A DNA stretch of 60,743 nt from IMG/VR virus record IMGVR_UViG_3300013285_000001, positions 1 to 60,743 of that record. The stretch is one strand, 5' to 3'. This document shows positions 1 to 60,743 of this stretch, piece after piece. Origin of the DNA: a virus. The notes beneath the pieces were generated by a model that saw only the letters and a program-made list of their open reading frames with translations, had not been told where the DNA came from and did not search any database. A program made the translations under genes and the position numbers. Position 1 is the first letter of the stretch; every line of letters starts with the position of its first letter.

Positions 1-123
1 GATAATGGAGAAACTGCACACTTTAGCAGTTATCAAGTGGCACTAACGCCACAAACTGGCCTTGTGGCAAAGGCTGAACTTGCGCTGGTGTCGGACTCAA
101 CCTGCCCATTGTTTGGCGGCACC
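1..123. repeat. Terminal redundancy, left copy
   Basis: Bases 1-123 are identical to 60621-60743. The reading frame of the gene leaving the right end continues exactly at base 1, so this is the overlap of a circular (or circularly permuted) molecule and not two biological copies. An odd overlap of 123 is what a de Bruijn graph assembler leaves when it closes a circle. A genuine short terminal repeat cannot be excluded from sequence alone, but it would fall inside a gene, which is unusual. Confidence 0.9.
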
Positions 124-501
124 GTTGCTGCTGATGTGGTGCTGACTGACCTTGATGCCGCCAAGCAGCGCAAGCAGTTAGAAATCTCTGCGGCCAAGAA
201 CGTCGAGATGTACGCGCCCAAGACGACATCGCTGGGCGTGTTTGACTCCACCGACGCCGACAACAACAAGCTGAGCATCGTCATCCAAGTGACCCAATTG
301 GCAGCGGCCAAGGGATTACCTGCTGTGGCGGGGTTCAAGGACACGAACGGCGTATGGGCGGCCTACACGCTAGACCAGTTGGGCCAGATTGCTTTGGAGA
401 TGACGGCGCAGGTCTTGCCGCTCTACACCAAAGAGGCCACCAAGCTCGCTGCGATCGACGCAGCAGTTGATGTGGCTGCGGTTGACGCCGTGACCTGGTG
501 A
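1..501 (+). CDS. Fibre-locus structural protein, 3' part of the gene that crosses the window ends
   Basis: The window opens inside this gene. Its 5' end is at 60480-60620, and joining the two parts gives a 213-residue protein in one uninterrupted frame. The short ORF that appears to begin with GTG at 37 is therefore only the tail of it. No catalytic motif is visible. The second half is Ala- and Thr-rich with alternating hydrophobic residues and several Val-Ala-Ala runs. It lies 2 bp after the tail fibre gene and 5 bp before an Ala-rich repeat protein, so a fibre-associated or virion role is inferred. The function is unknown. Confidence 0.8.
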   Translation, partial: DNGETAHFSSYQVALTPQTGLVAKAELALVSDSTCPLFGGTVAADVVLTDLDAAKQRKQLEISAAKNVEMYAPKTTSLGVFDSTDADNNKLSIVIQVTQLAAAKGLPAVAGFKDTNGVWAAYTLDQLGQIALEMTAQVLPLYTKEATKLAAIDAAVDVAAVDAVTW

Positions 502-506
502 TCTAA

Positions 507-1436
507 ATGCTGGGCTTTGCGCCGCTCGGGGCGCTACCGTTAGGTGGCCTCCCATCCCTCGCAGCGGCGCAGTTAGTTGCGTCGGTCGGGGGTAACTGCG
601 CGGTAATCACCGCCGCGCTGACCGCGCAGATAAAACTCGGGTCGGTCGTATCTTGCAGTAGCTCAGCCATCGCGCCGCTGACGGCGGCAATAAGGCTCGA
701 AGGTGCGGCTTCCGCAGCGTCGTCGGTCTTGGCGGACCTTACCGTGGGGGCAGGTTTTAGCTGCGCAGTTTCAGCCCAAGCGGTAGTTCTCAGCGCCGCG
801 CTCACAACCCCGATCAACCTGGCGGCGGCAAGCGCAGGATTGGCGTCCGTCGCGGCGGCGCTTACCGCGCAGATCACCGCTGCGGCTGCAGTGGCCTCAC
901 AGACGAGTGCGGTCGCAGGCGTATCGAGTTCGATCCGGCTCAGCGGATCGGTGGCTATTTCCGCAGCCGCCTCTGCGTTGCTCGGGTCGTCATCGGCGGC
1001 GCTTCAGGCTTCGCCATCGTGCGCGGCGGCCTCTGCTTGCGATCTGACAGCACAGATCACCGCTGCGGCTGCAGTGGCCTCACAGACGAGTGCGGTCGCC
1101 GAGTTGACAGCCGAAGTCAGGTTCGCTGCGCAAGTCGCTGCGTGGGTCAGCACTGCGAGCGACCTCCACACGCAGATCTTGTTGGAGATGCAGGCGAGCG
1201 GCGAGTCGTCTGCGACGGGCACTGCGACGGACGGCATCCGAATAATCGGACTGGCTGCGAACCGGATGGGTGTCTTGGCCGAGCCGTGGGCGGTATCGGT
1301 GCTTGAAGACTTCGGCATTTTGGTCCCAGAGGACATGCACCAGATGTACGTACAAGTCGATAATCTAAGTACGATAGTCCCATTAGACGACTACAATCTA
1401 ACGGTCGTGCAGGACACATCAGGGGTAACCATATGA
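507..1436 (+). CDS. Ala-rich repetitive virion-module protein
   Basis: This 309-residue protein is more than one third Ala, Ser and Thr. It is built from degenerate repeats of the type LTAQI-(A)n-S-x-S-A-V over residues 20-220, followed by a less repetitive C-terminus ending in a predicted beta-rich segment. A 47-bp stretch is perfectly duplicated at 870-916 and 1053-1099, showing recent internal repeat expansion. It sits between fibre-locus genes and overlaps the fibre-tail adaptor gene by ATGA. I do not recognise the family. An extended fibrous structural role is inferred from composition and position. Confidence 0.75.
   Translation: MLGFAPLGALPLGGLPSLAAAQLVASVGGNCAVITAALTAQIKLGSVVSCSSSAIAPLTAAIRLEGAASAASSVLADLTVGAGFSCAVSAQAVVLSAALTTPINLAAASAGLASVAAALTAQITAAAAVASQTSAVAGVSSSIRLSGSVAISAAASALLGSSSAALQASPSCAAASACDLTAQITAAAAVASQTSAVAELTAEVRFAAQVAAWVSTASDLHTQILLEMQASGESSATGTATDGIRIIGLAANRMGVLAEPWAVSVLEDFGILVPEDMHQMYVQVDNLSTIVPLDDYNLTVVQDTSGVTI
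870..916 (+). repeat. 47-bp direct repeat, copy 1 (copy 2 at 1053-1099)
   Basis: Two perfect 47-base copies whose starts lie 183 bp apart, in frame inside the Ala-rich gene. They encode QITAAAAVASQTSAV. The spacing is a multiple of three, so unequal recombination between them would remove or add 61 residues without a frameshift. Confidence 0.9.
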
Positions 1437-1717
1437 CCGCCGTCCTTGGGAAATTCACCAAGCAACCCGCTGAGATCCTCGACTACGACGTGGACTACGC
1501 GCAGTGGTTCAGTAACCGCGTTGATACGCCTGACTCCTACGCAGTTACTGCAGAGGCTGGGATCACGGTTGTCTCGACCTCACTGACGGGGCCGGTCGTA
1601 AAGATCACTCTGGGTGGCGGCACTACTGGCGTCAAGTACAAGATCACAGCTCGCCTGACTACGCTTTCCGGCCTCGTAAAAGAGGCTGACTTCACGGTAT
1701 CGGTCAAGGAAGTGTGA
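1433..1717 (+). CDS. Phage fiber-tail adaptor-like protein
   Basis: This 94-residue protein begins with MTAVLGKFTKQPAEILDYDV and continues with a short immunoglobulin-like beta sandwich. A GGGTTGVKYKIT strand pair is followed by LTTLSGLVKEADFTVSVKEV. That layout (DYdxDYxxW near the N-terminus, then a Gly-Gly-x-x-G-x-x-Y-x-I/V-T core) is typical of small proteins annotated as phage fiber-tail adaptor (Gp77-like). The start ATG overlaps the upstream stop as ATGA, and the gene overlaps the next start by 4 bp. The family call is from memory of the motif layout. Confidence 0.75.
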   Translation: MTAVLGKFTKQPAEILDYDVDYAQWFSNRVDTPDSYAVTAEAGITVVSTSLTGPVVKITLGGGTTGVKYKITARLTTLSGLVKEADFTVSVKEV

Positions 1718-1983
1718 TGACAGAAGATTCCATGGTGGTTCTTGATACTGACCGGCTCGAAGCCATGCTCGAGCGCGCGGCCAAACGCGGCGCGAGAGAC
1801 GCGCTCGAATCCATCGGGATGCACGACCACAACGCACTCAAGGATGTCCAAGAGCTTCGCGGGTTACTCGACGCGTGGCGGGGCACCAAGAACACGATCT
1901 GGAAGACGGTAACCCAAGCCTTCACGATGATTATTCTCGGCGCGCTGAGCGTCGGGTTGTTCATAAAGATCAAGGGCGGTTGA
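1714..1983 (+). CDS. DUF6127-like small membrane protein
   Basis: Eighty-nine residues. The N-terminal two thirds is a charged amphipathic helix containing RAAKRGARDALESIGMHD and ELRGLLDAWRGTKNT. It is followed by one C-terminal membrane segment (about residues 68-86) ending in KIKGG. This arrangement matches DUF6127 proteins found next to tail genes. Because it is a small tail-anchored membrane protein, a holin-like accessory role is possible, but a better holin candidate lies at 54540-54938. Confidence 0.75.
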   Translation: MMTEDSMVVLDTDRLEAMLERAAKRGARDALESIGMHDHNALKDVQELRGLLDAWRGTKNTIWKTVTQAFTMIILGALSVGLFIKIKGG

Positions 1984-2190
1984 CAGTGCCCCCGGTATTG
2001 AATTCGTAGCATTGGCCAGCAGCGGGTGCCGTTGCGGATCGGTGAATCATTCGCACCGTATCTAACCCCTGCCGCGCCGCCGGTCGGTGCCTTTACGGCC
2101 CGGCGGCGCACCCTTATATCGAAGATCGAAGTTAGAATACAGCACAATACTGACACCGTACAAGTAAACGTGACCACCAAGCCCCAAACC

Positions 2191-3480
2191 ATGTCCATGC
2201 AGAGCTTTGCGCTCGGTATGGATAACCGCGTGCCTGACTACAAGTTGCGCACCGAGGCGGGGTATCTGCTGCGCGATGCGGTGAACGTAGACGTCACGCC
2301 GCAGGGGACGTTGAAGCGTCGTCGCGGGGCCACGCTGAGTGCCGTCACGGGCACGGACACCCACTCGCTGTGGGCGAGTGACGCCGGGGCTTTCTACGCC
2401 GACGGGGTCACGCTCAATACGGTTCATGCCACCGCGTTAGGGATCGCGTCGGTGGCGGTGATTAACCACGACTCCACCAACGCCACCATCTCCAAGGGCT
2501 CGCGGCTGTCTTACTCAGACGCGCCCGAGGGCGGCGTGTACTGGACTGACGGTATGAAGCTCGAGCGCATAACGGACGGCGTTACTGCTCCGATCGCTCC
2601 TATGCTGCCAGCGGTGCTCCCCAAAGTCACGCTGCTCAAGTGGGGGGAATGGGATCCGTTCGGCCCGCTCGTTCCAGGCCTCAGAGAAGGTCTCTACACG
2701 GTGCTGTTCACGGCTATCGACGGCGAGGGGCGAGAGTCCGCTTCGACGCAGCCCATCCAGTTGAACGCTCGGGTCAACGAGGGCGAGTTCGTCATCCAGA
2801 TCGACTACGCGGGCGACATCGACGTTGCGGTCTACGTGAGCGAGGAGGGCGGTACAAGCCCGCGCTTCGTTGGCGTGATAACCACTGGCGGTCAGCTCCT
2901 GATCAACACGCAGCCCGACGGGCGCGAGTGCCCCACCTACGGGATGCTGCCGCTGCCAGCGGGGCAAATCGTACGCAGCTTCAGTGGCCGCACCATCGTG
3001 GCATCAGGCTCGATCCTGTACTACAGCGAGCCGTACGCCCCCGGGCTTTACATGGCCGACAGCGGGTTCATCCCGTTCCCGTCGCGCATCACGATTGTTG
3101 AGCCGGTGCAGGGCGCGTCGCAGGGTCTGTACGTTGTCTCCGACAACACCTACTGGCTCGCTGGTGACTTCACCCAAACGAACCTCACGACCTCGCTTCC
3201 ATACGGTGCCGTTGAGGGCACCAGCGTGATCCGATACGACCAGAACATCGCGCATTGGATGTCAGTGCGCGGGCTGGTTGCTGCAGCCACGGGGGGCGAC
3301 ATCAAGAACCTCCAAGAAGCCCACATCGCAGTTTCTTCCGCAGTTACTGGGGCGACGGTGGTGATGGATCGAAATGGCGTCAAGCAAGCTGTGACGTCTT
3401 TGTTCGGCTCATCGCCGCACCAACAAGCCATGGCCAGCAGCTACATGGACGCAGAAATTATCAACGGAGCTACCGTATGA
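2191..3480 (+). CDS. Tail protein, beta-propeller/nozzle-like
   Basis: A 429-residue protein if it begins at the ATG at 2191. The open frame extends back to a GTG at 2026, and no start has a convincing Shine-Dalgarno site. I prefer 2191 because relatives, as I recall them, begin a few residues before a G-M-x-N-R-x-x-D-Y-x-L motif, seen here at residues 9-18, followed by LLRDAVNVDVTPQGTLKRRRG. The rest is beta-rich with repeated Y-x-S-D/E-x-G-x-Y-W elements, suggesting a propeller such as podovirus tail nozzle or stabilisation proteins. Bases 1984-2190 hold nothing else I recognise. Confidence 0.6.
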   Translation: MSMQSFALGMDNRVPDYKLRTEAGYLLRDAVNVDVTPQGTLKRRRGATLSAVTGTDTHSLWASDAGAFYADGVTLNTVHATALGIASVAVINHDSTNATISKGSRLSYSDAPEGGVYWTDGMKLERITDGVTAPIAPMLPAVLPKVTLLKWGEWDPFGPLVPGLREGLYTVLFTAIDGEGRESASTQPIQLNARVNEGEFVIQIDYAGDIDVAVYVSEEGGTSPRFVGVITTGGQLLINTQPDGRECPTYGMLPLPAGQIVRSFSGRTIVASGSILYYSEPYAPGLYMADSGFIPFPSRITIVEPVQGASQGLYVVSDNTYWLAGDFTQTNLTTSLPYGAVEGTSVIRYDQNIAHWMSVRGLVAAATGGDIKNLQEAHIAVSSAVTGATVVMDRNGVKQAVTSLFGSSPHQQAMASSYMDAEIINGATV

Positions 3481-3980
3481 ATACCTCTTCAATCCAGGCT
3501 GGATTCCGCTACGACTGGGAAATTATCGGCAAGGACGGCGTCGTTACTGACGCTTGGACCGACCACAACATCATGCCGGCGCAAGGGCTGGACTACATGT
3601 TGAATTGCAGCTTCCGGGGCTCCGGGCAAGAAACGAGCTGGTACATCGCTGTGTTCAGCGGCGACTACACCCCTCGAGCCGGCCTCACTGCTGCGGATTT
3701 TTCAGCGACCGCCGGAGAGGCGATCGGCTACGTGAGCGGCACAAGGCCAGCCTTTACGCCAAGCGCATCCGCAGGCGGGGCGATCGATAACGCCGCGAGC
3801 CGCGCCGAGTTCGTATCCACCACAGACGTCACGCTGTACGGCGGGGCCATCTTGTCCGCAAACACGAAAGCCTCCACCGCTGGCGTGGTCGCATCCGTTG
3901 TCAGGTTTGGGTCACCCAAATCATTCCCAATCGGCTCGACGCTCCGCGTTACAGCCGGTCTTGCTTTCTTCTCGTACTGA
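3477..3980 (+). CDS. Conserved phage tail/virion protein
   Basis: This 167-residue protein starts at the ATG overlapping the upstream stop (ATGA, 3477-3480). A longer in-frame ORF reaching back to 3255 is only an overlap shadow. The protein is beta-rich, with the motif WTDHNIMPAQGLDYMLN near residues 24-40 and W-Y-I-A-V-F-S-G at about residues 53-60, a pattern I associate with small structural proteins next to podovirus fibre genes. No enzymatic motif is visible. Confidence 0.75.
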   Translation: MNTSSIQAGFRYDWEIIGKDGVVTDAWTDHNIMPAQGLDYMLNCSFRGSGQETSWYIAVFSGDYTPRAGLTAADFSATAGEAIGYVSGTRPAFTPSASAGGAIDNAASRAEFVSTTDVTLYGGAILSANTKASTAGVVASVVRFGSPKSFPIGSTLRVTAGLAFFSY

Positions 3981-3992
3981 TAGGAGATTCCC

Positions 3993-4433
3993 ATGTCGCT
4001 CAAAACATCCACTGGCCTGCGCAACGCGCTGCTCGACTCCGGCTCGCTGTTCACTATATTCACGGCGGGTTTCTTGAAGATCTACTCTGGCGCTGTGCCG
4101 ACTTCAGCTGACGCTGCGGCAACCGGCACGCTGCTTTGCACGATCAGTCTTGCCAGTTCCGGCACCGGCATCGACTTCAACGGCGCTGCTTCCGGCGGCG
4201 TGTTGTCGAAGTCGTCTGGCCAGTCATGGACTGGCGTGAACGTCGCGAGCGGTACGGCTTCGTACTTCCGCCACGTCGCTGTGGGCGACACTGCCGGTGC
4301 CAGCGGCACGGAGCCGCGCATGCAGGGCGAGATCGCCACCGCCGGTGCTGAGCTGAACTTCAGCTCGACCACCCTGACGTCCGGTGCAACGCAGACCATC
4401 GACTACTACAGCGCTGCTCTTCCGACGCTGTAA
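3993..4433 (+). CDS. Conserved structural protein of the tail module
   Basis: A 146-residue protein preceded by the site TAGGAG. It starts MSLKTSTGLRNALLDSGS, contains GFLKIYSGAVPTSADAA and ends in a beta-rich half with RHVAVGDTAGAS. This N-terminal pattern (Lys-Thr-Ser-Thr-Gly-Leu-Arg-Asn) recurs in small phage proteins encoded beside fibres. It contains no Cys except one and no catalytic signature. It is separated from its neighbours by 10-12 bp, so it is in the same operon. Confidence 0.75.
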   Translation: MSLKTSTGLRNALLDSGSLFTIFTAGFLKIYSGAVPTSADAAATGTLLCTISLASSGTGIDFNGAASGGVLSKSSGQSWTGVNVASGTASYFRHVAVGDTAGASGTEPRMQGEIATAGAELNFSSTTLTSGATQTIDYYSAALPTL

Positions 4434-4443
4434 GGCGTAGGAC

Positions 4444-7431
4444 ATGACATTCCCCGTCGGTGCTGAGTTCGTAGGACCGCCCGGTGTCTTCGACGGCACC
4501 GGCGGGTACTTTGCCAATTCCAGTACCGCTTGGGCTGGGGCGTTTACTACCGGCGGCTGGTACAAGACTGGGGATGGGAGGGCGGCGAACTGGGGCACCC
4601 TCTATTACATCGAGCTTCGCCCGTATGGCGGCTGGCCCGGCGGTGCTTGGGGCATACAGCTCCAAGCGAATGGAGCCGGGTCAAGTCCGGTCGTAGGGCC
4701 ACCGTTATCCCACCTGAACGGCGCTGCTGACAGCTCGCTCGATGGGGTGTGGGCCGGAATAACGGTAACTCGGTATTTTCGGGTGGACACGCACCTAGCC
4801 GGGTCGCAAGTAAATGTATTGCTTTTCGACCACGCTGGCCTGTCTTACATACAAGTTCAGGACTCCGGCGCTGGGTACGTTTCTCAGTATTTCAGACTCG
4901 GTAGTTCGGTTACCCAGTCGGTCGGCAACGTGTTTGGGTTATTCCTATCCGGCGGGGTACTTACTTTCTATGTCAACGGCGTAGCCAAAGCCTCATTACC
5001 TGCATCAGCGGCAGTGCAGAGTGGCTGGCTCGACAACTTCTACGTAAGCCCCGCTGGGCCTATGTATCTCGGCGGTCTAGAGTACGCGGACGTAGCCCCA
5101 ATCAATCCGCAATTCTGGAACGACTACGTCATAGCATATGAAGACCCAGCAACGACGCTACTGAAAACAGCGTCTACGTCGTTCACTCCAGGCTCTCCAG
5201 GCACGGCCAGCTTTCCCGGATCTCCGTACATACCTGCTCGAACCTACTTCGAGAACCGGACAATATGTAGCGCGCAGCCCTTGGACGGAACGTGGGTGGA
5301 TGACGGGCATGGGAACCTCGTGTTCCTGCCGCCGGAGGGGTATACCCCCGGCGTATGGCCGTGGCCTACTCCGACGTACAAGTGCGGACTCGTTCGCGTG
5401 AAGGTCACGACCCCCGCTCGACTTGCCCTCCCGCCTATTGTCGGTACGCCGTATGCGCCCGCGCAGACGTTCGTCGACAACCACCTTGGCTGGAACGCAG
5501 GCGCGCACTCCATCGACATGATCGACGGCGACGGGTTCGTGCAGTTCAAGGCGTTGCCGTCGTCTATCGGCGTGCTGGCCGGCATGAACGTCGTCACCGG
5601 CGATGTCGGTACGCCGACCATCTCGCAGGTCGACTACGCGTTCTTGTTCATGAACGGCATCGCCAGAATCTACGTCAGGGGTGTAGCTGTTCACTATGTG
5701 GGCCAGTTCCCGAGCTCGGCTGTATGGCGTATCGAGCGCGTCAATGGGACGGTCGTGTTCTACGCCGATGGCATGCCTCTGTATTCGACGCCGGCATCGA
5801 CTGGGGCGATACAACTGCAAGCCATGATGTACATGGCGGCGGACTCCGTGCTGAGCCCTTCGATCGGCCCGATCAGCGCGTCTGGGACAGCCCTTGCCCT
5901 GCATCCGTTGCGCGTCGCCGGCGGGAATGTTTCTTACAGCTTCGCGGCTTACTCACTCCAGCCGCTTGTGATCGGCAGTTTCGCTGACGGCGGAAGCGGC
6001 GGGGGTAGTGGGGGTAGCGGCCCCGTCATCGGTGGTGGTGGTGGGCATGCTGGGAACTCGACGTCCATCGCGTTCGTACCCGTCGCCGTGAGCGGCTCGA
6101 ACCGCAGCATCTTCGGCGGAACGCTCAAGATCCAGCCAATCAATGTGGCTGGGCGCACCGGCTACGGCGGTGGCGGCGCGGTAGCCGGGCACAGCAGCAT
6201 CCTCACGGCGATCAGTCTCCGCCCCCTTGCCGTCTACGGGTCTGACTACGTCAATTGTGGCGGGAAAGGTTCGTTCTTGCCGATGACGGCCTTCGGGTAT
6301 GCGGGCGGTTTTACCGGAGGGGGTGGAGGCGGCATCCCAGGTTCGGCGAGCAGCAGCGCGCTGCGTAGCACTCTCATGCCGCTCGCCGTCAACGGCTCAG
6401 ACCACGTGATACGCGGCGGTTTGGTATCGCTTCTTCCGATGAGCTTGTTTGGGTATGGGTACACGGTCGGAGGTTTTGGTGGTGGTGGTGGTGGTGGTGG
6501 TGGTGGTGGTGGTGGTGGGATCGTGGACCCCATCCCGTCGTACTCGATCGGCTCGTTCACGGTCGCGCCGATCGCTTTCGCCGCCACGGGGCTGACGGGC
6601 GAGCTGTGTTCGGGCGCGTTGCAGATGAACGGCTCTATCACTCTGATGGGTTCTGACCGCCCATACGCCCAAGCCAGATACAACATCCCGCTGCGGATGG
6701 CCGTGGGCTCCAGCTCATACGAGGGCAGCTCGAACGCGTCACTCATCGGGGTTGCGAACGTCAACGCATCACTTCGCGCAGACGTCTTGATGTTCATCAC
6801 GATGAACAGCCGTGGCGAAGTAACTGGTGCGATCGCCGCAGAGTTGCTGTGGGACGAAAACTGGAGGGATCAGGCCATTGAGCAGAGCCCGCCGTGGGGC
6901 GTCGACTACTTCTACGACGAACTGGTCTGGTCGTACGTCAACGCCAAGAGCCTTGACCCGTTCAACCACGAGCCCATCGAGGTGTGGTCTGTTGATCTGG
7001 ACTCATCGGCCACGACGCGCTACACAAACTACAACTTCAACAGCTACGCCAAGATCGCTGGTAAGTATTACGGTGCGCAGCCAGAAGGTGTGTATGAGCT
7101 GGACGGCAACACCGACGCTGGCGCAGCCATCGTCAGCCGTGTGAACCTCGGCCGCAAAGACATGGGCTCGCCGATGCTCAAGCGGCTCGAGTCTGCGTAC
7201 ATGGCGGTGAGCTCCTACGGCACGATGTATCTCAAAGTCACTGACCACGACGGTAAGACCTACACGTACAAGGCCCGTCGGAACACGTCGAAGCTCGAAC
7301 AGCAGCGCGTGGACGTTGGTCGCGGGCTGCTCGCCAACTTCATGGCGTTCGAGGTGGTTAACGCGGGCGAAGACTTCGAGCTTGCGGGGCTTGAGTTCAT
7401 GGCCGTGTCGCTGAGCCGGCGCATCAGGTAG
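4444..7431 (+). CDS. Large tail/host-recognition protein with lectin-like and Gly-linker domains
   Basis: A 995-residue protein. Residues 1-250 resemble a SPRY/concanavalin-type lectin sandwich (NVFGLFLSGGVLTFYVNGVA near residues 162-181). A second similar sandwich follows to about 480. The middle holds four copies of a 50-60 residue module centred on LxPLAVxGSD, separated by Gly-rich linkers, one a run of about 13 Gly. The last 200 residues (from DENWRDQ to the C-terminus) form a conserved domain, with NSYAKIAGKYYGAQPEGVYE and ending LSRRIR, that I have seen at the C-terminus of podovirus tail proteins. It probably binds the cell surface or attaches fibres to the tail. Confidence 0.75.
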   Translation: MTFPVGAEFVGPPGVFDGTGGYFANSSTAWAGAFTTGGWYKTGDGRAANWGTLYYIELRPYGGWPGGAWGIQLQANGAGSSPVVGPPLSHLNGAADSSLDGVWAGITVTRYFRVDTHLAGSQVNVLLFDHAGLSYIQVQDSGAGYVSQYFRLGSSVTQSVGNVFGLFLSGGVLTFYVNGVAKASLPASAAVQSGWLDNFYVSPAGPMYLGGLEYADVAPINPQFWNDYVIAYEDPATTLLKTASTSFTPGSPGTASFPGSPYIPARTYFENRTICSAQPLDGTWVDDGHGNLVFLPPEGYTPGVWPWPTPTYKCGLVRVKVTTPARLALPPIVGTPYAPAQTFVDNHLGWNAGAHSIDMIDGDGFVQFKALPSSIGVLAGMNVVTGDVGTPTISQVDYAFLFMNGIARIYVRGVAVHYVGQFPSSAVWRIERVNGTVVFYADGMPLYSTPASTGAIQLQAMMYMAADSVLSPSIGPISASGTALALHPLRVAGGNVSYSFAAYSLQPLVIGSFADGGSGGGSGGSGPVIGGGGGHAGNSTSIAFVPVAVSGSNRSIFGGTLKIQPINVAGRTGYGGGGAVAGHSSILTAISLRPLAVYGSDYVNCGGKGSFLPMTAFGYAGGFTGGGGGGIPGSASSSALRSTLMPLAVNGSDHVIRGGLVSLLPMSLFGYGYTVGGFGGGGGGGGGGGGGGIVDPIPSYSIGSFTVAPIAFAATGLTGELCSGALQMNGSITLMGSDRPYAQARYNIPLRMAVGSSSYEGSSNASLIGVANVNASLRADVLMFITMNSRGEVTGAIAAELLWDENWRDQAIEQSPPWGVDYFYDELVWSYVNAKSLDPFNHEPIEVWSVDLDSSATTRYTNYNFNSYAKIAGKYYGAQPEGVYELDGNTDAGAAIVSRVNLGRKDMGSPMLKRLESAYMAVSSYGTMYLKVTDHDGKTYTYKARRNTSKLEQQRVDVGRGLLANFMAFEVVNAGEDFELAGLEFMAVSLSRRIR
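6476..6519 (+). repeat. (GGT)n trinucleotide microsatellite coding poly-Gly
   Basis: About 14 consecutive GGT/GGG triplets inside the large tail gene encode the longest of its Gly linkers. Because it is a triplet repeat, slippage would change linker length without breaking the frame. Confidence 0.9.
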
Positions 7432-7436
7432 CCGAC

Positions 7437-8987
7437 GTGGCTACTAAACCGCCGAAAGAGTGGGGGTCGACATCACCTGGCGGGCTCGCGGACGTGCGCG
7501 GTCTGCACGGGCTTGGGCTCGAAAACATGCCGTACGCGAAGTCGATCGACCTCGCCAACGGCACGAGGGCATACAAAAACGCGAACGCTCGCGATGAGGT
7601 CTACAAGGATGTCGTCGTTCCATCGAGGCCGGGGCAGTACGTCACGACCGGGCGGCACTTCGGTAGCGCGAGCGCAGTGCTGGCCGTGTCCCACAACTAC
7701 TACGGTCCATACCACGACTTCGGCCTGTCAGTAATCGGCGGCTCGGCTGGGGGTATCGAGTTTGGGGGGAAGGGTGACGTCCTAGCGTATGGTTTCACTG
7801 GGTCTGGAGGTGCCCATGAAATCGCCCGCACGACGAACTTCAAGACGAAGGTGGTTGAGCTGAGCACGTCCGTGCCACAGACGAAGTTCGGAGATATCTG
7901 GTCCCTCGTCCTCCCACTGCTGACTTTCAAGACCCTGCAGGGGCCGGTCGAGCGCTCGGTGGTTCACTTCAGTGGCGTGTACAGCTGGACTCACCGCACT
8001 GTCGCCCCAAGCCACTGGTACAGGTCCGACAAGGTTTGGACTCCCAGCAGCGTCGTCTTCTACGCCACGCACGACCAGTGGTCCGCGCACGCGATCGCGC
8101 TCACTCCGCTGGAGTCTGTGTCGATGGTCGGTGTGTTCGCCCGCTACTCGCTGTACGAGTTCGGCGGGACGGAGGCCACGAGGCCAATCAGTCCTGCGAC
8201 GTCCGCCATCCCGTTCCCGTACCTGCTGGTGAGCGAGAACGCAGGCCAGAACTACGACGGAGTGATCGTCGACTACATGTTCGCCGGCTGCTCCTACGAG
8301 TGGCAAGCCCCCGGCGTTGCGCTGGTGTCGAACCCATACGGCAAGGCCAGAGCCGCGAAGGTGGGTGGGTTCGAGCCAGCCAACACGTTCACTGCTACGT
8401 CGCTGAACGGCACGAAGCTGCTCGGGTTCATGGTGATGGCGGACGCGCCGGGCGGCGGGTCACACAAAGAGTACCGGATGTGGCGTGGGGCTTCGTTCGA
8501 CGCTATGACGCGCACGGCTACGCCTGCAGGGTTTGGCTCCACGTGGGACGGCGTCGATTTCGTGTTCACGAACACGAAGCACCAGGCTATCGGACTGATC
8601 GCTACGAAAGACGGAGTGACCAGCATCGTGTCTGGCCCAAAGATCCTCTTCGTGACCTTAGATTACGGGACTACGTGGTACGCGAGGAATCTCCCCTGGC
8701 CGCAGCTCTATACAGGTCACGTTCGGGCGGTGTCGTCCAGAGAACTCGCTGTCCACGTACATGACGGGGTCGATACCGTACATGTGTACATCTCACGCGA
8801 CCTTGGCCTTAGTTGGTCGAGGGCGGCGGCAGCGGAAACACAGGTGCCTATCCCGACACTTGGAAGTCTGGACGACTTCGGCTATAGCCAGCAAATATCC
8901 ACCGGCACGTCCGCGCCTCCGACATACGACCCGATGGCCCCCGACAGATACGACTATCGGCTGAAGCCGGAACCTTTCAATCCATAA
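7437..8987 (+). CDS. Tail protein, possible beta-propeller
   Basis: A 516-residue protein starting at a GTG 3 bp after the upstream stop. The N-terminus is Gly/Pro-rich (KEWGSTSPGG). The body is a series of four-stranded repeats with conserved Trp, Tyr and Gly (DKVWTPSSVVFYATHDQWSA, FVTLDYGTTWYAR, VYISRDLGLSWSR), the spacing expected of sialidase/BNR-like Asp-box propeller blades (S-x-D-x-G-x-x-W at residues 453-460). No sialidase catalytic Arg triad is evident, so a structural or receptor-binding propeller is inferred. Confidence 0.65.
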   Translation: MATKPPKEWGSTSPGGLADVRGLHGLGLENMPYAKSIDLANGTRAYKNANARDEVYKDVVVPSRPGQYVTTGRHFGSASAVLAVSHNYYGPYHDFGLSVIGGSAGGIEFGGKGDVLAYGFTGSGGAHEIARTTNFKTKVVELSTSVPQTKFGDIWSLVLPLLTFKTLQGPVERSVVHFSGVYSWTHRTVAPSHWYRSDKVWTPSSVVFYATHDQWSAHAIALTPLESVSMVGVFARYSLYEFGGTEATRPISPATSAIPFPYLLVSENAGQNYDGVIVDYMFAGCSYEWQAPGVALVSNPYGKARAAKVGGFEPANTFTATSLNGTKLLGFMVMADAPGGGSHKEYRMWRGASFDAMTRTATPAGFGSTWDGVDFVFTNTKHQAIGLIATKDGVTSIVSGPKILFVTLDYGTTWYARNLPWPQLYTGHVRAVSSRELAVHVHDGVDTVHVYISRDLGLSWSRAAAAETQVPIPTLGSLDDFGYSQQISTGTSAPPTYDPMAPDRYDYRLKPEPFNP

Positions 8988-8996
8988 GGAAACACC

Positions 8997-10016
8997 ATGG
9001 CAACCCTAGATATTGTGGGCAGTGGTCCGTACCCCCTCGTCTCTGCTGTAGTCGAGCGCGCGGCAACTCTGTCGAATCAGCTGTACATCGCCGCGCAAAA
9101 AGAGATCGCTCTGGTCGTGGCCCAGACGAGATCAATTCAGCCGCTGGAAAAGGACAACCCAGTGGTGGAGGGAATCTCCGTATTCCCGGTTATCCCTGAC
9201 AACCTGGACGCTCTGCGGTTCGACCATGTATTCGCGGCCAACACGACGGCACGGCATAACCTGGAGGCTGCCTTCGACGGCAAGATTGCCGAGTACCTCA
9301 ACTACGTGTTTCCGCTCGATGGCGGGGTTACGGCTGCACAGGCTTGGCTCGCGAGTGTGTTCAACGGGACTGCGCTCGACCCCGTCCATGAAGAACGTAT
9401 CTGGGGTCGTGAGCGCAACCGCATCCGCAAAGAAGCCGCGAATGGGATCGACGAGACGTTGGCTTTGTGGGCGGGCAGGGGCTACGCGCTGCCCCCGGGT
9501 GCAGCAGTCGGTGCGGTTGCAGCAATTCAGCGCACACAACTCGAACAAGCTGCCGCAGCGTCTAGGGACATCGCGGTCAAGACGTACGAGACGGAGATCG
9601 AGCTGCTCAAGAACGCAGTCGACCAGACCATCCGTATGCGCGTTGAAGCCATCTCCCACATGGCTGAGTTCATCAAGACCGCTGCGATGGGTCCGTTACT
9701 CATCAACGAAATTCAGCAGGGCACAACTGAGATTACGGCGAAGCTCACGGAGGCCACGCTTGAGTATTTCAAGGTCGAGAACGCATACCGCAGCGTCAAG
9801 TTCGAGAAGCAAAAAGAAGTGGCCGAGTTCAACCGCGAGTTCAATAAGCTGAAGTTTGACTCCGAACTCGAGCGCGTCAAAACCCAAGCAATGGGTGTAC
9901 TCGAGGCTGCAAAACTCGCCGGAACTATGGCTGCTGCCGCACTTAACGGTATCCACGCATCGGCTGCGGTTCAAGGATCAAGCTCAGATTCAACGTCAAC
10001 TCAGTTGTACGCGTGA
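8997..10016 (+). CDS. Coiled-coil virion protein
   Basis: A 339-residue protein with a good AAGGAAA ribosome site. The N-terminal half includes PVVEGISVFPVIPDN and W-x-R-E-R-x-R-I-R-K-E-A. Residues 170-310 are one long amphipathic helix rich in Ala, Glu, Lys and Gln (RTQLEQAAAASRDIAVKTYE onwards), ending in a Ser/Thr tail. Its place before the two largest virion genes suggests an internal virion or tail-needle-like protein. I have seen similar ORFs in podophages without an assigned role. Confidence 0.7.
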   Translation: MATLDIVGSGPYPLVSAVVERAATLSNQLYIAAQKEIALVVAQTRSIQPLEKDNPVVEGISVFPVIPDNLDALRFDHVFAANTTARHNLEAAFDGKIAEYLNYVFPLDGGVTAAQAWLASVFNGTALDPVHEERIWGRERNRIRKEAANGIDETLALWAGRGYALPPGAAVGAVAAIQRTQLEQAAAASRDIAVKTYETEIELLKNAVDQTIRMRVEAISHMAEFIKTAAMGPLLINEIQQGTTEITAKLTEATLEYFKVENAYRSVKFEKQKEVAEFNREFNKLKFDSELERVKTQAMGVLEAAKLAGTMAAAALNGIHASAAVQGSSSDSTSTQLYA

Positions 10017-10064
10017 CCTCCCGTGCTTGATAATCTACTATCTAAGATTGATCGGAGTTAGACC

Positions 10065-12236
10065 ATGCAGAACATGAGCCGCATTATCAAGTCTGGGTTG
10101 CGCTACGCCAACGGGGGCGTGGTGCCGGGTAAGGGGAATGGCGACAAGATCCCTGCGATGCTGACCCCCGGCGAGGTGGTCGTACCCAAGGCGGTTCTTC
10201 GCGACCACCCGGCGCTTGCCCCAGCTTTGGGTGACATGCGGGAAGAAGCGCTCGAAGGGCAGGGCAAAAACGTCGCCAAGACCAATGCTCAGGCTCTGCG
10301 TGGTCCGGTTGCACACTTTGCAGATGGCACTCCTTCGGCGAACCAGGAGGCATTTAACGCTTCTCGAGACGGATCCACACCACGCGCAGCCTCACAGACC
10401 GCTACGCCAGAGGCGGGGCCAATACGGCAACCCATAAACGTAGATGCTGCATCGCCAGTCGGTTCTGCAGCGGCTACAGAGGCAGCAGCAGCGAAGCCAG
10501 CTGGTTTCTTCGCCCGTAACGCGGCTGCAGCCAGTAGTGCTCTCGGCAAAACTGGGAGTTCGCTGGTCGCCGGGGCAAAGATCGCCGGAAAAGCTCTTCC
10601 GCTCGCAAGCGGCGCGGCAGAACTCGGGGCTGGCATCTACAACCGGGACGCAGAACAAGCCGGGTGGGGTGCAGCGGATACAGCCGCTGGGGCTCTGATG
10701 TACACACCGGCTGCTCCTGTCGCTGGCGCGTACTTGGGCATACGCGGTGGCCAAGCAATCGCCAACCAAGCGCTCGGCGAAGAAGGCCGCGATGCGGTCG
10801 GCGGAACCATCAACGAACTTGGGCAGGCGCTTCGTCGGGGAACCAACGGGAAGCTCGGGTGGGGGACGAGCCCGGACGCGATGAACACTCTTCGCGCTCA
10901 GGATCAAGCCGCCGCCGCAACCGCCGCAGCAAAACCATCAACGCCGGCTGCAACCGCTTCGACGCCAGCAGTATCGGCAGCACCAGCAGCACCAGCTGCA
11001 AATGTCGGTAGCCCAGTCATTCGTGCGTCACCCGCAAACGGGTCACCGCTCTATTCAGACGATGGGTCCGGCAACCCTGTCACCGAAAGCTCTAGCGGGC
11101 TCAGCGGCGGAAGCGTCGTGGGCAACCAAGCTGGGCGTGACATCAACAACCGCCTCGCTGCGCAGTACGACGCACGTATCGCCGGCGAGTCGAACCGTGG
11201 CGCTGGAAGTCTCAGCGGTGGGTTCGGAAACTCATCAGTGGACAAGACGAACGCCGAGTTCGCCCGGTCGAGCTTGAGAGACGACATGATGCGCATGCAT
11301 GGGCGCTCCCCAGCGGCCATCGCAGCCATGGTGCAGATGTCGCAGCACCCGCAGGACTTGGAGCAAGCCCGCACGATTGCCCAGATGCAGAGCGCCACGT
11401 CTCTGCGCGGGCAGCAGATGGCTGCTGATGCGTCTCGCTATGGGCAAAACGTCGCTGCCCAGGCGTCGAACTACAACTCGGACAACTCGCTGCGCGGTGC
11501 GATGGCACCAGTGCTCGCTGCTCAAGGTATTCGCCAAGCGGTCACTGCGGCGTACGGTCCCGGCGGCTCCCAAGGTGGGAGCGGTGGTGGTGGGGGAGGG
11601 AACAACGGTGGGAACTCGTCGACCATCCCAGGCGCGACGCCGGAAGAACAAGCTCAGTTCGAGAGGCATAACACTGCTGCAGATCGACTCGAACGCGCGG
11701 GCTTGACGGCGCAAGGGAAGGAGGCCCGAGACTCAGCCACCGCAGTCACTACGCGTGTCGCGGCTCGCGGTGGGGAACAGCGCAAGACGATCGACGATCT
11801 GACTGGTTATCTCCAGTCCAACTTCAGCGACCCAAACGACCCGGCCAAGCCTGATGCGCAAGCGGCTGGAAAAGCGGCAGCTCGGGTCTTTGCCCAATAC
11901 GGCGACCAACTGAAGGGCTTGTCGCCCGCAGCGATGCAAGCCAAAGCGCAAGAACTGTTCGAAAGCCAACAGCTGCACGACCACGAAAGCCAAGTCGCTC
12001 CATCCATATTTGACCGGGTCAAGGACAAGCTCGGTGTGTACACACCGCCGGCTCCTATCTCTATCGGCGATCGTGACCTTCGTGGCGGCAGGACTGAAAA
12101 CGGTGGGCTGTTTAGTCGCGGCAACTCTCACGAGACGCTCACGTACATGCCGGACGGCAGCGTGGTCAACCACGGTATGTTGACTTCAAGCCAGCGTGCA
12201 AATGTTCTCCGGCGCGGCCAGAAGGACTACAAGTAA
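10065..12236 (+). CDS. Internal virion/tape-measure-like protein
   Basis: A 723-residue protein. Residues 16-40 contain NGGVVPGKGNGDKIPAMLTP followed by GEVVVPK, a motif found in tail tape-measure and other ejected virion proteins. After it come hydrophobic Ala/Gly helices (ASGAAELGAGIYN, AAPVAGAYLGI) that could cross membranes, low-complexity Ala/Pro/Ser linkers and a Gly run (about residues 505-516). The stop codon TAA overlaps the next ATG (TAATG). With the giant protein that follows, it probably forms the set of proteins ejected with the DNA. Confidence 0.65.
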   Translation: MQNMSRIIKSGLRYANGGVVPGKGNGDKIPAMLTPGEVVVPKAVLRDHPALAPALGDMREEALEGQGKNVAKTNAQALRGPVAHFADGTPSANQEAFNASRDGSTPRAASQTATPEAGPIRQPINVDAASPVGSAAATEAAAAKPAGFFARNAAAASSALGKTGSSLVAGAKIAGKALPLASGAAELGAGIYNRDAEQAGWGAADTAAGALMYTPAAPVAGAYLGIRGGQAIANQALGEEGRDAVGGTINELGQALRRGTNGKLGWGTSPDAMNTLRAQDQAAAATAAAKPSTPAATASTPAVSAAPAAPAANVGSPVIRASPANGSPLYSDDGSGNPVTESSSGLSGGSVVGNQAGRDINNRLAAQYDARIAGESNRGAGSLSGGFGNSSVDKTNAEFARSSLRDDMMRMHGRSPAAIAAMVQMSQHPQDLEQARTIAQMQSATSLRGQQMAADASRYGQNVAAQASNYNSDNSLRGAMAPVLAAQGIRQAVTAAYGPGGSQGGSGGGGGGNNGGNSSTIPGATPEEQAQFERHNTAADRLERAGLTAQGKEARDSATAVTTRVAARGGEQRKTIDDLTGYLQSNFSDPNDPAKPDAQAAGKAAARVFAQYGDQLKGLSPAAMQAKAQELFESQQLHDHESQVAPSIFDRVKDKLGVYTPPAPISIGDRDLRGGRTENGGLFSRGNSHETLTYMPDGSVVNHGMLTSSQRANVLRRGQKDYK

Positions 12237-15200
12237 TGGCTACCTTGCGCGATATGGGAATCACCCCGTACGGAGCGGGTAACCCGGCTCCAACGTTGCG
12301 CGACATCGGCATTGCGCCGAACATCGCTGCTGACCCAACGGCCAATGACGACCAGATCGCAGCCAACGGCATGGGCCAGCTTCGGCGCGGCTACGTGTCT
12401 GGCAGTTATGGCGTCGACGCTGACCGGGCTCGGGCCGAAGAGATGTCGCTTCGGGCTGGCGGCAAGATCTCCGAGGCCGATGCAATGGACGAACAAGTCC
12501 GTGCGCTACAGCAACGAGCAGCGACGTTCGCTCCAGCTCAGCAAGATGTCACCAAGCTGCGGTTCGGCGAAGACGGTGGCATTGGTCGCGGCATCGACTA
12601 CGGGCTTGGCACGATCGGCAGCATGGCCGGCGGCATGGCCGACAACATCGGCTCCGAGGTCGCGCTCGGTGGCGCAGGCAGGTTGATCAGCGCGATCCCT
12701 CATCCGCTGGCGAAGTTCGTCGGCGGTGCGCTGCAGTTCGCCGGCCCCGCTGTCAGCTATGGGCTGAACAACCGTCAAGCAGTCGGTGAAGCTGGCAATG
12801 ACATGGTGCAAGACCCAGAGTTGATGGCTCGCACCACGCCGCAAGAGCGCAACCGGATGGCGAACATCAGCGGCGGTGCGTCGGCGCTTCTCGACACTGC
12901 AGCCCCGCACATGATCGGTGGCCGGTTGATCGGACGACCTGGCCTCAAAGCACTTGAGCGCGTCCCTGTTGGGCTGAAGATAGCCGGCGACCATCTGCTC
13001 GAAGGTGGCACCGAGGTTGCGCAGAGCGCGATCAAGAAGGCTGGCCTCGCGCAACTGAACCCGAACCGCGACACCAGCGGTGACGAGAACGACTACATCA
13101 ACGACTTTGCTGGTGGTCTTATCGGATCGGCTGGCATGTCTGCTCCGTCGCACATCGTGGCGGCTGGGTACAAGCGGCTCGGCGTCAAGAGCGACGGCGA
13201 CGTGGGCGACAAGCTCACCGCGAAGGGCACCGACAACCTCGAAGAAAAGCTCGTCAAGACTTCGCTCAAGTCGAAGCCAGATTCGTCGCTGAACGCTGCC
13301 CAGATGTGGGGCGACCGCATGAAGTTCGGGGAGTCCGACGGCAGCACTGAGTCCCAAGAAAGCGCGATTGACGCCAGCCACGCGATGATCTCCAAGGAGC
13401 TCGCGGCCCGTGCAGCAGCCGGCGACACCACCGCCCAGCAGCATCTGGACACGCTCAGCGCAGTCGACATGAATGGGCCGGATCGGTACGACGACACGGC
13501 CCGTAACGCGGCCTACACGCACTTGGCTGGGGCCGACGGAGACAACGACGGGCTTCTCAATGCGTATCGCTCGCGTGTGACGAACAGCCAAGGCACGCTT
13601 GTGTCAGCGAGCGATCTCGGGGCAGGTAAGGGCGGCGGCGTCGATGCTCGGAGCGCTTCGGTTCGGGCCACGGCAGTCGAGCGGGAAATAACGAAGCAGC
13701 GCGCTGACCTCGCGACGCACGTGATGGTCGATGCCGTCACGAACCCGAAGCCGCAGTACAAGTACCTGGCAGCGAACCTGGCCGAAGAGCTTGCCGAGTT
13801 CGGGTCGAAGTCGTTCAAGAACCCGACGACTGGTGACTACGCCCGTGTTCAACGGATGGCCGCTCAGTTCGTGGGCATCTACGGGCCGGCCAAAGCCAAG
13901 GCGGTGCTCGACTCAGCGTCAAAGGCATCGGGTGCTGACGGCACGCCATTGCACAAGGCGATGAGTTCGCTCATCGACGTGGCCAAGAAGTCGATGCCGC
14001 AGTTCGAGCGCACGCAGTACCTTGATCGGCAGAAAGCCGCCGACCAGCTCGTGTCCGTGATCCCGCCGAATGTTCAGCTGAAGCTGCGCAAGAAGGGCAT
14101 CGACCTCACGCACGAAGACACCAAAGAAGCGATGCTGGCTCAGGTCGAACGGCATTTCGACCGTGCCCAGAATGCTCCGAAGCGCCTTGAGCTCACGTCG
14201 TTATTCGGCGCTGAGACGCTCGACAAGATGAGGGATGTCGTTGGACAGCCCATCGAGCCGAGGTCGAAGGGCACGCTGGAGGATGGCTCACACGGCGCGG
14301 AGGAAGGCAGGACTGAGCGGGCCACCGAGAGCGACAAGCTGGGCACCGGCAAGGAAGAAAACGCAGAGCGTGAAGAACAGATGGCGCAGAAGAGCGCCGA
14401 CCGATCGCCAGGAGCTCGTCAGTATTTCTTTAAGGGGCGTGACAAGCCGGAGGATGGAGCGACGTCGTCGAACCCGTTCGTGCGCAACAAGGACGGGAAC
14501 CTTCCGACCATCTCCAAGCTCGACGCCGAAGACCACAGCGGGTCGAACACGCTGCACAACATGCTGTCCAAAGCGTACGAAGCGCTTGGCATGGAGTTTC
14601 GTGACGTGAAGGGCAATCTGGTGCGCGGCAGTCGCAAGCTGCCCGGCAGTGAAGCTCGGCAGAAGATTACGCAGAACAAGAACTTGTCTACGAGCAAAGA
14701 CGGGCGGTTCGACATAGGGACTACTTCCGTCAAGTCCATCTTGGACTACCACGGGGCCAATGACTCGAAGCGCATCAGCACGTTCGCTGATTACGCAAGC
14801 GAGCACAACGTCAAGGCCGAAGATGTGGCCCGCATGAAAGCGCTCGATGCGAAGATCGAAGATCTTATAAAGACCACACCGAAGATCAAGATTTCCGCCG
14901 GCGAGCTCCGAGGCAATCCTGAGTACAAGGCGATCAAGGCTCTCAAGGACGAGCGCAAAGCACTCGCTGCGGAGATCGCCGGCGCTGCTGACATCGGGCA
15001 TACGAAGGTCACCGGCAAGGATGAGACGGGTCGAGACGCTCATGAGCGTGGCGCATACAAGCCAACCTCTGAGACCACGATGGCCGATCTGGCCAACGCC
15101 TACTTCGCAGACCGGCACATCGTCGTGGCTGATGAGATTGGCGGAAAAGATCACGACCGCATGGTGCTCGGTGAGTTCAGGGACATGACCGATCGCGGCG

Positions 15201-18200
15201 CGAAGGACATCAAGTTCGCCAGCAAAGCCAGCATGGACGCGGGCAAGAAAGACACGCCTGAGCGAGAAGCTGGGCGCATGGCGACCGAAGTCGACATGAA
15301 CCTGATCAGGTTCGAGACCCCGCACACGAACAGCAAGAAAGACGTCGCTGTCCGAGCTCAGGCCATCGTGACGTGGTTCAACAAGAACAAGACCGAGTTC
15401 GACAAAGCACCATTCAACTCCGCTGAGTCACAGGCCAAGCAGTTCCAGAACTCGCTGTTGTCGGGCATCGCAGCAATGCGCGCTGAAGGGTTCATGGTCG
15501 GCTCTCCGTACATGCTGGATGCCGAAGGCAAGAAGGAATCGTTCAGCGATGGCATCCCACCGTCGTTGCGCTTGGGCGCTCTTACACAAAAAGAGATCAA
15601 CGACCGTAGAGCGAAGCGCGCAGAGAAGGCGAACGCTGAGTACCAAGAAAACAAGCTGCAGGACGCGCTTACCAAGAAGAACGAGCGGAAGGCCGCTCTT
15701 ACTCAGGTAGAGAAGGAACAGGCGAGCGAGGAACAAGCTCGTGAGACTGAGGGTCAGTCATTCAACTTGGGTTCTGAGGAAGGCGTAAAGGATCTGAAGT
15801 ACGGGGAAAAAATAGAGGGCGAACGCTTCTGGAGCGCACCAGAGCAGCCACGGTCGACGAACAGTTCAGACCGGGTTCCGTCCGAGACCAAGCAGAACAA
15901 CGAGCAGCAGAAGGGTGTTCCTGACGAGATCACGGACACCGCCATGCGGACGAGCACGATGGACACCGAGGACAAGGTGCCTACGCTGACCCGTGCGAAT
16001 GCGTTCGTGAAGGCGGATCGATACGCCGACCAGCTGCTGGGTGCGCTCAGGAAGGACAAAGAAGCTGGCCTCGCCCGCGTCAACCGTGTCGCCGCGATGA
16101 TGTCCACGCCGTCGTTCGTCGAGAAGGGCAGCAACGACACAGTCGGCGGAGCGTTCTACGCCGCTCCGCTGGCGGCGTTGCTGACCCCAACCAATGTGAG
16201 GGCGTTCCCCGAGCTTGCTGATGTTCGGACGAAGGTAGCCGGACTGCTATCCAAGCGCGCTGGCGGGATGACCAGTGCTCAGAAGCTCGTTCTCGCCAAG
16301 AAGATGAACGGCGACGCGGCACTCACGGCTGCACAGAATGTTGCTCGCCAAACGATGGACGTCGTCAACCCTACCGAGCACACACTGACCGGCGGCAAGC
16401 TGACGATCAACGGGCTCGACCAGTTCTTGGCCAAGTACAAGGCCGAGCCACTGACCGCGAAGATAGAACCAGCCGCAGCGGCTGCGAAAGAGCCCGCACG
16501 GATGCTCAACGAGCAGACCGAAGCACCCGCTGAGACGACTGCAGAGCAGGTCCAATCTCCTGAGAAGGCAGCGCCGAGCGAAGCGCTCATAGCCGCTGCC
16601 AAGGCGTACATCGCCAAGGTGCTCGGGCCAAAGGTCAAGACCGAATTCCTCAAGACGTTCGACGCCGCAGGCGAGTGGATCAAAGCAGAAGACCTCATCA
16701 AGTTCTCGTTGACTGGTGGGCCGGGTCTGTTGACCGTGGCTCACCACGAAGCGATGCACGCTTTCTGGGATCGGCTGATCGAGAGCAACCCGAAAGCTGC
16801 CGAAGCGCTCGGCAACACGATGTCGTCGTCGAAGATGCTCATGCGGCTGAACGATCTGCTGCAGGACCACCCGGAGGCGCTCAAGTCGATCGCCGACGGT
16901 GCGCCAAATGCACAGGCCGAACGCGTGGCCTATGCGTTCCAGTTCTGGGCCGCTGGTCAACTCGATGTGGACAAGCCAGCCACCACGCTGTTCGCCAAAT
17001 TCCAGAAGTTCTTGCGCATGGTGTTCGGCAAGGTGCGCGAAAGCGAGACGGCTCTCGACATCATGACCGCGTTCCATGAGGGCAAGCTGTCCGAGCCGAG
17101 TGCCGCAGGGTTGGCGATCGACAAGATCATGAAGGCCCAGACGTGGAACGAAGACGTCAAGCGCAGGTTCGACGGTGTAGTCCAAGGGCTACACACCGTG
17201 GTCGCACCGAGCAACGACGTGCTGCGCAAAGAAACACTCAGCGCGACTGCACAGGCTCTGGCTCGCGCGATGTTCACCAATCCGGGCGAGGGTGCGGACG
17301 GCCAGTTCAAGGCCGGCTACATCAACGCTCGCGTGCAGATGACGCGCAAGTTTTCCAACTACATGTACAAGACCTTGAAGGGTCTGAGCGAGCGGGACAT
17401 GGCGAACGCCATGGAAGCGCTGCACATGGAACTTGACTTGAAGGACATCAAGTCGACCCCGGTGCGCGAGTCGGTCGAGAAGATCCGTGGCCTGTTCGCT
17501 CGGTTCCACACCTACGCGACCGAAGACGCCGGCATGAAGCTGGAGTACCTCGGCCCGAAATACTTCCCACGTGTCTGGAGCGCGAACGATCTGGTCGCCC
17601 GCAAGGAAGACTTCACCGCGATGCTTTTGCAGCCGAAGTACGCGAAGACCATGGACGCTGCGGTCAAGGCCATCAACGCGTCCAACCCCGGCGTCACGTA
17701 CACCGCAGCGGACGTGGCAGGGTTCATGCACCGTGACCTCGTCGACCGCAACGGCGTCGACGTGGCTGGCTTCAGCGGCGAACGTACACACGAGATCCTG
17801 ACACCGTTCTTCGCGTCGCAGAAGGAACGTAACTACAAGTGGATCTCTCAAGAAGACGTCTCACCGTTCTTGGAGAAGGATCTGGTCGGTGCGATGTCGC
17901 GCTACATCCACCAAGGTGTGCGTGCTGCTGAGTTTGAGCGTCGCTTCGGCGAAGGTGGTGCCAAGCTGAAAGAGTTGGTCGCTATGAAAGGCGACTTGGA
18001 GCGCGACGAAGAGACGGGCAAGATGGTGGCTCGCGAGACGCACGGAACCATCGCTGCTGAGATGGTCGAGTCGATCGCGGCCAAGGGTATCAAGGGCAAG
18101 GAAGCCGAAGAGATGCTCGCCCGCCACATGAGCGACGTGAAGAACTCTGTCCAAGCGCATGAGGGCTCGCTGGGTGGTGACATCAGCCCGGCGTGGCGCA

Positions 18201-19336
18201 AGCTCTCGTCGGCCGCGATGGCCTACCAGAACGTGCGGCTTCTCCCCATGGCGCTGTTCTCTGCGTTCGGCGACATCATGGGCCTGCACGCTCAGAACGG
18301 CGGCGACTACGCCAAGACGTTCGAGGCGTTCACCGACGGTCTCAAGGAAGTGTGGGCCAGGTGGAAGGATGCAGCGAGCGACGTGCCGGCAGAACGCCAG
18401 CAGCAGCTCGCTGAGCGCATCGCCGAGGCAGTTGGTGCGGTCGACTCGCACATGTTCTTGGAGCAGATGGGCAAGGCCCACACCTCCGAGTTCATGACCG
18501 ACTTTGCCCGTAACGCCAACCGCAAGCTGTTCGTCGCCAACGGTCTGACCGCTTGGGACCGCTCGATGCGCGTGTCGGCCACGAAGATGGCTGTGTCGTT
18601 TCTCGAAGACCACTCGAAGCTGCCGGACAAGAAGCACAGCGCTCGGTGGCTGGCTGATCTGGGCCTCGAAGCGAAAGACATTCCACTCGATGCCGACGGC
18701 AAACTGATCTGGGACCGCCACGTGCTCGCGGCTACGCGCTTCACGGAGGGCATGGACGACGCCAAGAAGTCAGCGGTGCTCAAGCAAGCCACGGCTGACG
18801 TGGACAAACTGCACTACGCCATCGTGCGGTGGACTGAGGCTTCGATCCTCACGCCTACGGCGGCTCAGCGGCCAACGTGGGCCAGTGACCCGCACTACGC
18901 GGTGCTGTTCCACCTCAAGCAGTTCACCTACAGCTTCCAGCACACGATCATGAAGCGGGCGTTCAATGAGGCAGCACACGGGAACATGAACCCGATCGGT
19001 GCGCTGGCCGCGACCATGCCGATCATGGTGGCGAGCGATATTGTCAAGGGTCTTGCGTTGGGCGGCGGGGCGGTGCCCGACTACATGGCTCACTGGGGCG
19101 TAGCTGACTGGGCGGAGCACGGGTTCAACCGCGCTGGTCTAGCCGGTGTGTCCGGCTTCGGCATGGATGCGCTGCACGACCCGGCCAGTCTGTTTGGGCC
19201 GACGGTCGACCAGATCGCCGGCGGTGCGTACGACTTGGTTACCGGCAAGAAGTCTTTGGCTAGTTTGCTGGTCGATGCGACTCCAGGCGCTCGACTGTTT
19301 AGTGGCGTCAAAGACATGGCGAGGGCTGTGGAGTAA
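12236..19336 (+). CDS. Giant virion-associated protein (2366 aa) with HExxH motif
   Basis: The largest gene in the window. Residues 110-200 hold Gly/Ala-rich hydrophobic segments (GSMAGGMADNIGS, GGALQFAGPAVSYGL) like those of ejected proteins that insert in membranes. The middle (about 630-1480) is charged and helical. Residues 1502-1511 read AHHEAMHAFW, so H1504-E1505-x-x-H1508 is a zinc-metalloprotease HExxH signature. The C-terminal 700 residues are mostly helical with a late hydrophobic stretch (IGALAATMPIMVASDIV). Such giant proteins lie at the end of the structural block in podophages and are injected. There is no sign of N4 virion RNA polymerase motifs. Proteolysis of cell wall crosslinks or host protein is inference. 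Confidence 0.75.
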   Translation: MATLRDMGITPYGAGNPAPTLRDIGIAPNIAADPTANDDQIAANGMGQLRRGYVSGSYGVDADRARAEEMSLRAGGKISEADAMDEQVRALQQRAATFAPAQQDVTKLRFGEDGGIGRGIDYGLGTIGSMAGGMADNIGSEVALGGAGRLISAIPHPLAKFVGGALQFAGPAVSYGLNNRQAVGEAGNDMVQDPELMARTTPQERNRMANISGGASALLDTAAPHMIGGRLIGRPGLKALERVPVGLKIAGDHLLEGGTEVAQSAIKKAGLAQLNPNRDTSGDENDYINDFAGGLIGSAGMSAPSHIVAAGYKRLGVKSDGDVGDKLTAKGTDNLEEKLVKTSLKSKPDSSLNAAQMWGDRMKFGESDGSTESQESAIDASHAMISKELAARAAAGDTTAQQHLDTLSAVDMNGPDRYDDTARNAAYTHLAGADGDNDGLLNAYRSRVTNSQGTLVSASDLGAGKGGGVDARSASVRATAVEREITKQRADLATHVMVDAVTNPKPQYKYLAANLAEELAEFGSKSFKNPTTGDYARVQRMAAQFVGIYGPAKAKAVLDSASKASGADGTPLHKAMSSLIDVAKKSMPQFERTQYLDRQKAADQLVSVIPPNVQLKLRKKGIDLTHEDTKEAMLAQVERHFDRAQNAPKRLELTSLFGAETLDKMRDVVGQPIEPRSKGTLEDGSHGAEEGRTERATESDKLGTGKEENAEREEQMAQKSADRSPGARQYFFKGRDKPEDGATSSNPFVRNKDGNLPTISKLDAEDHSGSNTLHNMLSKAYEALGMEFRDVKGNLVRGSRKLPGSEARQKITQNKNLSTSKDGRFDIGTTSVKSILDYHGANDSKRISTFADYASEHNVKAEDVARMKALDAKIEDLIKTTPKIKISAGELRGNPEYKAIKALKDERKALAAEIAGAADIGHTKVTGKDETGRDAHERGAYKPTSETTMADLANAYFADRHIVVADEIGGKDHDRMVLGEFRDMTDRGAKDIKFASKASMDAGKKDTPEREAGRMATEVDMNLIRFETPHTNSKKDVAVRAQAIVTWFNKNKTEFDKAPFNSAESQAKQFQNSLLSGIAAMRAEGFMVGSPYMLDAEGKKESFSDGIPPSLRLGALTQKEINDRRAKRAEKANAEYQENKLQDALTKKNERKAALTQVEKEQASEEQARETEGQSFNLGSEEGVKDLKYGEKIEGERFWSAPEQPRSTNSSDRVPSETKQNNEQQKGVPDEITDTAMRTSTMDTEDKVPTLTRANAFVKADRYADQLLGALRKDKEAGLARVNRVAAMMSTPSFVEKGSNDTVGGAFYAAPLAALLTPTNVRAFPELADVRTKVAGLLSKRAGGMTSAQKLVLAKKMNGDAALTAAQNVARQTMDVVNPTEHTLTGGKLTINGLDQFLAKYKAEPLTAKIEPAAAAAKEPARMLNEQTEAPAETTAEQVQSPEKAAPSEALIAAAKAYIAKVLGPKVKTEFLKTFDAAGEWIKAEDLIKFSLTGGPGLLTVAHHEAMHAFWDRLIESNPKAAEALGNTMSSSKMLMRLNDLLQDHPEALKSIADGAPNAQAERVAYAFQFWAAGQLDVDKPATTLFAKFQKFLRMVFGKVRESETALDIMTAFHEGKLSEPSAAGLAIDKIMKAQTWNEDVKRRFDGVVQGLHTVVAPSNDVLRKETLSATAQALARAMFTNPGEGADGQFKAGYINARVQMTRKFSNYMYKTLKGLSERDMANAMEALHMELDLKDIKSTPVRESVEKIRGLFARFHTYATEDAGMKLEYLGPKYFPRVWSANDLVARKEDFTAMLLQPKYAKTMDAAVKAINASNPGVTYTAADVAGFMHRDLVDRNGVDVAGFSGERTHEILTPFFASQKERNYKWISQEDVSPFLEKDLVGAMSRYIHQGVRAAEFERRFGEGGAKLKELVAMKGDLERDEETGKMVARETHGTIAAEMVESIAAKGIKGKEAEEMLARHMSDVKNSVQAHEGSLGGDISPAWRKLSSAAMAYQNVRLLPMALFSAFGDIMGLHAQNGGDYAKTFEAFTDGLKEVWARWKDAASDVPAERQQQLAERIAEAVGAVDSHMFLEQMGKAHTSEFMTDFARNANRKLFVANGLTAWDRSMRVSATKMAVSFLEDHSKLPDKKHSARWLADLGLEAKDIPLDADGKLIWDRHVLAATRFTEGMDDAKKSAVLKQATADVDKLHYAIVRWTEASILTPTAAQRPTWASDPHYAVLFHLKQFTYSFQHTIMKRAFNEAAHGNMNPIGALAATMPIMVASDIVKGLALGGGAVPDYMAHWGVADWAEHGFNRAGLAGVSGFGMDALHDPASLFGPTVDQIAGGAYDLVTGKKSLASLLVDATPGARLFSGVKDMARAVE

Positions 19337-19401
19337 CCCCTTTCCCCGCCCCCCATTCCCTGAAATGATTTTGATAGTTGGTTACTAAACTGGAGTTATT
19401 T

Positions 19402-19602
19402 ATGACTGAAGAAGTGATCGACATAGAGACTTGCGAGTCGTGTAAGTTTTGGAAAGATGAGACAGAGGCGGCGGACAAGGTAAAGAACGGGACATGCCGT
19501 AGATACCCGGCGACTATCTTGTGCGACGAAGGAGTGTTTGCGTGCCAACCGATGACTGAGTCTGACGAGTGGTGCGGCGAGTACGCCCGCCGATTGCATT
19601 GA
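19402..19602 (+). CDS. Small Cys-rich protein, zinc-binding-like
   Basis: Sixty-six residues starting at the ATG at 19402, preceded by CTGGAG; an upstream TTG at 19378 is less likely. The pattern is C-x2-C-x-F-W-(x)n-G-x-C-R-R-Y-P, then a lone C, then C, then W-C-G-E near the end. This matches small phage proteins presumed to bind one metal ion, possibly two. The function is unknown. The stop overlaps the start of the phosphoesterase gene, suggesting translational coupling. Confidence 0.8.
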   Translation: MTEEVIDIETCESCKFWKDETEAADKVKNGTCRRYPATILCDEGVFACQPMTESDEWCGEYARRLH

Positions 19603-20765
19603 GTGTCGATTTGCGGTTGAAAGAGTTTGCCAATGCCAGGCAGATTCAATACATCGACGCAGTACACAAACATGGTGGAGTCAGAGCAGCAGCGAGGGCT
19701 ATGAATGTCTGCCACAGCAGCGTGCAAGGTGCGTTGGTGTCGGCAGCTCGTACTGCAGCTCTGAGGGGTTACGCCCCCGCCGAGGATATGAACCACAAGG
19801 TGCCTGACGGATTCAGCGTCAAGGGCATCAGCACCTACTACAACTCTGACGGTAAGGTCACCGGGCAGTGGGTCAAGAGCAAAGAGGACACCGAGCGTAG
19901 GGAAGAGATCGTGCGCGAATCTATTCGCGTGCTCTCGGAAGACGTCCGTGGACTTTCTCCCATCGTGACCCCGCCGCAGCGCGTGAACGAGGACTTGCTG
20001 GCGGTTTATCCGCTAGGCGACCCGCACGTGGGCATGAGTGCTTGGGCTCAGGAGGCTGGGGCTGATTTTGACCTCCACATTGCCCGCAAGCTGACCCTCG
20101 GTGCGTTCGATCGGCTGATCAGCGCAGCGCCTGCTGCACACACTGCGGTCGTGCTGCCCTTGGGTGATATTTTTCATATCGACAGCCAAACGAACGTCAC
20201 GCCTGGCCATGGCCATCAGCTCGACGCTGATGGGCGCTTTGTGAAGGTTCTCCAGGTCGGGATCGAGATGTACCGGCATGCCATCCTGCGCTGTTTGGAG
20301 AAGCACCAGCACGTCGTCGTGAGGTTCATGGCCGGAAACCACGACCCCCATTCAGTGTGGGCGTTGTCCTTCACCATAGCGGCGTACTTCTCGGAAGAGC
20401 CTCGCGTGATGGTTGATTTGAGCCCAGCTAAGCACTGGTTTTACAGGTTCGGCAAGGTGCTGATAGGTGCCACCCATGGGGACACAGTTCGTCCTGAAGA
20501 TCTGCTGGGTGTGATGGTCGCTGACCGTGCCCAGGACTGGGGTGAGACGAAGCACAGGTACTGGTACACGGGCCACATCCACAACCAGTCTGTGCGCGAG
20601 TTGCCGGGCGGATTGATCGCTGAATCCTTCAGGACACTCGCTGCGCGCGATGCTTACGCATCAGGCAAGGGCTACAGGGCAGGGCGTGACATGAGGCTGA
20701 TCGTCCATGACCGAGAGCATGGAGAGATCGAGCGCCACAGGTGTGATGTTGGGATGGTTGAATGA
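19599..20765 (+). CDS. Metallophosphoesterase with N-terminal HTH
   Basis: A 388-residue protein if it starts at TTG 19599, which overlaps the preceding stop as TTGA; an in-frame GTG lies at 19569. Residues 8-45 look like a helix-turn-helix (HGGVRAAARAMNVCHSSVQ). The rest is a calcineurin-like phosphoesterase with all five metal motifs: GDPHVGM, GDIFHID, GNHDPH, THGD and GHIHN. The family cuts phosphodiesters or phosphomonoesters using two metal ions. Fusion to an HTH and placement at the end of the late operon suggest a nucleic-acid substrate, but the substrate is unknown. Confidence 0.85.
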   Translation: MSVDLRLKEFANARQIQYIDAVHKHGGVRAAARAMNVCHSSVQGALVSAARTAALRGYAPAEDMNHKVPDGFSVKGISTYYNSDGKVTGQWVKSKEDTERREEIVRESIRVLSEDVRGLSPIVTPPQRVNEDLLAVYPLGDPHVGMSAWAQEAGADFDLHIARKLTLGAFDRLISAAPAAHTAVVLPLGDIFHIDSQTNVTPGHGHQLDADGRFVKVLQVGIEMYRHAILRCLEKHQHVVVRFMAGNHDPHSVWALSFTIAAYFSEEPRVMVDLSPAKHWFYRFGKVLIGATHGDTVRPEDLLGVMVADRAQDWGETKHRYWYTGHIHNQSVRELPGGLIAESFRTLAARDAYASGKGYRAGRDMRLIVHDREHGEIERHRCDVGMVE

Positions 20766-20989
20766 AGGCGCGCATCCATGTCAACCAGCACGTGATCAAG
20801 TCGAACGCGAAGACGGGCGCGAGCGAGCCAGTGTTTACGGTGAAGACCTACAAGTCAAACACGCTTGCGAATGAAGTGTCGATCGATGGGCCGAGCAAGT
20901 TGGTGTACAGCCCAGACAACCCGCTGTCGTGCGGAGCTAGAGTCTGGATAGAAACAGACTCTAGCTTCGTGACGATCACTCCACCGTGA
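20762..20989 (+). CDS. Small protein of the late operon, unknown
   Basis: Seventy-five residues, basic N-terminus (MKARIHVNQHVIKSNAKTG) and beta-rich with the C-terminal strand ARVWIETDSSFVTITPP. It overlaps the phosphoesterase stop by ATGA and is the last gene of the + strand arm. Its 3' end overlaps the convergent gene at 20976-21239 by 14 bp, so no terminator separates them. I do not recognise a family. Confidence 0.75.
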   Translation: MKARIHVNQHVIKSNAKTGASEPVFTVKTYKSNTLANEVSIDGPSKLVYSPDNPLSCGARVWIETDSSFVTITPP

Positions 20990-21239
20990 TGTGAGTGTGG
21001 CTCCAAGTGTCATCGGTTTGGATGATGATCATCTTGGAGCTACCAGGGCTGGCCTTGTAGCGCGATTTGATAGGCCCGATGGTGAGCATGCTGCGCTCGT
21101 TGATCTTTCGTTCAGACGCTGAGATCCATCCATGTTCATTGATGGCGTGTCTAGCGATGAGATCAAACGGAGCGCGTTTGAGAACCAGTCGGGCTTGGGC
21201 GGAAAGGTGTAGCGCTCCGAGCAGGAAGTTTGATTGCAT
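20976..21239 (-). CDS. Small protein next to attP, unknown
   Basis: Eighty-seven residues. It has a helical, basic N-terminus (LLGALHLSAQARLVLKRAP) and a C-terminal beta part (KMIIIQTDDTWSHTHITVE). It follows the gene at 21242-21466 with a 2-bp gap and ends convergent with the late operon. The pair lies on the far side of attP from the integrase, so in a prophage it would sit at the opposite end from it. No family was recognised. Confidence 0.7.
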   Translation of the reverse strand: MQSNFLLGALHLSAQARLVLKRAPFDLIARHAINEHGWISASERKINERSMLTIGPIKSRYKASPGSSKMIIIQTDDTWSHTHITVE

Positions 21240-21241
21240 GT

Positions 21242-21466
21242 TCAGGTGAGTGGCTCAATTTCTTTTGGCAGTTTTGCTTGCACGTTGAGGAACATGATCA
21301 GTCCTGCTTTGCCGGTGGGGACGTCCACGATAAGTGTTTCTGGGCGGCTTGGCGCATAGTTCTTTTTCAATGCGGTGCGGCACTTGCTGGCGAGCGTCGA
21401 TGAGGGGTGCCAGATTTCTTTGAGGATGTCGTCTTGGGTGAGGAACGTGGTGCGGTAGAGCTTCAT
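21242..21466 (-). CDS. Small protein next to attP, unknown
   Basis: Seventy-four residues with a good site AGAAGGAAA before the ATG. The sequence MKLYRTTFLTQDDILKEIWH, then SSTLASKCRTALKKNY and VDVPTGKAGLIMFLNVQA looks like a folded alpha/beta domain with a basic helix. I do not recognise it. It is the first gene of a two-gene unit whose upstream region is attP, so its promoter lies within or beside the attachment region and may be reconfigured by integration. Confidence 0.7.
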   Translation of the reverse strand: MKLYRTTFLTQDDILKEIWHPSSTLASKCRTALKKNYAPSRPETLIVDVPTGKAGLIMFLNVQAKLPKEIEPLT

Positions 21467-21489
21467 TGGGGTTTCCTTCTAAGAAAAAT

Positions 21490-21510
21490 GGACATAGTGG
21501 ACGGACATAG
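21490..21510 (+). promoter_or_regulatory. Arm-type repeats GGACATAG, left pair
   Basis: Two direct copies of GGACATAG at 21490-21497 and 21503-21510, 13 bp apart. Three further copies lie on the other side of the tRNA-like core (21686-21716). Short direct repeats in two clusters flanking a core are the usual architecture of arm sites bound by the N-terminal domain of tyrosine integrases. Confidence 0.65.
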
Positions 21511-21556
21511 AAAAACGTAGACCCGCATAAACAAAGGCCTAGCGGAGAGGTGTGAG

Positions 21557-21605
21557 CACCTTGACATGGTGGGGGTCGTTGGTTCGAGTCCAATCGCGCC
21601 TACCA
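21557..21605 (+). other. attP: attP core: 3' part of tRNA-Val(GAC)
   Basis: This 49-nt stretch reads as the 3' part of a tRNA: half of the anticodon stem CACC, loop TTGACAT with anticodon GAC, stem GGTG, variable loop, T arm GTTGG-TTCGAGT-CCAAT, acceptor strand CGCGCCT, discriminator A and CCA. There is no D arm or 5' acceptor strand, so it is not a tRNA gene. It would restore the 3' end of a host tRNA-Val gene after integration, placing crossover around the anticodon loop, as for many integrases. The integrase gene lies 360 bp away, which supports the call. Confidence 0.85.
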
Positions 21606-21647
21606 ATCTACAGGGGTTCCATAGTAAGGAACCACTAACAGATTGGT
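21602..21647. repeat. Nested inverted repeat beside attP core
   Basis: Outer arms ACCAATCT (21602-21609) and AGATTGGT (21640-21647) enclose inner arms GGTTCC (21615-21620) and GGAACC (21628-21633). The structure begins inside the CCA end of the tRNA segment. It may be a protein-binding cruciform of the attachment site or a transcription barrier. There is no U-tract. Confidence 0.75.
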
Positions 21648-21685
21648 ATTAGAGAAGTCTGGGGAAGTCACACGTAGCCCCGTGT

Positions 21686-21716
21686 GGACATAGCAAAGAC
21701 ATAGTTGTGGGCATAG
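21686..21716 (+). promoter_or_regulatory. Arm-type repeats GRCATAG, right cluster
   Basis: Three direct copies: GGACATAG 21686-21693, GACATAG 21698-21704 and GGCATAG 21710-21716, spaced about 12 bp, roughly one helical turn. With the left pair they bracket the tRNA-like core and fit integrase or excisionase arm sites. Confidence 0.65.
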
Positions 21717-21753
21717 TTCTGGTTAGATCGAACACGCACTCTCACGCAGCTAT

Positions 21754-21984
21754 TCACTGCGCCGGAGTGCGTTTTTGTTTGTCCTGGGCCAGCAGCAAAT
21801 CTCGCAGCACGATGCCCATGCCACGAAACTTCAAGAACGCTTGCTCAGCCGGCCTGCTCGTGAACACGGTGTGCTCGGCGTGCAAAGCCCAGACATCGAA
21901 CGCACTGATCATGAAGTTGTTGATGGCGTTGTCTTTTTCTTCTTCGTCGCACAGCATGGGTGCGTTATCCAGGGGAGTGAACAT
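21754..21984 (-). CDS. Small protein between integrase and attP
   Basis: Seventy-six residues beginning MFTPLDNAPMLCDEEEKDNA at the ATG at 21984, overlapping the integrase 3' end by 20 bp. A longer frame to 22053 would overlap it further and is less likely. The protein is helical and acidic in its first half, then HTVFTSRPAEQAFLKFRGMG. No recognised family. Its position suggests co-transcription with the integrase. Confidence 0.7.
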   Translation of the reverse strand: MFTPLDNAPMLCDEEEKDNAINNFMISAFDVWALHAEHTVFTSRPAEQAFLKFRGMGIVLRDLLLAQDKQKRTPAQ

Positions 21985-23014
21985 GGTCGATTGCTTTCTT
22001 GGGTTGGTTGTTGTTGGCAAATGAATCGATGTGGCTTGGTGCGTGGTGCGCATAGTTCAAGACCATGCGCAAATCAGACCACCCGCCAAGGTCTTTGAGC
22101 ACTTCGATTGGGGTGCCGTTTTGCACGTGCCACGTCGCCCAGGTGTGGCGCAGCCCGTGCCACGTGAAGCCCGTGTACCCGGTCTTGTCGCGCTCGCCGA
22201 TGCCCGCCCGTATGCAAGCCTGCATGAACGAGGTCTTCACGTCTTTGATGGGCTTGCCACGGAACAAGAACACGAACGCAGAGCGAGGTGCGAGCGCGTT
22301 ATCAGCGAGCATCAGCTTGGACTTCCATGGCCGGTACGCGCTCAGCTTGGACTGGGCCTCCAGCACAGCCAGTGCGGCCGTGTTGAGCGGCACGCGGATG
22401 GGCTTGTCCGCCTTGGTGTCCTCGCCCTCAATCCACACCACCTTGCGCGCAAGATCCACGCGTGACCACTCCAGGCCGAGCACGTTGGCTTGACGCAGCC
22501 CGGTGTGAATCGCGAATTCGGCCATCGGCTTCATGTGATCGGGTAACTCGACGTACAGCCTGGCCCACTGCTCATGAGTGATCCACTCACGCGGCTTGGT
22601 CTTTTTGTCGCGGCGCTTGATCATCGACAGCTTGATGCCCGACAGGCTCAAGATCGCAGCGATCATGTTGCAGTAGCGCGTGTAGGTCGCAGCCGTTTTG
22701 CAAAATCCGAGAGCCTTGTTGATGTCCTCGGCGGTGATGCTGGCCAGCTGCCGGTCGGCAAAGTTGTTCGCAAACTTGACCAACGCGTACAGCTCGGAGT
22801 TGCTGCGCGTTTCGACGAGCATCCACTTGGTGACCGCAGCACTCCAGCTGTCACCTTGGACGCGGGGGGCTGCTCGCCATAGAGTTATCTGGAACTCGTT
22901 TTCGCGCTCTTGCGCCGTTCGCTTATCAAGTTCTCCAGTTGTCTGACGTATTCGCCGTCCGTTGTGACGAAGGTCCGACCACCAGACTTCGCTGTTCTTT
23001 TGCTTGTAGAGCAT
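21965..23014 (-). CDS. int: Tyrosine integrase
   Basis: A 349-residue protein from the ATG at 23014; an upstream start at 23119 would run through the excisionase gene and gives an atypical N-terminus. Residues 1-50 form the arm-binding region (LYKQKNSEVWWSDLRHNGRR). The core-binding helices follow to about 140. The catalytic domain shows R174 in HTGLRQANVLGLEW, H286-x-x-R289 in WHGLRHTWATW, W312 in the fifth catalytic position and Y321 in LNYAHH. It catalyses recombination between attP and a host tRNA-Val gene. It overlaps the upstream excisionase-like gene by 130 bp, so the two are co-expressed. Confidence 0.95.
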   Translation of the reverse strand: MLYKQKNSEVWWSDLRHNGRRIRQTTGELDKRTAQERENEFQITLWRAAPRVQGDSWSAAVTKWMLVETRSNSELYALVKFANNFADRQLASITAEDINKALGFCKTAATYTRYCNMIAAILSLSGIKLSMIKRRDKKTKPREWITHEQWARLYVELPDHMKPMAEFAIHTGLRQANVLGLEWSRVDLARKVVWIEGEDTKADKPIRVPLNTAALAVLEAQSKLSAYRPWKSKLMLADNALAPRSAFVFLFRGKPIKDVKTSFMQACIRAGIGERDKTGYTGFTWHGLRHTWATWHVQNGTPIEVLKDLGGWSDLRMVLNYAHHAPSHIDSFANNNQPKKAIDHVHSPG

Positions 23015-23202
23015 GGGGATGGTGCTTTCACAGGATATTGCTCGCGCATGTAGACGAGCAAGTCGTCTTCGATGTAGCCCCAGCTGCGCCCAATCTTGGC
23101 CCCAGGGATGTCGCCGCAAGCGGTGCGTTCTCTGAGCGTGTTGGGGTGGAGGTGGAGCAGCTCAGCAGCTTCGCCCAGGTCCAGCGTCCTAGTGGCTCGC
23201 AT
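22885..23202 (-). CDS. xis: Excisionase-like HTH protein
   Basis: A 105-residue protein. Residues 6-55 form a winged HTH of the MerR/excisionase type (LGEAAELLHLHPNTLRER, then GDIPGAKIGRSWGYIEDDL). A basic linker and a C-terminal helix follow (DGEYVRQLENLISERRKSAK). Its 3' part overlaps the integrase 5' end by 130 bp in another frame, an unusually long overlap for two genes that both look real. Direct control of recombination direction is inferred from fold and context. Confidence 0.8.
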   Translation of the reverse strand: MRATRTLDLGEAAELLHLHPNTLRERTACGDIPGAKIGRSWGYIEDDLLVYMREQYPVKAPSPCSTSKRTAKSGGRTFVTTDGEYVRQLENLISERRKSAKTSSR

Positions 23203-23422
23203 AGATCAGGCGCAGTGCTTTTATGGCAAGCGCGTCTCCTGTGCGTGCGCGTGCGACCACGAAGGAGGTTGCGTCCTTGGCGTTGGTGCTTGGGTGCGGC
23301 TCGGCGGGAAAGATCTCCCAGTGCATGGACTTTCGCTCGAGGTGGTACACGTCGCACATCATCCAGCCCTGAGCTCGGGCAACTTGCTGCTCTTGGGAAG
23401 TTAGTAGATCGAAGTTAGACAT
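23189..23422 (-). CDS. Small phage protein, unknown
   Basis: Seventy-seven residues: MSNFDLLTSQEQQVARAQGW, a W/Y-rich centre (MCDVYHLERKSMHWEIFP) and a helical C-terminus (VVARARTGDALAIKALRL). It overlaps the excisionase gene by 14 bp and is the first gene of the integrase operon. A terminator lies just upstream. I have seen similar short ORFs beside phage integrases but know of no role. Confidence 0.75.
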   Translation of the reverse strand: MSNFDLLTSQEQQVARAQGWMMCDVYHLERKSMHWEIFPAEPHPSTNAKDATSFVVARARTGDALAIKALRLIYASH

Positions 23423-23440
23423 AAGGTGTTGGGGCGTAGA

Positions 23441-23466
23441 AAAAGGCGGGGGTGAGCCCGCCTTTT
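23441..23466 (-). terminator. Rho-independent terminator after 23487-23882
   Basis: A perfect 10-bp stem (AAAAGGCGGG / CCCGCCTTTT) with loop GGTGAG. Read on the - strand it is GC-rich with a terminal T run, and it stands between the stop at 23487 and the next start at 23422. It can also act on the + strand. It separates the integrase operon from the early operons. Confidence 0.85.
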
Positions 23467-23486
23467 AGGTTCATCAGCGATGTGTC

Positions 23487-23882
23487 TTACGGTTTGGTTC
23501 TGATGCTGAGCACCAGGTTTGGAAGCTCGATCGTGATGACCGACCCCTCTTCTGTAATGAGCACCGAAGGCCGGTCAGCGAGGATTCTCGGTGTGTACGG
23601 GATTCCCTCTTCGATGCCGAGCGAGGAATGCAGCTTCGGGCCTTTGCTGCCCTTCCACATGTACATCCACCTGGCGCGGGAGTTTTCTGTCTTGGGCGCA
23701 GGTAATCGGATAACTTGTCCTTTTCTCCACAGTCCGCCGAGATAGTCGGAAACTCTATTCACGGAGGCTGCGTGTTGTTTTATCTCGGGCAAGTCAAATA
23801 GTGACTGGCAGTCAAGCGGTTCGGTAGCTGCTTTTAATGCAGCTTCGAGCGCTGGAAAAAGACCATTCTCATTTGTACGCAT
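23487..23882 (-). CDS. Possible winged-helix protein, unknown
   Basis: A 131-residue protein. Residues 8-60 are helical and then read VSDYLGGLWRKGQVIRLPAP, a layout resembling a winged helix (helix, recognition helix, beta wing). The C-terminus is beta-rich (PSVLITEEGSVITIELPNLV). It is a monocistronic-looking gene with its own terminator. A regulator is possible, but the family is not recognised and no typical CI features are present. Confidence 0.7.
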   Translation of the reverse strand: MRTNENGLFPALEAALKAATEPLDCQSLFDLPEIKQHAASVNRVSDYLGGLWRKGQVIRLPAPKTENSRARWMYMWKGSKGPKLHSSLGIEEGIPYTPRILADRPSVLITEEGSVITIELPNLVLSIRTKP

Positions 23883-23954
23883 TTTGATTTTCAGGGCGGT
23901 TCTACTTCGACCTGCCCTGCCTTTTCGATGTGAAGGTAACTGGTTACTTTCTTC

Positions 23955-24344
23955 TCAGGAGTTAACGAAATTCGAGATGAACGAAGCAATGTCTTTCTTG
24001 CTTTTCATCTTGCTCTTGAAGTCGGCGCATGAAATACCGAGCTTTGCGATTTCGGGGCTCAATATGCACCCGCCGGTTTTGGTTCCAACCACGATCGCTG
24101 CGTTACGGCCTTCAGCTTGGCGGTCTTTGATCCACTTGGTCTGCAAGCAACTCAGCGCTGGCACGATAAAGGTGTCATTCCTGGCAGGCAATGCGATGAA
24201 TTTGTATTCAACCCAAAGGTCTCTATGAGACCCGCTGTACCAGACATCAGGTGTGCCGCCCCGGTAGGGGTTGCACATCTTTTCAGCGTAGCACTCCACA
24301 TGTCGGTGGACGCCGGCGATGAAGCTGTTTTCCGGCGTTGCCAC
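23955..24344 (-). CDS. PD-(D/E)XK nuclease, VRR-NUC-like
   Basis: A 129-residue protein with a compact nuclease core: an N-terminal helix with E5, then GGTPDVWYSG with D33, and LWVEYKF giving E46-x-K48. The Gly-Gly-x-Pro-Asp turn followed by E-x-K is characteristic of VRR-NUC type small phage nucleases, which cut DNA junctions or flaps. It follows the exonuclease gene by 19 bp in the same operon, fitting DNA repair or recombination during replication. All metal-binding residues appear intact. Confidence 0.8.
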   Translation of the reverse strand: MATPENSFIAGVHRHVECYAEKMCNPYRGGTPDVWYSGSHRDLWVEYKFIALPARNDTFIVPALSCLQTKWIKDRQAEGRNAAIVVGTKTGGCILSPEIAKLGISCADFKSKMKSKKDIASFISNFVNS

Positions 24345-24363
24345 TTTGAAACTTGCTCGTATC

Positions 24364-24915
24364 TTACGCCGTAGTCGTGTTTAGATTTGAGACGATGCGT
24401 GCGTTAATTTGCTGCACCAGCTTGGCTTGATGGATCGCATCAGCCAATGCGTTGTGGGCAACGCCTTGACGTTCTGGTGAGATACCTTTGGCTTGTGGCA
24501 AGGTCTTCAGCGTACGCACGCAGCGCGAGTTCCAAAACTTCCACGGGATGTCCATGTGGAACTGGGAGAACGCGTGGGCCAGCATCGGCAGATCGAAGTC
24601 TGCTCCGTTGGACCACATGTAGTGGTTGTCGGTATAGAGCCAATCACTCAGTTCGCACAGGGTGGCTTCCAAGGTTTGCTTGGGCTCGTGGAAAACTGCT
24701 TGAGCCGCAGCGGACTGCTTGAGCCACCACATCAGGGTGTCTTCCTGGACGTGGCGTTTGACTTCAAGGTTGGAGTCGATGGACACCGAGGCGTAGAATG
24801 CTCCGTCGTCGATCTTCGCTGAGTCTAAATCGAATTTGACCGCCCCGATGGACATGATGACTGCGTCGGCTCGGGTTCCCAGGGTCTCCAAGTCAACCAT
24901 TACGTGCTTATACAT
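24364..24915 (-). CDS. 3'-5' exonuclease, DnaQ/RNase T fold (Rv2179c-like)
   Basis: A 183-residue protein with the DEDD layout: D8-x-E10 in MVDLET, an ExoII motif in WSNGADFDLPML and an ExoIII motif in HNALADAIHQ, giving the DEDDh subtype. The size and the CVRTLKTLP segment match phage exonucleases similar to Rv2179c, annotated as 3'-5' exoribonucleases. It probably degrades RNA or ssDNA ends in the replication module. It is separated from its downstream neighbour by 19 bp. Confidence 0.9.
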   Translation of the reverse strand: MYKHVMVDLETLGTRADAVIMSIGAVKFDLDSAKIDDGAFYASVSIDSNLEVKRHVQEDTLMWWLKQSAAAQAVFHEPKQTLEATLCELSDWLYTDNHYMWSNGADFDLPMLAHAFSQFHMDIPWKFWNSRCVRTLKTLPQAKGISPERQGVAHNALADAIHQAKLVQQINARIVSNLNTTTA

Positions 24916-24985
24916 GTCTTCTTTCTGTGCCGTAGCACCGTTGCACGACCCCCCCGAACGCAGGGCCGTGCGTCAGGGGGATGGA

Positions 24986-25393
24986 TTAGACGGTTTCAGC
25001 GACCTGGACTTGCATTGCGGCGGGTTTTCGCCCGCGCTTGGCAGGCTCAGCTTGCACGGCGTCCAGCACCACTAACTGCTCGTTGAGCTTTTCGCGGTTC
25101 TTGTTCGCAGCGTCGAACACCTTGGTGTGCTTCTTGGTAGCAGCGTCGATCTCTTTTAGAGCTGCTGCGACGAGCTTTGCACCGGCCTTGGCGGCAACGC
25201 TCAGCGTCTTTTCGGCTTCGGCCATCAAAGCGGTTGACTGCTTTATGGCGACGTTCATCGCTTTGGTGGCGACGCTGACATCTGCTTCGCTGAGCTTGAC
25301 GGTCTTGTCGATCGACTTGACGGCGGAGGTGAGAGCCAGTTCAGCGGACTTCTTTTCAGCCACTGACATGATTTTGGAGGGTTGGCGAGCCAT
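24986..25393 (-). CDS. Helical Lys/Ala-rich protein, putative DNA-binding
   Basis: A 135-residue protein that is almost entirely alpha-helical, with Lys, Ala and Ser (KSAELALTSAVKSIDKTVK). It ends with an AT-hook-like AKRGRKPAAMQ near residue 122. Composition and tail suggest a nucleoid-like or DNA-binding role, but no family is recognised. It overlaps the preceding gene by 38 bp. Confidence 0.65.
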   Translation of the reverse strand: MARQPSKIMSVAEKKSAELALTSAVKSIDKTVKLSEADVSVATKAMNVAIKQSTALMAEAEKTLSVAAKAGAKLVAAALKEIDAATKKHTKVFDAANKNREKLNEQLVVLDAVQAEPAKRGRKPAAMQVQVAETV

Positions 25394-25628
25394 GGAATTT
25401 TTCCTTTAAGTGCAGGTTGTAGGTCAGCTCGTTTATTCGAACTGCCCGGGAAATAAGTCGATCGATGATTGACTGTCGACGTCTTGTGTTGGCTTCGAGG
25501 GACAAGCACAACATGACCTCGCCTTCAGTCAGATCATTGATGACGGTGTTCAGGCTCTTGTACGAAACAAGAGCCTGATCTATGCGAAATCTTCCATCCG
25601 TTGAAGATCTAAGGGTCCGAAGTGTCAT
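25356..25628 (-). CDS. Small phage protein hidden in a longer frame
   Basis: Ninety residues from the ATG at 25628 (MTLRTLRSSTDGRFRIDQAL). The open frame continues upstream to 25946, but that part is antisense-like sequence inside the neighbour. The segments ALVSYKSLNTVINDLTEGEV and RRRQSIIDRLISRAVRINEL are recognisable as a small protein common in phage early regions. The last 38 bp overlap the next gene. The role is unknown. The long helices suggest an oligomer. Confidence 0.7.
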   Translation of the reverse strand: MTLRTLRSSTDGRFRIDQALVSYKSLNTVINDLTEGEVMLCLSLEANTRRRQSIIDRLISRAVRINELTYNLHLKEKFHGSPTLQNHVSG

Positions 25629-25663
25629 GCGGAGTTGTGACAGACCGAAGTAAGGGTTACTAC

Positions 25664-26416
25664 TTAACGGCGCATCCCGCGAGCGGGGGTGGCCTTGGCA
25701 GGCTTCGTGTTTGTCACGTCGGGCTCGGTGGCCAACATGGCCTGCGCTTCGGCTTGTCGCGCGAAGTGCGAGGTGAGGTGGTGGTTTGGCTGCGCGTCGC
25801 TGAACACGAGCGACGCGTAGGTCTTGGTCGGGTCCAAGCTGACCATGGTGACCACGCCCACAGGGGGGGTCTGGAACGTACGTACAACGCCGCCGACGTA
25901 GGCGTCGAAGCCCTTGAGGCCGGTTGGAGAAACCGCCAGTTGCCACAGCGCGGTGTCATCCTGCGCTTCGGGTGGAAGTACAGCCAGCACGCGCTCGTTC
26001 TTGCACGCTTTGCCGTTGCCTTTGCTGCCGAACTGGTTCATCGGGCACTCAGCGCAGGTCTTGGCCTGGGGCATGGGGCTGTTGGCTGATGGGACCATCT
26101 TCGCCGGGTTGGTGCCGATCGAGAAGCACACCGGCGAGGTGATGTTGTTCGAGTCGAAGTTGCCCTCGTAGAACGAGTTCTTCGCGACGAAGTCAACGAT
26201 CACCAGTTCGAGCGGACCTGGGGTCTTCGAGCCGTCCGGCAGGGTGAACGCGCCGGGCGACAGCTTGATCTTGCTGCCCGAGGGAGGCGCGATGCGGTCG
26301 GACATCGAGGCGATTTGCGCCGCGATTTGGTCTTGGATGCTGACCAAGGACGATGGGCGTTGGACAGCTACCGAGGTAGCTGCGTCGCCGGACTTCTGGA
26401 GTGCTTTTGTAGCCAT
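25664..26416 (-). CDS. Putative single-stranded DNA-binding protein
   Basis: A 250-residue protein. A beta-rich core has PGPLELVIVDFVAKNSFYEG, PVCFSIGTNPAKMVPSA and a zinc-like cluster C-x2-C-P-x-N-x-F-G-S-x-G-x-G-K-A-C-K-N at residues 120-137. The C-terminus is a low-complexity basic tail ending RGMRR. Such Cys-containing proteins occur beside DNA polymerase and helicase genes in podophages and are thought to coat ssDNA. That assignment rests on context, since no classical OB-fold motif can be confirmed by eye. The acidic tip expected of many SSBs is absent. Confidence 0.6.
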   Translation of the reverse strand: MATKALQKSGDAATSVAVQRPSSLVSIQDQIAAQIASMSDRIAPPSGSKIKLSPGAFTLPDGSKTPGPLELVIVDFVAKNSFYEGNFDSNNITSPVCFSIGTNPAKMVPSANSPMPQAKTCAECPMNQFGSKGNGKACKNERVLAVLPPEAQDDTALWQLAVSPTGLKGFDAYVGGVVRTFQTPPVGVVTMVSLDPTKTYASLVFSDAQPNHHLTSHFARQAEAQAMLATEPDVTNTKPAKATPARGMRR

Positions 26417-26449
26417 GGTTTCTTTCGATCGTTCTTAGAGGTTCGACAA

Positions 26450-26872
26450 TTAAGCCGAGATGGTGCGCAGGTTGAGGCGCTTCTTCACGAACGGCTCAGC
26501 GCCGGGTACTTTTTTGCCAGAGTCGAGTAGTTCTCGATACGCTGGGTCTGACACGCGACGCTGCAGAAGGTGGAAGTAACCCGTCTTCTTGATGTACGCG
26601 TAGAACTTGTCCCAATTCTCATCGCCGCTGATGTTGGCAACGATGCTGTGAGTGAACGAGACTGAAGCTTTCTTGCCGCTGGCTTTGTCGACTCCTTCGC
26701 TGTCCATCCTGGACAACAAGGACTCTTCTATCGCGTGCATCTTTTCGGCGACTTCGCTGGCTTCGGTTTCGAGGGACTTTTTTTGCTCACGCATTGCCCA
26801 GAGCTGGTCGATCATGGTTCCGACCGAGGCCGGGCGGATGGTGATCTTGGGAGGGGATGCGACTTCTGTCAT
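26450..26872 (-). CDS. Replication-module protein with coiled coil
   Basis: A 140-residue protein. Residues 20-55 form a coiled coil (LWAMREQKKSLETEASEVAE). The rest includes DENWDKFYAYIKKTGYFHLL and a basic C-terminus (FVKKRLNLRTISA). This is a conserved phage protein encoded with the putative SSB and polymerase. I cannot assign a function. A palindrome TCTAAGTTAGA lies 27 bp upstream of its start. Confidence 0.7.
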   Translation of the reverse strand: MTEVASPPKITIRPASVGTMIDQLWAMREQKKSLETEASEVAEKMHAIEESLLSRMDSEGVDKASGKKASVSFTHSIVANISGDENWDKFYAYIKKTGYFHLLQRRVSDPAYRELLDSGKKVPGAEPFVKKRLNLRTISA

Positions 26873-26898
26873 TGATGTTCCTTCGACGCAATGTTAAT

Positions 26899-26909
26899 CT
26901 AAGTTAGAT
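26899..26909. promoter_or_regulatory. TCTAAGTTAGA palindrome
   Basis: Arms TCTAA/TTAGA around a central G, in the 60-bp leader of the gene at 26450-26872. The identical 11-mer is found at 39275-39285 in front of the MoxR gene at a similar distance (about 18-27 bp) from the start, suggesting a shared operator or promoter element. Confidence 0.5.
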
Positions 26910-26932
26910 AGTAGATCAATAGGTAAAACGAA

Positions 26933-27295
26933 TCAAGTGTGAATGCCCCACTTGTGCTCGTTGCTCGGCGGCTCGACGCTCACCGTGTAGGTCGGGGCAG
27001 ACCCGTCGAGGCTCTGTGCCGGCCCGCTGTAGATCAGCCCGCCCATGAGCTGCCGGCGCTGCTTGCCGTCACCGATCATGAAAGCAAAGCTGTGAGGTGC
27101 GAAGTCCTTGTGGACGAAGCACAGATCCGGCCATGAGGTCATGCCGGCCAAACGCGCGAACATCGAGTTCAGCTGGTCGCGGCACCCGTGCTCTTCGGCG
27201 AACTGGATGACGTCTTCGTAGTGCTGTTTGCACTCGATGACCAGACCCAGTTTTTCTTCTTGGTACTTACTTGCTGTAGTTGTAGGCATAGCCAC
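26933..27295 (-). CDS. DUF4120-like protein
   Basis: A 120-residue protein. The sequence LGLVIECKQHYEDVIQFAEE, LARLAG-type helix, FVHKDFAPHSFAF, GGLIYSGP and C-terminal VEPPSNEHKWGIHT match the layout I recall for DUF4120 (HKDFAPxSFxF and GGLIYHGP motifs, ending W-x-I-H-T). The role is unknown. It is often near replication genes. Its first 29 bp overlap the 3' end of the DNA polymerase gene. Confidence 0.8.
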   Translation of the reverse strand: MAMPTTTASKYQEEKLGLVIECKQHYEDVIQFAEEHGCRDQLNSMFARLAGMTSWPDLCFVHKDFAPHSFAFMIGDGKQRRQLMGGLIYSGPAQSLDGSAPTYTVSVEPPSNEHKWGIHT

Positions 27296-29987
27296 CTTCT
27301 GCTGCTAGAGGAATATCCGCACACCAAGGTGGCGGGGTTTGCATGATCTCGATCATCTTGGCGAACGATGATTCGGCTTGGTCTTCAGGAACGCAGGTAA
27401 CGATCTCATCGTGCGTGGTCATCACCACGCGCATGGTCTTGGAGATTTCCAGCATCTGGTGCGAGCACACGATGATCCTGGCGAGAGCTTGGACAATGTT
27501 TTCACATAGCTTGCCGGAGTAGATCTTCGTGCGTGACTTTTTGGATTGGTATGACCACTCTTCCATACCCTGTTCGTTGAGGTCGCAGGAAAGGCCTGGG
27601 TACTTGAGCGCCATGCCGTTGGGCAACCAGATCGTCTCGAACTCGTAGTCGAGCGGGCCGAGCGTGTCCTTGGTGTTTGGCAGGGCCATGGCTTTGATGA
27701 CTTCACCGCACGTTGACCAGCCGTTGTAGATCTTCTTGTTGGTGGCTCTGTACTTGTTGACGATCTCCCTGCACTTGGCGGAGTCGAAGTGGACTGGAGG
27801 CCCGCCGAGCGCGCCCTTGGCCAACGTCAGCTGGAAGGTGAGCGGACCCATCTGGTAGCCGAGGCCCAAGACGCAATTGAAAACCAACACATCCGACACC
27901 GTGTACCGAAAACGCGGCCCTGCGTTGGCTATGTCGTAGACGCGAACTGTTCGAGTATTTGTTCTCCGGTCAAGCCTTTCCTCATGAGCTGGTATGTCCA
28001 GCTGTAGCTGTACGGACTCATGAAATCTGCTAGAGCTACAAGTTTTCCGTTCCACAGAATCTTTGCTGTGATGCGTCTGTTGCGTACTTGCTCTTTCCGT
28101 GTTGCCAACACGTACCGAGAGTCGTTTACGCGGTGTATCTGCGATGACGTGATCGTCACAGAACCGAACTTCTTGCCCAGCAGCTCCGGTACGTTGGAGC
28201 CCAACCATTTCGGATGCTGCTTGCCCGAGCGAAACAACCCGTCCGTCTTGGGCAAAGACTTCGTGGTCTGGTGTGGCTGTAAGACCGTCATACGTGATTA
28301 CCTCTTTGATACCTTGGTAAATGACTCCGCTATGAGTGACCCATTCGACGCCATCCCATAACCTGTCTTCAAGCGTGATCAGCTGTATGGGAACGAGTCC
28401 GCGATGGGTAAGAACGAGCGAACCTTCAGCAAAGCAGACCTTGCCAACGAATCGCTCCAGCTTGTCTTTCTTGGTGATCTCCCTGCCGTACACGGTGTCG
28501 CCGAACTTGCAGTACGCGTCGCGATCGCTTCCTGTGGCAAAACTTTGCTGATCCTTTGGTAGCTTGGCCTGAGCAGCGTCGTACTTGTCGGCGGCGCGGA
28601 AGGAGTCCAAGAGGTCTTTCTCGCCCCACAACCAGGCGTTGACTCGTGCCTCGATCTGGCCCGAGTCAGCGACGATCAGGACATGGCCTGGTGGCGCGAG
28701 GATGGACTGGCGCAGCTCGCCGCCACGGGTCAGGTTCTGCATGTTGATCTTGTTGTTGCCTCCGTACCGGCCGGTGTGAGCCCGGTAGTAGGAGTAACCG
28801 ACCGGCAGCTTCATCCCGTTGGCGCCGTCGCACAAGAACCTTTCGGCTTTGGTGGCGTTACCCACCGACTTGATGGCCAGGCGAGCGTCGACGAGGTTGC
28901 GAAGCCTGGCCTGCTTGGCGATGATTTCCGTCATGTCGTCAGGGTTGTCTACGTCGTAGTCAGATCCCCATACAGATATTTGTTCAGGAATGTCCAGGAA
29001 CTCGGTATCCGTCTTGGAGAACGCGTAGGAGTAGACCTCCTCGTCTTCACGTTCACTGGCGGGCTTCTTCAGCCATGCTGGCGAGACCTTCTCCGGCGGG
29101 ATAACTCCTTCAGCGCGCAGCAGCTCGGCGAACTTCGGGGAGCTGCCGACGACGCGCTTGATCACCAAATCATCGCGTTCTTTACCAACAAGGGCGCGTT
29201 CTTTCTTTGTCTTTAATACGGTCTTGTCGTCGTAGTAGTCGCCTGGGTTGAGGACGCTGGCGAGTGCGTCTTCACGTTGCTGTACTTCTCTGGCGTACTC
29301 GGCTTGCACACGTGGGATGTCCACCAGGAGCACCGGGTCGCAGAACATGCGCATCGTGAGGTCGATGATGTCCATCTCGGTGCTCGGCATCTTGGGGAGC
29401 ATGCACTTGAACACGTACAGCATTTCATCGACGTCGCCAACGCAGTACGGAGCCACGACGTCGAAGAGTTCTTGGTCCCAGTCGCGCACGCCCTTGGTGA
29501 GCTCAAGCACGCCGTCGATCTTGCCCTTGCCGCCATAGTGTTTAGACACCTCGTCCAGCCCGGCTCCGATGTCGTTGCTGTGCAGGCCACGGGCCATCGA
29601 CAAGGAGTCGAAGTAGTGGGACGGGATGACGTCGAAGTAGTGAGACAGGATGAACCCATCGAACTGCACGTTGTGGCACAGCAGGGTGTGGGTAGCCCAG
29701 TCGATCGATTTGACGATGGACTCGACTTGAGATCCGTCGACGATCTGGGTAGGCCAGAGGCCCACCTTGATCCCCATCATCTGCAGCTTGAACTCGTCGT
29801 CGCGCACGTACCCGGACGTGCTCATCTTGGACAGCGAGAAGTTCGTGTCGTAGTAGGTCTCGAAGTCAATGCACACCAGGCGGTCGTAGTCGACAACGGT
29901 TGGTGTGATCGAGGGTCCGGCGAAGGGTCTGCGTTCTTTCAGAATCTGCGCTTGCAGCGCCTTGGCCCAGCCGGTGGGTTTGGTCAT
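27267..29987 (-). CDS. Family A DNA polymerase interrupted by an intein
   Basis: A 906-residue precursor, about 719 residues after splicing. Residues 38-300 carry a 3'-5' exonuclease: CIDFET with D41 and E43, LLCHNVQFDGF and YCVGDVDEM. The polymerase domain has motif A at D441 (VADSGQIEARVNAWLWG), motif B split as RFVGKV / CVLGLGYQMG, and motif C H859-D860-E861 (MTTHDEIV). Motif A has Gly where Tyr/Ser-Gln is usual. An intein occupies residues 518-704 exactly at motif B, so splicing is needed for activity. The start ATG overlaps the helicase stop (ATGA). It replicates the phage genome. Confidence 0.92.
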   Translation of the reverse strand: MTKPTGWAKALQAQILKERRPFAGPSITPTVVDYDRLVCIDFETYYDTNFSLSKMSTSGYVRDDEFKLQMMGIKVGLWPTQIVDGSQVESIVKSIDWATHTLLCHNVQFDGFILSHYFDVIPSHYFDSLSMARGLHSNDIGAGLDEVSKHYGGKGKIDGVLELTKGVRDWDQELFDVVAPYCVGDVDEMLYVFKCMLPKMPSTEMDIIDLTMRMFCDPVLLVDIPRVQAEYAREVQQREDALASVLNPGDYYDDKTVLKTKKERALVGKERDDLVIKRVVGSSPKFAELLRAEGVIPPEKVSPAWLKKPASEREDEEVYSYAFSKTDTEFLDIPEQISVWGSDYDVDNPDDMTEIIAKQARLRNLVDARLAIKSVGNATKAERFLCDGANGMKLPVGYSYYRAHTGRYGGNNKINMQNLTRGGELRQSILAPPGHVLIVADSGQIEARVNAWLWGEKDLLDSFRAADKYDAAQAKLPKDQQSFATGSDRDAYCKFGDTVYGREITKKDKLERFVGKVCFAEGSLVLTHRGLVPIQLITLEDRLWDGVEWVTHSGVIYQGIKEVITYDGLTATPDHEVFAQDGRVVSLGQAASEMVGLQRTGAAGQEVRFCDDHVIADTPRKRLSVRVGNTERASTQQTHHSKDSVERKTCSSSRFHESVQLQLDIPAHEERLDRRTNTRTVRVYDIANAGPRFRYTVSDVLVFNCVLGLGYQMGPLTFQLTLAKGALGGPPVHFDSAKCREIVNKYRATNKKIYNGWSTCGEVIKAMALPNTKDTLGPLDYEFETIWLPNGMALKYPGLSCDLNEQGMEEWSYQSKKSRTKIYSGKLCENIVQALARIIVCSHQMLEISKTMRVVMTTHDEIVTCVPEDQAESSFAKMIEIMQTPPPWCADIPLAAEGGYAYNYSK
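27876..28436 (-). other. Intein in DNA polymerase motif B (187 aa)
   Basis: This in-frame insert starts with Cys (CFAEGSLVLTHRGLVPI, block A) and has block B with T-x-x-H (GLTATPDHEVF, T55/H58). It ends with blocks F and G (RVYDIANAGPRFRYTVS, DVLVFN) and is followed by Cys. The flanks RFVGKV and CVLGLGYQMG join to a perfect polymerase motif B. The length of 187 residues leaves no room for an in-frame homing nuclease. Two oddities are Phe instead of the usual penultimate His, and Phe instead of His in block F. Both could slow Asn cyclisation, though inteins lacking the penultimate His can still splice. Confidence 0.9.
27929..28291 (-). CDS. ORF nested out of frame inside the intein
   Basis: A 120-codon ORF in a shifted frame on the same strand as the polymerase, wholly inside the intein. 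It has its own Shine-Dalgarno AAAGAGG 9 nt before the ATG. The first 25 residues overlap intein block B and look like shadow sequence. From residue 37 it reads like a real domain: LLGKKFGSVTI, RYVLATRKEQ, then WNGKLVALADF and QLMRKGLTGEQILEQF, resembling the start and the helix-turn-helix of HNH or homing-associated DNA-binding proteins. No catalytic HNH is visible. The intein frame over the same bases is Arg-, Thr- and Ser-rich and featureless. Confidence 0.55.
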   Translation of the reverse strand: MTVLQPHQTTKSLPKTDGLFRSGKQHPKWLGSNVPELLGKKFGSVTITSSQIHRVNDSRYVLATRKEQVRNRRITAKILWNGKLVALADFMSPYSYSWTYQLMRKGLTGEQILEQFASTT

Positions 29988-31438
29988 GTTGTCTCTGCGG
30001 TGGCTCGTTTCTTAGGGGTTTTGGCGGGAGTGGTCGTTACTGCGGCGAACGGCACCACTGGGGTGAGCGAGGCGAACAGCTGGAGCAAGCTGGTCATGCG
30101 GGCGTCTTTGCTGAGCAGCGCGTCGTAGACCTTCTCTTCTAGCGTGTCTTTGGCCACGATGACGAGCGTGTCGGTCTTCTCGGTTTGGCCCAGCCTGCGC
30201 TGACGTGACGACGCCTGCACGAAGATCTCCAGGTCGTACGTCGGCGACGCCCAGATCGTGGACGTGCCTGTGGTCAGGGTGTGGCCGTGGCCGATGGACT
30301 TGGGGTGACCGATGAGCACGTCGTACGCCCCGGCCTGGTACGAGCGCACGATGTCGTATCGCTCTTTGTCCGAGGTGTCGCCGTCGAATACAGCGAACTT
30401 CAGGCCGCGCTTTTCAGCTTCTTCGACCAGCAGATCACGCTGGTGCTTCCACAGAAACAGCACCAGTGGGTGCTTGCGCTGCTCCACGAGATCCATGATG
30501 AGCTCGTACCTGGCGCGGTCGACGACGTGGTAGTTGCTGGGGGACAAGTACACCGCACCGGAGGCAACTTGCAGTAATTTGGTCGCTACGGCGGCTGCGT
30601 TGATGGCGGTCACTGAGCCTTTACCGCCGAGCTCCAGCATCTGGGTCTTTTCGACTTCCCGGTACGCACGTTCTTGCGTGGCGGTCAGCTCGTACGTCAT
30701 TGCGTACCTGTTGTTGTCGGGGATGTCGGCGCAGTCGTCGAGCTTGTGGCGAACCACGATGTCGGACAGCAGCCCGAACACGGCGTCTTCGGCCCCGGCT
30801 TTGTCCGTCCACTTGATCATGTTTTGGCGGGGACCGACTTGGACCGGAGAGGCCACGGATGCCCTGAACGGCATGAACAACTTGCCAAGTCGTTTGCCAT
30901 CGTCGAGCAACAAGATCTGATGGAACACGTCGGTGATCGAGTTTGAGTTCGGCGTGCCAGTCATGCACGTGCGGAACTTGAAATATTTGGTGATCTTGGC
31001 CAGGGCACGTGATCGCTGCGACGTGTAGTGCTTGAATGCGGTGGACTCATCGATAGCGAGTTCGTCGAACTTTGCGAAGAATGGTGCTTTTTGATTTGCC
31101 AACCACTTTGCAGCATCGTGGTTGGTGACGTAGATGTCAGCCGGCTCGGCGAATGCTTCGGCCCGGTTGTCGGATGCGGCTACGGACACGACTAGGTGGG
31201 GAGCGAACTTGGCGATGTCAGCGGCCCACACGGTGCGCATGATTGAGCGTGGGCACATGACGAGCGCGCAGCCGGAGCCGGCGGCCCGACGCTTGGCGAA
31301 CGCCATGATGCGCACGAACGTTTTGCCGGTGCCAGGGTCGCTCGTGTCAAACACGATGTCTGAGTGCTCGTTGTGAGCAAGTGAGACCAGCTGGTGAGCG
31401 AATGGCTTGATGACTGGTTTCTTGGGGATCATGCTCAT
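29984..31438 (-). CDS. SNF2-type DNA helicase/ATPase
   Basis: A 484-residue SF2 protein: motif Q/I region PFAHQLVSLAHN, Walker A DPGTGKT at 34-40, DEST box at residues 130-133, motif III TGTPNSNS, and motif VI QASSRQRRLGQ, the R-x-x-R-x-G-Q form typical of SNF2 ATPases. It lacks the long insertions of chromatin remodellers and is the length usual in phages. It probably helps replication or recombination by moving on dsDNA. It is coupled to its neighbours by ATGA overlaps on both sides (Cas4-like nuclease upstream, polymerase downstream). Confidence 0.92.
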   Translation of the reverse strand: MSMIPKKPVIKPFAHQLVSLAHNEHSDIVFDTSDPGTGKTFVRIMAFAKRRAAGSGCALVMCPRSIMRTVWAADIAKFAPHLVVSVAASDNRAEAFAEPADIYVTNHDAAKWLANQKAPFFAKFDELAIDESTAFKHYTSQRSRALAKITKYFKFRTCMTGTPNSNSITDVFHQILLLDDGKRLGKLFMPFRASVASPVQVGPRQNMIKWTDKAGAEDAVFGLLSDIVVRHKLDDCADIPDNNRYAMTYELTATQERAYREVEKTQMLELGGKGSVTAINAAAVATKLLQVASGAVYLSPSNYHVVDRARYELIMDLVEQRKHPLVLFLWKHQRDLLVEEAEKRGLKFAVFDGDTSDKERYDIVRSYQAGAYDVLIGHPKSIGHGHTLTTGTSTIWASPTYDLEIFVQASSRQRRLGQTEKTDTLVIVAKDTLEEKVYDALLSKDARMTSLLQLFASLTPVVPFAAVTTTPAKTPKKRATAETT

Positions 31439-32184
31439 GGCTTGGGCTTCTTCGCGTTATTTTTCAATGGCTTCGGGGTGGATTGCCGGTTCACCCCCAC
31501 CGTGCAGTGGTTCGAGTTCCAGGGGCCGTACTGGCACCACTGGCACGAGAACACGTTGGGGTTGGCCGGCCAGTTGGTGCAGCTGGTGAGCGCTCGGCCA
31601 CGGCGGTCGAAGTTGGCTTTGAAGCGCAGGATCTGGGAGCGGGTGAAAGTGGCCGAGGTGAGCTCTTTGGCATCCAAGTACCAAAGCTCAGTCGTGACGA
31701 GTTCGAGCTCAGGGAACCGCAGCACAGCGTTCAGTGCATAGAGCTGGGTCTGCTCGGCGTGCTTGACTTCGTTGCCGTACTTTTTGCCGGACTTGTAGTC
31801 GATGACGATCGCTTCGTCCGGGGTAGGCATCACGATCGCGTCGACCTTTGATCGGTGCCAGCCAGTCCCCCACTCGGTGGGCTCCCAGTTCTCATCAACC
31901 GCCCACTCGCCTTCCATCGACACCATGCCCTTGGTGTAGAGCAGCTTGAGGTGCTCGAATTCGGGAGCGAACTCCTTCATCTCCGGGATCTGTTCGCCCA
32001 GCGTGCCGTTGACGAACTCTTCGCATGCCGTGTGGATGCGCGTCCCACGGTCGTTCGCGTGTTCGGTTTTGCCTTGCGGCAAAGCGCGCTCAGGCTCGGG
32101 GATCTTTTGGTCGTGCTTTAACCAGCAGAGGAATTTGCACTTCTCGAAATCTCCGAGCTTGCTGTGGGACCATGAGGTGATCAT
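31435..32184 (-). CDS. Cas4/RecB-like PD-(D/E)XK nuclease
   Basis: A 249-residue protein. SWSHSKLGDFEKCKF at the N-terminus, H51 in GTRIHTACEE, D115 in KVDAIV, D129-Y130-K131 in VIDYKSGKK and the QxxxY motif HAEQTQLYA form a complete RecB-type active site. Cys16 and/or Cys20 with Cys213, Cys216 and Cys226 could hold an iron-sulfur cluster as in Cas4 and AddB. The C-terminus is basic. It probably resects DNA ends during phage recombination. No other CRISPR gene is present, so it is not part of an adaptation module. Confidence 0.88.
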   Translation of the reverse strand: MITSWSHSKLGDFEKCKFLCWLKHDQKIPEPERALPQGKTEHANDRGTRIHTACEEFVNGTLGEQIPEMKEFAPEFEHLKLLYTKGMVSMEGEWAVDENWEPTEWGTGWHRSKVDAIVMPTPDEAIVIDYKSGKKYGNEVKHAEQTQLYALNAVLRFPELELVTTELWYLDAKELTSATFTRSQILRFKANFDRRGRALTSCTNWPANPNVFSCQWCQYGPWNSNHCTVGVNRQSTPKPLKNNAKKPKP

Positions 32185-32221
32185 CTCTATCTTTCTTCAT
32201 TTATCGAAGTACGATTTTAGA

Positions 32222-32500
32222 TCAGGTGGCGGCGCGAACGGCGTCTAGGACGGACTGCAGCCCCCAGGCAAAGTCGTTCGCGCTGTCTTCGGTGGGTAGA
32301 TCAGCTACGCGTATGGCCATGGTCATGTCGTCGGGAACGTAGCGTGGATACATGTACACGGACCAGCCGGTTTCCGTTCCCTCTTGTTTTTCGGGGGGGG
32401 CGTCATCCAAGCCGTACTCGTAGAACGGGTGAACTTCGGTTTTGTCGTACAGAGCTAAGTGCGTGTCCCCGGGGATGTCGATGAAGTAGGTATCAGTCAT
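32222..32500 (-). CDS. Small early protein, unknown
   Basis: Ninety-two residues from MTDTYFIDIPGDTHLALYDK at the ATG at 32500. The longer frame to 32677 is overlap with the preceding gene. The protein is acidic with a Tyr-rich middle (WSVYMYPRYVPDDM) and a helical C-terminus. It overlaps the upstream gene by 8 bp. No family was recognised. Confidence 0.75.
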   Translation of the reverse strand: MTDTYFIDIPGDTHLALYDKTEVHPFYEYGLDDAPPEKQEGTETGWSVYMYPRYVPDDMTMAIRVADLPTEDSANDFAWGLQSVLDAVRAAT

Positions 32501-32681
32501 TGGAGAGCTCCGGGTCAGTTTGCGACCAGTGGATAGCGTTCCAACCGGCTTCGCACATGAGATCTTCGACGCGGGCGGGGTTGGCGTTGCCCATCTCATC
32601 GGGGAGAAACACGCATACCGCGAAGTCCCTTGCCCGTAGGTCGGCGATGGCCTTGATGTCGTTTTCGGTGAGAGCATTCAT
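32493..32681 (-). CDS. Small early protein, unknown
   Basis: Sixty-two residues: MNALTENDIKAIADLRARDF, then AVCVFLPDEMGNANPARVED and a C-terminus WNAIHWSQ. The central alternation (V-C-V-F then P-D-E-x-G-x-x-N) looks like a short beta-alpha fold. I recall similar short proteins in phages, with no function assigned. It overlaps both neighbours (4 and 8 bp), consistent with translational coupling. Confidence 0.75.
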   Translation of the reverse strand: MNALTENDIKAIADLRARDFAVCVFLPDEMGNANPARVEDLMCEAGWNAIHWSQTDPELSND

Positions 32682-33796
32682 ACTGAAATCCTTACTGATT
32701 CACCCCAAGGTGGTACCACGTCAGTAGTAAGAACCCACAGCACGGGGTAGGGTGGTGGGGTGGCGGGGAAGTTTCCGTACCCATCGGTGAGATAGATAAA
32801 GCACGAAGGGGTGATGGCCTTGTCCTCCAGGTATCTGAACGGGGGACGGAAGTCAGTACCGCCTCCGCCGTGTATCTCGAACTTGACAGGGTCATGCTCG
32901 GCGTACGTATCGACGTGTCTCACGAGGTCGTCGCAGTAGACGTTGATGAGCTTTTCGGGCATGGCAGAGGCATGGGCTGCGAGGATCTCGCTGCCGAAGA
33001 TGTTCAGCACGTACTGGTCGATCGACCCAGACGTGTCGATGCCGACGGCCAGCGTGTTGAGTGCTTCGCTGTGCAGGCTGGGCAAGTAGTACCCAAATGG
33101 CAGCATGCGGCGTTGCGGACGAGACCAGCTGTAGTCGCGCTTGCTGGACTCGTACATGAAGCGGCGTAGGCGGGACTTCCAGTCGACTTTGTGGTTGACG
33201 AGCTCGTCCGCGTAACGCCGCATGGACTTAGGCAGTTTGTTCAGGGATTGGGCGATCTTGGCCGCTTGGATGGTGGCTATCTGCCAGGCAAGGTCTTCTT
33301 CAGCGCCTGGTGTCCCGTCGGGGTCGTCACCCTCTTGCGCCGGGCCAGGCGCGTGATCCATGTCGTCTTGCGAACAGTCGGAGTCGTTGTCTTCGTCGTC
33401 GAGCAGCGTGTAGACGTGGTCGGTGGTCATGCCCCGGTACTGCGGATTTAGCAGCCAGTCGGGGCTGATTTCCATGTGATCGTCCGCCAGGAGCTGGTTC
33501 AAGACGTAGTCAGCGGCTCGGTTCCAACGCTTGTGGTTGCGTGACCCGCATCGTCCGATGTGCTGTAGGACAACGTGCATCACTTCGTGGGCGATTGCCG
33601 ACTTGATCAGGTTCGGGGTGAGCGTGTGTACGTACACGGGGTTGTAGTAAATGTGGCGTTTGTTGACGCACAGGGTCTCGATCGATGGGTCTTCTACCAT
33701 CGACAACCGGAGCGCAAGAACCCCATACATAGGATGCTCGATGTATAGCGCCGTCCTGGCCCGGGTGAGCTTGGTGGCGGCCTCGTGATCAATCAT
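32678..33796 (-). CDS. VWA domain metallopeptidase-like protein (DUF2201-like)
   Basis: A 372-residue protein. The N-terminal half has H70-E71-x-x-H74 in AIAHEVMHVVLQHIG, a zinc-peptidase-like motif, followed by W-N-R-A-A-D-Y-V-L-N. An acidic linker spans residues 135-170. The C-terminal half is a VWA domain with the MIDAS D254-T-S-G-S258 (GIDTSGSI). These features define the VWA-like proteins that work with MoxR AAA+ ATPases, and such an ATPase is encoded 4.5 kb upstream in the same direction (38262-39257). By analogy the pair may remodel or inactivate a protein complex. The target is unknown. Confidence 0.88.
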   Translation of the reverse strand: MIDHEAATKLTRARTALYIEHPMYGVLALRLSMVEDPSIETLCVNKRHIYYNPVYVHTLTPNLIKSAIAHEVMHVVLQHIGRCGSRNHKRWNRAADYVLNQLLADDHMEISPDWLLNPQYRGMTTDHVYTLLDDEDNDSDCSQDDMDHAPGPAQEGDDPDGTPGAEEDLAWQIATIQAAKIAQSLNKLPKSMRRYADELVNHKVDWKSRLRRFMYESSKRDYSWSRPQRRMLPFGYYLPSLHSEALNTLAVGIDTSGSIDQYVLNIFGSEILAAHASAMPEKLINVYCDDLVRHVDTYAEHDPVKFEIHGGGGTDFRPPFRYLEDKAITPSCFIYLTDGYGNFPATPPPYPVLWVLTTDVVPPWGESVRISV

Positions 33797-34031
33797 GGTC
33801 GAATCCCAGTTCAGTTTTGAATTCCCCTAAGCATTTCACGAGCCAGTGGGCTTGGGCATATTCAAGGCATACGTAGCTGTCTTGGTAGCACGCGCTGTGA
33901 GATGGGAAGTGAGCTATGAAACCGTTGCCGGTGTCAGTAAGCTTGCAAAAGGGGTTGCGGGTGTAAAGATTTTTGGTGTTCTTGAGCTTTACTTTGGCGA
34001 CGTTGTTTTTGCGTCTAACTACTTCAGTCAT
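33789..34031 (-). CDS. Small early protein, unknown
   Basis: Eighty residues from MTEVVRRKNNVAKVKLKNTK (ATG at 34031). It has a basic N-terminus, a Cys/aromatic centre (SACYQDSYVCLEYAQAHWLV) and ends in GFDHD. It overlaps the VWA gene by 8 bp and its upstream neighbour by 8 bp. There is no known domain. Confidence 0.7.
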   Translation of the reverse strand: MTEVVRRKNNVAKVKLKNTKNLYTRNPFCKLTDTGNGFIAHFPSHSACYQDSYVCLEYAQAHWLVKCLGEFKTELGFDHD

Positions 34032-34179
34032 GTTTATTCCCCAATCTTTCGCAACGCGCGAGGGCGGCGCGGAGGTCATCAATTTCCTCCTGCATCCGCC
34101 TTTGGATCATGGTGTGGCTCACCATGCCGGTTTGATGATCTGGATGTTCTACACACCGTTGTTCCCAAGTCTTAATCAT
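34024..34179 (-). CDS. 51-aa early protein
   Basis: A short gene: MIKTWEQRCVEHPDHQTGMV, then SHTMIQRRMQEEIDDLRAAL and a C-terminal ARCERLGNKHD. The helix-rich pattern with EIDDLRAAL and the perfect ATGA overlap with the upstream gene (34176-34179) support it. The Shine-Dalgarno is weak. I recall similar short proteins in betaproteobacterial phages, with no function assigned. Confidence 0.7.
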   Translation of the reverse strand: MIKTWEQRCVEHPDHQTGMVSHTMIQRRMQEEIDDLRAALARCERLGNKHD

Positions 34180-34436
34180 CCCTCACCCCCAATCCCATAT
34201 GCCTTCTCGACTGCACGGATTAGCCTGATGTGCCACGTTGATTTCTTTGCGTGGATAGGATCGACTCTGACGGTAGTGGCAATTCGCTCAATCTCCTCAT
34301 CCGTCAGCGGCTTGCGCTGGAGTGGGTGAGCGTAGAGGGGTCCAATTTCCCATCCGCTACCAACAGGCGGCTCCAAGCCGAGCAACCACTCCTCAGTAGC
34401 CGGTGAGCAGAATCGGTATGCGACAGGTTTACTCAT
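34176..34436 (-). CDS. Small early protein, unknown
   Basis: Eighty-six residues from MSKPVAYRFCSPATEEWLLG. The C-terminal half contains PLTDEEIERIATTVRVDP and HIRLIRAVEKAYGIGG. The LTDEEI ... R-A-V/I-E-x-A-x-G-I pattern is frequent in small proteins of phages from Burkholderiales. It overlaps the upstream gene by 8 bp. A DNA mimic or transcription-related role cannot be judged from sequence. Confidence 0.7.
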   Translation of the reverse strand: MSKPVAYRFCSPATEEWLLGLEPPVGSGWEIGPLYAHPLQRKPLTDEEIERIATTVRVDPIHAKKSTWHIRLIRAVEKAYGIGGEG

Positions 34437-35052
34437 GGCTTTCTCCAAACTCACACAGCAGGGTATCGGCATCGTCAATCGCAGCAACCAAAGCGCACCA
34501 TGCCGTAAAGGCTTTGCCCTCAGTGTCTGCCGCTGACTCAGGGTCAGATTCAACAAGATTTCGCGCAGCATCCTGCACAGTCTTCAGCTTCTTGAGGATT
34601 GCCCACGCATCCCTTAAAGAGGCTTGGGTTTCTTTTAACAAGTCCCATTCTTGGGCGATGGTTTCCGCAGTTGGCTGCGCTGCTGCGTAAAGCGGTTGCC
34701 AATAGTTAGCGTCCCAATCAGCCGCCTTAGGCCTGCTAATTTCTCGCCGCAAAAGTCCCGTTTCTTTGTGCATCCACGCCACCGGCTCCTGCTCAGGCTG
34801 AGTTTTATTTCCTTTTATCTCAGACGGAATAACTGGCTCAGGCTGCGCGAGGGCAGCATGAAGTTCTTGTTTTTTTGCTTCGTACATGGAGTGCAACCAC
34901 TCCACGCGACTAGCGTAGTCAGAAGCCACCCAATCTTTGCTGTCTGGGTATAGAGATTTCGGGAGCGGATAGGGCTTCTGCTCAGGCTTCTGCTCCGGCT
35001 TCGCGAGGGCAGCGCGTACATCGTCGTCAAAAATGATTTGTGGGATGCTCAT
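34429..35052 (-). CDS. Early protein with EPVAW-type repeat
   Basis: A 207-residue protein from MSIPQIIFDDDVRAALAKPE. A Pro/Glu/Lys repeat is followed by EQEPVAWMHKETGLLRREIS and NYWQPLYAAAQP, modules that recur across phages of Burkholderiales, then a C-terminal coiled coil (LKETQASLRDAWAILKKLKT). The function is unknown. It overlaps the HNH-like gene upstream by ATGA. Confidence 0.75.
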   Translation of the reverse strand: MSIPQIIFDDDVRAALAKPEQKPEQKPYPLPKSLYPDSKDWVASDYASRVEWLHSMYEAKKQELHAALAQPEPVIPSEIKGNKTQPEQEPVAWMHKETGLLRREISRPKAADWDANYWQPLYAAAQPTAETIAQEWDLLKETQASLRDAWAILKKLKTVQDAARNLVESDPESAADTEGKAFTAWCALVAAIDDADTLLCEFGESHE

Positions 35053-35579
35053 GCTGCCAACCTCAAGAAAGGGTTTGTGTAGTCGCACCAAGTGAGACCG
35101 CGTTTGATTTGTCCGATCGTGGATTGGCCAACGCCGTATTTCAGGCCGAGGACGCGCTGGGATTCATTCGAGCCGAGGATTTCTTGAGCCATTTCAGCGG
35201 TTAACTTTGCGCGGGTTAACCTGACTTTGTCGCTGATGCGCTTGGATTTGTTGATCCGTTGGGCGACGTTGAATTCGGAGTCGTTTCGGCGTTGAAGCGT
35301 GCTGCGATTGATTTCCGCGAGGTGTTCGAGACGTACGCAGTTGGTGTTTCCGCATGTGTACGTAGCTACTTGCTGAGGGTTCAGCTTGCGTCGCTTGGAT
35401 GTCTCAAGCACCAGCCGGCGCACGGAGACTCCGTTTTTGCCGCCAGGTGCGCGCATCGTTAGACATTTGTTGCCGGACTGGGTAGCCCCGGCTCCGGTCC
35501 ATGTCATGCACCCCGTGTCTTCGTCCGCGACGCATCTTGCGTAGACGATGTTGAGCAGCTTACCGATTGACGTGCTCAC
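35049..35579 (-). CDS. HNH-like protein with C-terminal HTH, degenerate
   Basis: A 176-residue protein starting at a GTG overlapping the upstream stop (GTGA 35576-35579); a longer frame to 35864 runs antisense-like through that gene. It has C-M-T-W-T-G-A-G near the N-terminus, a basic strand VSVRRLVLETSKRRK, and YTCGNTNCVRLEHL, the C-x-N-x-x-C-V-x-x-x-H-L segment of phage HNH nucleases. It ends with an HTH (VLGLKYGVGQSTIGQIKRGL). The His usually found before the first Cys is Tyr here, so cleavage may be lost and DNA binding kept. Confidence 0.7.
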   Translation of the reverse strand: MSTSIGKLLNIVYARCVADEDTGCMTWTGAGATQSGNKCLTMRAPGGKNGVSVRRLVLETSKRRKLNPQQVATYTCGNTNCVRLEHLAEINRSTLQRRNDSEFNVAQRINKSKRISDKVRLTRAKLTAEMAQEILGSNESQRVLGLKYGVGQSTIGQIKRGLTWCDYTNPFLRLAA

Positions 35580-35908
35580 TTTTTGCACGGGTACGCTTGC
35601 GTCAGGGCTCGACTCACGAGGGTGCTTGCCACGTCGTTTCGTTCTGCGGGGTTGTTGTAGAGGTACTTCATGACGATGTCTCCGATCTGCTCGCCAGTCA
35701 CGTTGTTGGGGGCGCAGAACGTGATGCCTTCGTAGGCATCGTGGACGCCCATCACATACCCCATGAAGAATCCAGCCCCATACGTGGGTGTGGCGTAGGC
35801 AGTTTCTTTTCCGTAGTCGAATATCTTGTTTCCGTTTTTGAAGGCTGCGTGTACTGGAGAGCACAGGGCGGCGAGCGTGATAAACGCAGTAGCGAGTAAC
35901 TTGTTCAT
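35576..35908 (-). CDS. Secreted Rap1a/Tai-like protein
   Basis: A 110-residue protein with a clear Sec signal peptide (MNKLLATAFITLAALCSPVH, cleavage after AHA or nearby). The mature part reads GFFMGYVMGVHDAYEG, then FCAPNNVTGEQIGDIVMKYL and ALTQAYPCKK. The G-Y-x-x-G-x-x-D helix, C-x-P, y-L-x-x-x-P and final P-C are the pattern of the Rap1a/Tai immunity family (type VI peptidoglycan amidase inhibitors). Location would be the periplasm. Its role in a phage is not known. Inhibiting lytic enzymes or superinfection are possibilities. Confidence 0.75.
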   Translation of the reverse strand: MNKLLATAFITLAALCSPVHAAFKNGNKIFDYGKETAYATPTYGAGFFMGYVMGVHDAYEGITFCAPNNVTGEQIGDIVMKYLYNNPAERNDVASTLVSRALTQAYPCKK

Positions 35909-36111
35909 TCGAATTCCTTTTTTAGCTCGATGTACTGGGCGTGGCGAAGACGCTTATCGTCTTCGTCTTTGTATGTGTATGCGACGAATTTATCTAGAAA
36001 CTCTGCTGCAAGTTCAGCAGGCGTTGCGTACCATTCCTCTTCGCGCTGGCTAGAGATGCTGGCTATGAAATTTTCGATAGTTTCTTGGAGCAGTTCTCTG
36101 TCGAGTTTCAT
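35905..36111 (-). CDS. Small early protein, unknown
   Basis: Sixty-eight residues, highly charged and helical: MKLDRELLQETIENFIASIS, EEEWYATPAELAAEFLDKFV, KRLRHAQYIELKKEFE. It is coupled to both neighbours by ATGA overlaps. No family was recognised. Confidence 0.75.
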   Translation of the reverse strand: MKLDRELLQETIENFIASISSQREEEWYATPAELAAEFLDKFVAYTYKDEDDKRLRHAQYIELKKEFE

Positions 36112-36440
36112 TTCAGTATCTCTGCGGTTGGTTCAGCGCCGTTCCACTCACTGCCCATCTCGGTCTCGGATGCTTGTTCTATAGCGTCTTCTTCCGATTC
36201 AGCTTCGATGTGAAAGACGATAGTTTTTTGCAGCTTGACCGCGTAGGTTTGTTGCGCAGGGATTGGTTTTTTCGTCTCGAAGTATTCAAACAGAAACTCG
36301 GGGTCGTCCAGCAGTCTTTGGTAGTGGACGCAGTCTTGCAGCTCTTGTTTGCTCATACGTGTACCGTGGGTCTGCAGGTAACACAGTATTGCGTTCTGGA
36401 ATATGGCGCGGTACGCGTGAGGTTGTGTGGGCCTGGTCAT
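36108..36440 (-). CDS. Small early protein, unknown
   Basis: A 110-residue protein. The helical N-terminus (RAIFQNAILCYLQTHGTRMS) is followed by KLQKTIVFHIEAESEEDAIE, a segment resembling the short domain found in many phage proteins where a beta strand precedes E-A-x-S-E-E-D-A. It overlaps its downstream neighbour by ATGA. The function is unknown. Confidence 0.75.
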   Translation of the reverse strand: MTRPTQPHAYRAIFQNAILCYLQTHGTRMSKQELQDCVHYQRLLDDPEFLFEYFETKKPIPAQQTYAVKLQKTIVFHIEAESEEDAIEQASETEMGSEWNGAEPTAEILK

Positions 36441-36449
36441 TGAGTGCTT

Positions 36450-36605
36450 TCAGCTGAACCACAAGAACAAACCGTGGAGTATTCCGATCGGGAAGAAGAT
36501 CGCACCGGCGACAAGGAACCCCCACATAGCGTGCCCGAAGCAGTAGAAGATGTGGGTGAGCCAGGCAGCGATAACTGCGATGTAGAGGGCGATTGCCATG
36601 TTCAT
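36450..36605 (-). CDS. 51-aa membrane protein
   Basis: It begins at MNMAIALYIAVIAAWLTHIF (ATG at 36605; ATG at 36599 is also possible). Two hydrophobic segments, about residues 3-19 and 24-48, cover nearly the whole protein, with a Gly/Phe/Trp-rich second helix. It overlaps the next upstream small membrane-protein gene by 4 bp. A role in membrane modification is inferred only from topology. Confidence 0.7.
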   Translation of the reverse strand: MNMAIALYIAVIAAWLTHIFYCFGHAMWGFLVAGAIFFPIGILHGLFLWFS

Positions 36606-36712
36606 TTTTCGAACGCTCCCATAAACAGCGCGACCAGGGTTCCCGCGCAAATGACGGCGATCAGAAGATCAGCCAGGTGGTGTTTGTAGGTTTTGGCAAT
36701 ATGTTCATCCAT
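36602..36712 (-). CDS. 36-aa single-pass membrane protein
   Basis: MDEHIAKTYKHHLADLLIAV, then ICAGTLVALFMGAFEK: a short polar N-terminus and one membrane helix. The start overlaps the upstream stop by 8 bp, and the stop overlaps the next membrane gene (ATGA). The two consecutive mini membrane proteins are probably made together. A longer frame to 36799 is antisense-like overlap. Confidence 0.65.
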   Translation of the reverse strand: MDEHIAKTYKHHLADLLIAVICAGTLVALFMGAFEK

Positions 36713-36959
36713 GAGCGACCTCTTCATACTCTTGTTCAGCGGCGCTGATTTCATTGAGATACTCGTCGAGTTCATCTGCATCCATGTGGGCATAGCCAAC
36801 GAATCCGTTGGTTAGCAGGTCACGAACGAGATCAGTCAGGTCGAAGGTAGAGTTGATGACGTTTTCAACAACGATGCTGACCAGCTCGGCTTCCGAGGGC
36901 TCGGGAGCTTCGAGGTAGTCCTGCCCGAAGTTGATCCGGGGGGTGATGCTCAGAGTCAT
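36705..36959 (-). CDS. Small acidic early protein
   Basis: Eighty-four residues, very acidic in the second half (MDADELDEYLNEISAAEQEY) with helices LVSIVVENVINSTFDLTDLV. It overlaps the upstream gene by ATGA. No domain was recognised. Confidence 0.75.
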   Translation of the reverse strand: MTLSITPRINFGQDYLEAPEPSEAELVSIVVENVINSTFDLTDLVRDLLTNGFVGYAHMDADELDEYLNEISAAEQEYEEVAHG

Positions 36960-37207
36960 TTGAGGGTTCCCCTCTGGATCTGGTCAGCGATGTCTTGTCC
37001 GCCGATCTTTCCGATCCATCCTTCACCCGTCCAGCCGTACGCGGAGAACTTGATGGACAGCTCGTTCTCGCCCCAGGTGATCGTCAAGCTGACGGAGCTT
37101 GTGCTGAGTGCTCGTTTAACGAGCGCCATGATCTGGGGACGTGATGGCTTGCGGGCGAAGTCCATCACCATGCCGAGTCCCTTGGCTGCGTTCATGGCGG
37201 TGCTCAT
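36956..37207 (-). CDS. Small early protein, unknown
   Basis: Eighty-three residues from MSTAMNAAKGLGMVMDFARK at the ATG at 37207, overlapping the stop of the DUF3150-like gene. A second half of beta strands follows (SSVSLTITWGENELSIKFSA) and then GWIGKIGGQDIADQIQ. The function is unknown. Confidence 0.7.
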   Translation of the reverse strand: MSTAMNAAKGLGMVMDFARKPSRPQIMALVKRALSTSSVSLTITWGENELSIKFSAYGWTGEGWIGKIGGQDIADQIQRGTLK

Positions 37208-38040
37208 ACGTACCCCGTCATCTTGGCGAGTATTTCGTCCGCGTCGTCGGCCATCTGCTTGCGCAGCTCGGGGTTGTGCTTCAGAGCTTTTGCCGAGGAC
37301 GGGAGCATGTCCTCCATGTCTTTGCACAGCTCATCGATGAGCGGGTCGTCGGTGATGTTGAGACCGGGGAGACATTCAATGAGCTCCCTGGCGTTGGTCA
37401 CCATCGTGTCGAAGATGCGTGGGTCTTCGATCTTCATGGTGGTGGCGATGCGGGACACGACTTCCTGGACCCTTTTGTAGACGTCTTGCACAGCGCCTTT
37501 GAGTCGTTCATTGTTCTCGGCCGCGATGGAGGCACGGATCTCGTTGGCGGTGTCGTTGTTGACGTCGACCCGGAAGTCAGCCTCGTTCGGGATGTGCCGC
37601 ATGGAGATCTTGACGTCGAACAAGTTGGGCAGGTTAGCCGGGAGGGGGTAGTCGCCGGCGTCGAACAAGGTGCCCAGGCGCGACGGCGCATCCGCCAGGA
37701 GTTGTGGGTATTCCTTGTAGAAGACTCGGCACACGGTGGCGTCGGTGTTCTTCAAGTCGCGCATGCCGTCTTGGAACTTTTGGAGCAACTTCGCAGGGAG
37801 AAGTCGATCTCCAGCGTCGTCCCACGGCATGGTCAACTTGTAGTGGAGCGCGCGGATGGCTGCACCGCTGGACTTGAGCGGCTTCATGGGTTCTTTGGGA
37901 ACCAATGATTTGGTGTACCGCCCTGCGTCCTTGGCGTTGTGGATCTGATCGATCTCGTCAGCGACTCGTTTATCGGACTTCGTAGCTCCCCACCGATTAA
38001 CGGTGACTCGTGTGAGCATGGCTTTGGTCTGGAGGCTCAT
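37204..38040 (-). CDS. DUF3150-like protein of the MoxR-VWA module
   Basis: A 278-residue all-helical protein: MSLQTKAMLTRVTVNRWGAT, ALHYKLTMPWDDAGDRLLPA, FRVDVNNDTANEIRAS, LIECLPGLNITDDPLIDELC and a C-terminal DADEILAKMTGYV. I recall this pattern (K-A-M-L-x-R-x-x-x-x-x-W, then T-x-P-W-x-D-x-G-x-R-L-L-P) in phage proteins encoded beside a MoxR ATPase and a VWA protein and sometimes called DUF3150. Here it lies directly downstream of the MoxR gene, with one 53-aa gene between. An adaptor role with that pair is inferred. Confidence 0.65.
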   Translation of the reverse strand: MSLQTKAMLTRVTVNRWGATKSDKRVADEIDQIHNAKDAGRYTKSLVPKEPMKPLKSSGAAIRALHYKLTMPWDDAGDRLLPAKLLQKFQDGMRDLKNTDATVCRVFYKEYPQLLADAPSRLGTLFDAGDYPLPANLPNLFDVKISMRHIPNEADFRVDVNNDTANEIRASIAAENNERLKGAVQDVYKRVQEVVSRIATTMKIEDPRIFDTMVTNARELIECLPGLNITDDPLIDELCKDMEDMLPSSAKALKHNPELRKQMADDADEILAKMTGYV

Positions 38041-38198
38041 GTGGGTTCCTTTGTTCCTTGCTTCCGGTTGAAGTACGCCAGCAGCCTGAACTTGCGCCAG
38101 GTTCGGGCAATATCAGTCGAGTACGACGGTGTGTACTTGGATGGTTTGTTCCCGGTGAGCGATCGCAATGGAGTTACTTGAGTTGCTGGTGTGCTCAT
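38037..38198 (-). CDS. 53-aa early protein
   Basis: A short gene: MSTPATQVTPLRSLTGNKPS, then KYTPSYSTDIARTWRKFRLL and AYFNRKQGTKEPT. It is basic and C-terminally helical, and its stop overlaps the next start as ATGA (38040-38037), typical of this operon. Its upstream 48 bases are the GGGTTA repeats, and there is no Shine-Dalgarno, so translation may depend on coupling or on the leader. I recall the motif P-S-Y-S-T-D-I-x-R-T-W-R-K in other phages, but no function. Confidence 0.75.
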   Translation of the reverse strand: MSTPATQVTPLRSLTGNKPSKYTPSYSTDIARTWRKFRLLAYFNRKQGTKEPT

Positions 38199-38203
38199 TG
38201 GGA

Positions 38204-38245
38204 GGGTTAGGGTTAGGGTTAGGGTTAGGGTTAGGGTTAGGGTTA
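38204..38245 (+). repeat. Seven GGGTTA hexamers (telomere-like)
   Basis: Seven perfect GGGTTA units plus a partial GG lie between the MoxR gene and the 53-aa gene, 5 bases from the latter's ATG. On the transcribed RNA the sequence reads CCCUAA repeats; on the + strand four or more G3 tracts allow a G-quadruplex. The block is noncoding. Confidence 0.95.
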
Positions 38246-38261
38246 GGCGCGAATCGTCGTT

Positions 38262-39257
38262 TCAAATCAGGATGTCCTGGTTAGCCAATCCCCAGTCCAT
38301 GTACGACGGGCATTGATAAATGGCTTCGTCTTTCGTTGTGGCACCGCGAACGAATACAACCTGGATTTCACGTGGCAGCCTGGCTACGTACCTCATGATT
38401 CGGTCGAAGTTCGAGGTGGTGGTTTTGTCGTCCACCAGGGTGGTCACGACTGCGTGCATCACGGCCTGGGAACCAGGGAGCTTTGCTTCGTCGGGATTGA
38501 GCAGGATGGAGTCAATATCCGGCATCGACGCAATGTCGCGGCAATACCCGACGAATTTGGCAGCGTGGCCTTCTCCAATGACGCCTTTGAGGATCTCAAA
38601 GGTCTCGGTAGGCGAGTACCCGTCGTTGTAGATGGTGTTAACCATGTACCAAGAACGAGGGGTCGGGAAATTCCGGGGATTGATGGCGGAATCAAAGTCG
38701 TGCAGGGATGCAGGTTGAAACCTGATGTAGCTGCGAATGTTTCTGTGGATTCCGTCCTTTTGTGCCTGGCGAGCCCAGTCGTCCGCGTCGATTTCAAAAT
38801 CCAGGTGGATGAACCTGTTATTCAAAGGCGCTGGCATGGAGTGCGTCACTCCACGGTCGCCGACGTTGTTGCCCGCAGCGACGATGGCCCAGTGATCGGG
38901 CAGCTTGTAGGAGCCGATAGCACGATCAAGGATCAACTGGTACGCACCGGATGCCACGGCGGGAAGGGCTGCGTTGCACTCATCCAGGAACAAGATGCCA
39001 GGTGGGTCAGTCTCTTTGGGCAAGAAGTCCGCAGGCAACCAGTGCATCTTTCCGGCCTTGAGGTCGGGGCACGGAAAGCCGCGAAGATCGATCGAGTCGA
39101 GTTGACTCAGCCGGACATCGTTGAGCTTCAGTGATAGTTCATTCGCAACTTGTTTGACGACCGTGGACTTGCCGACGCCGGATTTGCCCCACAGGAACAC
39201 AGACGTTTTCGATGCCATCAGCTTGGGCAGCACTTTGGCGATGGTGGAGGGTTTCAT
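38262..39257 (-). CDS. MoxR-type AAA+ ATPase
   Basis: A 331-residue protein. Walker A GKSGVGKS at 24-31, Walker B LFLDEC with D92-E93, sensor 1 AAGNNVGDRG at about 128-137 and an arginine-finger region APLNNRFIHLDFE define an AAA+ module of the MoxR/RavA group. The C-terminal part (YGYCRD-like helix and RQP-type lid) is short, as in phage members. It would act as a hexameric remodelling motor with the VWA protein at 32678-33796. A TCTAAGTTAGA palindrome lies 18 bp before the start. Confidence 0.9.
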   Translation of the reverse strand: MKPSTIAKVLPKLMASKTSVFLWGKSGVGKSTVVKQVANELSLKLNDVRLSQLDSIDLRGFPCPDLKAGKMHWLPADFLPKETDPPGILFLDECNAALPAVASGAYQLILDRAIGSYKLPDHWAIVAAGNNVGDRGVTHSMPAPLNNRFIHLDFEIDADDWARQAQKDGIHRNIRSYIRFQPASLHDFDSAINPRNFPTPRSWYMVNTIYNDGYSPTETFEILKGVIGEGHAAKFVGYCRDIASMPDIDSILLNPDEAKLPGSQAVMHAVVTTLVDDKTTTSNFDRIMRYVARLPREIQVVFVRGATTKDEAIYQCPSYMDWGLANQDILI

Positions 39258-39274
39258 GGGTGGATCTCATTCGG

Positions 39275-39285
39275 TCTAAGTTAGA
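39275..39285. promoter_or_regulatory. TCTAAGTTAGA palindrome, second copy
   Basis: Identical to 26899-26909. It stands 18 bp upstream of the MoxR start, in the 67-bp gap after the preceding gene. Two identical palindromes in front of two replication-region genes point to a common regulator or a host-type promoter component. Confidence 0.5.
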
Positions 39286-39324
39286 TGGAAGAACTCAGGG
39301 CGTGGGTGTGCCCTGAGTAAGTGT

Positions 39325-39531
39325 TTAGTAGGCTTCGAACCCGAAGCTCTTGACGTTGCTGGGTTTGTGCTTGGCCGTAGCCTTGTTCATGATCAACACG
39401 TCTGTGCGACTCAAGTTGCCCCAAACAATGCGCTCCATGTCCAAGGTGTCGACCCAGAACACGTACCTGGGCTCGAACCTTCGGGGGTTTGGGGTGGAGT
39501 TGGGGGTGGGATCGGGTTCGGGATCAACCAA
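39325..39531 (-). CDS. Small early protein, unknown (start uncertain)
   Basis: About 68 residues. The conserved-looking part is RYVFWVDTLDMERIVWGNLS followed by TAKHKPSNVKSFGFEAY. The Y-V-F-x-V-D-T-x-D-M-x-R-V-x-W-G and final S-F-G pattern is known to me in phage early proteins. The frame is open to 39663 but upstream residues are shadow. The only sensible start is TTG at 39531, overlapping the upstream stop by 8 bp and lacking a clear ribosome site. Confidence 0.6.
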   Translation of the reverse strand: MVDPEPDPTPNSTPNPRRFEPRYVFWVDTLDMERIVWGNLSRTDVLIMNKATAKHKPSNVKSFGFEAY

Positions 39532-39958
39532 CTTGCTGCGGCTTGTGATCTGCGACGAAGTCGAAGAACGTCCGGTCGTCCATGTTGTCGAGCGTGTCAT
39601 GGAGCACGCGTGACGTGTTTGCATGGAGTTCATCGAGCCCCATCGACGCCACTTCGCCGGCAACGTACGAGTCTTGGCAGTAGTCGCGGAGTTGCTGCGG
39701 GTCCATGCGGGTGACTTTTTCTTCTTTTTCTTCTTCTTCTTCTTCTTCTTCTTCTTTCCGATCCGAGATGTGGGTCGGCATGTTCTCGAGGTGCAGCAGC
39801 AGCAGCGAGTACGCGTCGATGTTTGGCCAGCCGCTCTCGGCGTGACGGTAGACGTGAGCGAGCTTCTCGAATTCGACCAACCAGCCGTTGGGGGTGGCTG
39901 GGTCCGAGGCGATGAAGTCGATTTCGATCGATGATGAAGTGGGCAGTGGCGCGTTCAT
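39524..39958 (-). CDS. Early protein with Glu run
   Basis: A 144-residue acidic protein. Residues 20-60 contain a Trp/Tyr-rich segment, NGWLVEFEKLAHVYRHAESG, and LLLLHLEN. A run of about ten Glu with one Lys follows, encoded by a GAA repeat (TTC on the + strand), and then QQLRDYCQDSYVAGEVASMG. The function is unknown. The leader is G-rich on the + strand. Confidence 0.75.
   Translation of the reverse strand: MNAPLPTSSSIEIDFIASDPATPNGWLVEFEKLAHVYRHAESGWPNIDAYSLLLLHLENMPTHISDRKEEEEEEEEEKEEKVTRMDPQQLRDYCQDSYVAGEVASMGLDELHANTSRVLHDTLDNMDDRTFFDFVADHKPQQVG
39719..39755 (+). repeat. (TTC)n microsatellite
   Basis: About ten TTC/TTT triplets read as GAA/AAA codons on the coding strand, giving the poly-Glu tract. 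Slippage would change the acidic linker in frame. Confidence 0.9.
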
Positions 39959-39962
39959 GGTG

Positions 39963-40016
39963 GTTCCTGGGGTTGGGAAGGGTTGGGAAGGGTAGGGATG
40001 GGTGGGGCGGGAAAGT
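39963..40016 (+). repeat. G-rich tract, candidate G-quadruplex
   Basis: At least six runs of three or more G within 54 bases, in repeated GGTTGGGAAG-like units, in the leader of the gene at 39524-39958. Similar tracts are at 38204-38247, 39481-39513 and 40559-40577. Confidence 0.6.
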
Positions 40017-40050
40017 AGATTCCTCGCCGCCCCGTTCGAGGTTGAAAGGG

Positions 40051-40087
40051 GGCCGCAGCTTAAAGAATTTCAGCTGGAACTGCGGCC
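40051..40087. repeat. Inverted repeat in 182-bp intergenic region
   Basis: Arms GGCCGCAG (40051-40058) and CTGCGGCC (40080-40087) with a 21-nt loop. The region 39959-40140 contains no gene I can support; it holds this repeat and the G-rich tract, and so is likely regulatory. Confidence 0.65.
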
Positions 40088-40140
40088 GGGCATCCAGTTC
40101 GCATCTACTGGGTTAGTGGGACGCCCCGTTAGGCACCAGC

Positions 40141-40425
40141 CTATGTTTGGGGGGAGATCTTCTCGAGCTCAACCAACCACTGCAGGTACACAGCAGCCTT
40201 GGCGTAGTCTTCGAGCCCGTTTTCGTTTTTGAACTGGGCTCGGGACATGTACTTGATGATGTTTCCGAGGTAGTAGCCACGCAGGGCTTCTCCTGACAAC
40301 TTGGCGCGGATGAAGTCGATGGTCTCGATGCCACCATGCGTGTAATGGTTGGGGGCGAGGACTGGGTTGTCTATGCGCGGGAAAGCGTTGGGGTCTGGGC
40401 GAGGGCGGTGGCCAGGTACGTTCAT
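40141..40425 (-). CDS. DUF3310 protein (SaV-like)
   Basis: Ninety-four residues. It reads NHYTHGGIETIDFIRAKLSG, then YYLGNIIKYMSRAQFKNENG, then DYAKAAVYLQWLVELEK. The H-Y-x-x-G-G-I-E, G-N-x-I-K-Y-x-x-R-A and K-A-x-x-Y-L motifs are those of DUF3310, a helical protein common in phage nucleotide or replication regions. It overlaps the upstream 56-aa gene by ATGA. Confidence 0.9.
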   Translation of the reverse strand: MNVPGHRPRPDPNAFPRIDNPVLAPNHYTHGGIETIDFIRAKLSGEALRGYYLGNIIKYMSRAQFKNENGLEDYAKAAVYLQWLVELEKISPQT

Positions 40426-40592
40426 CGCAGTTTCATCCTCTGAATCAACAACGTGTACTCAAGCTGAGCCAGGGGGACCAGGTCTTCAAGCGTGAGCAGG
40501 TACGCACGCAGGCGTTCCATGCGCAGATCCATTGCTGTCTTTTGGGCTTTGTAGATCATTGGGGTGGGGGTGGGGCTTGGAGGTTGTTTCAT
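40422..40592 (-). CDS. 56-aa helical early protein
   Basis: A short gene: MKQPPSPTPTPMIYKAQKTA, then MDLRMERLRAYLLTLEDLVP and LAQLEYTLLIQRMKLR, a Pro-rich start and two amphipathic helices. The stop overlaps the start of the DUF3310 gene (ATGA). It overlaps the tail of the zinc-ribbon gene at 40486-40692 by about 107 bp, so one of the two C-/N-terminal regions is loosely constrained. Confidence 0.7.
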   Translation of the reverse strand: MKQPPSPTPTPMIYKAQKTAMDLRMERLRAYLLTLEDLVPLAQLEYTLLIQRMKLR

Positions 40593-40692
40593 ACGTGGTG
40601 AACCTGTGTAAGTTGGCGCATTCCCTGTGCCGTGTTGTGCCTTGCCTCGTCGCCAGTACGCGCGTCCAGACTCCGCAGATAGGGCAGTTCAC
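40486..40692 (-). CDS. Small zinc-ribbon protein (NrdR zinc-finger-like)
   Basis: Sixty-eight residues from GTG at 40692 (read as Met), which overlaps the upstream stop as GTGA. The sequence NCPICGVWTRVLATRQGTTR then HRECANLHRFTTYE has C-x2-C and a Cys plus His pair, like the N-terminal zinc ribbon of NrdR and its phage homologues. The C-terminal 30 residues overlap another gene and are probably unstructured. Confidence 0.75.
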   Translation of the reverse strand: MNCPICGVWTRVLATRQGTTRHRECANLHRFTTYETTSKPHPHPNDLQSPKDSNGSAHGTPACVPAHA

Positions 40693-40898
40693 GCAGGGAC
40701 CAGGGCGGTGGCAGTGGCGGAGGCGGAGGCGGCGGTTTGGCAGCCCGCGCACGTCCAGAGCCGGGTACGTCGGTCAGTCTTGCCTCCGAGGTCAGCCCGT
40801 GGCTTCGAGCATCCCCAGCACATCCTGTTGCGGGGGTAGCCTGGGCCGGCAGCTGGCTGGACCATGCTCACGTCGAGCGGGTGGGTCTGCTTGATCAT
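40689..40898 (-). CDS. Small zinc-ribbon protein
   Basis: Sixty-nine residues from the ATG at 40898 (an internal Met is also possible). The core is CWGCSKPRADLGGKTDRR, then WTCAGCQ, two C-x2-C knuckles, followed by an Ala/Ser/Thr tail. The motif M-C-W-G-C-S-K-P-R-x-x-L-G-G-K is known to me from phage early regions. Nucleic-acid binding is likely; the target is unknown. Confidence 0.75.
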   Translation of the reverse strand: MIKQTHPLDVSMVQPAAGPGYPRNRMCWGCSKPRADLGGKTDRRTRLWTCAGCQTAASASATATALVPA

Positions 40899-41050
40899 TG
40901 GGTCAACACCCACACGATGCACATGGCCGATATGACGCCGAGCACGATGCACACGACGAAGGGGAGCACCTGGCTGTTCAGCTCGTCGTTGGGGGTTTGG
41001 CACGCTTCGGGGGTGATGCACTTTCCGGCGCACGTGGTGCAGTAAGTCAT
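40895..41050 (-). CDS. 51-aa Cys-rich membrane protein
   Basis: A short gene: MTYCTTCAGKCITPEACQTP with four Cys in a C-x2-C-x3-C-x5-C array, then one hydrophobic helix (LPFVVCIVLGVISAMCIVWV). Both ends overlap neighbours as ATGA, which makes it a convincing member of the operon. No family was recognised. Confidence 0.75.
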   Translation of the reverse strand: MTYCTTCAGKCITPEACQTPNDELNSQVLPFVVCIVLGVISAMCIVWVLTQ

Positions 41051-43416
41051 GGGGTCGTTTTGCTCATAGTCGGGAAGTGGGTGTCGGCGTAGGAGCCAAA
41101 CATCGCGTAGTCGGTGAACGTGGTTTTGATGCCCGCAACGGACTTGCTGTCCACGCGCACCTTGGAGGTGTGCATGCGGTGGTGCTTCAACAAGCTGGTG
41201 AACTTGTTCGGCGACTCTGGGATCTTGCCGACGAGGTACTCGAAGATGGCTCGAAGTTCGTCTCTAGAGATGTTGCACGCGCCGGATGTTCTGTCGGTGC
41301 GCAGCATCAGCGTCTTGAGAACGTGCTTGTAATCTTCAACGCGCGTCATGGATTGAACATTCGAGGTGTAGGTGGATGAGGACGGCAGCTGGTCGAGGAA
41401 GAACTCCATGTCCCCCTTCAGCAACGCTGAAGCCACTGTGTCTAATGATGACTCTGAGATAGATATTAGAGTAGAACGGTCAGCGTTGTCTAGTGGGGTT
41501 GCTACAGCGTGCTTGTCGACGGGGTAGCTGAGCAAGTAGTCGTGGAAGCTCTGCAGCTCGGAGTCGAGCGGTGCGAGCTCAGCGTCGGTCATGCCCAGCT
41601 TGGCGGGCTGGTATTTGCCTACGTTGAAGCGACGATCTTCCTTGGGGATCGCCACCGGGTCGGGCATGTTGGAGTTGAAGATCCAGTTGGTGTAGTTCGC
41701 GTACTCCATCGCGGACGAGTACATGTCGCGCACGGTGATCGTGGGCTCGGTGATGAAGTTCCTGAGCTTGGCCATCACCCCCTTCTCGTTCTCAAGGGCT
41801 TTGGTCTGGACTTCGTCCACAAACACCAAGAAGCAGTTCTTCATGAATCCGTTGTAGGGCTCGTTGAACTCCTCCATCCGGCGCGAGGTGGTCTGGGTTT
41901 TGCCGAAGATGGGGCGCAGGATGCGGTTCATCAGGATGCCTTTGCCGGTGCCCTCCGTCCCATGGAGTACCCATGCGGTGAGCGACCGGGTGCGTTCTTG
42001 GAGGATGAAGGCGACCCAGTTAATGAAATGTTCGGTCGCGTCGGCGTCGCTCCCAAGAGCGTGGTGGATGATCCGCAGGATGGTTGGTGGGCACTGAGCG
42101 ACTTTCTTGGACTTCGTTTTCATGTACTGCGTGAGCTGGAACGTGTTGATCGTGCGGTTGGCGACATCGACCCGGACGTTGTCGTGGGGGTCGAACGTGA
42201 GATCCCATTCAGGGATGAACGAGCCAAGCGCGATGCCGTTTTGCTCTGCGAAGTGACGGATCTGGGTTTCGTTGCGGGCCGGGAGGATGGACAGCTCGTC
42301 GTTGTGCTGCTCGTACGTCCCCCGGTAGTACGTGGATGTCTTCCTGTCCAGGAAGGCCAGGAACGTCACGCCACTTGATGAGGTACGCGTGGCCTGAGTA
42401 GTGAGTTGGTCCCAATACTCTGGGAGTAATTCTTTGGTGAGGTATATGGGCTCGCCTTTGAAGTTATGGATGAACTCGGGCTTGTCTTCAGGGTGGTAAT
42501 ACCCCCAAGAATCTCCGCCGTTTAGGTTGAAGTACACATATCCACGCTCGCACTTTATATCCGTGATGGTGCAGGTATCTGGCTTGGCCATGACTTCGAC
42601 GTTCTTTACTATCTTGTAGGTGAATTTCTTCTTTTCCAATCCATTCGCTTCGCGCAGCTCATTGAGGCGCTTATCGTTGAGTACCTTGTTGGTATCCATC
42701 GTGTTGATCTGGCTGGGCATCGTGAACGTGGCCAGGTCACGGAGCTCGAGCGAGATGCGGGGCTTACGCCCCATGGGCGAGGTCATGCCCTTGAAGGTCG
42801 GGGGAGCGATGTAGAGCAGTTTGTCGTTCTGGCAGGCTGAGATGTCCAGCGGCCACTTCAGGGTTGCACCTGTCTTGGCCAGGGAGATGGCATCATTTAG
42901 CAGCTGTACGGTGTGGTTAAGCTGCACAAGCCACTGTTTGACGAGCGGGGCGTGTATTGGGGCGCTCAGGAGCACAAAGATGTGCAGGCGTAGGTCGGTT
43001 GAGCCCTTGAGCGACTGGGAGGCTGACCACTGGAGGATGTGGGACACGTTACCCATGCCGAGCGTGTCGAGCAGGGTGTCAGGGGTGATGGTGGCTGTGA
43101 GCCCTGCGCCTATGCTGTAGGTGCTGGGAAGCCCGTCTATGTCGAGGCAGAGCCATTCGGTGGGTTCGGCAGGGTTGGTGGTCCCAGCACGGGACTCGTC
43201 AACCAGGGGCTTGGACAGCTGGCCCTTGAGCAGACAGTTGCCGAGGGATGCGTGGTGCGTGATGGCATTGAACAGCGAGGTGATGTCAGGGCAGTCTTCC
43301 TCGTAGCTCGTGACCGCATACACGTTGGGGTACGGGGCCGTGTCCAGGGTGCCACCCGGCAACATCTGGATGGTCTTGGTGAGGGGTACTGGAGCGTGAA
43401 GAAAGAAGGTTTTCAT
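41047..43416 (-). CDS. Primase-helicase (AEP-like / SF3 DUF5906-like)
   Basis: A 789-residue protein. The N-terminal half has a D-x-D primase-type motif LDIDG at 91-95 and H-I-F-V-L-L strand, resembling archaeo-eukaryotic primases. The C-terminal half has Walker A GTEGTGKG at 486-493, Walker B FLVFVDEV at 529-536 and a sensor NWIFNSN at 577-583, the SF3-like helicase often annotated DUF5906/D5. It probably primes and unwinds DNA at the phage origin. It is the first gene of its operon, downstream of a structured 315-bp region. Confidence 0.88.
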   Translation of the reverse strand: MKTFFLHAPVPLTKTIQMLPGGTLDTAPYPNVYAVTSYEEDCPDITSLFNAITHHASLGNCLLKGQLSKPLVDESRAGTTNPAEPTEWLCLDIDGLPSTYSIGAGLTATITPDTLLDTLGMGNVSHILQWSASQSLKGSTDLRLHIFVLLSAPIHAPLVKQWLVQLNHTVQLLNDAISLAKTGATLKWPLDISACQNDKLLYIAPPTFKGMTSPMGRKPRISLELRDLATFTMPSQINTMDTNKVLNDKRLNELREANGLEKKKFTYKIVKNVEVMAKPDTCTITDIKCERGYVYFNLNGGDSWGYYHPEDKPEFIHNFKGEPIYLTKELLPEYWDQLTTQATRTSSSGVTFLAFLDRKTSTYYRGTYEQHNDELSILPARNETQIRHFAEQNGIALGSFIPEWDLTFDPHDNVRVDVANRTINTFQLTQYMKTKSKKVAQCPPTILRIIHHALGSDADATEHFINWVAFILQERTRSLTAWVLHGTEGTGKGILMNRILRPIFGKTQTTSRRMEEFNEPYNGFMKNCFLVFVDEVQTKALENEKGVMAKLRNFITEPTITVRDMYSSAMEYANYTNWIFNSNMPDPVAIPKEDRRFNVGKYQPAKLGMTDAELAPLDSELQSFHDYLLSYPVDKHAVATPLDNADRSTLISISESSLDTVASALLKGDMEFFLDQLPSSSTYTSNVQSMTRVEDYKHVLKTLMLRTDRTSGACNISRDELRAIFEYLVGKIPESPNKFTSLLKHHRMHTSKVRVDSKSVAGIKTTFTDYAMFGSYADTHFPTMSKTTP

Positions 43417-43465
43417 GGGGGCGGAAGTGCCTCATTTTTAAGCACACGTACTGGGGTGCAGGCGT

Positions 43466-43488
43466 CCGATGTAAATCGATTACATCGG
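43466..43488. promoter_or_regulatory. Operator-like inverted repeat before the primase operon
   Basis: Perfect 9-bp arms CCGATGTAA (43466-43474) and TTACATCGG (43480-43488) with spacer ATCGA, 50 bp upstream of the primase start. This is the size and symmetry of a dimeric repressor or initiator site. Confidence 0.6.
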
Positions 43489-43507
43489 GGGTTTTACGAG
43501 AGTCGCT

Positions 43508-43560
43508 TTGTTCGGAATAAAGCACTGTTTTGGTGTGTTTTCGGAACAAACATCGGAACA
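43508..43560. promoter_or_regulatory. Repeated TCGGAAYA elements in primase leader
   Basis: Three copies of TCGGAA followed by A/C-rich bases occur within 55 bp (about 43512, 43541 and 43553), partly arranged as TTTGTTC ... GAACAAA inverted arms. Together with the 23-bp palindrome they form the control region between the primase and the gene at 43732-43908. Confidence 0.5.
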
Positions 43561-43569
43561 CAAATTTTT

Positions 43570-43700
43570 AGACCTTCCTCCTATGTACTTCTCTCTTCTT
43601 TCTCTCTCTTTTCTCTTAAAGTTCTAAAGTTCTAAAGTTAAAAGTAAAGTGGAAGGGAAAGAGGTAGAGAGGTAAAAAAGAGAAAGAGGGGTTTACAGTA
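43570..43700. other. Pyrimidine/purine-asymmetric AT-rich region, candidate origin
   Basis: On the + strand about 45 bases that are nearly all C and T (43575-43618) are followed by AAAGTTCT repeats (43616-43640) and then about 60 purine-rich bases. The region is noncoding, unusually AT-rich for this genome and directly upstream of the primase-helicase, the classic place for a replication origin. It could instead be a simple leader; sequence alone does not decide. Confidence 0.4.
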
Positions 43701-43731
43701 GAGGTTAGTAAAACCACTCCCGAACGGACAC

Positions 43732-43908
43732 TCAACACTCAACTACGTGCGCTTCGTCGTTCGTGAGCTCTTGGCCAAGCAGTCGTGCCCATTCGAGCTT
43801 GGCCCTGATGACTGTGCGCTCAGCGTCGTTGCGGGTGAGGTACGTGAGCTCAACCCCCATGCTGTCGGTCCATGTGGTGCTGTTGAGCTTGTTGATGATC
43901 TTGAACAT
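43732..43908 (-). CDS. 58-aa early protein
   Basis: It starts at MFKIINKLNSTTWTDSMGVE (ATG at 43908); the longer frame runs into the terminator hairpin. The rest is LTYLTRNDAERTVIRAKLEW and LLGQELTNDEAHVVEC. Beta-alpha layout with a long charged helix. The function is unknown. Confidence 0.7.
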   Translation of the reverse strand: MFKIINKLNSTTWTDSMGVELTYLTRNDAERTVIRAKLEWARLLGQELTNDEAHVVEC

Positions 43909-43923
43909 GGTCTTGATCTCCAC

Positions 43924-43959
43924 AGAAAAATAAGGACGCAGCCCGTGGGGGCTGCGTCC
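43924..43959 (-). terminator. Rho-independent terminator after 43979-45076
   Basis: A perfect 11-bp GC-rich stem (GGACGCAGCCC / GGGCTGCGTCC) with loop GTGG, followed on the - strand by TTATTTTT. It lies 20 bp past the stop of the 365-aa gene. Confidence 0.92.
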
Positions 43960-43978
43960 GTCGAACATAGATCTTAGA

Positions 43979-45076
43979 TCACAAGTCGTTGGGCATGTCG
44001 ACGAGTTCGATGACGTTGCGGTCCTTGTCGTGGACCGGGCCGATGGTCACCTTCACCTTGGGTGGGATGGCAACGGTGTGCCCGTCGTGCTCTGCAGCCA
44101 GTTGGAGGTTGATGATTGCCTCCGCTTTGCGGTGGTGAGCCAGCTCTTTCTGAGCGTCCAGAGACTCTTTGATCGACTCGGCGTGGATGCCGAGCTTGAT
44201 GCGAGCGAAGTTCGCAGCAGCGATCGTTTCGGACGTCGAAGCGATTAGAGGCTCTACAGCGGCCTTGAGAGGCTCGCTAAGGGTCATGTACCGGGGATGG
44301 CTCGTTGCGAGCTCACAGGAGGCCACAAAGGCCTGAGTGAGCCTGATTGAGGTGTCGGCTTCGAACCTTGTACGGCTTCTCTTCATGATCGAGGCCCGAA
44401 ACTTCATCATGCGCTCCGGGGTGGCGTAGGAGGCCAGCAGCGAGAACTGGGTTTTCAAGCTGAGCTGGAAGAACTCGATTGGCTGGCCGTTGTCAGCGAC
44501 TTCGATGAAGTTGCACACCGTGTTGATGTGCTTGGCCCAGGCGGCACGCTGTCCGCCGAGCTCTCGGATGCTCAGCATGTCGTACTCGGGGCGCGTCATC
44601 AGCGGCTTGCCGGAGGCGATGTAGCTCTCCCACTCGTAGTCGAGCTTCCACTTGTCGACTGGCATGGGCTCGCCGGCCATGGTCACGGTGTCGGCCCAGA
44701 TGACTTGAGGCACCTTGGACTCGCCCAGCAGCGTGGCTGCGTAGTCGACGACCGTGTGCTTGTAGCTCAGCAGCTCGGTCAGGCCGTCGGTCATGGACGT
44801 GCGCTCGAAGCCAGCGTCACGGAAGGACGCTGCAGCCGCGTCCAGTGCCTCCAGGTGGCTCATGGCGTCGTTCCAGCTGTCAACCCCTTGGCTCTCCTTG
44901 CGCGAGTCGCTGGCGAGGCCGGCAGCGGTCATGCCGGCCAGGCGGGCGATGCGGAAGTTGAGGCCACCGAGGATGGAGTAGATGGCGGAGATGCCGGATT
45001 CGCCCGGGAGATGGAGCTTGACGAGGTCAAGCAGGTCAGGTGCAGGGATGCAGATAGGCTTTTGGTAGGTGGTCAT
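43979..45076 (-). CDS. Unknown 365-aa early protein
   Basis: A mostly helical protein with a hydrophobic/Ala-rich N-terminus (FRIARLAGMTAAGLASDSRK), W-rich middle (WKLDYEWESYIASGK) and charged C-terminus (VTIGPVHDKDRNVIELVDMP). I do not recognise a domain. It has its own terminator and a short leader, so it is probably a strongly expressed single gene. Helical content and size would fit a recombination annealing or scaffold-like protein, but no motif supports this. Confidence 0.75.
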   Translation of the reverse strand: MTTYQKPICIPAPDLLDLVKLHLPGESGISAIYSILGGLNFRIARLAGMTAAGLASDSRKESQGVDSWNDAMSHLEALDAAAASFRDAGFERTSMTDGLTELLSYKHTVVDYAATLLGESKVPQVIWADTVTMAGEPMPVDKWKLDYEWESYIASGKPLMTRPEYDMLSIRELGGQRAAWAKHINTVCNFIEVADNGQPIEFFQLSLKTQFSLLASYATPERMMKFRASIMKRSRTRFEADTSIRLTQAFVASCELATSHPRYMTLSEPLKAAVEPLIASTSETIAAANFARIKLGIHAESIKESLDAQKELAHHRKAEAIINLQLAAEHDGHTVAIPPKVKVTIGPVHDKDRNVIELVDMPNDL

Positions 45077-45109
45077 GATATTCGTCCTTGAGTAAGTTTG
45101 TGTAGTTGA

Positions 45110-45319
45110 CTACAGAGCGTGGAGAATGATGTGGGTTGCCTTGGATTCATCACATCCGAGTAACCCCATCAGGTGTTCTACTTTGGCGTAGAACACTTCT
45201 TCTGGATTACCCCATTCGTTAGCGGCGCATTCGTATAGTATTTGTTGCGCTGTAGTTAGGTCGTCGATGGGTATAAAGTCTGTGGTTGGTTTGTGTTTGT
45301 GTTTGAGTTTGAGTTGCAT
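45110..45319 (-). CDS. Small early protein, unknown
   Basis: Sixty-nine residues: a Lys/His-rich start (MQLKLKHKHKPTTDFIPIDD) and then a helical domain (AQQILYECAANEWGNPEEVF). It starts 2 bp after the upstream stop. No family was recognised. Confidence 0.7.
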   Translation of the reverse strand: MQLKLKHKHKPTTDFIPIDDLTTAQQILYECAANEWGNPEEVFYAKVEHLMGLLGCDESKATHIILHAL

Positions 45320-45321
45320 GG

Positions 45322-45513
45322 TTAGTCCTCTGCCGTCATGCGCAGTTGCCTTGTTGTGATCATTTCGTCTGCAATCGCGTAAGCCAGGGTCGCTATCCGG
45401 CGTACTTGAGCGTCATCAACAAGGCGTGTTTCTGTGTTTTTGTTTGCGAGCAGCCCGTTCAGTGCAGCCAGTGCGAAGTGATCGCGGGCGATGAGTTTGT
45501 AGTCGTCATTCAT
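45322..45513 (-). CDS. Small early protein, unknown
   Basis: Sixty-three residues, helical: MNDDYKLIARDHFALAALNG, then DDAQVRRIATLAYAIADEMI. It forms a two-gene unit with 45110-45319. A leader of about 120 bp separates it from a terminator upstream. The function is unknown. Confidence 0.7.
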   Translation of the reverse strand: MNDDYKLIARDHFALAALNGLLANKNTETRLVDDAQVRRIATLAYAIADEMITTRQLRMTAED

Positions 45514-45621
45514 GTGGTTTCCTGTGTGTGAGTGTGGAAAGGTGGGGGCTGTGCTGACTTCCTCAGTCGTGCTTGCTCAGGGCAACTACAACTACAGTTG
45601 CTCGCTTGGCACAACCCCCGC

Positions 45622-45655
45622 AAAACAAAACAAAAAGACCCAGCTTGCTGGGTCT
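45622..45655 (-). terminator. Rho-independent terminator, repeat family copy A
   Basis: Stem AGACCCAG/CTGGGTCT with loop CTTG (45636-45655), followed on the - strand by TTTTTGTTTTGTTTTG. It ends transcription of the membrane-protein gene at 45678-45992. Similar units lie at 47188-47222 and 47640-47672. Confidence 0.88.
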
Positions 45656-45677
45656 CATTGTGTAAGTATTGATGTAC

Positions 45678-45992
45678 TTACATCATCAGTTCGGCGTTCT
45701 TATACCCTATGATCCCGCGCCGTGTACGCACGCCGCTAGATACTGTGCCGTATATCAACTTGGCAGCTTCGATCGTGATCATTGATACTACGAAACTACC
45801 TGTCGCGGCCATCGTCCCAGTTATTGTGCCCCAATGTATCATAAGGTTAATTATTAACATAGCGACGTGGACAACATTACACCCAGCCTTGTTTCCGAGT
45901 AACCTCAACCTATATCTCGGAGGCACCATGCTTAGTATTACGAACTCGAACGTAGCGAGTAGTATACCGAATATGAGAACTGCATCGACCAT
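45678..45992 (-). CDS. Membrane protein, unknown
   Basis: A 104-residue protein from MVDAVLIFGILLATFEFVIL. Three membrane helices are likely (about residues 3-22, 36-53 and 60-80), with basic loops RYRLRLLGNKAG and RTRRGIIGYKN on the inside. Base composition is more AT-rich than the neighbours, hinting at recent acquisition. The function is unknown; a lysogenic-conversion or superinfection role is only speculation. Confidence 0.75.
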   Translation of the reverse strand: MVDAVLIFGILLATFEFVILSMVPPRYRLRLLGNKAGCNVVHVAMLIINLMIHWGTITGTMAATGSFVVSMITIEAAKLIYGTVSSGVRTRRGIIGYKNAELMM

Positions 45993-46065
45993 TATGATCT
46001 CCTTAGTATGTAGTATGTAGATACTGGGCACCCATTATCTTGGTGTTGACATCCGGGCACTTGGT

Positions 46066-46093
46066 ACCGCGTGCTCAGTACCGCGTGCTCAGT
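46066..46093 (+). repeat. 14-bp direct repeat, two copies
   Basis: ACCGCGTGCTCAGT occurs twice in tandem (46066-46079 and 46080-46093) in the noncoding stretch 45993-46326. Confidence 0.85.
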
Positions 46094-46117
46094 ATTTAAT
46101 CTTCAGCTCCCCATGCC

Positions 46118-46152
46118 GGGTACTGGGTACTGGGTACTGGGTACTGGGTACT
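46118..46152 (+). repeat. Five GGGTACT heptamers
   Basis: Five exact tandem 7-bp units in the 334-bp noncoding stretch between the membrane protein and the gene at 46327-46713. Each unit carries a G3 tract, so a G-quadruplex is possible. There is no ORF. Confidence 0.92.
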
Positions 46153-46183
46153 GGATTGCGGGGTTACTTAGTGTGGCAGCGTT

Positions 46184-46217
46184 GGTGGCTCGCAAATGAT
46201 TTGATTTGCGAGTCACC
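46184..46217. repeat. Strong hairpin
   Basis: Fourteen-base arms GGTGGCTCGCAAAT and ATTTGCGAGTCACC with one G-T pair and loop GATTTG. A second stem (GTCACCA/TGGTGAC) partly overlaps it to 46244. It may be an mRNA leader structure or a protein-binding site. There is no U-tract. Confidence 0.8.
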
Positions 46218-46280
46218 ACCGGCCTGGTCACCCATGCTGGTGACTTACCCATGCGGTGTTGCGCTTTGAGATATTGAGAA

Positions 46281-46304
46281 CCAAGCCTGCGGGAGCAGGC
46301 TTGG
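46281..46304. terminator. Terminator-like hairpin after 46327-46713
   Basis: Perfect 10-bp stem CCAAGCCTGC/GCAGGCTTGG with loop GGGA, 22 bp past the stop of the upstream - strand gene. The U-tract is poor (TCTCAATAT), so it could be an attenuator or a 3' end stabiliser. Confidence 0.6.
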
Positions 46305-46326
46305 TTGGTCTTGGTGTGGGTATGGC

Positions 46327-46713
46327 TTAGTACGGTAGGTCCGCAGCGACGAGCTCCACGGCGACGAGCTCCACGGCCTTGTGCTGCGCGATCTTCAGCT
46401 TGGTGACGCGGATGCGGTCCCGGATGAGCTTGGTGTCGAAGTAGCCGCGCTCGTCGGGCTGGGGAGCCGACACGTCGTCGGCAGCTTCAGCGCGCATCGC
46501 AGCGAGCGCGTCGTTCCAGTCGTTGCGATCCGCCTCGCTGAGTGCGGGGCGCTGGGGAGCATTGACGGGGGCATTGACGGGTGCAGCGACATTATTCGCA
46601 GCCTGCAGCTTGGCGGTGAGCGCATCAATCTGGGCTTGCATGGTCAGCACGGTGACCTGGGATTCAAGAGCTGCGATGCGTGCGTGGAGTGTTTCAATGG
46701 TGTGAGCGGTCAT
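46327..46713 (-). CDS. Early protein with N-terminal coiled coil
   Basis: A 128-residue protein. Residues 5-40 form a coiled coil (LHARIAALESQVTVLTMQAQ), followed by a Pro/Asn/Val repeat (APVNAPVNAP) and a charged domain (DWNDALAAMRAEAADDVSAP). The C-terminus is duplicated (VELVAVELVA), encoded by a 15-bp tandem repeat at 46349-46379. It is likely an oligomeric protein. The function is unknown. Confidence 0.7.
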   Translation of the reverse strand: MTAHTIETLHARIAALESQVTVLTMQAQIDALTAKLQAANNVAAPVNAPVNAPQRPALSEADRNDWNDALAAMRAEAADDVSAPQPDERGYFDTKLIRDRIRVTKLKIAQHKAVELVAVELVAADLPY

Positions 46714-46758
46714 GATGATGATTCCTGGTGTTTAGCGAGTTGATGGTGAGTACGGGGC

Positions 46759-46779
46759 ACGACGCGCGAAGCGCGTCGT
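46759..46779. repeat. Perfect hairpin next to iterons
   Basis: Nine-bp arms ACGACGCGC/GCGCGTCGT with loop GAA, directly abutting the first 13-bp iteron. Confidence 0.85.
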
Positions 46780-46853
46780 ACGTATTGCTCGTACGTATTG
46801 CTCGTACGTATTGCTCGTACGTATTGCTCGTACGTATTGCTCGTACGTATTGC
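46776..46853 (+). repeat. Six 13-bp tandem iterons
   Basis: Six exact copies of TCGTACGTATTGC, each containing the palindrome TACGTA, span 46776-46853 between two short - strand genes. Period 13 is not a multiple of the helical turn or of three, and the region is noncoding. Iteron-like arrays bind replication, partition or repressor proteins. A CRISPR array is excluded by the unit length and absence of spacers. Confidence 0.95.
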
Positions 46854-46858
46854 GTGGT

Positions 46859-47131
46859 TCAAGCCGCCGCGAGACCGGCTTTGGCTTCGGCTTTGGTCTT
46901 TGCAGGCTTGGCAACGATGGGAGCTTGCGCAGCGCACTCGGCGCGGCGCTTGGCCATGAACTCTTCGCGCGAAGCGATCATGGCTGCGCGCTTCTCGGCG
47001 AAGCCAACCTCAGTGCCGGTGACGACATCCGCACCGAACGAGCCGAGACCTTGTGCGCCGCGAATAGATCCTTCGACCACGAGCGCTGCCGTGGAACCGA
47101 TAAGCCGACCAACTTTGATACCGAATGACAT
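46859..47131 (-). CDS. Small early protein, unknown
   Basis: Ninety residues. The N-terminus is Gly/Val-rich (MSFGIKVGRLIGSTAALVVE) and could associate with membranes. The C-terminus is helical and rich in Ala and Lys (EEFMAKRRAECAAQAP, AKTKAEAKAGLAAA), like a DNA-binding tail. A GGAGACG site precedes the ATG. No family was recognised. Confidence 0.7.
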   Translation of the reverse strand: MSFGIKVGRLIGSTAALVVEGSIRGAQGLGSFGADVVTGTEVGFAEKRAAMIASREEFMAKRRAECAAQAPIVAKPAKTKAEAKAGLAAA

Positions 47132-47187
47132 GACGTCTCCTTGATGGGGGATGGGGGTGAACTGTGAAACTGAGCAACATTGCCCAC

Positions 47188-47222
47188 AAAACCAAACAAA
47201 AAGACCCGGCTTGCCGGGTCTT
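47188..47222 (-). terminator. Rho-independent terminator, repeat family copy B
   Basis: Stem AAGACCCGGC/GCCGGGTCTT (47201-47222) followed on the - strand by TTTTTGTTTGGTTTTG. The flank GAGCAACATTGCCCACAAAA (47172-47191, + strand) is shared with copies A and C, so the element is a repeated terminator-plus-leader unit between adjacent short genes. Confidence 0.88.
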
Positions 47223-47224
47223 GG

Positions 47225-47404
47225 TTATTCGCGACGTTGAGGTACGAACGGGTTTTCGAAACCCCAAACGTGCGGCGTAGCTCGTGCCATATCACGCAGC
47301 GTGATCTGCGAGGTGGTGGTGAACTGAGGTTCGGTGAGCAGCTCGTCGTACATCTCGCTGAACATCTGCTCGAATACTTCGAGCTCGGGGATAACCGCGC
47401 TCAC
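47225..47404 (-). CDS. 59-aa early protein
   Basis: It starts at GTG 47404, overlapping the upstream stop as GTGA. The sequence is SAVIPELEVFEQMFSEMYDE, then LLTEPQFTTTSQITLRDMAR, ending HVWGFENPFVPQRRE. An acidic helix precedes a basic C-terminus. The longer frame to 47692 is antisense-like. The function is unknown. Confidence 0.7.
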   Translation of the reverse strand: MSAVIPELEVFEQMFSEMYDELLTEPQFTTTSQITLRDMARATPHVWGFENPFVPQRRE

Positions 47405-47589
47405 GATGCATCTCCCAGCGCAGCTACGGAGTTGAGGATGCCAGCGCCAAGCAGGGCCGAGATCAGTATCAAGCTGAAGTGCTGGAGGTAACCCCAGTTC
47501 TCTGAGTCTTGGTATGCCACGATGAGCAGCAATGGCAGCGTGGTGAGGCACAGAACGAGCATTGCGAGGTGGAGTGAACGGTTGTTCAT
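47401..47589 (-). CDS. 62-aa two-pass membrane protein
   Basis: MNNRSLHLAMLVLCLTTLPL starts the first hydrophobic helix, and a second runs through LQHFSLILISALLGAGILNS. A short polar loop (YQDSENWGY) links them. This is the first gene of the leftward early operons next to the divergent region. Two-pass topology is compatible with a small holin-like or superinfection protein, without proof. Confidence 0.7.
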   Translation of the reverse strand: MNNRSLHLAMLVLCLTTLPLLLIVAYQDSENWGYLQHFSLILISALLGAGILNSVAALGDAS

Positions 47590-47639
47590 GATGCGTGTCC
47601 TTGAGTTTGGTACTTGGTACTTGAGCGACATTGCTCAAA

Positions 47640-47672
47640 CAAACCAAACCACAAGGGTCAACTTGTTGGCCC
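47640..47672 (-). terminator. Hairpin, repeat family copy C
   Basis: Arms AGGGTCAAC/GTTGGCCCT with G-T pairs (47653-47672) and the flank GCGACATTGCTCAAACAAAC. It resembles copies A and B but has a weaker stem and an interrupted T run. It lies in the divergent control region before the 62-aa membrane gene. Confidence 0.6.
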
Positions 47673-47866
47673 TGCATTGCTGTGCTCTGCATTGCTTTGT
47701 TCTCGGTGGGGTCGCCACAGGAGGAAAGAGACTCCTTATTAGGATCAGCGAAGCGAAATCCGAAGTGGGGTAGCCAGTTTGTCTCTACCCATATAGATGC
47801 TTACAAGCTCGTCCGCGCCAAATTTTTTATAAAAAATTATTCACAGGAAATAACCTAGAATTCAGC
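47673..47866. promoter_or_regulatory. Divergent control region between early and late arms
   Basis: No gene is seen from 47590 to 47866. The stretch contains an AT-rich palindrome ATTTTTTATAAAAAAT (about 47821-47836) 30 bp before the small terminase start, preceded by GC-rich sequence. It should hold promoters for the + strand packaging genes and for the - strand early genes. No -35/-10 pair is convincing enough to mark. Confidence 0.5.
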
Positions 47867-48532
47867 ATGGCCCGACGCGACACCGAATTCGACGACCCGA
47901 GCGCACTGCTCAGATCACTCATAGTCGAAACCCCCGCCCCACCAGCGCACCTCCCGACCTACAAAAAGCGCGGTCGCGAAGCTGAACTCGGCCCAGAGAT
48001 AATGATTCGGGGCAAGGGGCGAAATACCAGCCGCAACGCCGACGCAAAGCTGGTCGACGAGAACAAACCCCTCACCGAAAAGCAGCTCATGTTCGTGCGC
48101 GCATGGGCGTCGGGCGAATCAATCAAGACCTCGTCCAAGCGCGCTGGGTATAACGACGCTGGTACGTTCGCTTACCGCATGACCCACATGCCCAACGTGC
48201 TCAAAGCCTTCCACGCGGAGAAGGTGAAATACGAAGAGGCGGGGAAGATGACCCGCAAGCGGGTTATGGACGGGTTACTCGAAGCCGTCGAGATGGCCAA
48301 ACTCATGTCCGAGCCCGCAACCATGGTGTCCGGTTGGCGTGAGGTCGGAAAGATGTGCGGCTACTACGAGCCTGTGAAACACACGCTCGACATCAACGTG
48401 TCTGGTGACGTGACCGTGCGGCAACTCAACGGCATGAGCGACGCCGAGTTGTTGCGGATCATCAAGGGCGCAACTTCCAAGGTCGCAGCCACAGCCCTCA
48501 TCGAACACGACGATGACATCGAAGACGTCTGA
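47867..48532 (+). CDS. terS: Terminase small subunit
   Basis: A 221-residue protein. The basic linker is followed by KPLTEKQLMFVRAWASGESI and KTSSKRAGYNDAGTFAYRMT, the L-T-x-K-Q-x-x-F-V ... A-x-x-A-G-Y helix-turn-helix of small terminase subunits. Then come KAFHAEKVKYEEAGKMTRKR, VMDGLLEAVEMAKL and an acidic tail. It recognises the packaging site and recruits the large subunit, whose gene overlaps its 3' end by 20 bp. Confidence 0.85.
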   Translation: MARRDTEFDDPSALLRSLIVETPAPPAHLPTYKKRGREAELGPEIMIRGKGRNTSRNADAKLVDENKPLTEKQLMFVRAWASGESIKTSSKRAGYNDAGTFAYRMTHMPNVLKAFHAEKVKYEEAGKMTRKRVMDGLLEAVEMAKLMSEPATMVSGWREVGKMCGYYEPVKHTLDINVSGDVTVRQLNGMSDAELLRIIKGATSKVAATALIEHDDDIEDV

Positions 48533-50195
48533 GCCCGATCGCTTCGCCGGCAGTCGAGCCGAGCAAGTAGCCATCGCGGCACAAAGCTCCGAAGCCACCG
48601 AGCCCCTCGTCGCCTTGACCCCAGCGCACATGGCGGCGCAAAAGGAGATGGCCAGCCGTGTGCTGTCCCGTCGGCGACTCCTGCCTTTCGTGCAGCGCAT
48701 GAACGAGCGGTACGACCCGGGCTGGGTTCACGAGGACATCTGCGCCCGGCTGGAGAAGTTCTCCGACGCCGTGGCCGCAGGGCTCAGCCCACGGCTCATG
48801 CTGTTGATGCCGCCACGTCACGGAAAGTCCGAGCTCGCCAGCAAGAACTTCCCCGCGTGGCACCTTGGGCGTCACCCCGACCACGAGTTCATCGCGTGCT
48901 CGTACAACTTGTCGCTGGCGATGGGGTTCTCGCGCAAGGTCAAGCAGATCATCGATGACCCCGCCTACAAGGGCGTGTTCGACACGGTGCTCGACCCCAA
49001 CAACCAGTCCACCGAGGAGTGGGGGCTGGCCGGTCAGCGCGGTGGGTACGTTGCCGCCGGTATCGGGGGACCAATCACGGGCAAGGGCGCAAACTGTCTG
49101 GTCATCGACGACCCGGTGAAAAACGCCGAGGAAGCGGACTCGGCCGATGGGCGCGAGAAGGTCTGGGGGTGGTATCTATCTACCGCTTACACCCGGCTGT
49201 CCCCCGGCGGCGGTGTGCTGGTCATCCAGACGTGGTGGCACGACGATGACCTGGCCGGACGTCTCCAGCAGATGATGCGGCTAGGTTCCGACGACGCCGA
49301 CATCGACCAGTTCGAGGTCATCAAGTACCCAGCGATCGCCATCGCGGATGAATACCTGGACCGTGACACGGGCGGGATTGTTTACGACGAGCCTGGAACT
49401 CCACCGAATGGGAACCAGTTGCTGCGCCTCAAGGACGAGGCGCTGCACCCAGCGCGCTACGACCTGAACAAACTTGCCCGTATACGTGCGCTGAATAGGA
49501 AGTCGGACGGCTCGGACGGTCGGTGGTGGTCTGCGCTGTACCAACAAAACCCCGTCCCTGATGACGGTGGGTATTTCACCAAGAACCAGTTCAAGCGCAC
49601 AGCGCTGCCACCGGTAAACCGCTCCAACGTGTATATCGCGTGGGATTTTGCTATCAGCGAACGAAAGCAAAACGACTACACCGTGGGCTGCGTAGGACTA
49701 CAAGACGACGACGATATGCTGCACGTCGCGGAGGTTGTGAGATTTAAGTCTGGAGATTCATTCTTTATCGTAGAATCTATCTTAAATCTATGTTCGAGAT
49801 GGCCCAGCTCGTCTTTGGTGCTCGGATTTGAAGACGGGCAAATTTACCGCGCTCTCGAAGCTCTATTAAAGAAGCGCATGAGAGAACGCAAGATGTACCC
49901 GGCCATCAAGGTGCTCAAACCCATCAGCGACAAGATGGCCAGAGCCCGAGCCCTGCAGGGCCGGATGCAGCAGGGGATGGTCAGCTTCAACGACAAGGCC
50001 GAGTGGTACGACGAAGCCAGAGCCGAGATGCTCCGGTTTCCTGCGGGGGTTCACGACGATCAGGTGGACTCGCTGGCTTGGATGACCACGATGGTCGTTG
50101 GCCGCGAGGCACCGCGCAAACAGCAGGGCCAGGTTATGAAAAGCTGGAAAGACAAGATTCGCACCAATGGCTCCGTCAGCCACATGGCCGCATAG
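48513..50195 (+). CDS. terL: Terminase large subunit
   Basis: A 560-residue protein with Walker A PPRHGKS at 100-106, Walker B LVIDDP at about 196-201, coupling region TWWHDDDLAGR, and an RNase H-like nuclease with D378 (AWDFAIS), E440 (GFEDGQ) and D515-D516 (AGVHDDQVDSLAW). Complete ATPase and nuclease halves show an intact packaging motor. Length and motifs match P22/N4-gp56-associated podophage enzymes. It uses ATP to move DNA into the prohead and cuts it at the end. Confidence 0.95.
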   Translation: MTSKTSEPDRFAGSRAEQVAIAAQSSEATEPLVALTPAHMAAQKEMASRVLSRRRLLPFVQRMNERYDPGWVHEDICARLEKFSDAVAAGLSPRLMLLMPPRHGKSELASKNFPAWHLGRHPDHEFIACSYNLSLAMGFSRKVKQIIDDPAYKGVFDTVLDPNNQSTEEWGLAGQRGGYVAAGIGGPITGKGANCLVIDDPVKNAEEADSADGREKVWGWYLSTAYTRLSPGGGVLVIQTWWHDDDLAGRLQQMMRLGSDDADIDQFEVIKYPAIAIADEYLDRDTGGIVYDEPGTPPNGNQLLRLKDEALHPARYDLNKLARIRALNRKSDGSDGRWWSALYQQNPVPDDGGYFTKNQFKRTALPPVNRSNVYIAWDFAISERKQNDYTVGCVGLQDDDDMLHVAEVVRFKSGDSFFIVESILNLCSRWPSSSLVLGFEDGQIYRALEALLKKRMRERKMYPAIKVLKPISDKMARARALQGRMQQGMVSFNDKAEWYDEARAEMLRFPAGVHDDQVDSLAWMTTMVVGREAPRKQQGQVMKSWKDKIRTNGSVSHMAA

Positions 50196-50198
50196 CCC

Positions 50199-50606
50199 AT
50201 GGCATTTCGGCTTACGTTCGAGAACCCGTTCAGAGCCGTCGGCCCTGCGTGGTCTCAGGACAACGCGGAGTTTGAGGCGACTCAACCAGGTATTGCTCGG
50301 CGCTTTCTGCGCTCGGTCAACCCGCTGACTGGTTTTGGTTCCGCGCTCGGTCAACTGCACGACGCATCCAGCGAAGGGGACGCCATTGGTATGGGCGAGG
50401 CTGCGGCCCAGGCATTCCCTGCGTTCGGCGCTCTGCGTGCGTACAAGACCATGAACGGCCTGCAGGTGGCCCCGAACGCAATCAAAACAGCCCAGCGCTA
50501 CGGAGAAGCCGCTGCATTAGGGACTGCTGTTGATGTCGCGAACGCTCCCCCCGGGTACGACACCGAACAAACACAGGGACCACGCAATGTCTCACGTCTG
50601 CGCTGA
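50199..50606 (+). CDS. Head-module protein, unknown
   Basis: A 135-residue protein: FENPFRAVGPAWSQDNAEFE, then a Gly/Ala-rich helical middle (AIGMGEAAAQAFPAFGALRA) and a basic end. The middle has a glycine-zipper look. It lies between terminase and DUF5856. The function is unknown. It overlaps the next gene by 20 bp. Confidence 0.65.
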   Translation: MAFRLTFENPFRAVGPAWSQDNAEFEATQPGIARRFLRSVNPLTGFGSALGQLHDASSEGDAIGMGEAAAQAFPAFGALRAYKTMNGLQVAPNAIKTAQRYGEAAALGTAVDVANAPPGYDTEQTQGPRNVSRLR

Positions 50607-51024
50607 ACTGGTTGCGCGCTGCTTCGCGGCCCGCACCACTGCCCACTTCGCCCACCTTGCCACCGCCTCCTACGCCCAGCACATGGCGCTCGGCTCGTTC
50701 TACGACGACATCGCGTCGAACGCAGACGAGTTCGTCGAGAGCTACATGGGCATCTACGGGCAACTCAGTGTCAAGGACTTCCCCGCGCTGCGCTTGTCCA
50801 CCGCGCCAATCATCACCCAGCTGACGGACCTGCGCACGTGGGTGGCTGCGAACAGGGAAGAGTGCTGCGAAGCCTACGACGACAAGGACGACGAGGCCAA
50901 AGAGGCCGATGACGCCGATGACGCCGAATCCGGTGACATCGACAACACGGAGCTCGGCAACTTGATCGACAACATCCTCTCGACGATCGACCGCACGCTC
51001 TACAAGCTGCGTTTCTTGAAGTAA
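50587..51024 (+). CDS. DUF5856-like protein
   Basis: A 145-residue protein from MSHVCAELVARCFAARTTAH. It has THFAHLATASYAQHMALGSF-type and YDDIASNADEFVESYMGIYG segments, matching DUF5856 (H-L-x-T-x-S-Y-A-x-H-x-A-L-G-x-F-Y-D, D-x-F-x-E-x-Y-x-G). The fold resembles ferritin-like/Dps bundles. An acidic linker (DKDDEAKEADDADDAES) precedes a final helix. The role in phages is unknown. Confidence 0.8.
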   Translation: MSHVCAELVARCFAARTTAHFAHLATASYAQHMALGSFYDDIASNADEFVESYMGIYGQLSVKDFPALRLSTAPIITQLTDLRTWVAANREECCEAYDDKDDEAKEADDADDAESGDIDNTELGNLIDNILSTIDRTLYKLRFLK

Positions 51025-51031
51025 GCCCACC

Positions 51032-53188
51032 ATGCCAATCGACACCCATCTCGCCACCAAGGTCTGGGTCCGCTACGCGTGGGCTCGGGACAACGGTCAC
51101 GCCAAATACGTCGACAAGGCCGACAAGTGCGAGAAGTTCTTCGCCGGCGACCAGTGGGACCGCGCCGACAGAGCCGCGCTTGAACTTGTCCGTCGCCCTG
51201 CGCTGACGATCAACAAGATCATCAGTACGGTGTCCAACGTGATGGGCGAGCAGATCTACAACAGGTCTGAGACGAGCTTCAGGCCACGTGGCGGGTCACC
51301 GGCGGACGTCGCCGACGCGCTCAACAAGGTCTACAAGCAGATCAGCGACAACAACCAGCTCGACTGGAAGCGCAGCGACATGTTTGCTGACGGGATCATC
51401 ACCTCACGTGGGTATCTTGATGCCCGAATTGGGTATGGGGACTCGATGCAGGGCGAAGTCCTGATCGAAAATCTAAATCCGAAGAACGTCATTGTTGACC
51501 CTGACGGCGAAGAGTACGACCCTGACTCCTGGTCGGAAGTGTTTGTGACTAAGTGGGTCACAGCCGACGACATCGCGGTTCTTTACAACAAAGAAGACGC
51601 CGAGTTACTGCGAAACCGCGAGCAGAGTTTCTTCCCGTACGGGTATGACTCCATCGAGGCCCACCGGGATCGGTTCGGGGATCGTTTGAATCCCATGTAC
51701 CAAGGCGACTACGACAACTCGGCGGTTTTGCGCAATATCCGCATCATCGAGCGCCAGCACCGGATGCTCGACAGGCAAAAACACTTCGTCAGCCCAGAAA
51801 CTGGGGATATGCGGCCTATCCCAGCCGAGTTTGACCGCAACAAGATCGCGTTCTTCGTGGAGAAGTATGGTTTCCAGGTCACGACGAAGCTGATTCGGCG
51901 TATTCGGTGGACAGTTATCGCCGACAACGTCAAATTGCACGACGACTGGAGCCCATACAAGCATTTCACGGTCGTGCCGTACTTTCCGTACTTCCGGCGG
52001 GGCAACACCATCGGTTTGGTCGAAAACCTGCTGAGTTCGCAGGAGTTGCTCAACAAAGTCACCAGCCAAGAGCTGCACGTCGTCAACACGACCGCGAACT
52101 CTGGATACAAGGTGCGCACCGGCTCGCTGTCGAACATGACGGTTGAAGAGCTGGAGCAAAAGGGTGCGCAAACCGGCCTCGTCATCGAGGTCAACGGTGA
52201 TCCTGACAAGGACGTCCAGAAGATCCAGCCGAACCAAGTCCCGTCGGGGCTCGATCGCATCAGCTTCAAGGCCGAACAGGCGATCAAGACGATCAGCGGC
52301 ATCAACGACTCGATGCAGGGCTTCGACCGTGAGGACGTCGCCGCGAAGGCGATCGACAAGAAGAAACAAAGCGGCGCGACGGGCCTGGCCAAGCCGATGG
52401 ACTCGCTGGTGCGCACCGACTACATCCTCGCTCGCAACATCATCGATTTGGTGCAGGAGTTCTACACCGAAGAGCGCCTGATGACGATCACGCACAACAG
52501 CGCCACGGGTGAGACCGAGACGTTCTCGGTGAACCAAGCCACCCCCGAGGGCACGATCATCAACGATCTGACGCTGGGCGAGTACGACATCATCACCACG
52601 TCTGTGCCGCACCGCGAGACGATGGAAGACAGCCAGTTCGAGCAGGCTGTAGCCATGAAACAAATGGGCGTGGCGATCCCCGACTCGATCCTCATCGACG
52701 CGAGCCGACTGCAGAACAAGAGGGAAATCATCCAAGCTCTGCAGGGCGACAAGAACTCCCCCGAGGCCCAGGCCGCAGCCCAGCTGCAGCAGCGCGCTCA
52801 GCAAGCCGAGGTCAGCAAGACCGAAGGCGAGGCGATGCAAAAGCAAGCCGACGCAGGGCTCAAGCAAGCCAAGACGCAGGAAGTTTCGGCCAAGACGCAA
52901 GTGCTCATGCACACGCCGATCGCCGACCCGAATGCTCAGGATCAAGGACGGCCAGACCCTGAGCTTGAGCAAGCCAAGGCCGAGCACGCCGCCGGAATGG
53001 CAGAGCGCAAGCAGGCCCACGACGAGCAGATGGACTTCATGAACCACGGGCTCCAGCGCGAGACCGATACCAACAAGTTGCGGCTCCAAGCCCAAACCAT
53101 CGCCATGAAGCGCGCCGACGACCGCGCCAAGGCCGACCAACAAGCTGCGTCCGCAGCAAGTAAACCCACCTCCAAAGGACTCAGATGA
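51032..53188 (+). CDS. Portal protein (P22 type)
   Basis: A 718-residue protein. The first 450 residues read KFFAGDQWDRADRAALE, RPALTINKIISTVSNVMGEQ, RSDMFADGIITSRGYLDARI and NPKNVIVDPDGEEYDPDSW, characteristic of P22-like portals. The C-terminal 150 residues are a Gln/Ala/Lys-rich helix (QLQQRAQQAEVSKTEGEAMQ), equivalent to the P22 barrel. It forms the dodecameric ring through which DNA enters. It overlaps the scaffold gene by ATGA. Confidence 0.92.
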   Translation: MPIDTHLATKVWVRYAWARDNGHAKYVDKADKCEKFFAGDQWDRADRAALELVRRPALTINKIISTVSNVMGEQIYNRSETSFRPRGGSPADVADALNKVYKQISDNNQLDWKRSDMFADGIITSRGYLDARIGYGDSMQGEVLIENLNPKNVIVDPDGEEYDPDSWSEVFVTKWVTADDIAVLYNKEDAELLRNREQSFFPYGYDSIEAHRDRFGDRLNPMYQGDYDNSAVLRNIRIIERQHRMLDRQKHFVSPETGDMRPIPAEFDRNKIAFFVEKYGFQVTTKLIRRIRWTVIADNVKLHDDWSPYKHFTVVPYFPYFRRGNTIGLVENLLSSQELLNKVTSQELHVVNTTANSGYKVRTGSLSNMTVEELEQKGAQTGLVIEVNGDPDKDVQKIQPNQVPSGLDRISFKAEQAIKTISGINDSMQGFDREDVAAKAIDKKKQSGATGLAKPMDSLVRTDYILARNIIDLVQEFYTEERLMTITHNSATGETETFSVNQATPEGTIINDLTLGEYDIITTSVPHRETMEDSQFEQAVAMKQMGVAIPDSILIDASRLQNKREIIQALQGDKNSPEAQAAAQLQQRAQQAEVSKTEGEAMQKQADAGLKQAKTQEVSAKTQVLMHTPIADPNAQDQGRPDPELEQAKAEHAAGMAERKQAHDEQMDFMNHGLQRETDTNKLRLQAQTIAMKRADDRAKADQQAASAASKPTSKGLR

Positions 53189-54114
53189 GCGACGACAACA
53201 ACACACCCGACATCGACCGTGGCGACGAGCTCGACACGACGCCCGAAGCAGACGAGGTCGTCGCTCCAGTCGTAAAGGCAGACCCCGTCGTTGAGGTCGA
53301 CCCGGTCGACCCAGATGTCGAGCCGGAAGAAGAAGACGACAAGCCGGAGGCGAAGGCGAAGAAGCCCGACGCCCGCATCCCGCTGTCTCGCCACAAGGAG
53401 ATCTTGGAGAAGGAGCGCTCGGCTCGCTCCGACCTTGAGCGCCAACTGGCCCAGTACCAGCAGGGCAAGCAGGTCGCTGACCTGAACGCCGACATCACGG
53501 CGGTCGAGACCAAAGTGATAGGGCTCGAAAAGCAGTACGCCACGCTGCTGACCGATGGCGAGGTCGATAAGGCCTCTGCGGTCATGACAGAGATTCGCCG
53601 GCTCGAGCGCGACATGTCGGACTACAAGAACGACATGAAGATCCAGGCCGCAGAGAGCCGTGCGACTGAGCGCGCCCGATACAACATCAGCTTGGAGCGC
53701 GTCGAAGTGGCGTACCCGCAGTTGAACCCCGACCACGACGACTTCGACGCTGACTTGCTCACCGACGTGGCCGACTTGAAGACCACCTACGAGCGCAAGG
53801 GGATGACCCCGACCGACGCGCTGCAAAAGGCTGTCAAACGCCTCGCCGGCGCAGAGACCAAGCGCCAAGAAGCTGCCGTCGAAGTCACCCCCAACGTGGA
53901 CGCGAAGGCAGTGGCCGCTGAGCGCAAGAAGGACGCGGTCGGCAAGGCGCTGGCGGCGATCGACAAAACGCCGCCGAGCACGGCCAAGGTTGGCATGGAC
54001 AGCGACCGTGCTGGGGGTTCGATGAATGCCAAAGATGTGATGAAGATGTCCTACAAGGACTTCTCCGCACTGCCTGAAGAATCCCTCGCCCGCATGCGCG
54101 GCGATGAGCTGTAA
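53185..54114 (+). CDS. Scaffolding protein
   Basis: A 309-residue protein of typical scaffold composition: acidic, disordered N-terminus (DELDTTPEADEVVAPVVKAD, EPEEEDDKPEAKAKK), a long coiled coil (residues 70-170: HKEILEKERSARSDLERQLA) and a helical C-terminus with basic K-x-x-K patches before SYKDFSALPEESLARMRGDE. It directs capsid assembly and leaves before packaging. It is located between portal and the rest of the head genes. Confidence 0.85.
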   Translation: MSDDNNTPDIDRGDELDTTPEADEVVAPVVKADPVVEVDPVDPDVEPEEEDDKPEAKAKKPDARIPLSRHKEILEKERSARSDLERQLAQYQQGKQVADLNADITAVETKVIGLEKQYATLLTDGEVDKASAVMTEIRRLERDMSDYKNDMKIQAAESRATERARYNISLERVEVAYPQLNPDHDDFDADLLTDVADLKTTYERKGMTPTDALQKAVKRLAGAETKRQEAAVEVTPNVDAKAVAAERKKDAVGKALAAIDKTPPSTAKVGMDSDRAGGSMNAKDVMKMSYKDFSALPEESLARMRGDEL

Positions 54115-54123
54115 GGAGCCCGC

Positions 54124-54549
54124 ATGAACAACATCACGGACCAGTTGAAGCGTGACGAAGGGATCTGCGAGCACGCGTACAACGATTCGCTTGGGTTCAT
54201 CACGATCGGTTGCGGTCGGCTCATCGACTCGCGCAAGACCAGCTCAGGACTGCGCGAGTCGGAGATCGACTACTTGCTGAACAACGACATCGAGGACAGG
54301 CGCTTCGAGTTGGGGCGCAGCCTGAAGTGGTTCCACGAGCTCGACGATGTGAGGCAGGGCGTGTTGCTGAACATGGCTTTCCAGCTCGGTGTAAATGGGC
54401 TGTTAGGTTTCCCCAAGATGCTCGCCGCAGTGCAAAAGGGCGACTGGGCCACGGCTGCGGTTGAGATGGCGGCATCCAAGTGGTTTCGGCAGACTCCGGC
54501 CCGCGCCGACCGCCTCGCGCTTCAGATGAAGGAGGGCGTATGGCACTGA
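54124..54549 (+). CDS. Lysozyme/endolysin, T4-lysozyme family
   Basis: A 141-residue glycoside hydrolase family 24 muramidase. The catalytic triad E12-x8-D21-x5-T27 is present in KRDEGICEHAYNDSLGFITI. It is followed by GCGR, a helix LNNDIEDRRFELGRSL and W-F-x-x-L-x-x-V-R-Q-x-x-L-L-N-M-A-F-Q-L-G, all typical. There is no signal peptide, so it needs a holin, encoded immediately downstream. It degrades peptidoglycan at the end of infection. Confidence 0.95.
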   Translation: MNNITDQLKRDEGICEHAYNDSLGFITIGCGRLIDSRKTSSGLRESEIDYLLNNDIEDRRFELGRSLKWFHELDDVRQGVLLNMAFQLGVNGLLGFPKMLAAVQKGDWATAAVEMAASKWFRQTPARADRLALQMKEGVWH

Positions 54550-54938
54550 TCGACATCAAAGACCCCGTCACGGCCAGCATCGGGCTAGTGGAAAACGTCG
54601 TCAACAAGATCTGGCCGGACAAGTCCGAGCAAGAGAGGATGCAGATGGCCGGTGCGCTGGCGCTGCTGCAGGGCCAGATGGAGATCAACAAGGCCGAAGC
54701 GTCGAGCAGTTCAGCCTTTACGTCCGGCTGGCGTCCGGCGATCGGCTGGGTGTGCGGTGCTGCGCTCGCGTACACGTATCTCGCCTATCCGCTGCTGGTC
54801 TGGGCCACGGTCGTGTGGTGGCCGGGCATCAAGCCGCCCGTGCTCGGCAACGACGAAATGCTCTATCAGTTGTTGCTGGGGATGCTCGGGATGTCGGGGC
54901 TTCGAAGTTTCGACAAGAGCCGAGGCACCGCGTCGTGA
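54540..54938 (+). CDS. Holin, 3TM family-like
   Basis: A 132-residue protein from MALIDIKDPVTASIGLVENV (ATG at 54540, inside the end of the lysozyme gene). A cytosolic helical N-terminus (PDKSEQERMQMAGALALLQG) is followed by RPAIGWVCGAALAYTYLAYP, a second hydrophobic stretch (LLVWATVVWWPG) and a third (YQLLLGMLGMSGL). The E-x-x-x-S-S-x-F-x-x-G-W-R-P-x-x-G-W motif is that of the holin_3TM family. It makes the membrane lesions that release the endolysin. Confidence 0.88.
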   Translation: MALIDIKDPVTASIGLVENVVNKIWPDKSEQERMQMAGALALLQGQMEINKAEASSSSAFTSGWRPAIGWVCGAALAYTYLAYPLLVWATVVWWPGIKPPVLGNDEMLYQLLLGMLGMSGLRSFDKSRGTAS

Positions 54939-55123
54939 TTCGGTGGCTGGCTACGGTGCTTGTCCTCGCGGGGTGCTCCGTCGTCCCGAAGGACAAGCCC
55001 GACTGCGCGGTCGCCCGCAGGGTGCAGCCAGCCAAGCCGCTCGATGACGCTGTGGAGATGGACTGCCGCAAGATCGGGCAGTTCTTGGTATGCAACCCGC
55101 CGGTGCGACGAGCTTCGTTGTGA
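54935..55123 (+). CDS. Small lipoprotein, o-spanin-like
   Basis: Sixty-two residues from GTG at 54935, overlapping the holin stop as GTGA. A lipoprotein signal (MIRWLATVLVLAGCSVVPKD) has lipobox L-A-G-C at Cys14. The mature part of about 49 residues contains a Cys-x12-Cys pair (CAVARRV, MDCRKIGQFLVCNPP). Its place in the lysis cassette suggests the outer-membrane spanin subunit. No partner inner-membrane spanin is recognised, and the mature part is not Pro-rich, so the call is tentative. Confidence 0.6.
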   Translation: MIRWLATVLVLAGCSVVPKDKPDCAVARRVQPAKPLDDAVEMDCRKIGQFLVCNPPVRRASL

Positions 55124-55126
55124 CCA

Positions 55127-55639
55127 ATGGACTGCCATCACGACGGGGTAGTCAAAAGCGTAGCTAGGGAGATGGGGCGCATGTTGCCGAAGGCTCACTT
55201 CGACGACTTGTTCCAAGAAGGGCGCATCGCCGTGTGGTTGCGCAGGGATGCGCTGACGGAACTCGACGCGGATCACGCCCGCCGCTCAGCTGCACAAACC
55301 GCCCGCTGGGCCATGGTCGATTTCGCCCGCCGAATGTGGCCCGGGCGTGGCAAGCATAAACAAATCATTGGCGGATCAACCGACGACTGGGACGATGGTG
55401 AATATGACCGGCCTGGGCCGGATGACACCTTCGGGTATGCCAGGGCAGCCGAGATGGCTGAGTATTTACCTGAGCGTATTCGTGCGTCGGCTCCGAGAAG
55501 CAGACGGTTCGAGGTATTCGAGCTGGTCGTGCAGGGGTTTACAGGACTAGAAATATCCGAAAGGCTCGGGTTATCCGATAGCGGCGTCAGTCTTCACCGC
55601 ACAGCGATTGCTGCGATTGCAAAGGAGTTTGCCGATTAA
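55127..55639 (+). CDS. Sigma-70-like protein (ECF type)
   Basis: A 170-residue protein. Residues 25-38 read DDLFQEGRIAVWLR, resembling sigma region 2 (D-D-L-x-Q-E-x-x-x-x-x-W). Residues 130-165 (FEVFELVVQGFTGLEISERL, GLSDSGVSLHRTAI) form a region 4 HTH. The central linker is acidic and Gly-rich. It is encoded just before the capsid gene, so it may direct host RNA polymerase to late or capsid promoters. It could instead be a terminase-like or other HTH adaptor. Confidence 0.65.
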   Translation: MDCHHDGVVKSVAREMGRMLPKAHFDDLFQEGRIAVWLRRDALTELDADHARRSAAQTARWAMVDFARRMWPGRGKHKQIIGGSTDDWDDGEYDRPGPDDTFGYARAAEMAEYLPERIRASAPRSRRFEVFELVVQGFTGLEISERLGLSDSGVSLHRTAIAAIAKEFAD

Positions 55640-55783
55640 GTTGTAATCGACGCTCGAAGATACATTACACTATGCGCATTCGATAGGCAGGTCTCGACAG
55701 CACCTCCACTCCCTCGCGCATCGAAGCGACATTCGATAAAGAAATCGTATGTCGTTCTTCGATCACGCATGGAGGTGCCTCAA
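55640..55783 (+). promoter_or_regulatory. Capsid promoter region with CATTCGATA repeats
   Basis: This 144-bp gap is the longest in the head module. It contains two copies of CATTCGATA (55677-55685 and 55730-55738), 53 bp apart, and a strong GGAGGTG ribosome site before the capsid ATG. A separate promoter for the most abundant protein is expected. Recognition by the sigma-like protein is inference. Confidence 0.5.
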
Positions 55784-56929
55784 ATGGCCGTCACAAATTT
55801 TAGCTTGCTCACGTCTGAGCAAAAGACCGTCTGGTCCATGGACTTGTGGAAACAAGCCCGCAATATGTCGTTCGTCAACAAGTTCCTGGGCAAAGGCCCA
55901 AACTCGTTGGTTCAGCATATTACAGAGCTGAAGAAGTCCGAAAAGGGCGCTCGCGCCGTTATTACCTTGCTCGCCGATTTGACTGGCGACGGTGTTGCAG
56001 GCGACCGCACGCTGGAAGGTAATGAAGAATCGATGCAGACCTTTGACCAGGTCATCCGCATCGACCAGCTTCGCCACGCCAATCGCCACGAGGGCCGCAT
56101 GGCCGACCAGAAGTCGGTTGTGGAATTCCGTGGCAACAGCCGCGACGTTCTCGCCTACTGGCTTGCTGACCGTATCGACCAGATGGCGTTCCAGACGCTG
56201 GGTGGTCGCGGCTTCCAGTACAAGCCAAACGGCTCGACCCGCGTTGGTTCGGACCTCCAGTACCTGGAATTCGGCGCTGACGTGACCGCTCCGTCGACCA
56301 AGCGCATGCTGCGCTGGGACAACGTGAACAAGGCACTGAAGGATTCGGCCTCCGGCTCGAACACTTCGGCTGCAATCGTCAACACCGGCGCTGCTGCTGG
56401 TTCGGACTTTCCTGCGTGGCAGACCTTTGTGCAGCTGAAGGCTTACGCCAAGGACCGCTACATCCGTGGCGTGACTGGCGAAGGCGGCGAAGAGACGTAT
56501 CACGCGTTCCTGACCCCGCAGGCCATGGCCAAGTTGAAGGCGGACAACGACTACAACTTGAACCTGCGCCACTCGCTGCAGACCGACAAGAACGACAAGT
56601 TGTTCTCCGGTTCGAGCGTGAAGATCGACGGCATCTACCTGCACGAGTTCCGTCACGTCCCGAACGTGTCCGGCGGCATCTCGGGCACCAACATGTACGG
56701 CTCTGGCCTGAACCTGCCCGGTTCGCAGATCTTGTTCTGTGGCGCTCAAGCACTTGGCATGGCTGACATCGGAGCACCTGAGTGGAACGAGAAGGGCTTC
56801 GACTACGACAACAGCCAAGGCATCTCGGTCGGCAAGATCATGGGCTTCCTGAAGCCTAAGTTCGGCACGATCTACGAAAGCAACACCGTCGAAGACTTCG
56901 GCGTGCTGTCTTGCTACGTCGCGCAGTAA
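55784..56929 (+). CDS. Major capsid protein, N4-gp56 type
   Basis: A 381-residue protein from MAVTNFSLLTSEQKTVWSMD at the ATG at 55784, which follows GGAGG. It continues with ARNMSFVNKFLGKGPNSLVQ, RMADQKSVVEFRGNSRDVLA and FYHAFLTPQAMAKLKADNDY-like elements. These match the N4-gp56 capsid family (HK97 fold) with E-loop and P-domain regions. Composition and codon use (many GCC/AAG/GGC) suggest high expression. Assembly follows the scaffold at 53185-54114. Confidence 0.9.
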   Translation: MAVTNFSLLTSEQKTVWSMDLWKQARNMSFVNKFLGKGPNSLVQHITELKKSEKGARAVITLLADLTGDGVAGDRTLEGNEESMQTFDQVIRIDQLRHANRHEGRMADQKSVVEFRGNSRDVLAYWLADRIDQMAFQTLGGRGFQYKPNGSTRVGSDLQYLEFGADVTAPSTKRMLRWDNVNKALKDSASGSNTSAAIVNTGAAAGSDFPAWQTFVQLKAYAKDRYIRGVTGEGGEETYHAFLTPQAMAKLKADNDYNLNLRHSLQTDKNDKLFSGSSVKIDGIYLHEFRHVPNVSGGISGTNMYGSGLNLPGSQILFCGAQALGMADIGAPEWNEKGFDYDNSQGISVGKIMGFLKPKFGTIYESNTVEDFGVLSCYVAQ

Positions 56930-56954
56930 TTAACGCCAACAGGAGATAAATACC

Positions 56955-57392
56955 ATGGCAGCTCTTAAAGCAGCGCGTACAGCGCAAAACGTGATGGAGG
57001 CGGAGTTCGTCTTCTCCATCGGCGACACGATGACCAACACGTCGGCCGCTGCGGACGCTTTCGCGACCGTCGCAGCCCACGTGTTCGACGTGATCAACCT
57101 GCCTGTCGGCGCGATCATCGTCGGCGGTTCGATTACGACCGACACCGCGTTCACGGGCTCCTCCGCCTACAACGTAACGGTTGGGGACTCTGGTAGCGCA
57201 TCGCGCTATCTGGGCTCTACGGACAAGACAAGCGCTGCCACCACGGCGCTGGTCCCAACGGGCTACATCGGCGTGGGCGAAAACATCCGCCTGACCGTGA
57301 CCCCGACTGTCGCTGCAGCAACCGCCGGCAAGGTCACCTTGCGCGTGTTGTACGTGGTTCAGTTCCGCGCCAACGAGGTTGTCCCAGCCTAA
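56955..57392 (+). CDS. Head decoration/structural protein
   Basis: A 145-residue beta-rich protein: QNVMEAEFVFSIGDTMTNTS, HVFDVINLPVGAIIVGGSIT, SSAYNVTVGDSGSASRYLGS and a C-terminal KVTLRVLYVVQFRANEVVPA. It follows the capsid gene by 25 bp and ends at a terminator, the usual position of a capsid-stabilising protein. The family is known to me only as a conserved phage structural protein. Confidence 0.7.
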   Translation: MAALKAARTAQNVMEAEFVFSIGDTMTNTSAAADAFATVAAHVFDVINLPVGAIIVGGSITTDTAFTGSSAYNVTVGDSGSASRYLGSTDKTSAATTALVPTGYIGVGENIRLTVTPTVAAATAGKVTLRVLYVVQFRANEVVPA

Positions 57393-57406
57393 AAGCTGAG
57401 ATGAGA

Positions 57407-57436
57407 AGGACGGGGTTTCGGCCCCGTCCTTTTTTT
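57407..57436 (+). terminator. Rho-independent terminator after head genes
   Basis: Nine-bp stem AGGACGGGG/CCCCGTCCT with loop TTTCGG and a run of seven T. It separates the capsid transcripts from the connector and fibre genes, so these need a promoter of their own or read-through. Confidence 0.95.
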
Positions 57437-57455
57437 GTATCCAACAAAGGACGCT

Positions 57456-57827
57456 ATGAAATTCGCACTGTCTAGAAACCGCACCATCTCTTCAACTTGC
57501 GGGTTGTCGATCGAATTCAAAAAGGGCGAGCTCACCTTGGTGCCGCCCGCCATGTATGCCGAGGTCATCGCCGCAGGCGGCGTCCCCGAGACCGAGCTGG
57601 AGGAAGACGATCTGCCAACGTCCGGGCCTACGCCGGAAGAGCTGGCCGAGCGCGAGGCCGAGATGTTCGCGGCCTTCGAGGCGATCGTGCTGCGCGGTAG
57701 CCGCGACGATTTCACAGCCGGCGGGATGCCGCACAACTCGGTGCTGGCCCGCGAGCTTGGTTGGTCCACCCAGGCCAAAGAGCGCGACGCTGCATGGGTG
57801 AAGTTCCAGGCTGGCCGGGACGAGTAA
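57456..57827 (+). CDS. Head-tail connector region protein, unknown
   Basis: A 123-residue protein from MKFALSRNRTISSTCGLSIE (ATG at 57456, after AAAGGA). It includes KKGELTLVPPAMYAEVIAAG, an acidic linker (ETELEEDDLPTSG) and a C-terminal GGMPHNSVLARELGWSTQAK that could be an HTH-like helix pair. It is followed directly by the adaptor gene. I recall this small protein in the N4-gp56 phage group without function. Confidence 0.7.
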   Translation: MKFALSRNRTISSTCGLSIEFKKGELTLVPPAMYAEVIAAGGVPETELEEDDLPTSGPTPEELAEREAEMFAAFEAIVLRGSRDDFTAGGMPHNSVLARELGWSTQAKERDAAWVKFQAGRDE

Positions 57828-58484
57828 ATGAATACGGACGACCTTGTCGCTCGGTTTCGCTCAGAGATGAGCGACGAGGCGTCTCCGTATTTGTGGAGCG
57901 ACTCGCTGGTGTACCAGTACATCGACGACGCCCACAAGAACTTCTGCCGTTTCACCAACGGCATCGCCGACGCCCGTACAGCACTGGTCACTCAGATTGC
58001 TGTCGTGCCGGCCACTGAGTGGTACGACTTGCACAAGTCGATCCTGAAGATCCGCACAGCGACGCGCCAAGACACGGGCGTAGAGGTTGAGATGATCAAC
58101 CCCGAGCGCATTGCCGCTGAAGGCATCAGGTTTGATGGCAGGACCGGCCCGCTGCGGGTGATGGTCCAAGGGCTCGAAGCCCACACCGTTCGTGCGTGGC
58201 CGGTTCCAGCCGAGACAGTCATCGTGAACCTGACCGTCTTCCGGCTCCCGCTGTTGGACATCACCGACGACGGCGACCAAGAGTTTGAGATCGACGGCCA
58301 GCACCACGCGCACTTGTTGTTGTGGGTAAAGCACTTGGCCTATGACAAACAAGATGCGGAAACATTCGACCGGCGCAAGTCGGACGAGTTTGCGCAGCGC
58401 TTCCAGGCGTACTGCGCCGACGTAAAGAAAGAGCAGGACCGCGCGCGACGCGTGGGAATGCCGGTCGCGTACGGCGGCATCTGA
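57828..58484 (+). CDS. Phage adaptor protein (DUF6682-like)
   Basis: A 218-residue protein: FRSEMSDEASPYLWSDSLVY, then QYIDDAHKNFCRFTNGIADA, beta strands (TEWYDLHKSILKIRTA, TVIVNLTVFRLPLLDI) and LLLWVKHLAYDKQDAETFDR near the end. The helical N-terminus with L-W-x-D-x-x-x-x-x-Y-I-D-x-A and the beta sandwich match head-tail adaptors (gp4/DUF6682-like) that bind below the portal. It starts 1 bp after the upstream stop. Confidence 0.8.
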   Translation: MNTDDLVARFRSEMSDEASPYLWSDSLVYQYIDDAHKNFCRFTNGIADARTALVTQIAVVPATEWYDLHKSILKIRTATRQDTGVEVEMINPERIAAEGIRFDGRTGPLRVMVQGLEAHTVRAWPVPAETVIVNLTVFRLPLLDITDDGDQEFEIDGQHHAHLLLWVKHLAYDKQDAETFDRRKSDEFAQRFQAYCADVKKEQDRARRVGMPVAYGGI

Positions 58485-58508
58485 CTAATACATCTTTAGG
58501 AGCCACCC

Positions 58509-58979
58509 ATGGCCGCAATGTCTGACTTTCTCGAGAACAAAATCATCGACTGGCTGTTCCGGGCTCAGGCGATCGGCATCACTGGCGCTACCGCTGCGGC
58601 AGGCACCGGGCCGGCGAACTTGTATGTTGGCCTGTACACCACCACACCAACGGATGTGGGGGGCGGCACTGAGGTCACGGGCGGCTCGTACGCCCGAGTG
58701 ACGATCGCCAGCGCACTTACCGCATGGGCCGGCTCGCAGGCTGCAGCTTCCACTGTCGCCTCGACTGGCACTGGCGGGACCACCTCAAACAATGCCGCCA
58801 TCACGTTCCCAACACCAACGGCGAACTGGGGCGTGATCAACGGCTTCGCGATCCTTGATGCGTCCACCGGCGGCAACGTGCTGATCTACGGCGCGCTCAC
58901 CGTGGCCAAGACGGTGAACAACGGGGACGCGGCTCCGTCGTTTATTCCGGCAGCTATGTCCATCCAACTCGATAACTGA
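58509..58979 (+). CDS. Phage fibre/tail protein family
   Basis: A 156-residue protein; ATG 58509 or the second Met at 58518 could start. It reads SDFLENKIIDWLFRAQ, then ANLYVGLYTTTPTDVGGGTE and a long Gly/Thr/Ala beta-rich region with WGVINGFAILDASTGGNVLI. The L-Y-V-G-L-Y-T-T-x-P-x-D ... G-G-x-Y-A-R pattern is a recurrent phage tail fibre-associated family. It is probably a small trimeric tail component. Confidence 0.75.
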   Translation: MAAMSDFLENKIIDWLFRAQAIGITGATAAAGTGPANLYVGLYTTTPTDVGGGTEVTGGSYARVTIASALTAWAGSQAAASTVASTGTGGTTSNNAAITFPTPTANWGVINGFAILDASTGGNVLIYGALTVAKTVNNGDAAPSFIPAAMSIQLDN

Positions 58980-58989
58980 TCGAGCTCTC

Positions 58990-59070
58990 ATGAGCTTCAT
59001 CGCCGACCGGGTTGCGCAGACGGCTTCCGGCGGCTCAGCCGCGAAGGTCCGCTTGGAAGTAATGGCGTAG
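58990..59070 (+). pseudogene. Truncated fibre N-terminal fragment 1
   Basis: Twenty-six codons starting MSFIADRVAQTASGGSAAKV. The start M-S-x-x-A-D-R-V matches the start of the full fibre gene at 59218 (MSIYADRVKDRATITGTGAI), then diverges and stops. There is no good function for such a peptide, so it is read as a remnant of a fibre N-terminal module. Confidence 0.6.
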
Positions 59071-59083
59071 GTCTGGAGAAATA

Positions 59084-59221
59084 ATGGCAGCTGCTGTAGG
59101 TCTAAAGGATAGAGTACAAGACACCAGTTCTACTATAGGAACTGGTCCGATTGCTCTCGATGGGACACCCCCACTGGGGTATAAAACCTTCGCAAGTGCG
59201 TTTGGCAGTAGCACGCAATGA
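59084..59221 (+). pseudogene. Truncated fibre N-terminal fragment 2
   Basis: Forty-five codons, preceded by CTGGAG. It reads VGLKDRVQDTSSTIGTGPIA and DGTPPLGYKTFASAFG, paralogous to residues 5-40 of the fibre (VKDRATITGTGAITLSGAAP, TGYRTFQTAF). The frame then ends at TGA overlapping the fibre start (ATGA). It looks like an older fibre N-terminus cut off by recombination, though coupled translation as a short leader remains possible. Confidence 0.65.
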
Positions 59222-60477
59222 GCATCTACGCCGACCGAGTCAAAGACAGAGCCACCATCACCGGCACGGGTGCGATTACGCTATCGGGTGCTGCACCTAC
59301 GGGATACCGGACCTTCCAGACGGCGTTTGTCACTGCGCAGACGGTGGCCTATTGCATCGCAGACCAGTCCGGCACGGACTGGGAAGTCGGAACGGGGGTT
59401 TTCAATGGAACTACCGGCCTGACGCGGGTCACGGTGCTGGGTTCGAGCAACGCTGGTTCGCTGGTGAGTTTCACGGGCGGCTCGCAGGATGTGTTTTGTA
59501 CCGCGCCTGCAAAATATCTTGACGCTTTCACATCTACGAATCAGGGAACCGTGCCAGCGTCTGGCGGCGGCACAGTCAACTTCCTGCGGGCTGATGGCAC
59601 GTTTGCCGCTCCCCCTACAACTGCTCCCGCAGGTTCCGACACCCAGATTCAATACAACAACGCTGGTACGTTTGGGGCAAATGCCAACTTCTTCTACACC
59701 AGCGGGACAAATACCCTTACTTTAGGGGCTATTACTAGCCCGTCCGGAGGATTGACTGTCACCCCGTTTGCTCCAGCGGCAGGGACTGCTCCAGCAACAC
59801 TAAATATCACTGGTGCAGCATCGCAAGACGCAAACAATGGCGGCGCAGTAAACATTAACGGTGGAACTGCACTTGCCCCATCCACGGCAATTGGGGGGTC
59901 ATTATTTTTGGTAGGTGGCGCAGCAACATCTGCATCAGGAGGTAGCGCTGTTATTAGAAGCGGTACAGGAACAACTGGCGGTGTGTTTCAATTTATAAGT
60001 GGGGCAGGTTCTTCTGGAAGTAGTGGCGGTTTTACTATTGGCAGCGGTATCGGAATTGGAAGCGGAAATTTTAGTTTTGGCACCGGTAACGGTTTGACAG
60101 GCAATTCTGGAAATCAAAGTTTTTCTACTGGTTCATCTTCTTTGGCGTCGGGAACCACAGGTTCGTTTAACTTTACAACAGGCGCCCAATCCAACGGTGG
60201 AACATCCGGCTCATTTAACGTCAACCTCGGCACTTCGTCCACCGGCACAGGCGGCAGCATCATCTTGCGCCCCGGCAACGGCGCAACAAAGGGTAGCACT
60301 CGCCTTCGCTCCAGCCTTGCTACTGACGTGATCCAAATCACAGACAACGGCACCAATCAGATAGGATTCTTTGGTGCAACTCCCGTTGTCAAGCAAACTA
60401 CTGGCGGTACACCTACGGGCGCATATACGCTCAACGATGTAATCGCTGCCCTTCAAGCCTACGGATTACTAGTGTAA
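59218..60477 (+). CDS. Tail fibre protein
   Basis: A 419-residue protein. The N-terminal 100 residues (MSIYADRVKDRATITGTGAI, TGYRTFQTAFVTAQTVAYCI, FNGTTGLTRVTVLGSSNAGS) are a virion-attachment domain common in podophage fibres. Residues 120-350 are a Gly/Ser/Thr repeat (GGAVNINGGTALAPSTAIGG-like, GSGIGIGSGNFSFGTGNG), the pattern of a triple beta-helix shaft. The C-terminus (GTPTGAYTLNDVIAALQAYG) is a short trimerisation motif. The shaft bases from 59800 are AT-richer than the neighbours, suggesting a swapped-in segment. Confidence 0.85.
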   Translation: MSIYADRVKDRATITGTGAITLSGAAPTGYRTFQTAFVTAQTVAYCIADQSGTDWEVGTGVFNGTTGLTRVTVLGSSNAGSLVSFTGGSQDVFCTAPAKYLDAFTSTNQGTVPASGGGTVNFLRADGTFAAPPTTAPAGSDTQIQYNNAGTFGANANFFYTSGTNTLTLGAITSPSGGLTVTPFAPAAGTAPATLNITGAASQDANNGGAVNINGGTALAPSTAIGGSLFLVGGAATSASGGSAVIRSGTGTTGGVFQFISGAGSSGSSGGFTIGSGIGIGSGNFSFGTGNGLTGNSGNQSFSTGSSSLASGTTGSFNFTTGAQSNGGTSGSFNVNLGTSSTGTGGSIILRPGNGATKGSTRLRSSLATDVIQITDNGTNQIGFFGATPVVKQTTGGTPTGAYTLNDVIAALQAYGLLV

Positions 60478-60479
60478 AT

Positions 60480-60743
60480 ATGCCTATTACCGCAAACTTA
60501 ATCCTCGAAACCGGCCTTGTTGTTACATACCATCGTGTGATTTCTGTTGTCACGATGATGAATTTGGGCGCAGAGATGCTAATTGCATCCGTCCAATCAT
60601 GGGTTGACAAGGCCCGTGCAGATAATGGAGAAACTGCACACTTTAGCAGTTATCAAGTGGCACTAACGCCACAAACTGGCCTTGTGGCAAAGGCTGAACT
60701 TGCGCTGGTGTCGGACTCAACCTGCCCATTGTTTGGCGGCACC
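60480..60743 (+). CDS. 5' part of the fibre-locus gene that wraps to position 1
   Basis: ATG at 60480, 2 bp after the fibre stop. The first 47 residues (MPITANLILETGLVVTYHRV, then ISVVTMMNLGAEMLIASVQS) precede the part repeated at base 1, giving 213 residues in total. The beta-hairpin start P-I-T-x-N-L-x-x-x-x-G-x-x-x-T-Y-H-R-V is familiar from small phage fibre-associated proteins. The function is unknown. Confidence 0.8.
   Translation, partial: MPITANLILETGLVVTYHRVISVVTMMNLGAEMLIASVQSWVDKARADNGETAHFSSYQVALTPQTGLVAKAELALVSDSTCPLFGGT
60621..60743. repeat. Terminal redundancy, right copy
   Basis: Identical to 1-123. See the left copy for interpretation as circular closure. Confidence 0.9.

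What the first reader, a model, noticed from the sequence alone, without database searches (positions are those of the whole stretch)
27876..28436. Polymerase intein that carries a separate ORF in another frame
The sequence shows a 187-residue intein in motif B of the DNA polymerase. Inside it, 27929-28291 is a 120-codon ORF in a shifted frame with a Shine-Dalgarno AAAGAGG 9 nt before its ATG. Its residues 37-115 look like a folded DNA-binding domain resembling the front and HTH of HNH/homing proteins, while the intein frame over the same bases is Arg/Ser/Thr-rich and featureless. This suggests a mobile intein in which the homing-type gene is overprinted rather than fused, so splicing and mobility would be encoded in two frames of the same DNA.
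Basis: partly seen in the sequence, partly recalled or inferred. Interest (0 to 1): 0.78.

Follow-up and report, generated by a model that had tools for sequence, protein, structure and literature searches.

The report
Endonuclease gene hidden inside a phage intein
A self-splicing insert (intein) in this phage's DNA polymerase gene carries, in a second reading frame of the same DNA, the shortened remains of a homing-endonuclease gene; relatives in many other phages carry the complete enzyme this way, so one stretch of DNA there codes for two proteins under selection at once.

Summary
Window 27876-28436 (-) is a 187-aa intein in motif B of a family-A phage DNA polymerase. A 120-codon ORF (27929-28291, +1 frame, GAGG 9 nt before ATG) lies inside it. 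By length alone that ORF is unremarkable (P about 0.05), but comparison makes it real. Among 78 distinct relatives, 61 carry a full-length HNH endonuclease within the intein: 47 in the +1 frame, 14 in +2, none in the intein frame. Both frames are selected. Across 54 full-length cases the intein frame has 7 stops (all in one locus) against about 415 expected; the unused third frame has 588 against 584. Substitutions switch from the intein's third codon position to the HNH's inside the nested region. Synonymous codons at the nested Shine-Dalgarno are biased (26:3 against 63:121). The window's copy has lost the central ~100 residues, including the zinc cysteines and HNH core, so it is most likely a degenerating remnant, not an active homing gene. 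Prior art: APSE-1 P45/P46 is deposited this way, and an out-of-frame HNH without an intein (ShiLan domain) was published in 2025. Splicing, expression and cleavage are untested.

The parts
27267..29987 (-). DNA polymerase family A gene with in-frame intein (906 codons); N-extein 28437-29987, C-extein 27267-27875
   Evidence: Pfam DNA_pol_A 5.6e-11; PHROG DNA polymerase 1.2e-61
27876..28436 (-). intein, 187 aa, CFAEG...VLVFN followed by Cys+1, inserted in motif B (..ERFVGKV|CVLGLGYQMG..)
   Evidence: empty sites in relatives
28251..28436 (-). intein N-terminal splicing block (Cys1, LWDGVEWV, TPDH)
   Evidence: alignment A1; varies at intein codon position 3: 33 of 47 mismatches against L001
27876..27941 (-). 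intein C-terminal splicing block VYDIANAGPRFRYTVSDVLVFN; penultimate residue Phe instead of the usual His
28301..28307 (-). Shine-Dalgarno AAAGAGG of the nested ORF, overlapping intein codons for Lys-Glu-Val, 9 nt before its ATG
   Evidence: codon bias at this spot in the +1 class
27929..28291 (-). nested ORF, +1 frame, 120 codons (P0001), remnant of an overprinted HNH homing endonuclease
28109..28291 (-). nested residues 1-61: N-terminal part (GKKFGSVTITSSQIHRV) matching the front of full nested HNH proteins; low-confidence model
   Evidence: 58% identical to L003 over residues 1-83
28073..28108 (-). nested residues 62-73, LATRKEQVRNRR: tail of the HNH core; the ~100 residues before it (Zn cysteines, YGGRGI, DRIDN) are missing
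   Evidence: ATRKEQVRNRR is identical to the core tail in the full HNH protein L104; alignment A2
27932..28072 (-). nested residues 74-120: C-terminal domain, two strands and two helices, DNA-binding-like
   Evidence: pLDDT 96-98; C-terminal segment 38-41% identical to HNH proteins L104-L108

Best explanation
The feature is an intein of a phage family-A DNA polymerase belonging to a widespread group whose HNH homing endonuclease is not fused to the intein but encoded by a separate gene in another frame of the same DNA. In full-length relatives the precursor ribosome reads the intein frame straight through the HNH region, which yields a poorly conserved spacer of 100-200 residues between the two halves of the splicing domain. 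A second ribosome starts at an internal Shine-Dalgarno and ATG just after the N-terminal splicing block and makes the HNH protein. Splicing keeps the polymerase working, and the HNH protein cuts empty polymerase alleles so that the element is copied in. In the window an in-frame deletion (which keeps both frames in register) removed the zinc-binding part and HNH core, leaving a mini-intein that looks splicing-competent with a core-less DNA-binding remnant: the late, decaying stage of the homing cycle. Shown by sequence: two open frames, homology, selection on both frames in relatives, deletion of the core, empty sites. Inferred: protein splicing, translation of the nested ORF, endonuclease cutting, and whether the remnant still does anything.
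For: Nested proteins of relatives hit PHROG HNH endonuclease families, E down to 4e-40. Of 78 clusters, 47 full-length HNH are in the +1 frame, 14 in +2 and 0 in the intein frame. Stops in the intein frame over the HNH number 7 observed against 415 expected, third frame 588 against 584. Substitution phase switches between splicing blocks and nested region, e.g. L039/L090 N block 8/4/19 and nested 99/45/37; L069/L071 N 0/0/5 and nested 3/29/12. In the +1 class, codon 45 is GAG:GAA 26:3 against 63:121 elsewhere (p=1.3e-8), with no such bias in mini-inteins or the +2 class. The window ORF aligns to full HNH proteins with one ~100-aa gap and keeps the core tail ATRKEQVRNRR. Window against L001 has an excess of changes at the nested third position, 42 of 87, p=0.003. 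L002 and L001, near-identical phages, differ by a clean in-frame 531-nt HNH-carrying block in a second intein.
Against: No expression, splicing or cleavage data. The penultimate intein residue is Phe, not His. No Pfam or NCBIfam intein model reaches its cut-off for this intein. Foldseek finds no significant PDB match for the window model or the full nested model. The window's phase signal could date from before the core was lost, and the equally core-less pair L001/L018 shows no bias (25/26/25). The pairs are not independent.
Confidence: 0.85

Rival explanations
1. The core-less nested ORF of the window is not mere decay but is kept as a small DNA-binding protein, for example an autoregulator or a competitor that shields the polymerase target site from intact relatives.
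For: SD and ATG are intact; the ORF is open over 120 codons; the C-terminal domain is predicted at pLDDT 96-98; in the second half the nested frame is more alike between window and L001 (48%) than the intein frame (36%) or third frame (29%); nested third-position excess p=0.003.
Against: Only two near-identical close relatives (L001/L002) keep this form. L018 lost most of the C-terminal domain too and shows no bias. The signal may predate the deletion.
Confidence: 0.2
2. The nested ORF is a chance open frame in a GC-rich gene, with no biological meaning.
For: Many chance ORFs of 90-130 codons exist in the window; recoding leaves it open in 4.5% of trials.
Against: Specific homology to nested HNH proteins in the same frame and at the same start position, including an 11-residue identity to the HNH core tail.
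Confidence: 0.02
3. A ShiLan-type insertion: an out-of-frame HNH that is retained in the host protein without splicing.
For: Out-of-frame HNH in an open insertion is the same arrangement as in PMC11855218.
Against: Here the insertion has Cys1, TPDH, terminal Asn and Cys+1, and conserved N and C splicing blocks that evolve as protein in the intein frame. It sits in the polymerase O-helix, where an unspliced insert would be expected to be lethal (inference).
Confidence: 0.04
4. A self-splicing RNA intron with an intron-encoded HNH, not an intein.
For: Phage HNH genes are often in group I introns (general knowledge).
Against: No Rfam match at E up to 1 in 27000-29500; intein frame open in 76 of 78 clusters; conserved intein motifs.
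Confidence: 0.02

Closest known systems
Hamiltonella phage APSE-1 P45 (DNA polymerase) with P46 (HNH endonuclease), NC_000935
   Same: HNH gene lies wholly inside the intein of a phage DNA polymerase, on the same strand in the +1 frame
   Different: Full-length core; a different polymerase site (C-extein begins CENICQAAARD); annotated in the deposit, but no text discussing the overlap was found in the library
ShiLan domain (Arsenault, Gosselin, Gogarten 2025, PMC11855218)
   Same: Out-of-frame HNH in an insertion whose host-gene frame stays open; inferred homing
   Different: No intein splicing domain, methylase host gene, GTG start without Shine-Dalgarno
Actinobacteriophage inteins with non-canonical architecture (Gosselin et al. 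2025, bioRxiv 10.1101/2025.01.02.630785) and Gorbalenya 1998 non-canonical inteins
   Same: Cited by PMC11855218 for overlapping reading frames; may already describe out-of-frame endonucleases in inteins
   Different: Neither text is held here; content could not be checked
Jerseyvirus and Dhillonvirus polymerase inteins (SETP3, vB_SalS-S10, Pubbukkers)
   Same: HNH in another frame of the polymerase intein; the deposits looked at annotate at most an intein-containing polymerase
   Different: +2 frame and complete HNH
Split inteins with a free-standing endonuclease between the halves (fractured genes; from memory, Dassa et al. 2009)
   Same: Endonuclease encoded apart from the splicing domain; locus L009 looks like this state
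   Different: The window intein is contiguous

Membership tests
intein (Hint splicing domain) | N-terminal Cys/Ser, block B TxxH, C-terminal Asn followed by Cys/Ser/Thr | tested here: met
   CFAEG, TPDH, FN/C
intein (Hint splicing domain) | penultimate His | tested here: not met
   Phe in the window; relatives have H, S, L, F or A. Variants of this residue are known in working inteins (from memory)
intein (Hint splicing domain) | match to curated intein model above cut-off | tested here: inconclusive
   no hit for the window; L003 and L011 reach TIGR01445 only below cut-off; Vint sub-threshold for L011
intein (Hint splicing domain) | clean insertion relative to empty homologues at a conserved active-site motif | tested here: met
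intein (Hint splicing domain) | protein splicing activity | not testable with these tools
   needs expression
HNH homing endonuclease (window ORF) | HNH core with DRID/N/R residues and Zn cysteines | tested here: not met
   deleted in P0001; no PHROG, Pfam or NCBIfam HNH hit for P0001
HNH homing endonuclease (relatives) | profile match and invariant core positions | tested here: met
   PHROG E down to 4e-40; invariant C, R, C, Y, R, R, Y, N
HNH homing endonuclease (relatives) | site-specific cleavage of the empty allele | not testable with these tools
   needs a cleavage assay
overprinted homing endonuclease in intein | both frames open and both selected | tested here: met
   relatives; in the window itself only weakly
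ShiLan-type out-of-frame HNH insertion | absence of splicing domain | tested here: not met
   splicing blocks present
group I intron with HNH | intron RNA structure | tested here: not met
   no Rfam match

The most novel reading that the evidence does not exclude
Out-of-frame HNH genes are the normal, stably maintained state of a large phage polymerase-intein group and arose in at least two frames, so each element is a two-frame selfish gene whose intein-frame linker is under selection only to lack stops. The arrangement also gives a direct route to split inteins (L009, L064) and leaves core-less DNA-binding remnants such as the window's that may still act.
Probability: 0.4. Interest if true: 0.75.

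Novelty: new variant of a known kind. Interest (0 to 1): 0.62.

Why it matters
Inteins are normally described as carrying their homing endonuclease as a fused domain. Here a whole group keeps it as a separate gene in another frame, which decouples expression of splicing and nuclease and forces one DNA stretch to satisfy two proteins. It gives a clean, testable system for overlapping-gene evolution (the intein linker need only be stop-free), explains odd featureless intein linkers, suggests a path from contiguous to split inteins, and shows that annotations of common phages such as Salmonella Jerseyvirus miss a gene.

Tried and rejected
PDB sequence search and Foldseek for the nested proteins and PDB sequence search for the intein gave no usable match. 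RNA intron rejected. Chance ORF rejected. An in-frame fused HNH in close relatives was looked for and not found. A Shine-Dalgarno for the +2 class was looked for and not found. L091 first appeared to be a mini-intein through a de-duplication artefact and was excluded. The first codon test used the wrong codon number and was redone. Literature: the preprint most likely to overlap and Gorbalenya 1998 are not held.

Full report
OBSERVATION. The polymerase ORF 27267-29987 (-) encodes 906 aa matching family-A DNA polymerase. It is interrupted in motif B (ERFVGKV|CVLGLGYQMG) by a 187-aa intein, 27876-28436. Polymerases from other viral contigs align straight across the junction without the insert, the closest at 69% identity. 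The nested ORF 27929-28291 is in the +1 frame relative to the intein, with GAGG 9 nt before ATG. Length alone is weak evidence: the nested frame stays open in 4.5% of synonymous recodings of the intein frame.

RELATIVES. A scan with the intein found 13 viral contigs, and a scan with the N-block alignment kept the best 80 of 393. In most of them the DNA between the splicing blocks carries a second long frame. The nested proteins tested match PHROG HNH endonuclease families, E down to 4e-40. They have invariant residues C, R, C, Y, R, R, Y, N, and the L003 protein is modelled at mean pLDDT 86. After adding bacterial-genome loci and isolated phages and clustering at 90% identity, 78 clusters remain. 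Full-length HNH: 47 in the +1 frame, 14 in +2, 0 in the intein frame. Partial HNH: 5, including the window. None: 12. Most sit in family-A polymerases at slightly different points around motif B (judged from the flanking residues).

BOTH FRAMES ARE SELECTED. (a) Substitution phase: in the splicing blocks most changes fall on the intein's third codon position. Inside the nested region they fall on the HNH's third position, which is intein position 1 in the +1 class and position 2 in the +2 class (the pairs are not independent). The rank order of the other two positions is close to what HNH-frame constraint alone predicts, so the intein-frame sequence there behaves as a spacer. (b) Stops: recoding 54 full-length HNH proteins synonymously, with their own codon use, predicts about 415 stops in the intein frame; 7 are seen, all in L009. 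The third frame has 588 against 584 expected. Loci without a recognisable in-frame C block were left out of that sum; of those, L064 has stops. (c) Start signal: in the +1 class 33 of 44 have ATG at intein nt 146, 30 of them with an SD, and 8 more use ATG at 134. The intein codons forming the SD and start are biased: E45 GAG:GAA 26:3 against 63:121, K44 AAG:AAA 15:14 against 9:61, Y49 TAT:TAC 32:8 against 13:15, with p values 1.3e-8, 1.5e-4 and 8e-3. Mini-inteins and the +2 class show no bias, though they are few. The +2 class has no clear SD, so how its HNH is started is open.

THE WINDOW'S COPY. Aligned to 28 nested proteins, P0001 has one gap of about 100 residues. It runs GKKFGSVTITSSQIHRVNDSRYV, then directly LATRKEQVRNRR, the tail of the HNH core (ATRKEQVRNRR is identical in the full HNH protein L104), then a C-terminal domain modelled at pLDDT 96-98. 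Zn cysteines, YGGRGI and DRIDN are gone. L001 and L018 lost their cores with different break points, so core loss looks recurrent. Because any deletion that spares the intein frame is a multiple of three, it also keeps the nested frame in register. Window against L001 still shows an excess at the nested third position (42 of 87, p=0.003), and the second half of the nested frame is more alike (48%) than the other frames (36%, 29%). This could predate the loss. I therefore favour decay, with a kept DNA-binding role as a live rival.

NATURAL EXPERIMENTS. L001 and L002 are near-identical phages. L002's second polymerase intein has a 531-nt block carrying an out-of-frame HNH (SD AGGAG, ATG) that L001 lacks, with the flanks identical. 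This suggests that the nested gene is dispensable for the element while the intein frame is kept. In L009 the intein frame has 7 stops while the HNH is intact, and the C-terminal intein half has its own AAAGGA-ATG: a split-intein-like state. L064 may be a second case.

MECHANISM. Shown: two selected frames, homology, empty sites, core deletion. Inferred: the precursor is translated through the HNH region and spliced; the HNH protein is made from an internal start; it cuts empty polymerase genes and drives homing; after fixation the core is lost, as in the window.

WHAT IS KNOWN. APSE-1 P46 (HNH) is annotated inside P45 (polymerase). Out-of-frame HNH without an intein is published (PMC11855218), and that paper cites a 2025 preprint on non-canonical actinophage inteins and Gorbalenya 1998 for overlapping frames; neither is held. 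Hence the kind is not new in itself. The breadth, the two frames, the dual-frame statistics and the core-less remnant were not found in the searchable literature.

Noticed in passing
L001 5922-6329 and L002 4186-5124: Near-identical phages whose second polymerase intein differs by a clean in-frame 531-nt block that carries an out-of-frame HNH with its own SD and ATG.
   Followed up: yes
L009 2544-3455: Intein frame has 7 stops, HNH intact in +2, and an AAAGGA-ATG just before the C-terminal splicing block: looks like a split intein derived from the overprinted form. L064 3501-4500 may be another.
   Followed up: partly
L101 (Salmonella phage SETP3) 2501-3397; L095, L099, L100: Jerseyvirus and Dhillonvirus polymerase inteins hold an unannotated full-length HNH gene in the +2 frame.
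   Followed up: partly
L096 (APSE-1) 2931-3353: P46 HNH endonuclease is annotated wholly inside P45 DNA polymerase, a deposited precedent.
   Followed up: yes
+2 class loci (L005-L013, L069-L071, L076): No clear Shine-Dalgarno or conserved strong start for the nested HNH; its mode of translation is unexplained.
   Followed up: partly
window 28109-28200: A run of about 50 nt (CGGTTCTGTGACGATCACGTC.TCGCAGATACACCGCGTAAA) is nearly identical in window, L001, L018 and L003 although flanks differ; more than either frame obviously needs.
   Followed up: no
window 26933-27295: The next ORF downstream starts (GTG) inside the last codons of the polymerase, a 29-nt overlap.
   Followed up: no
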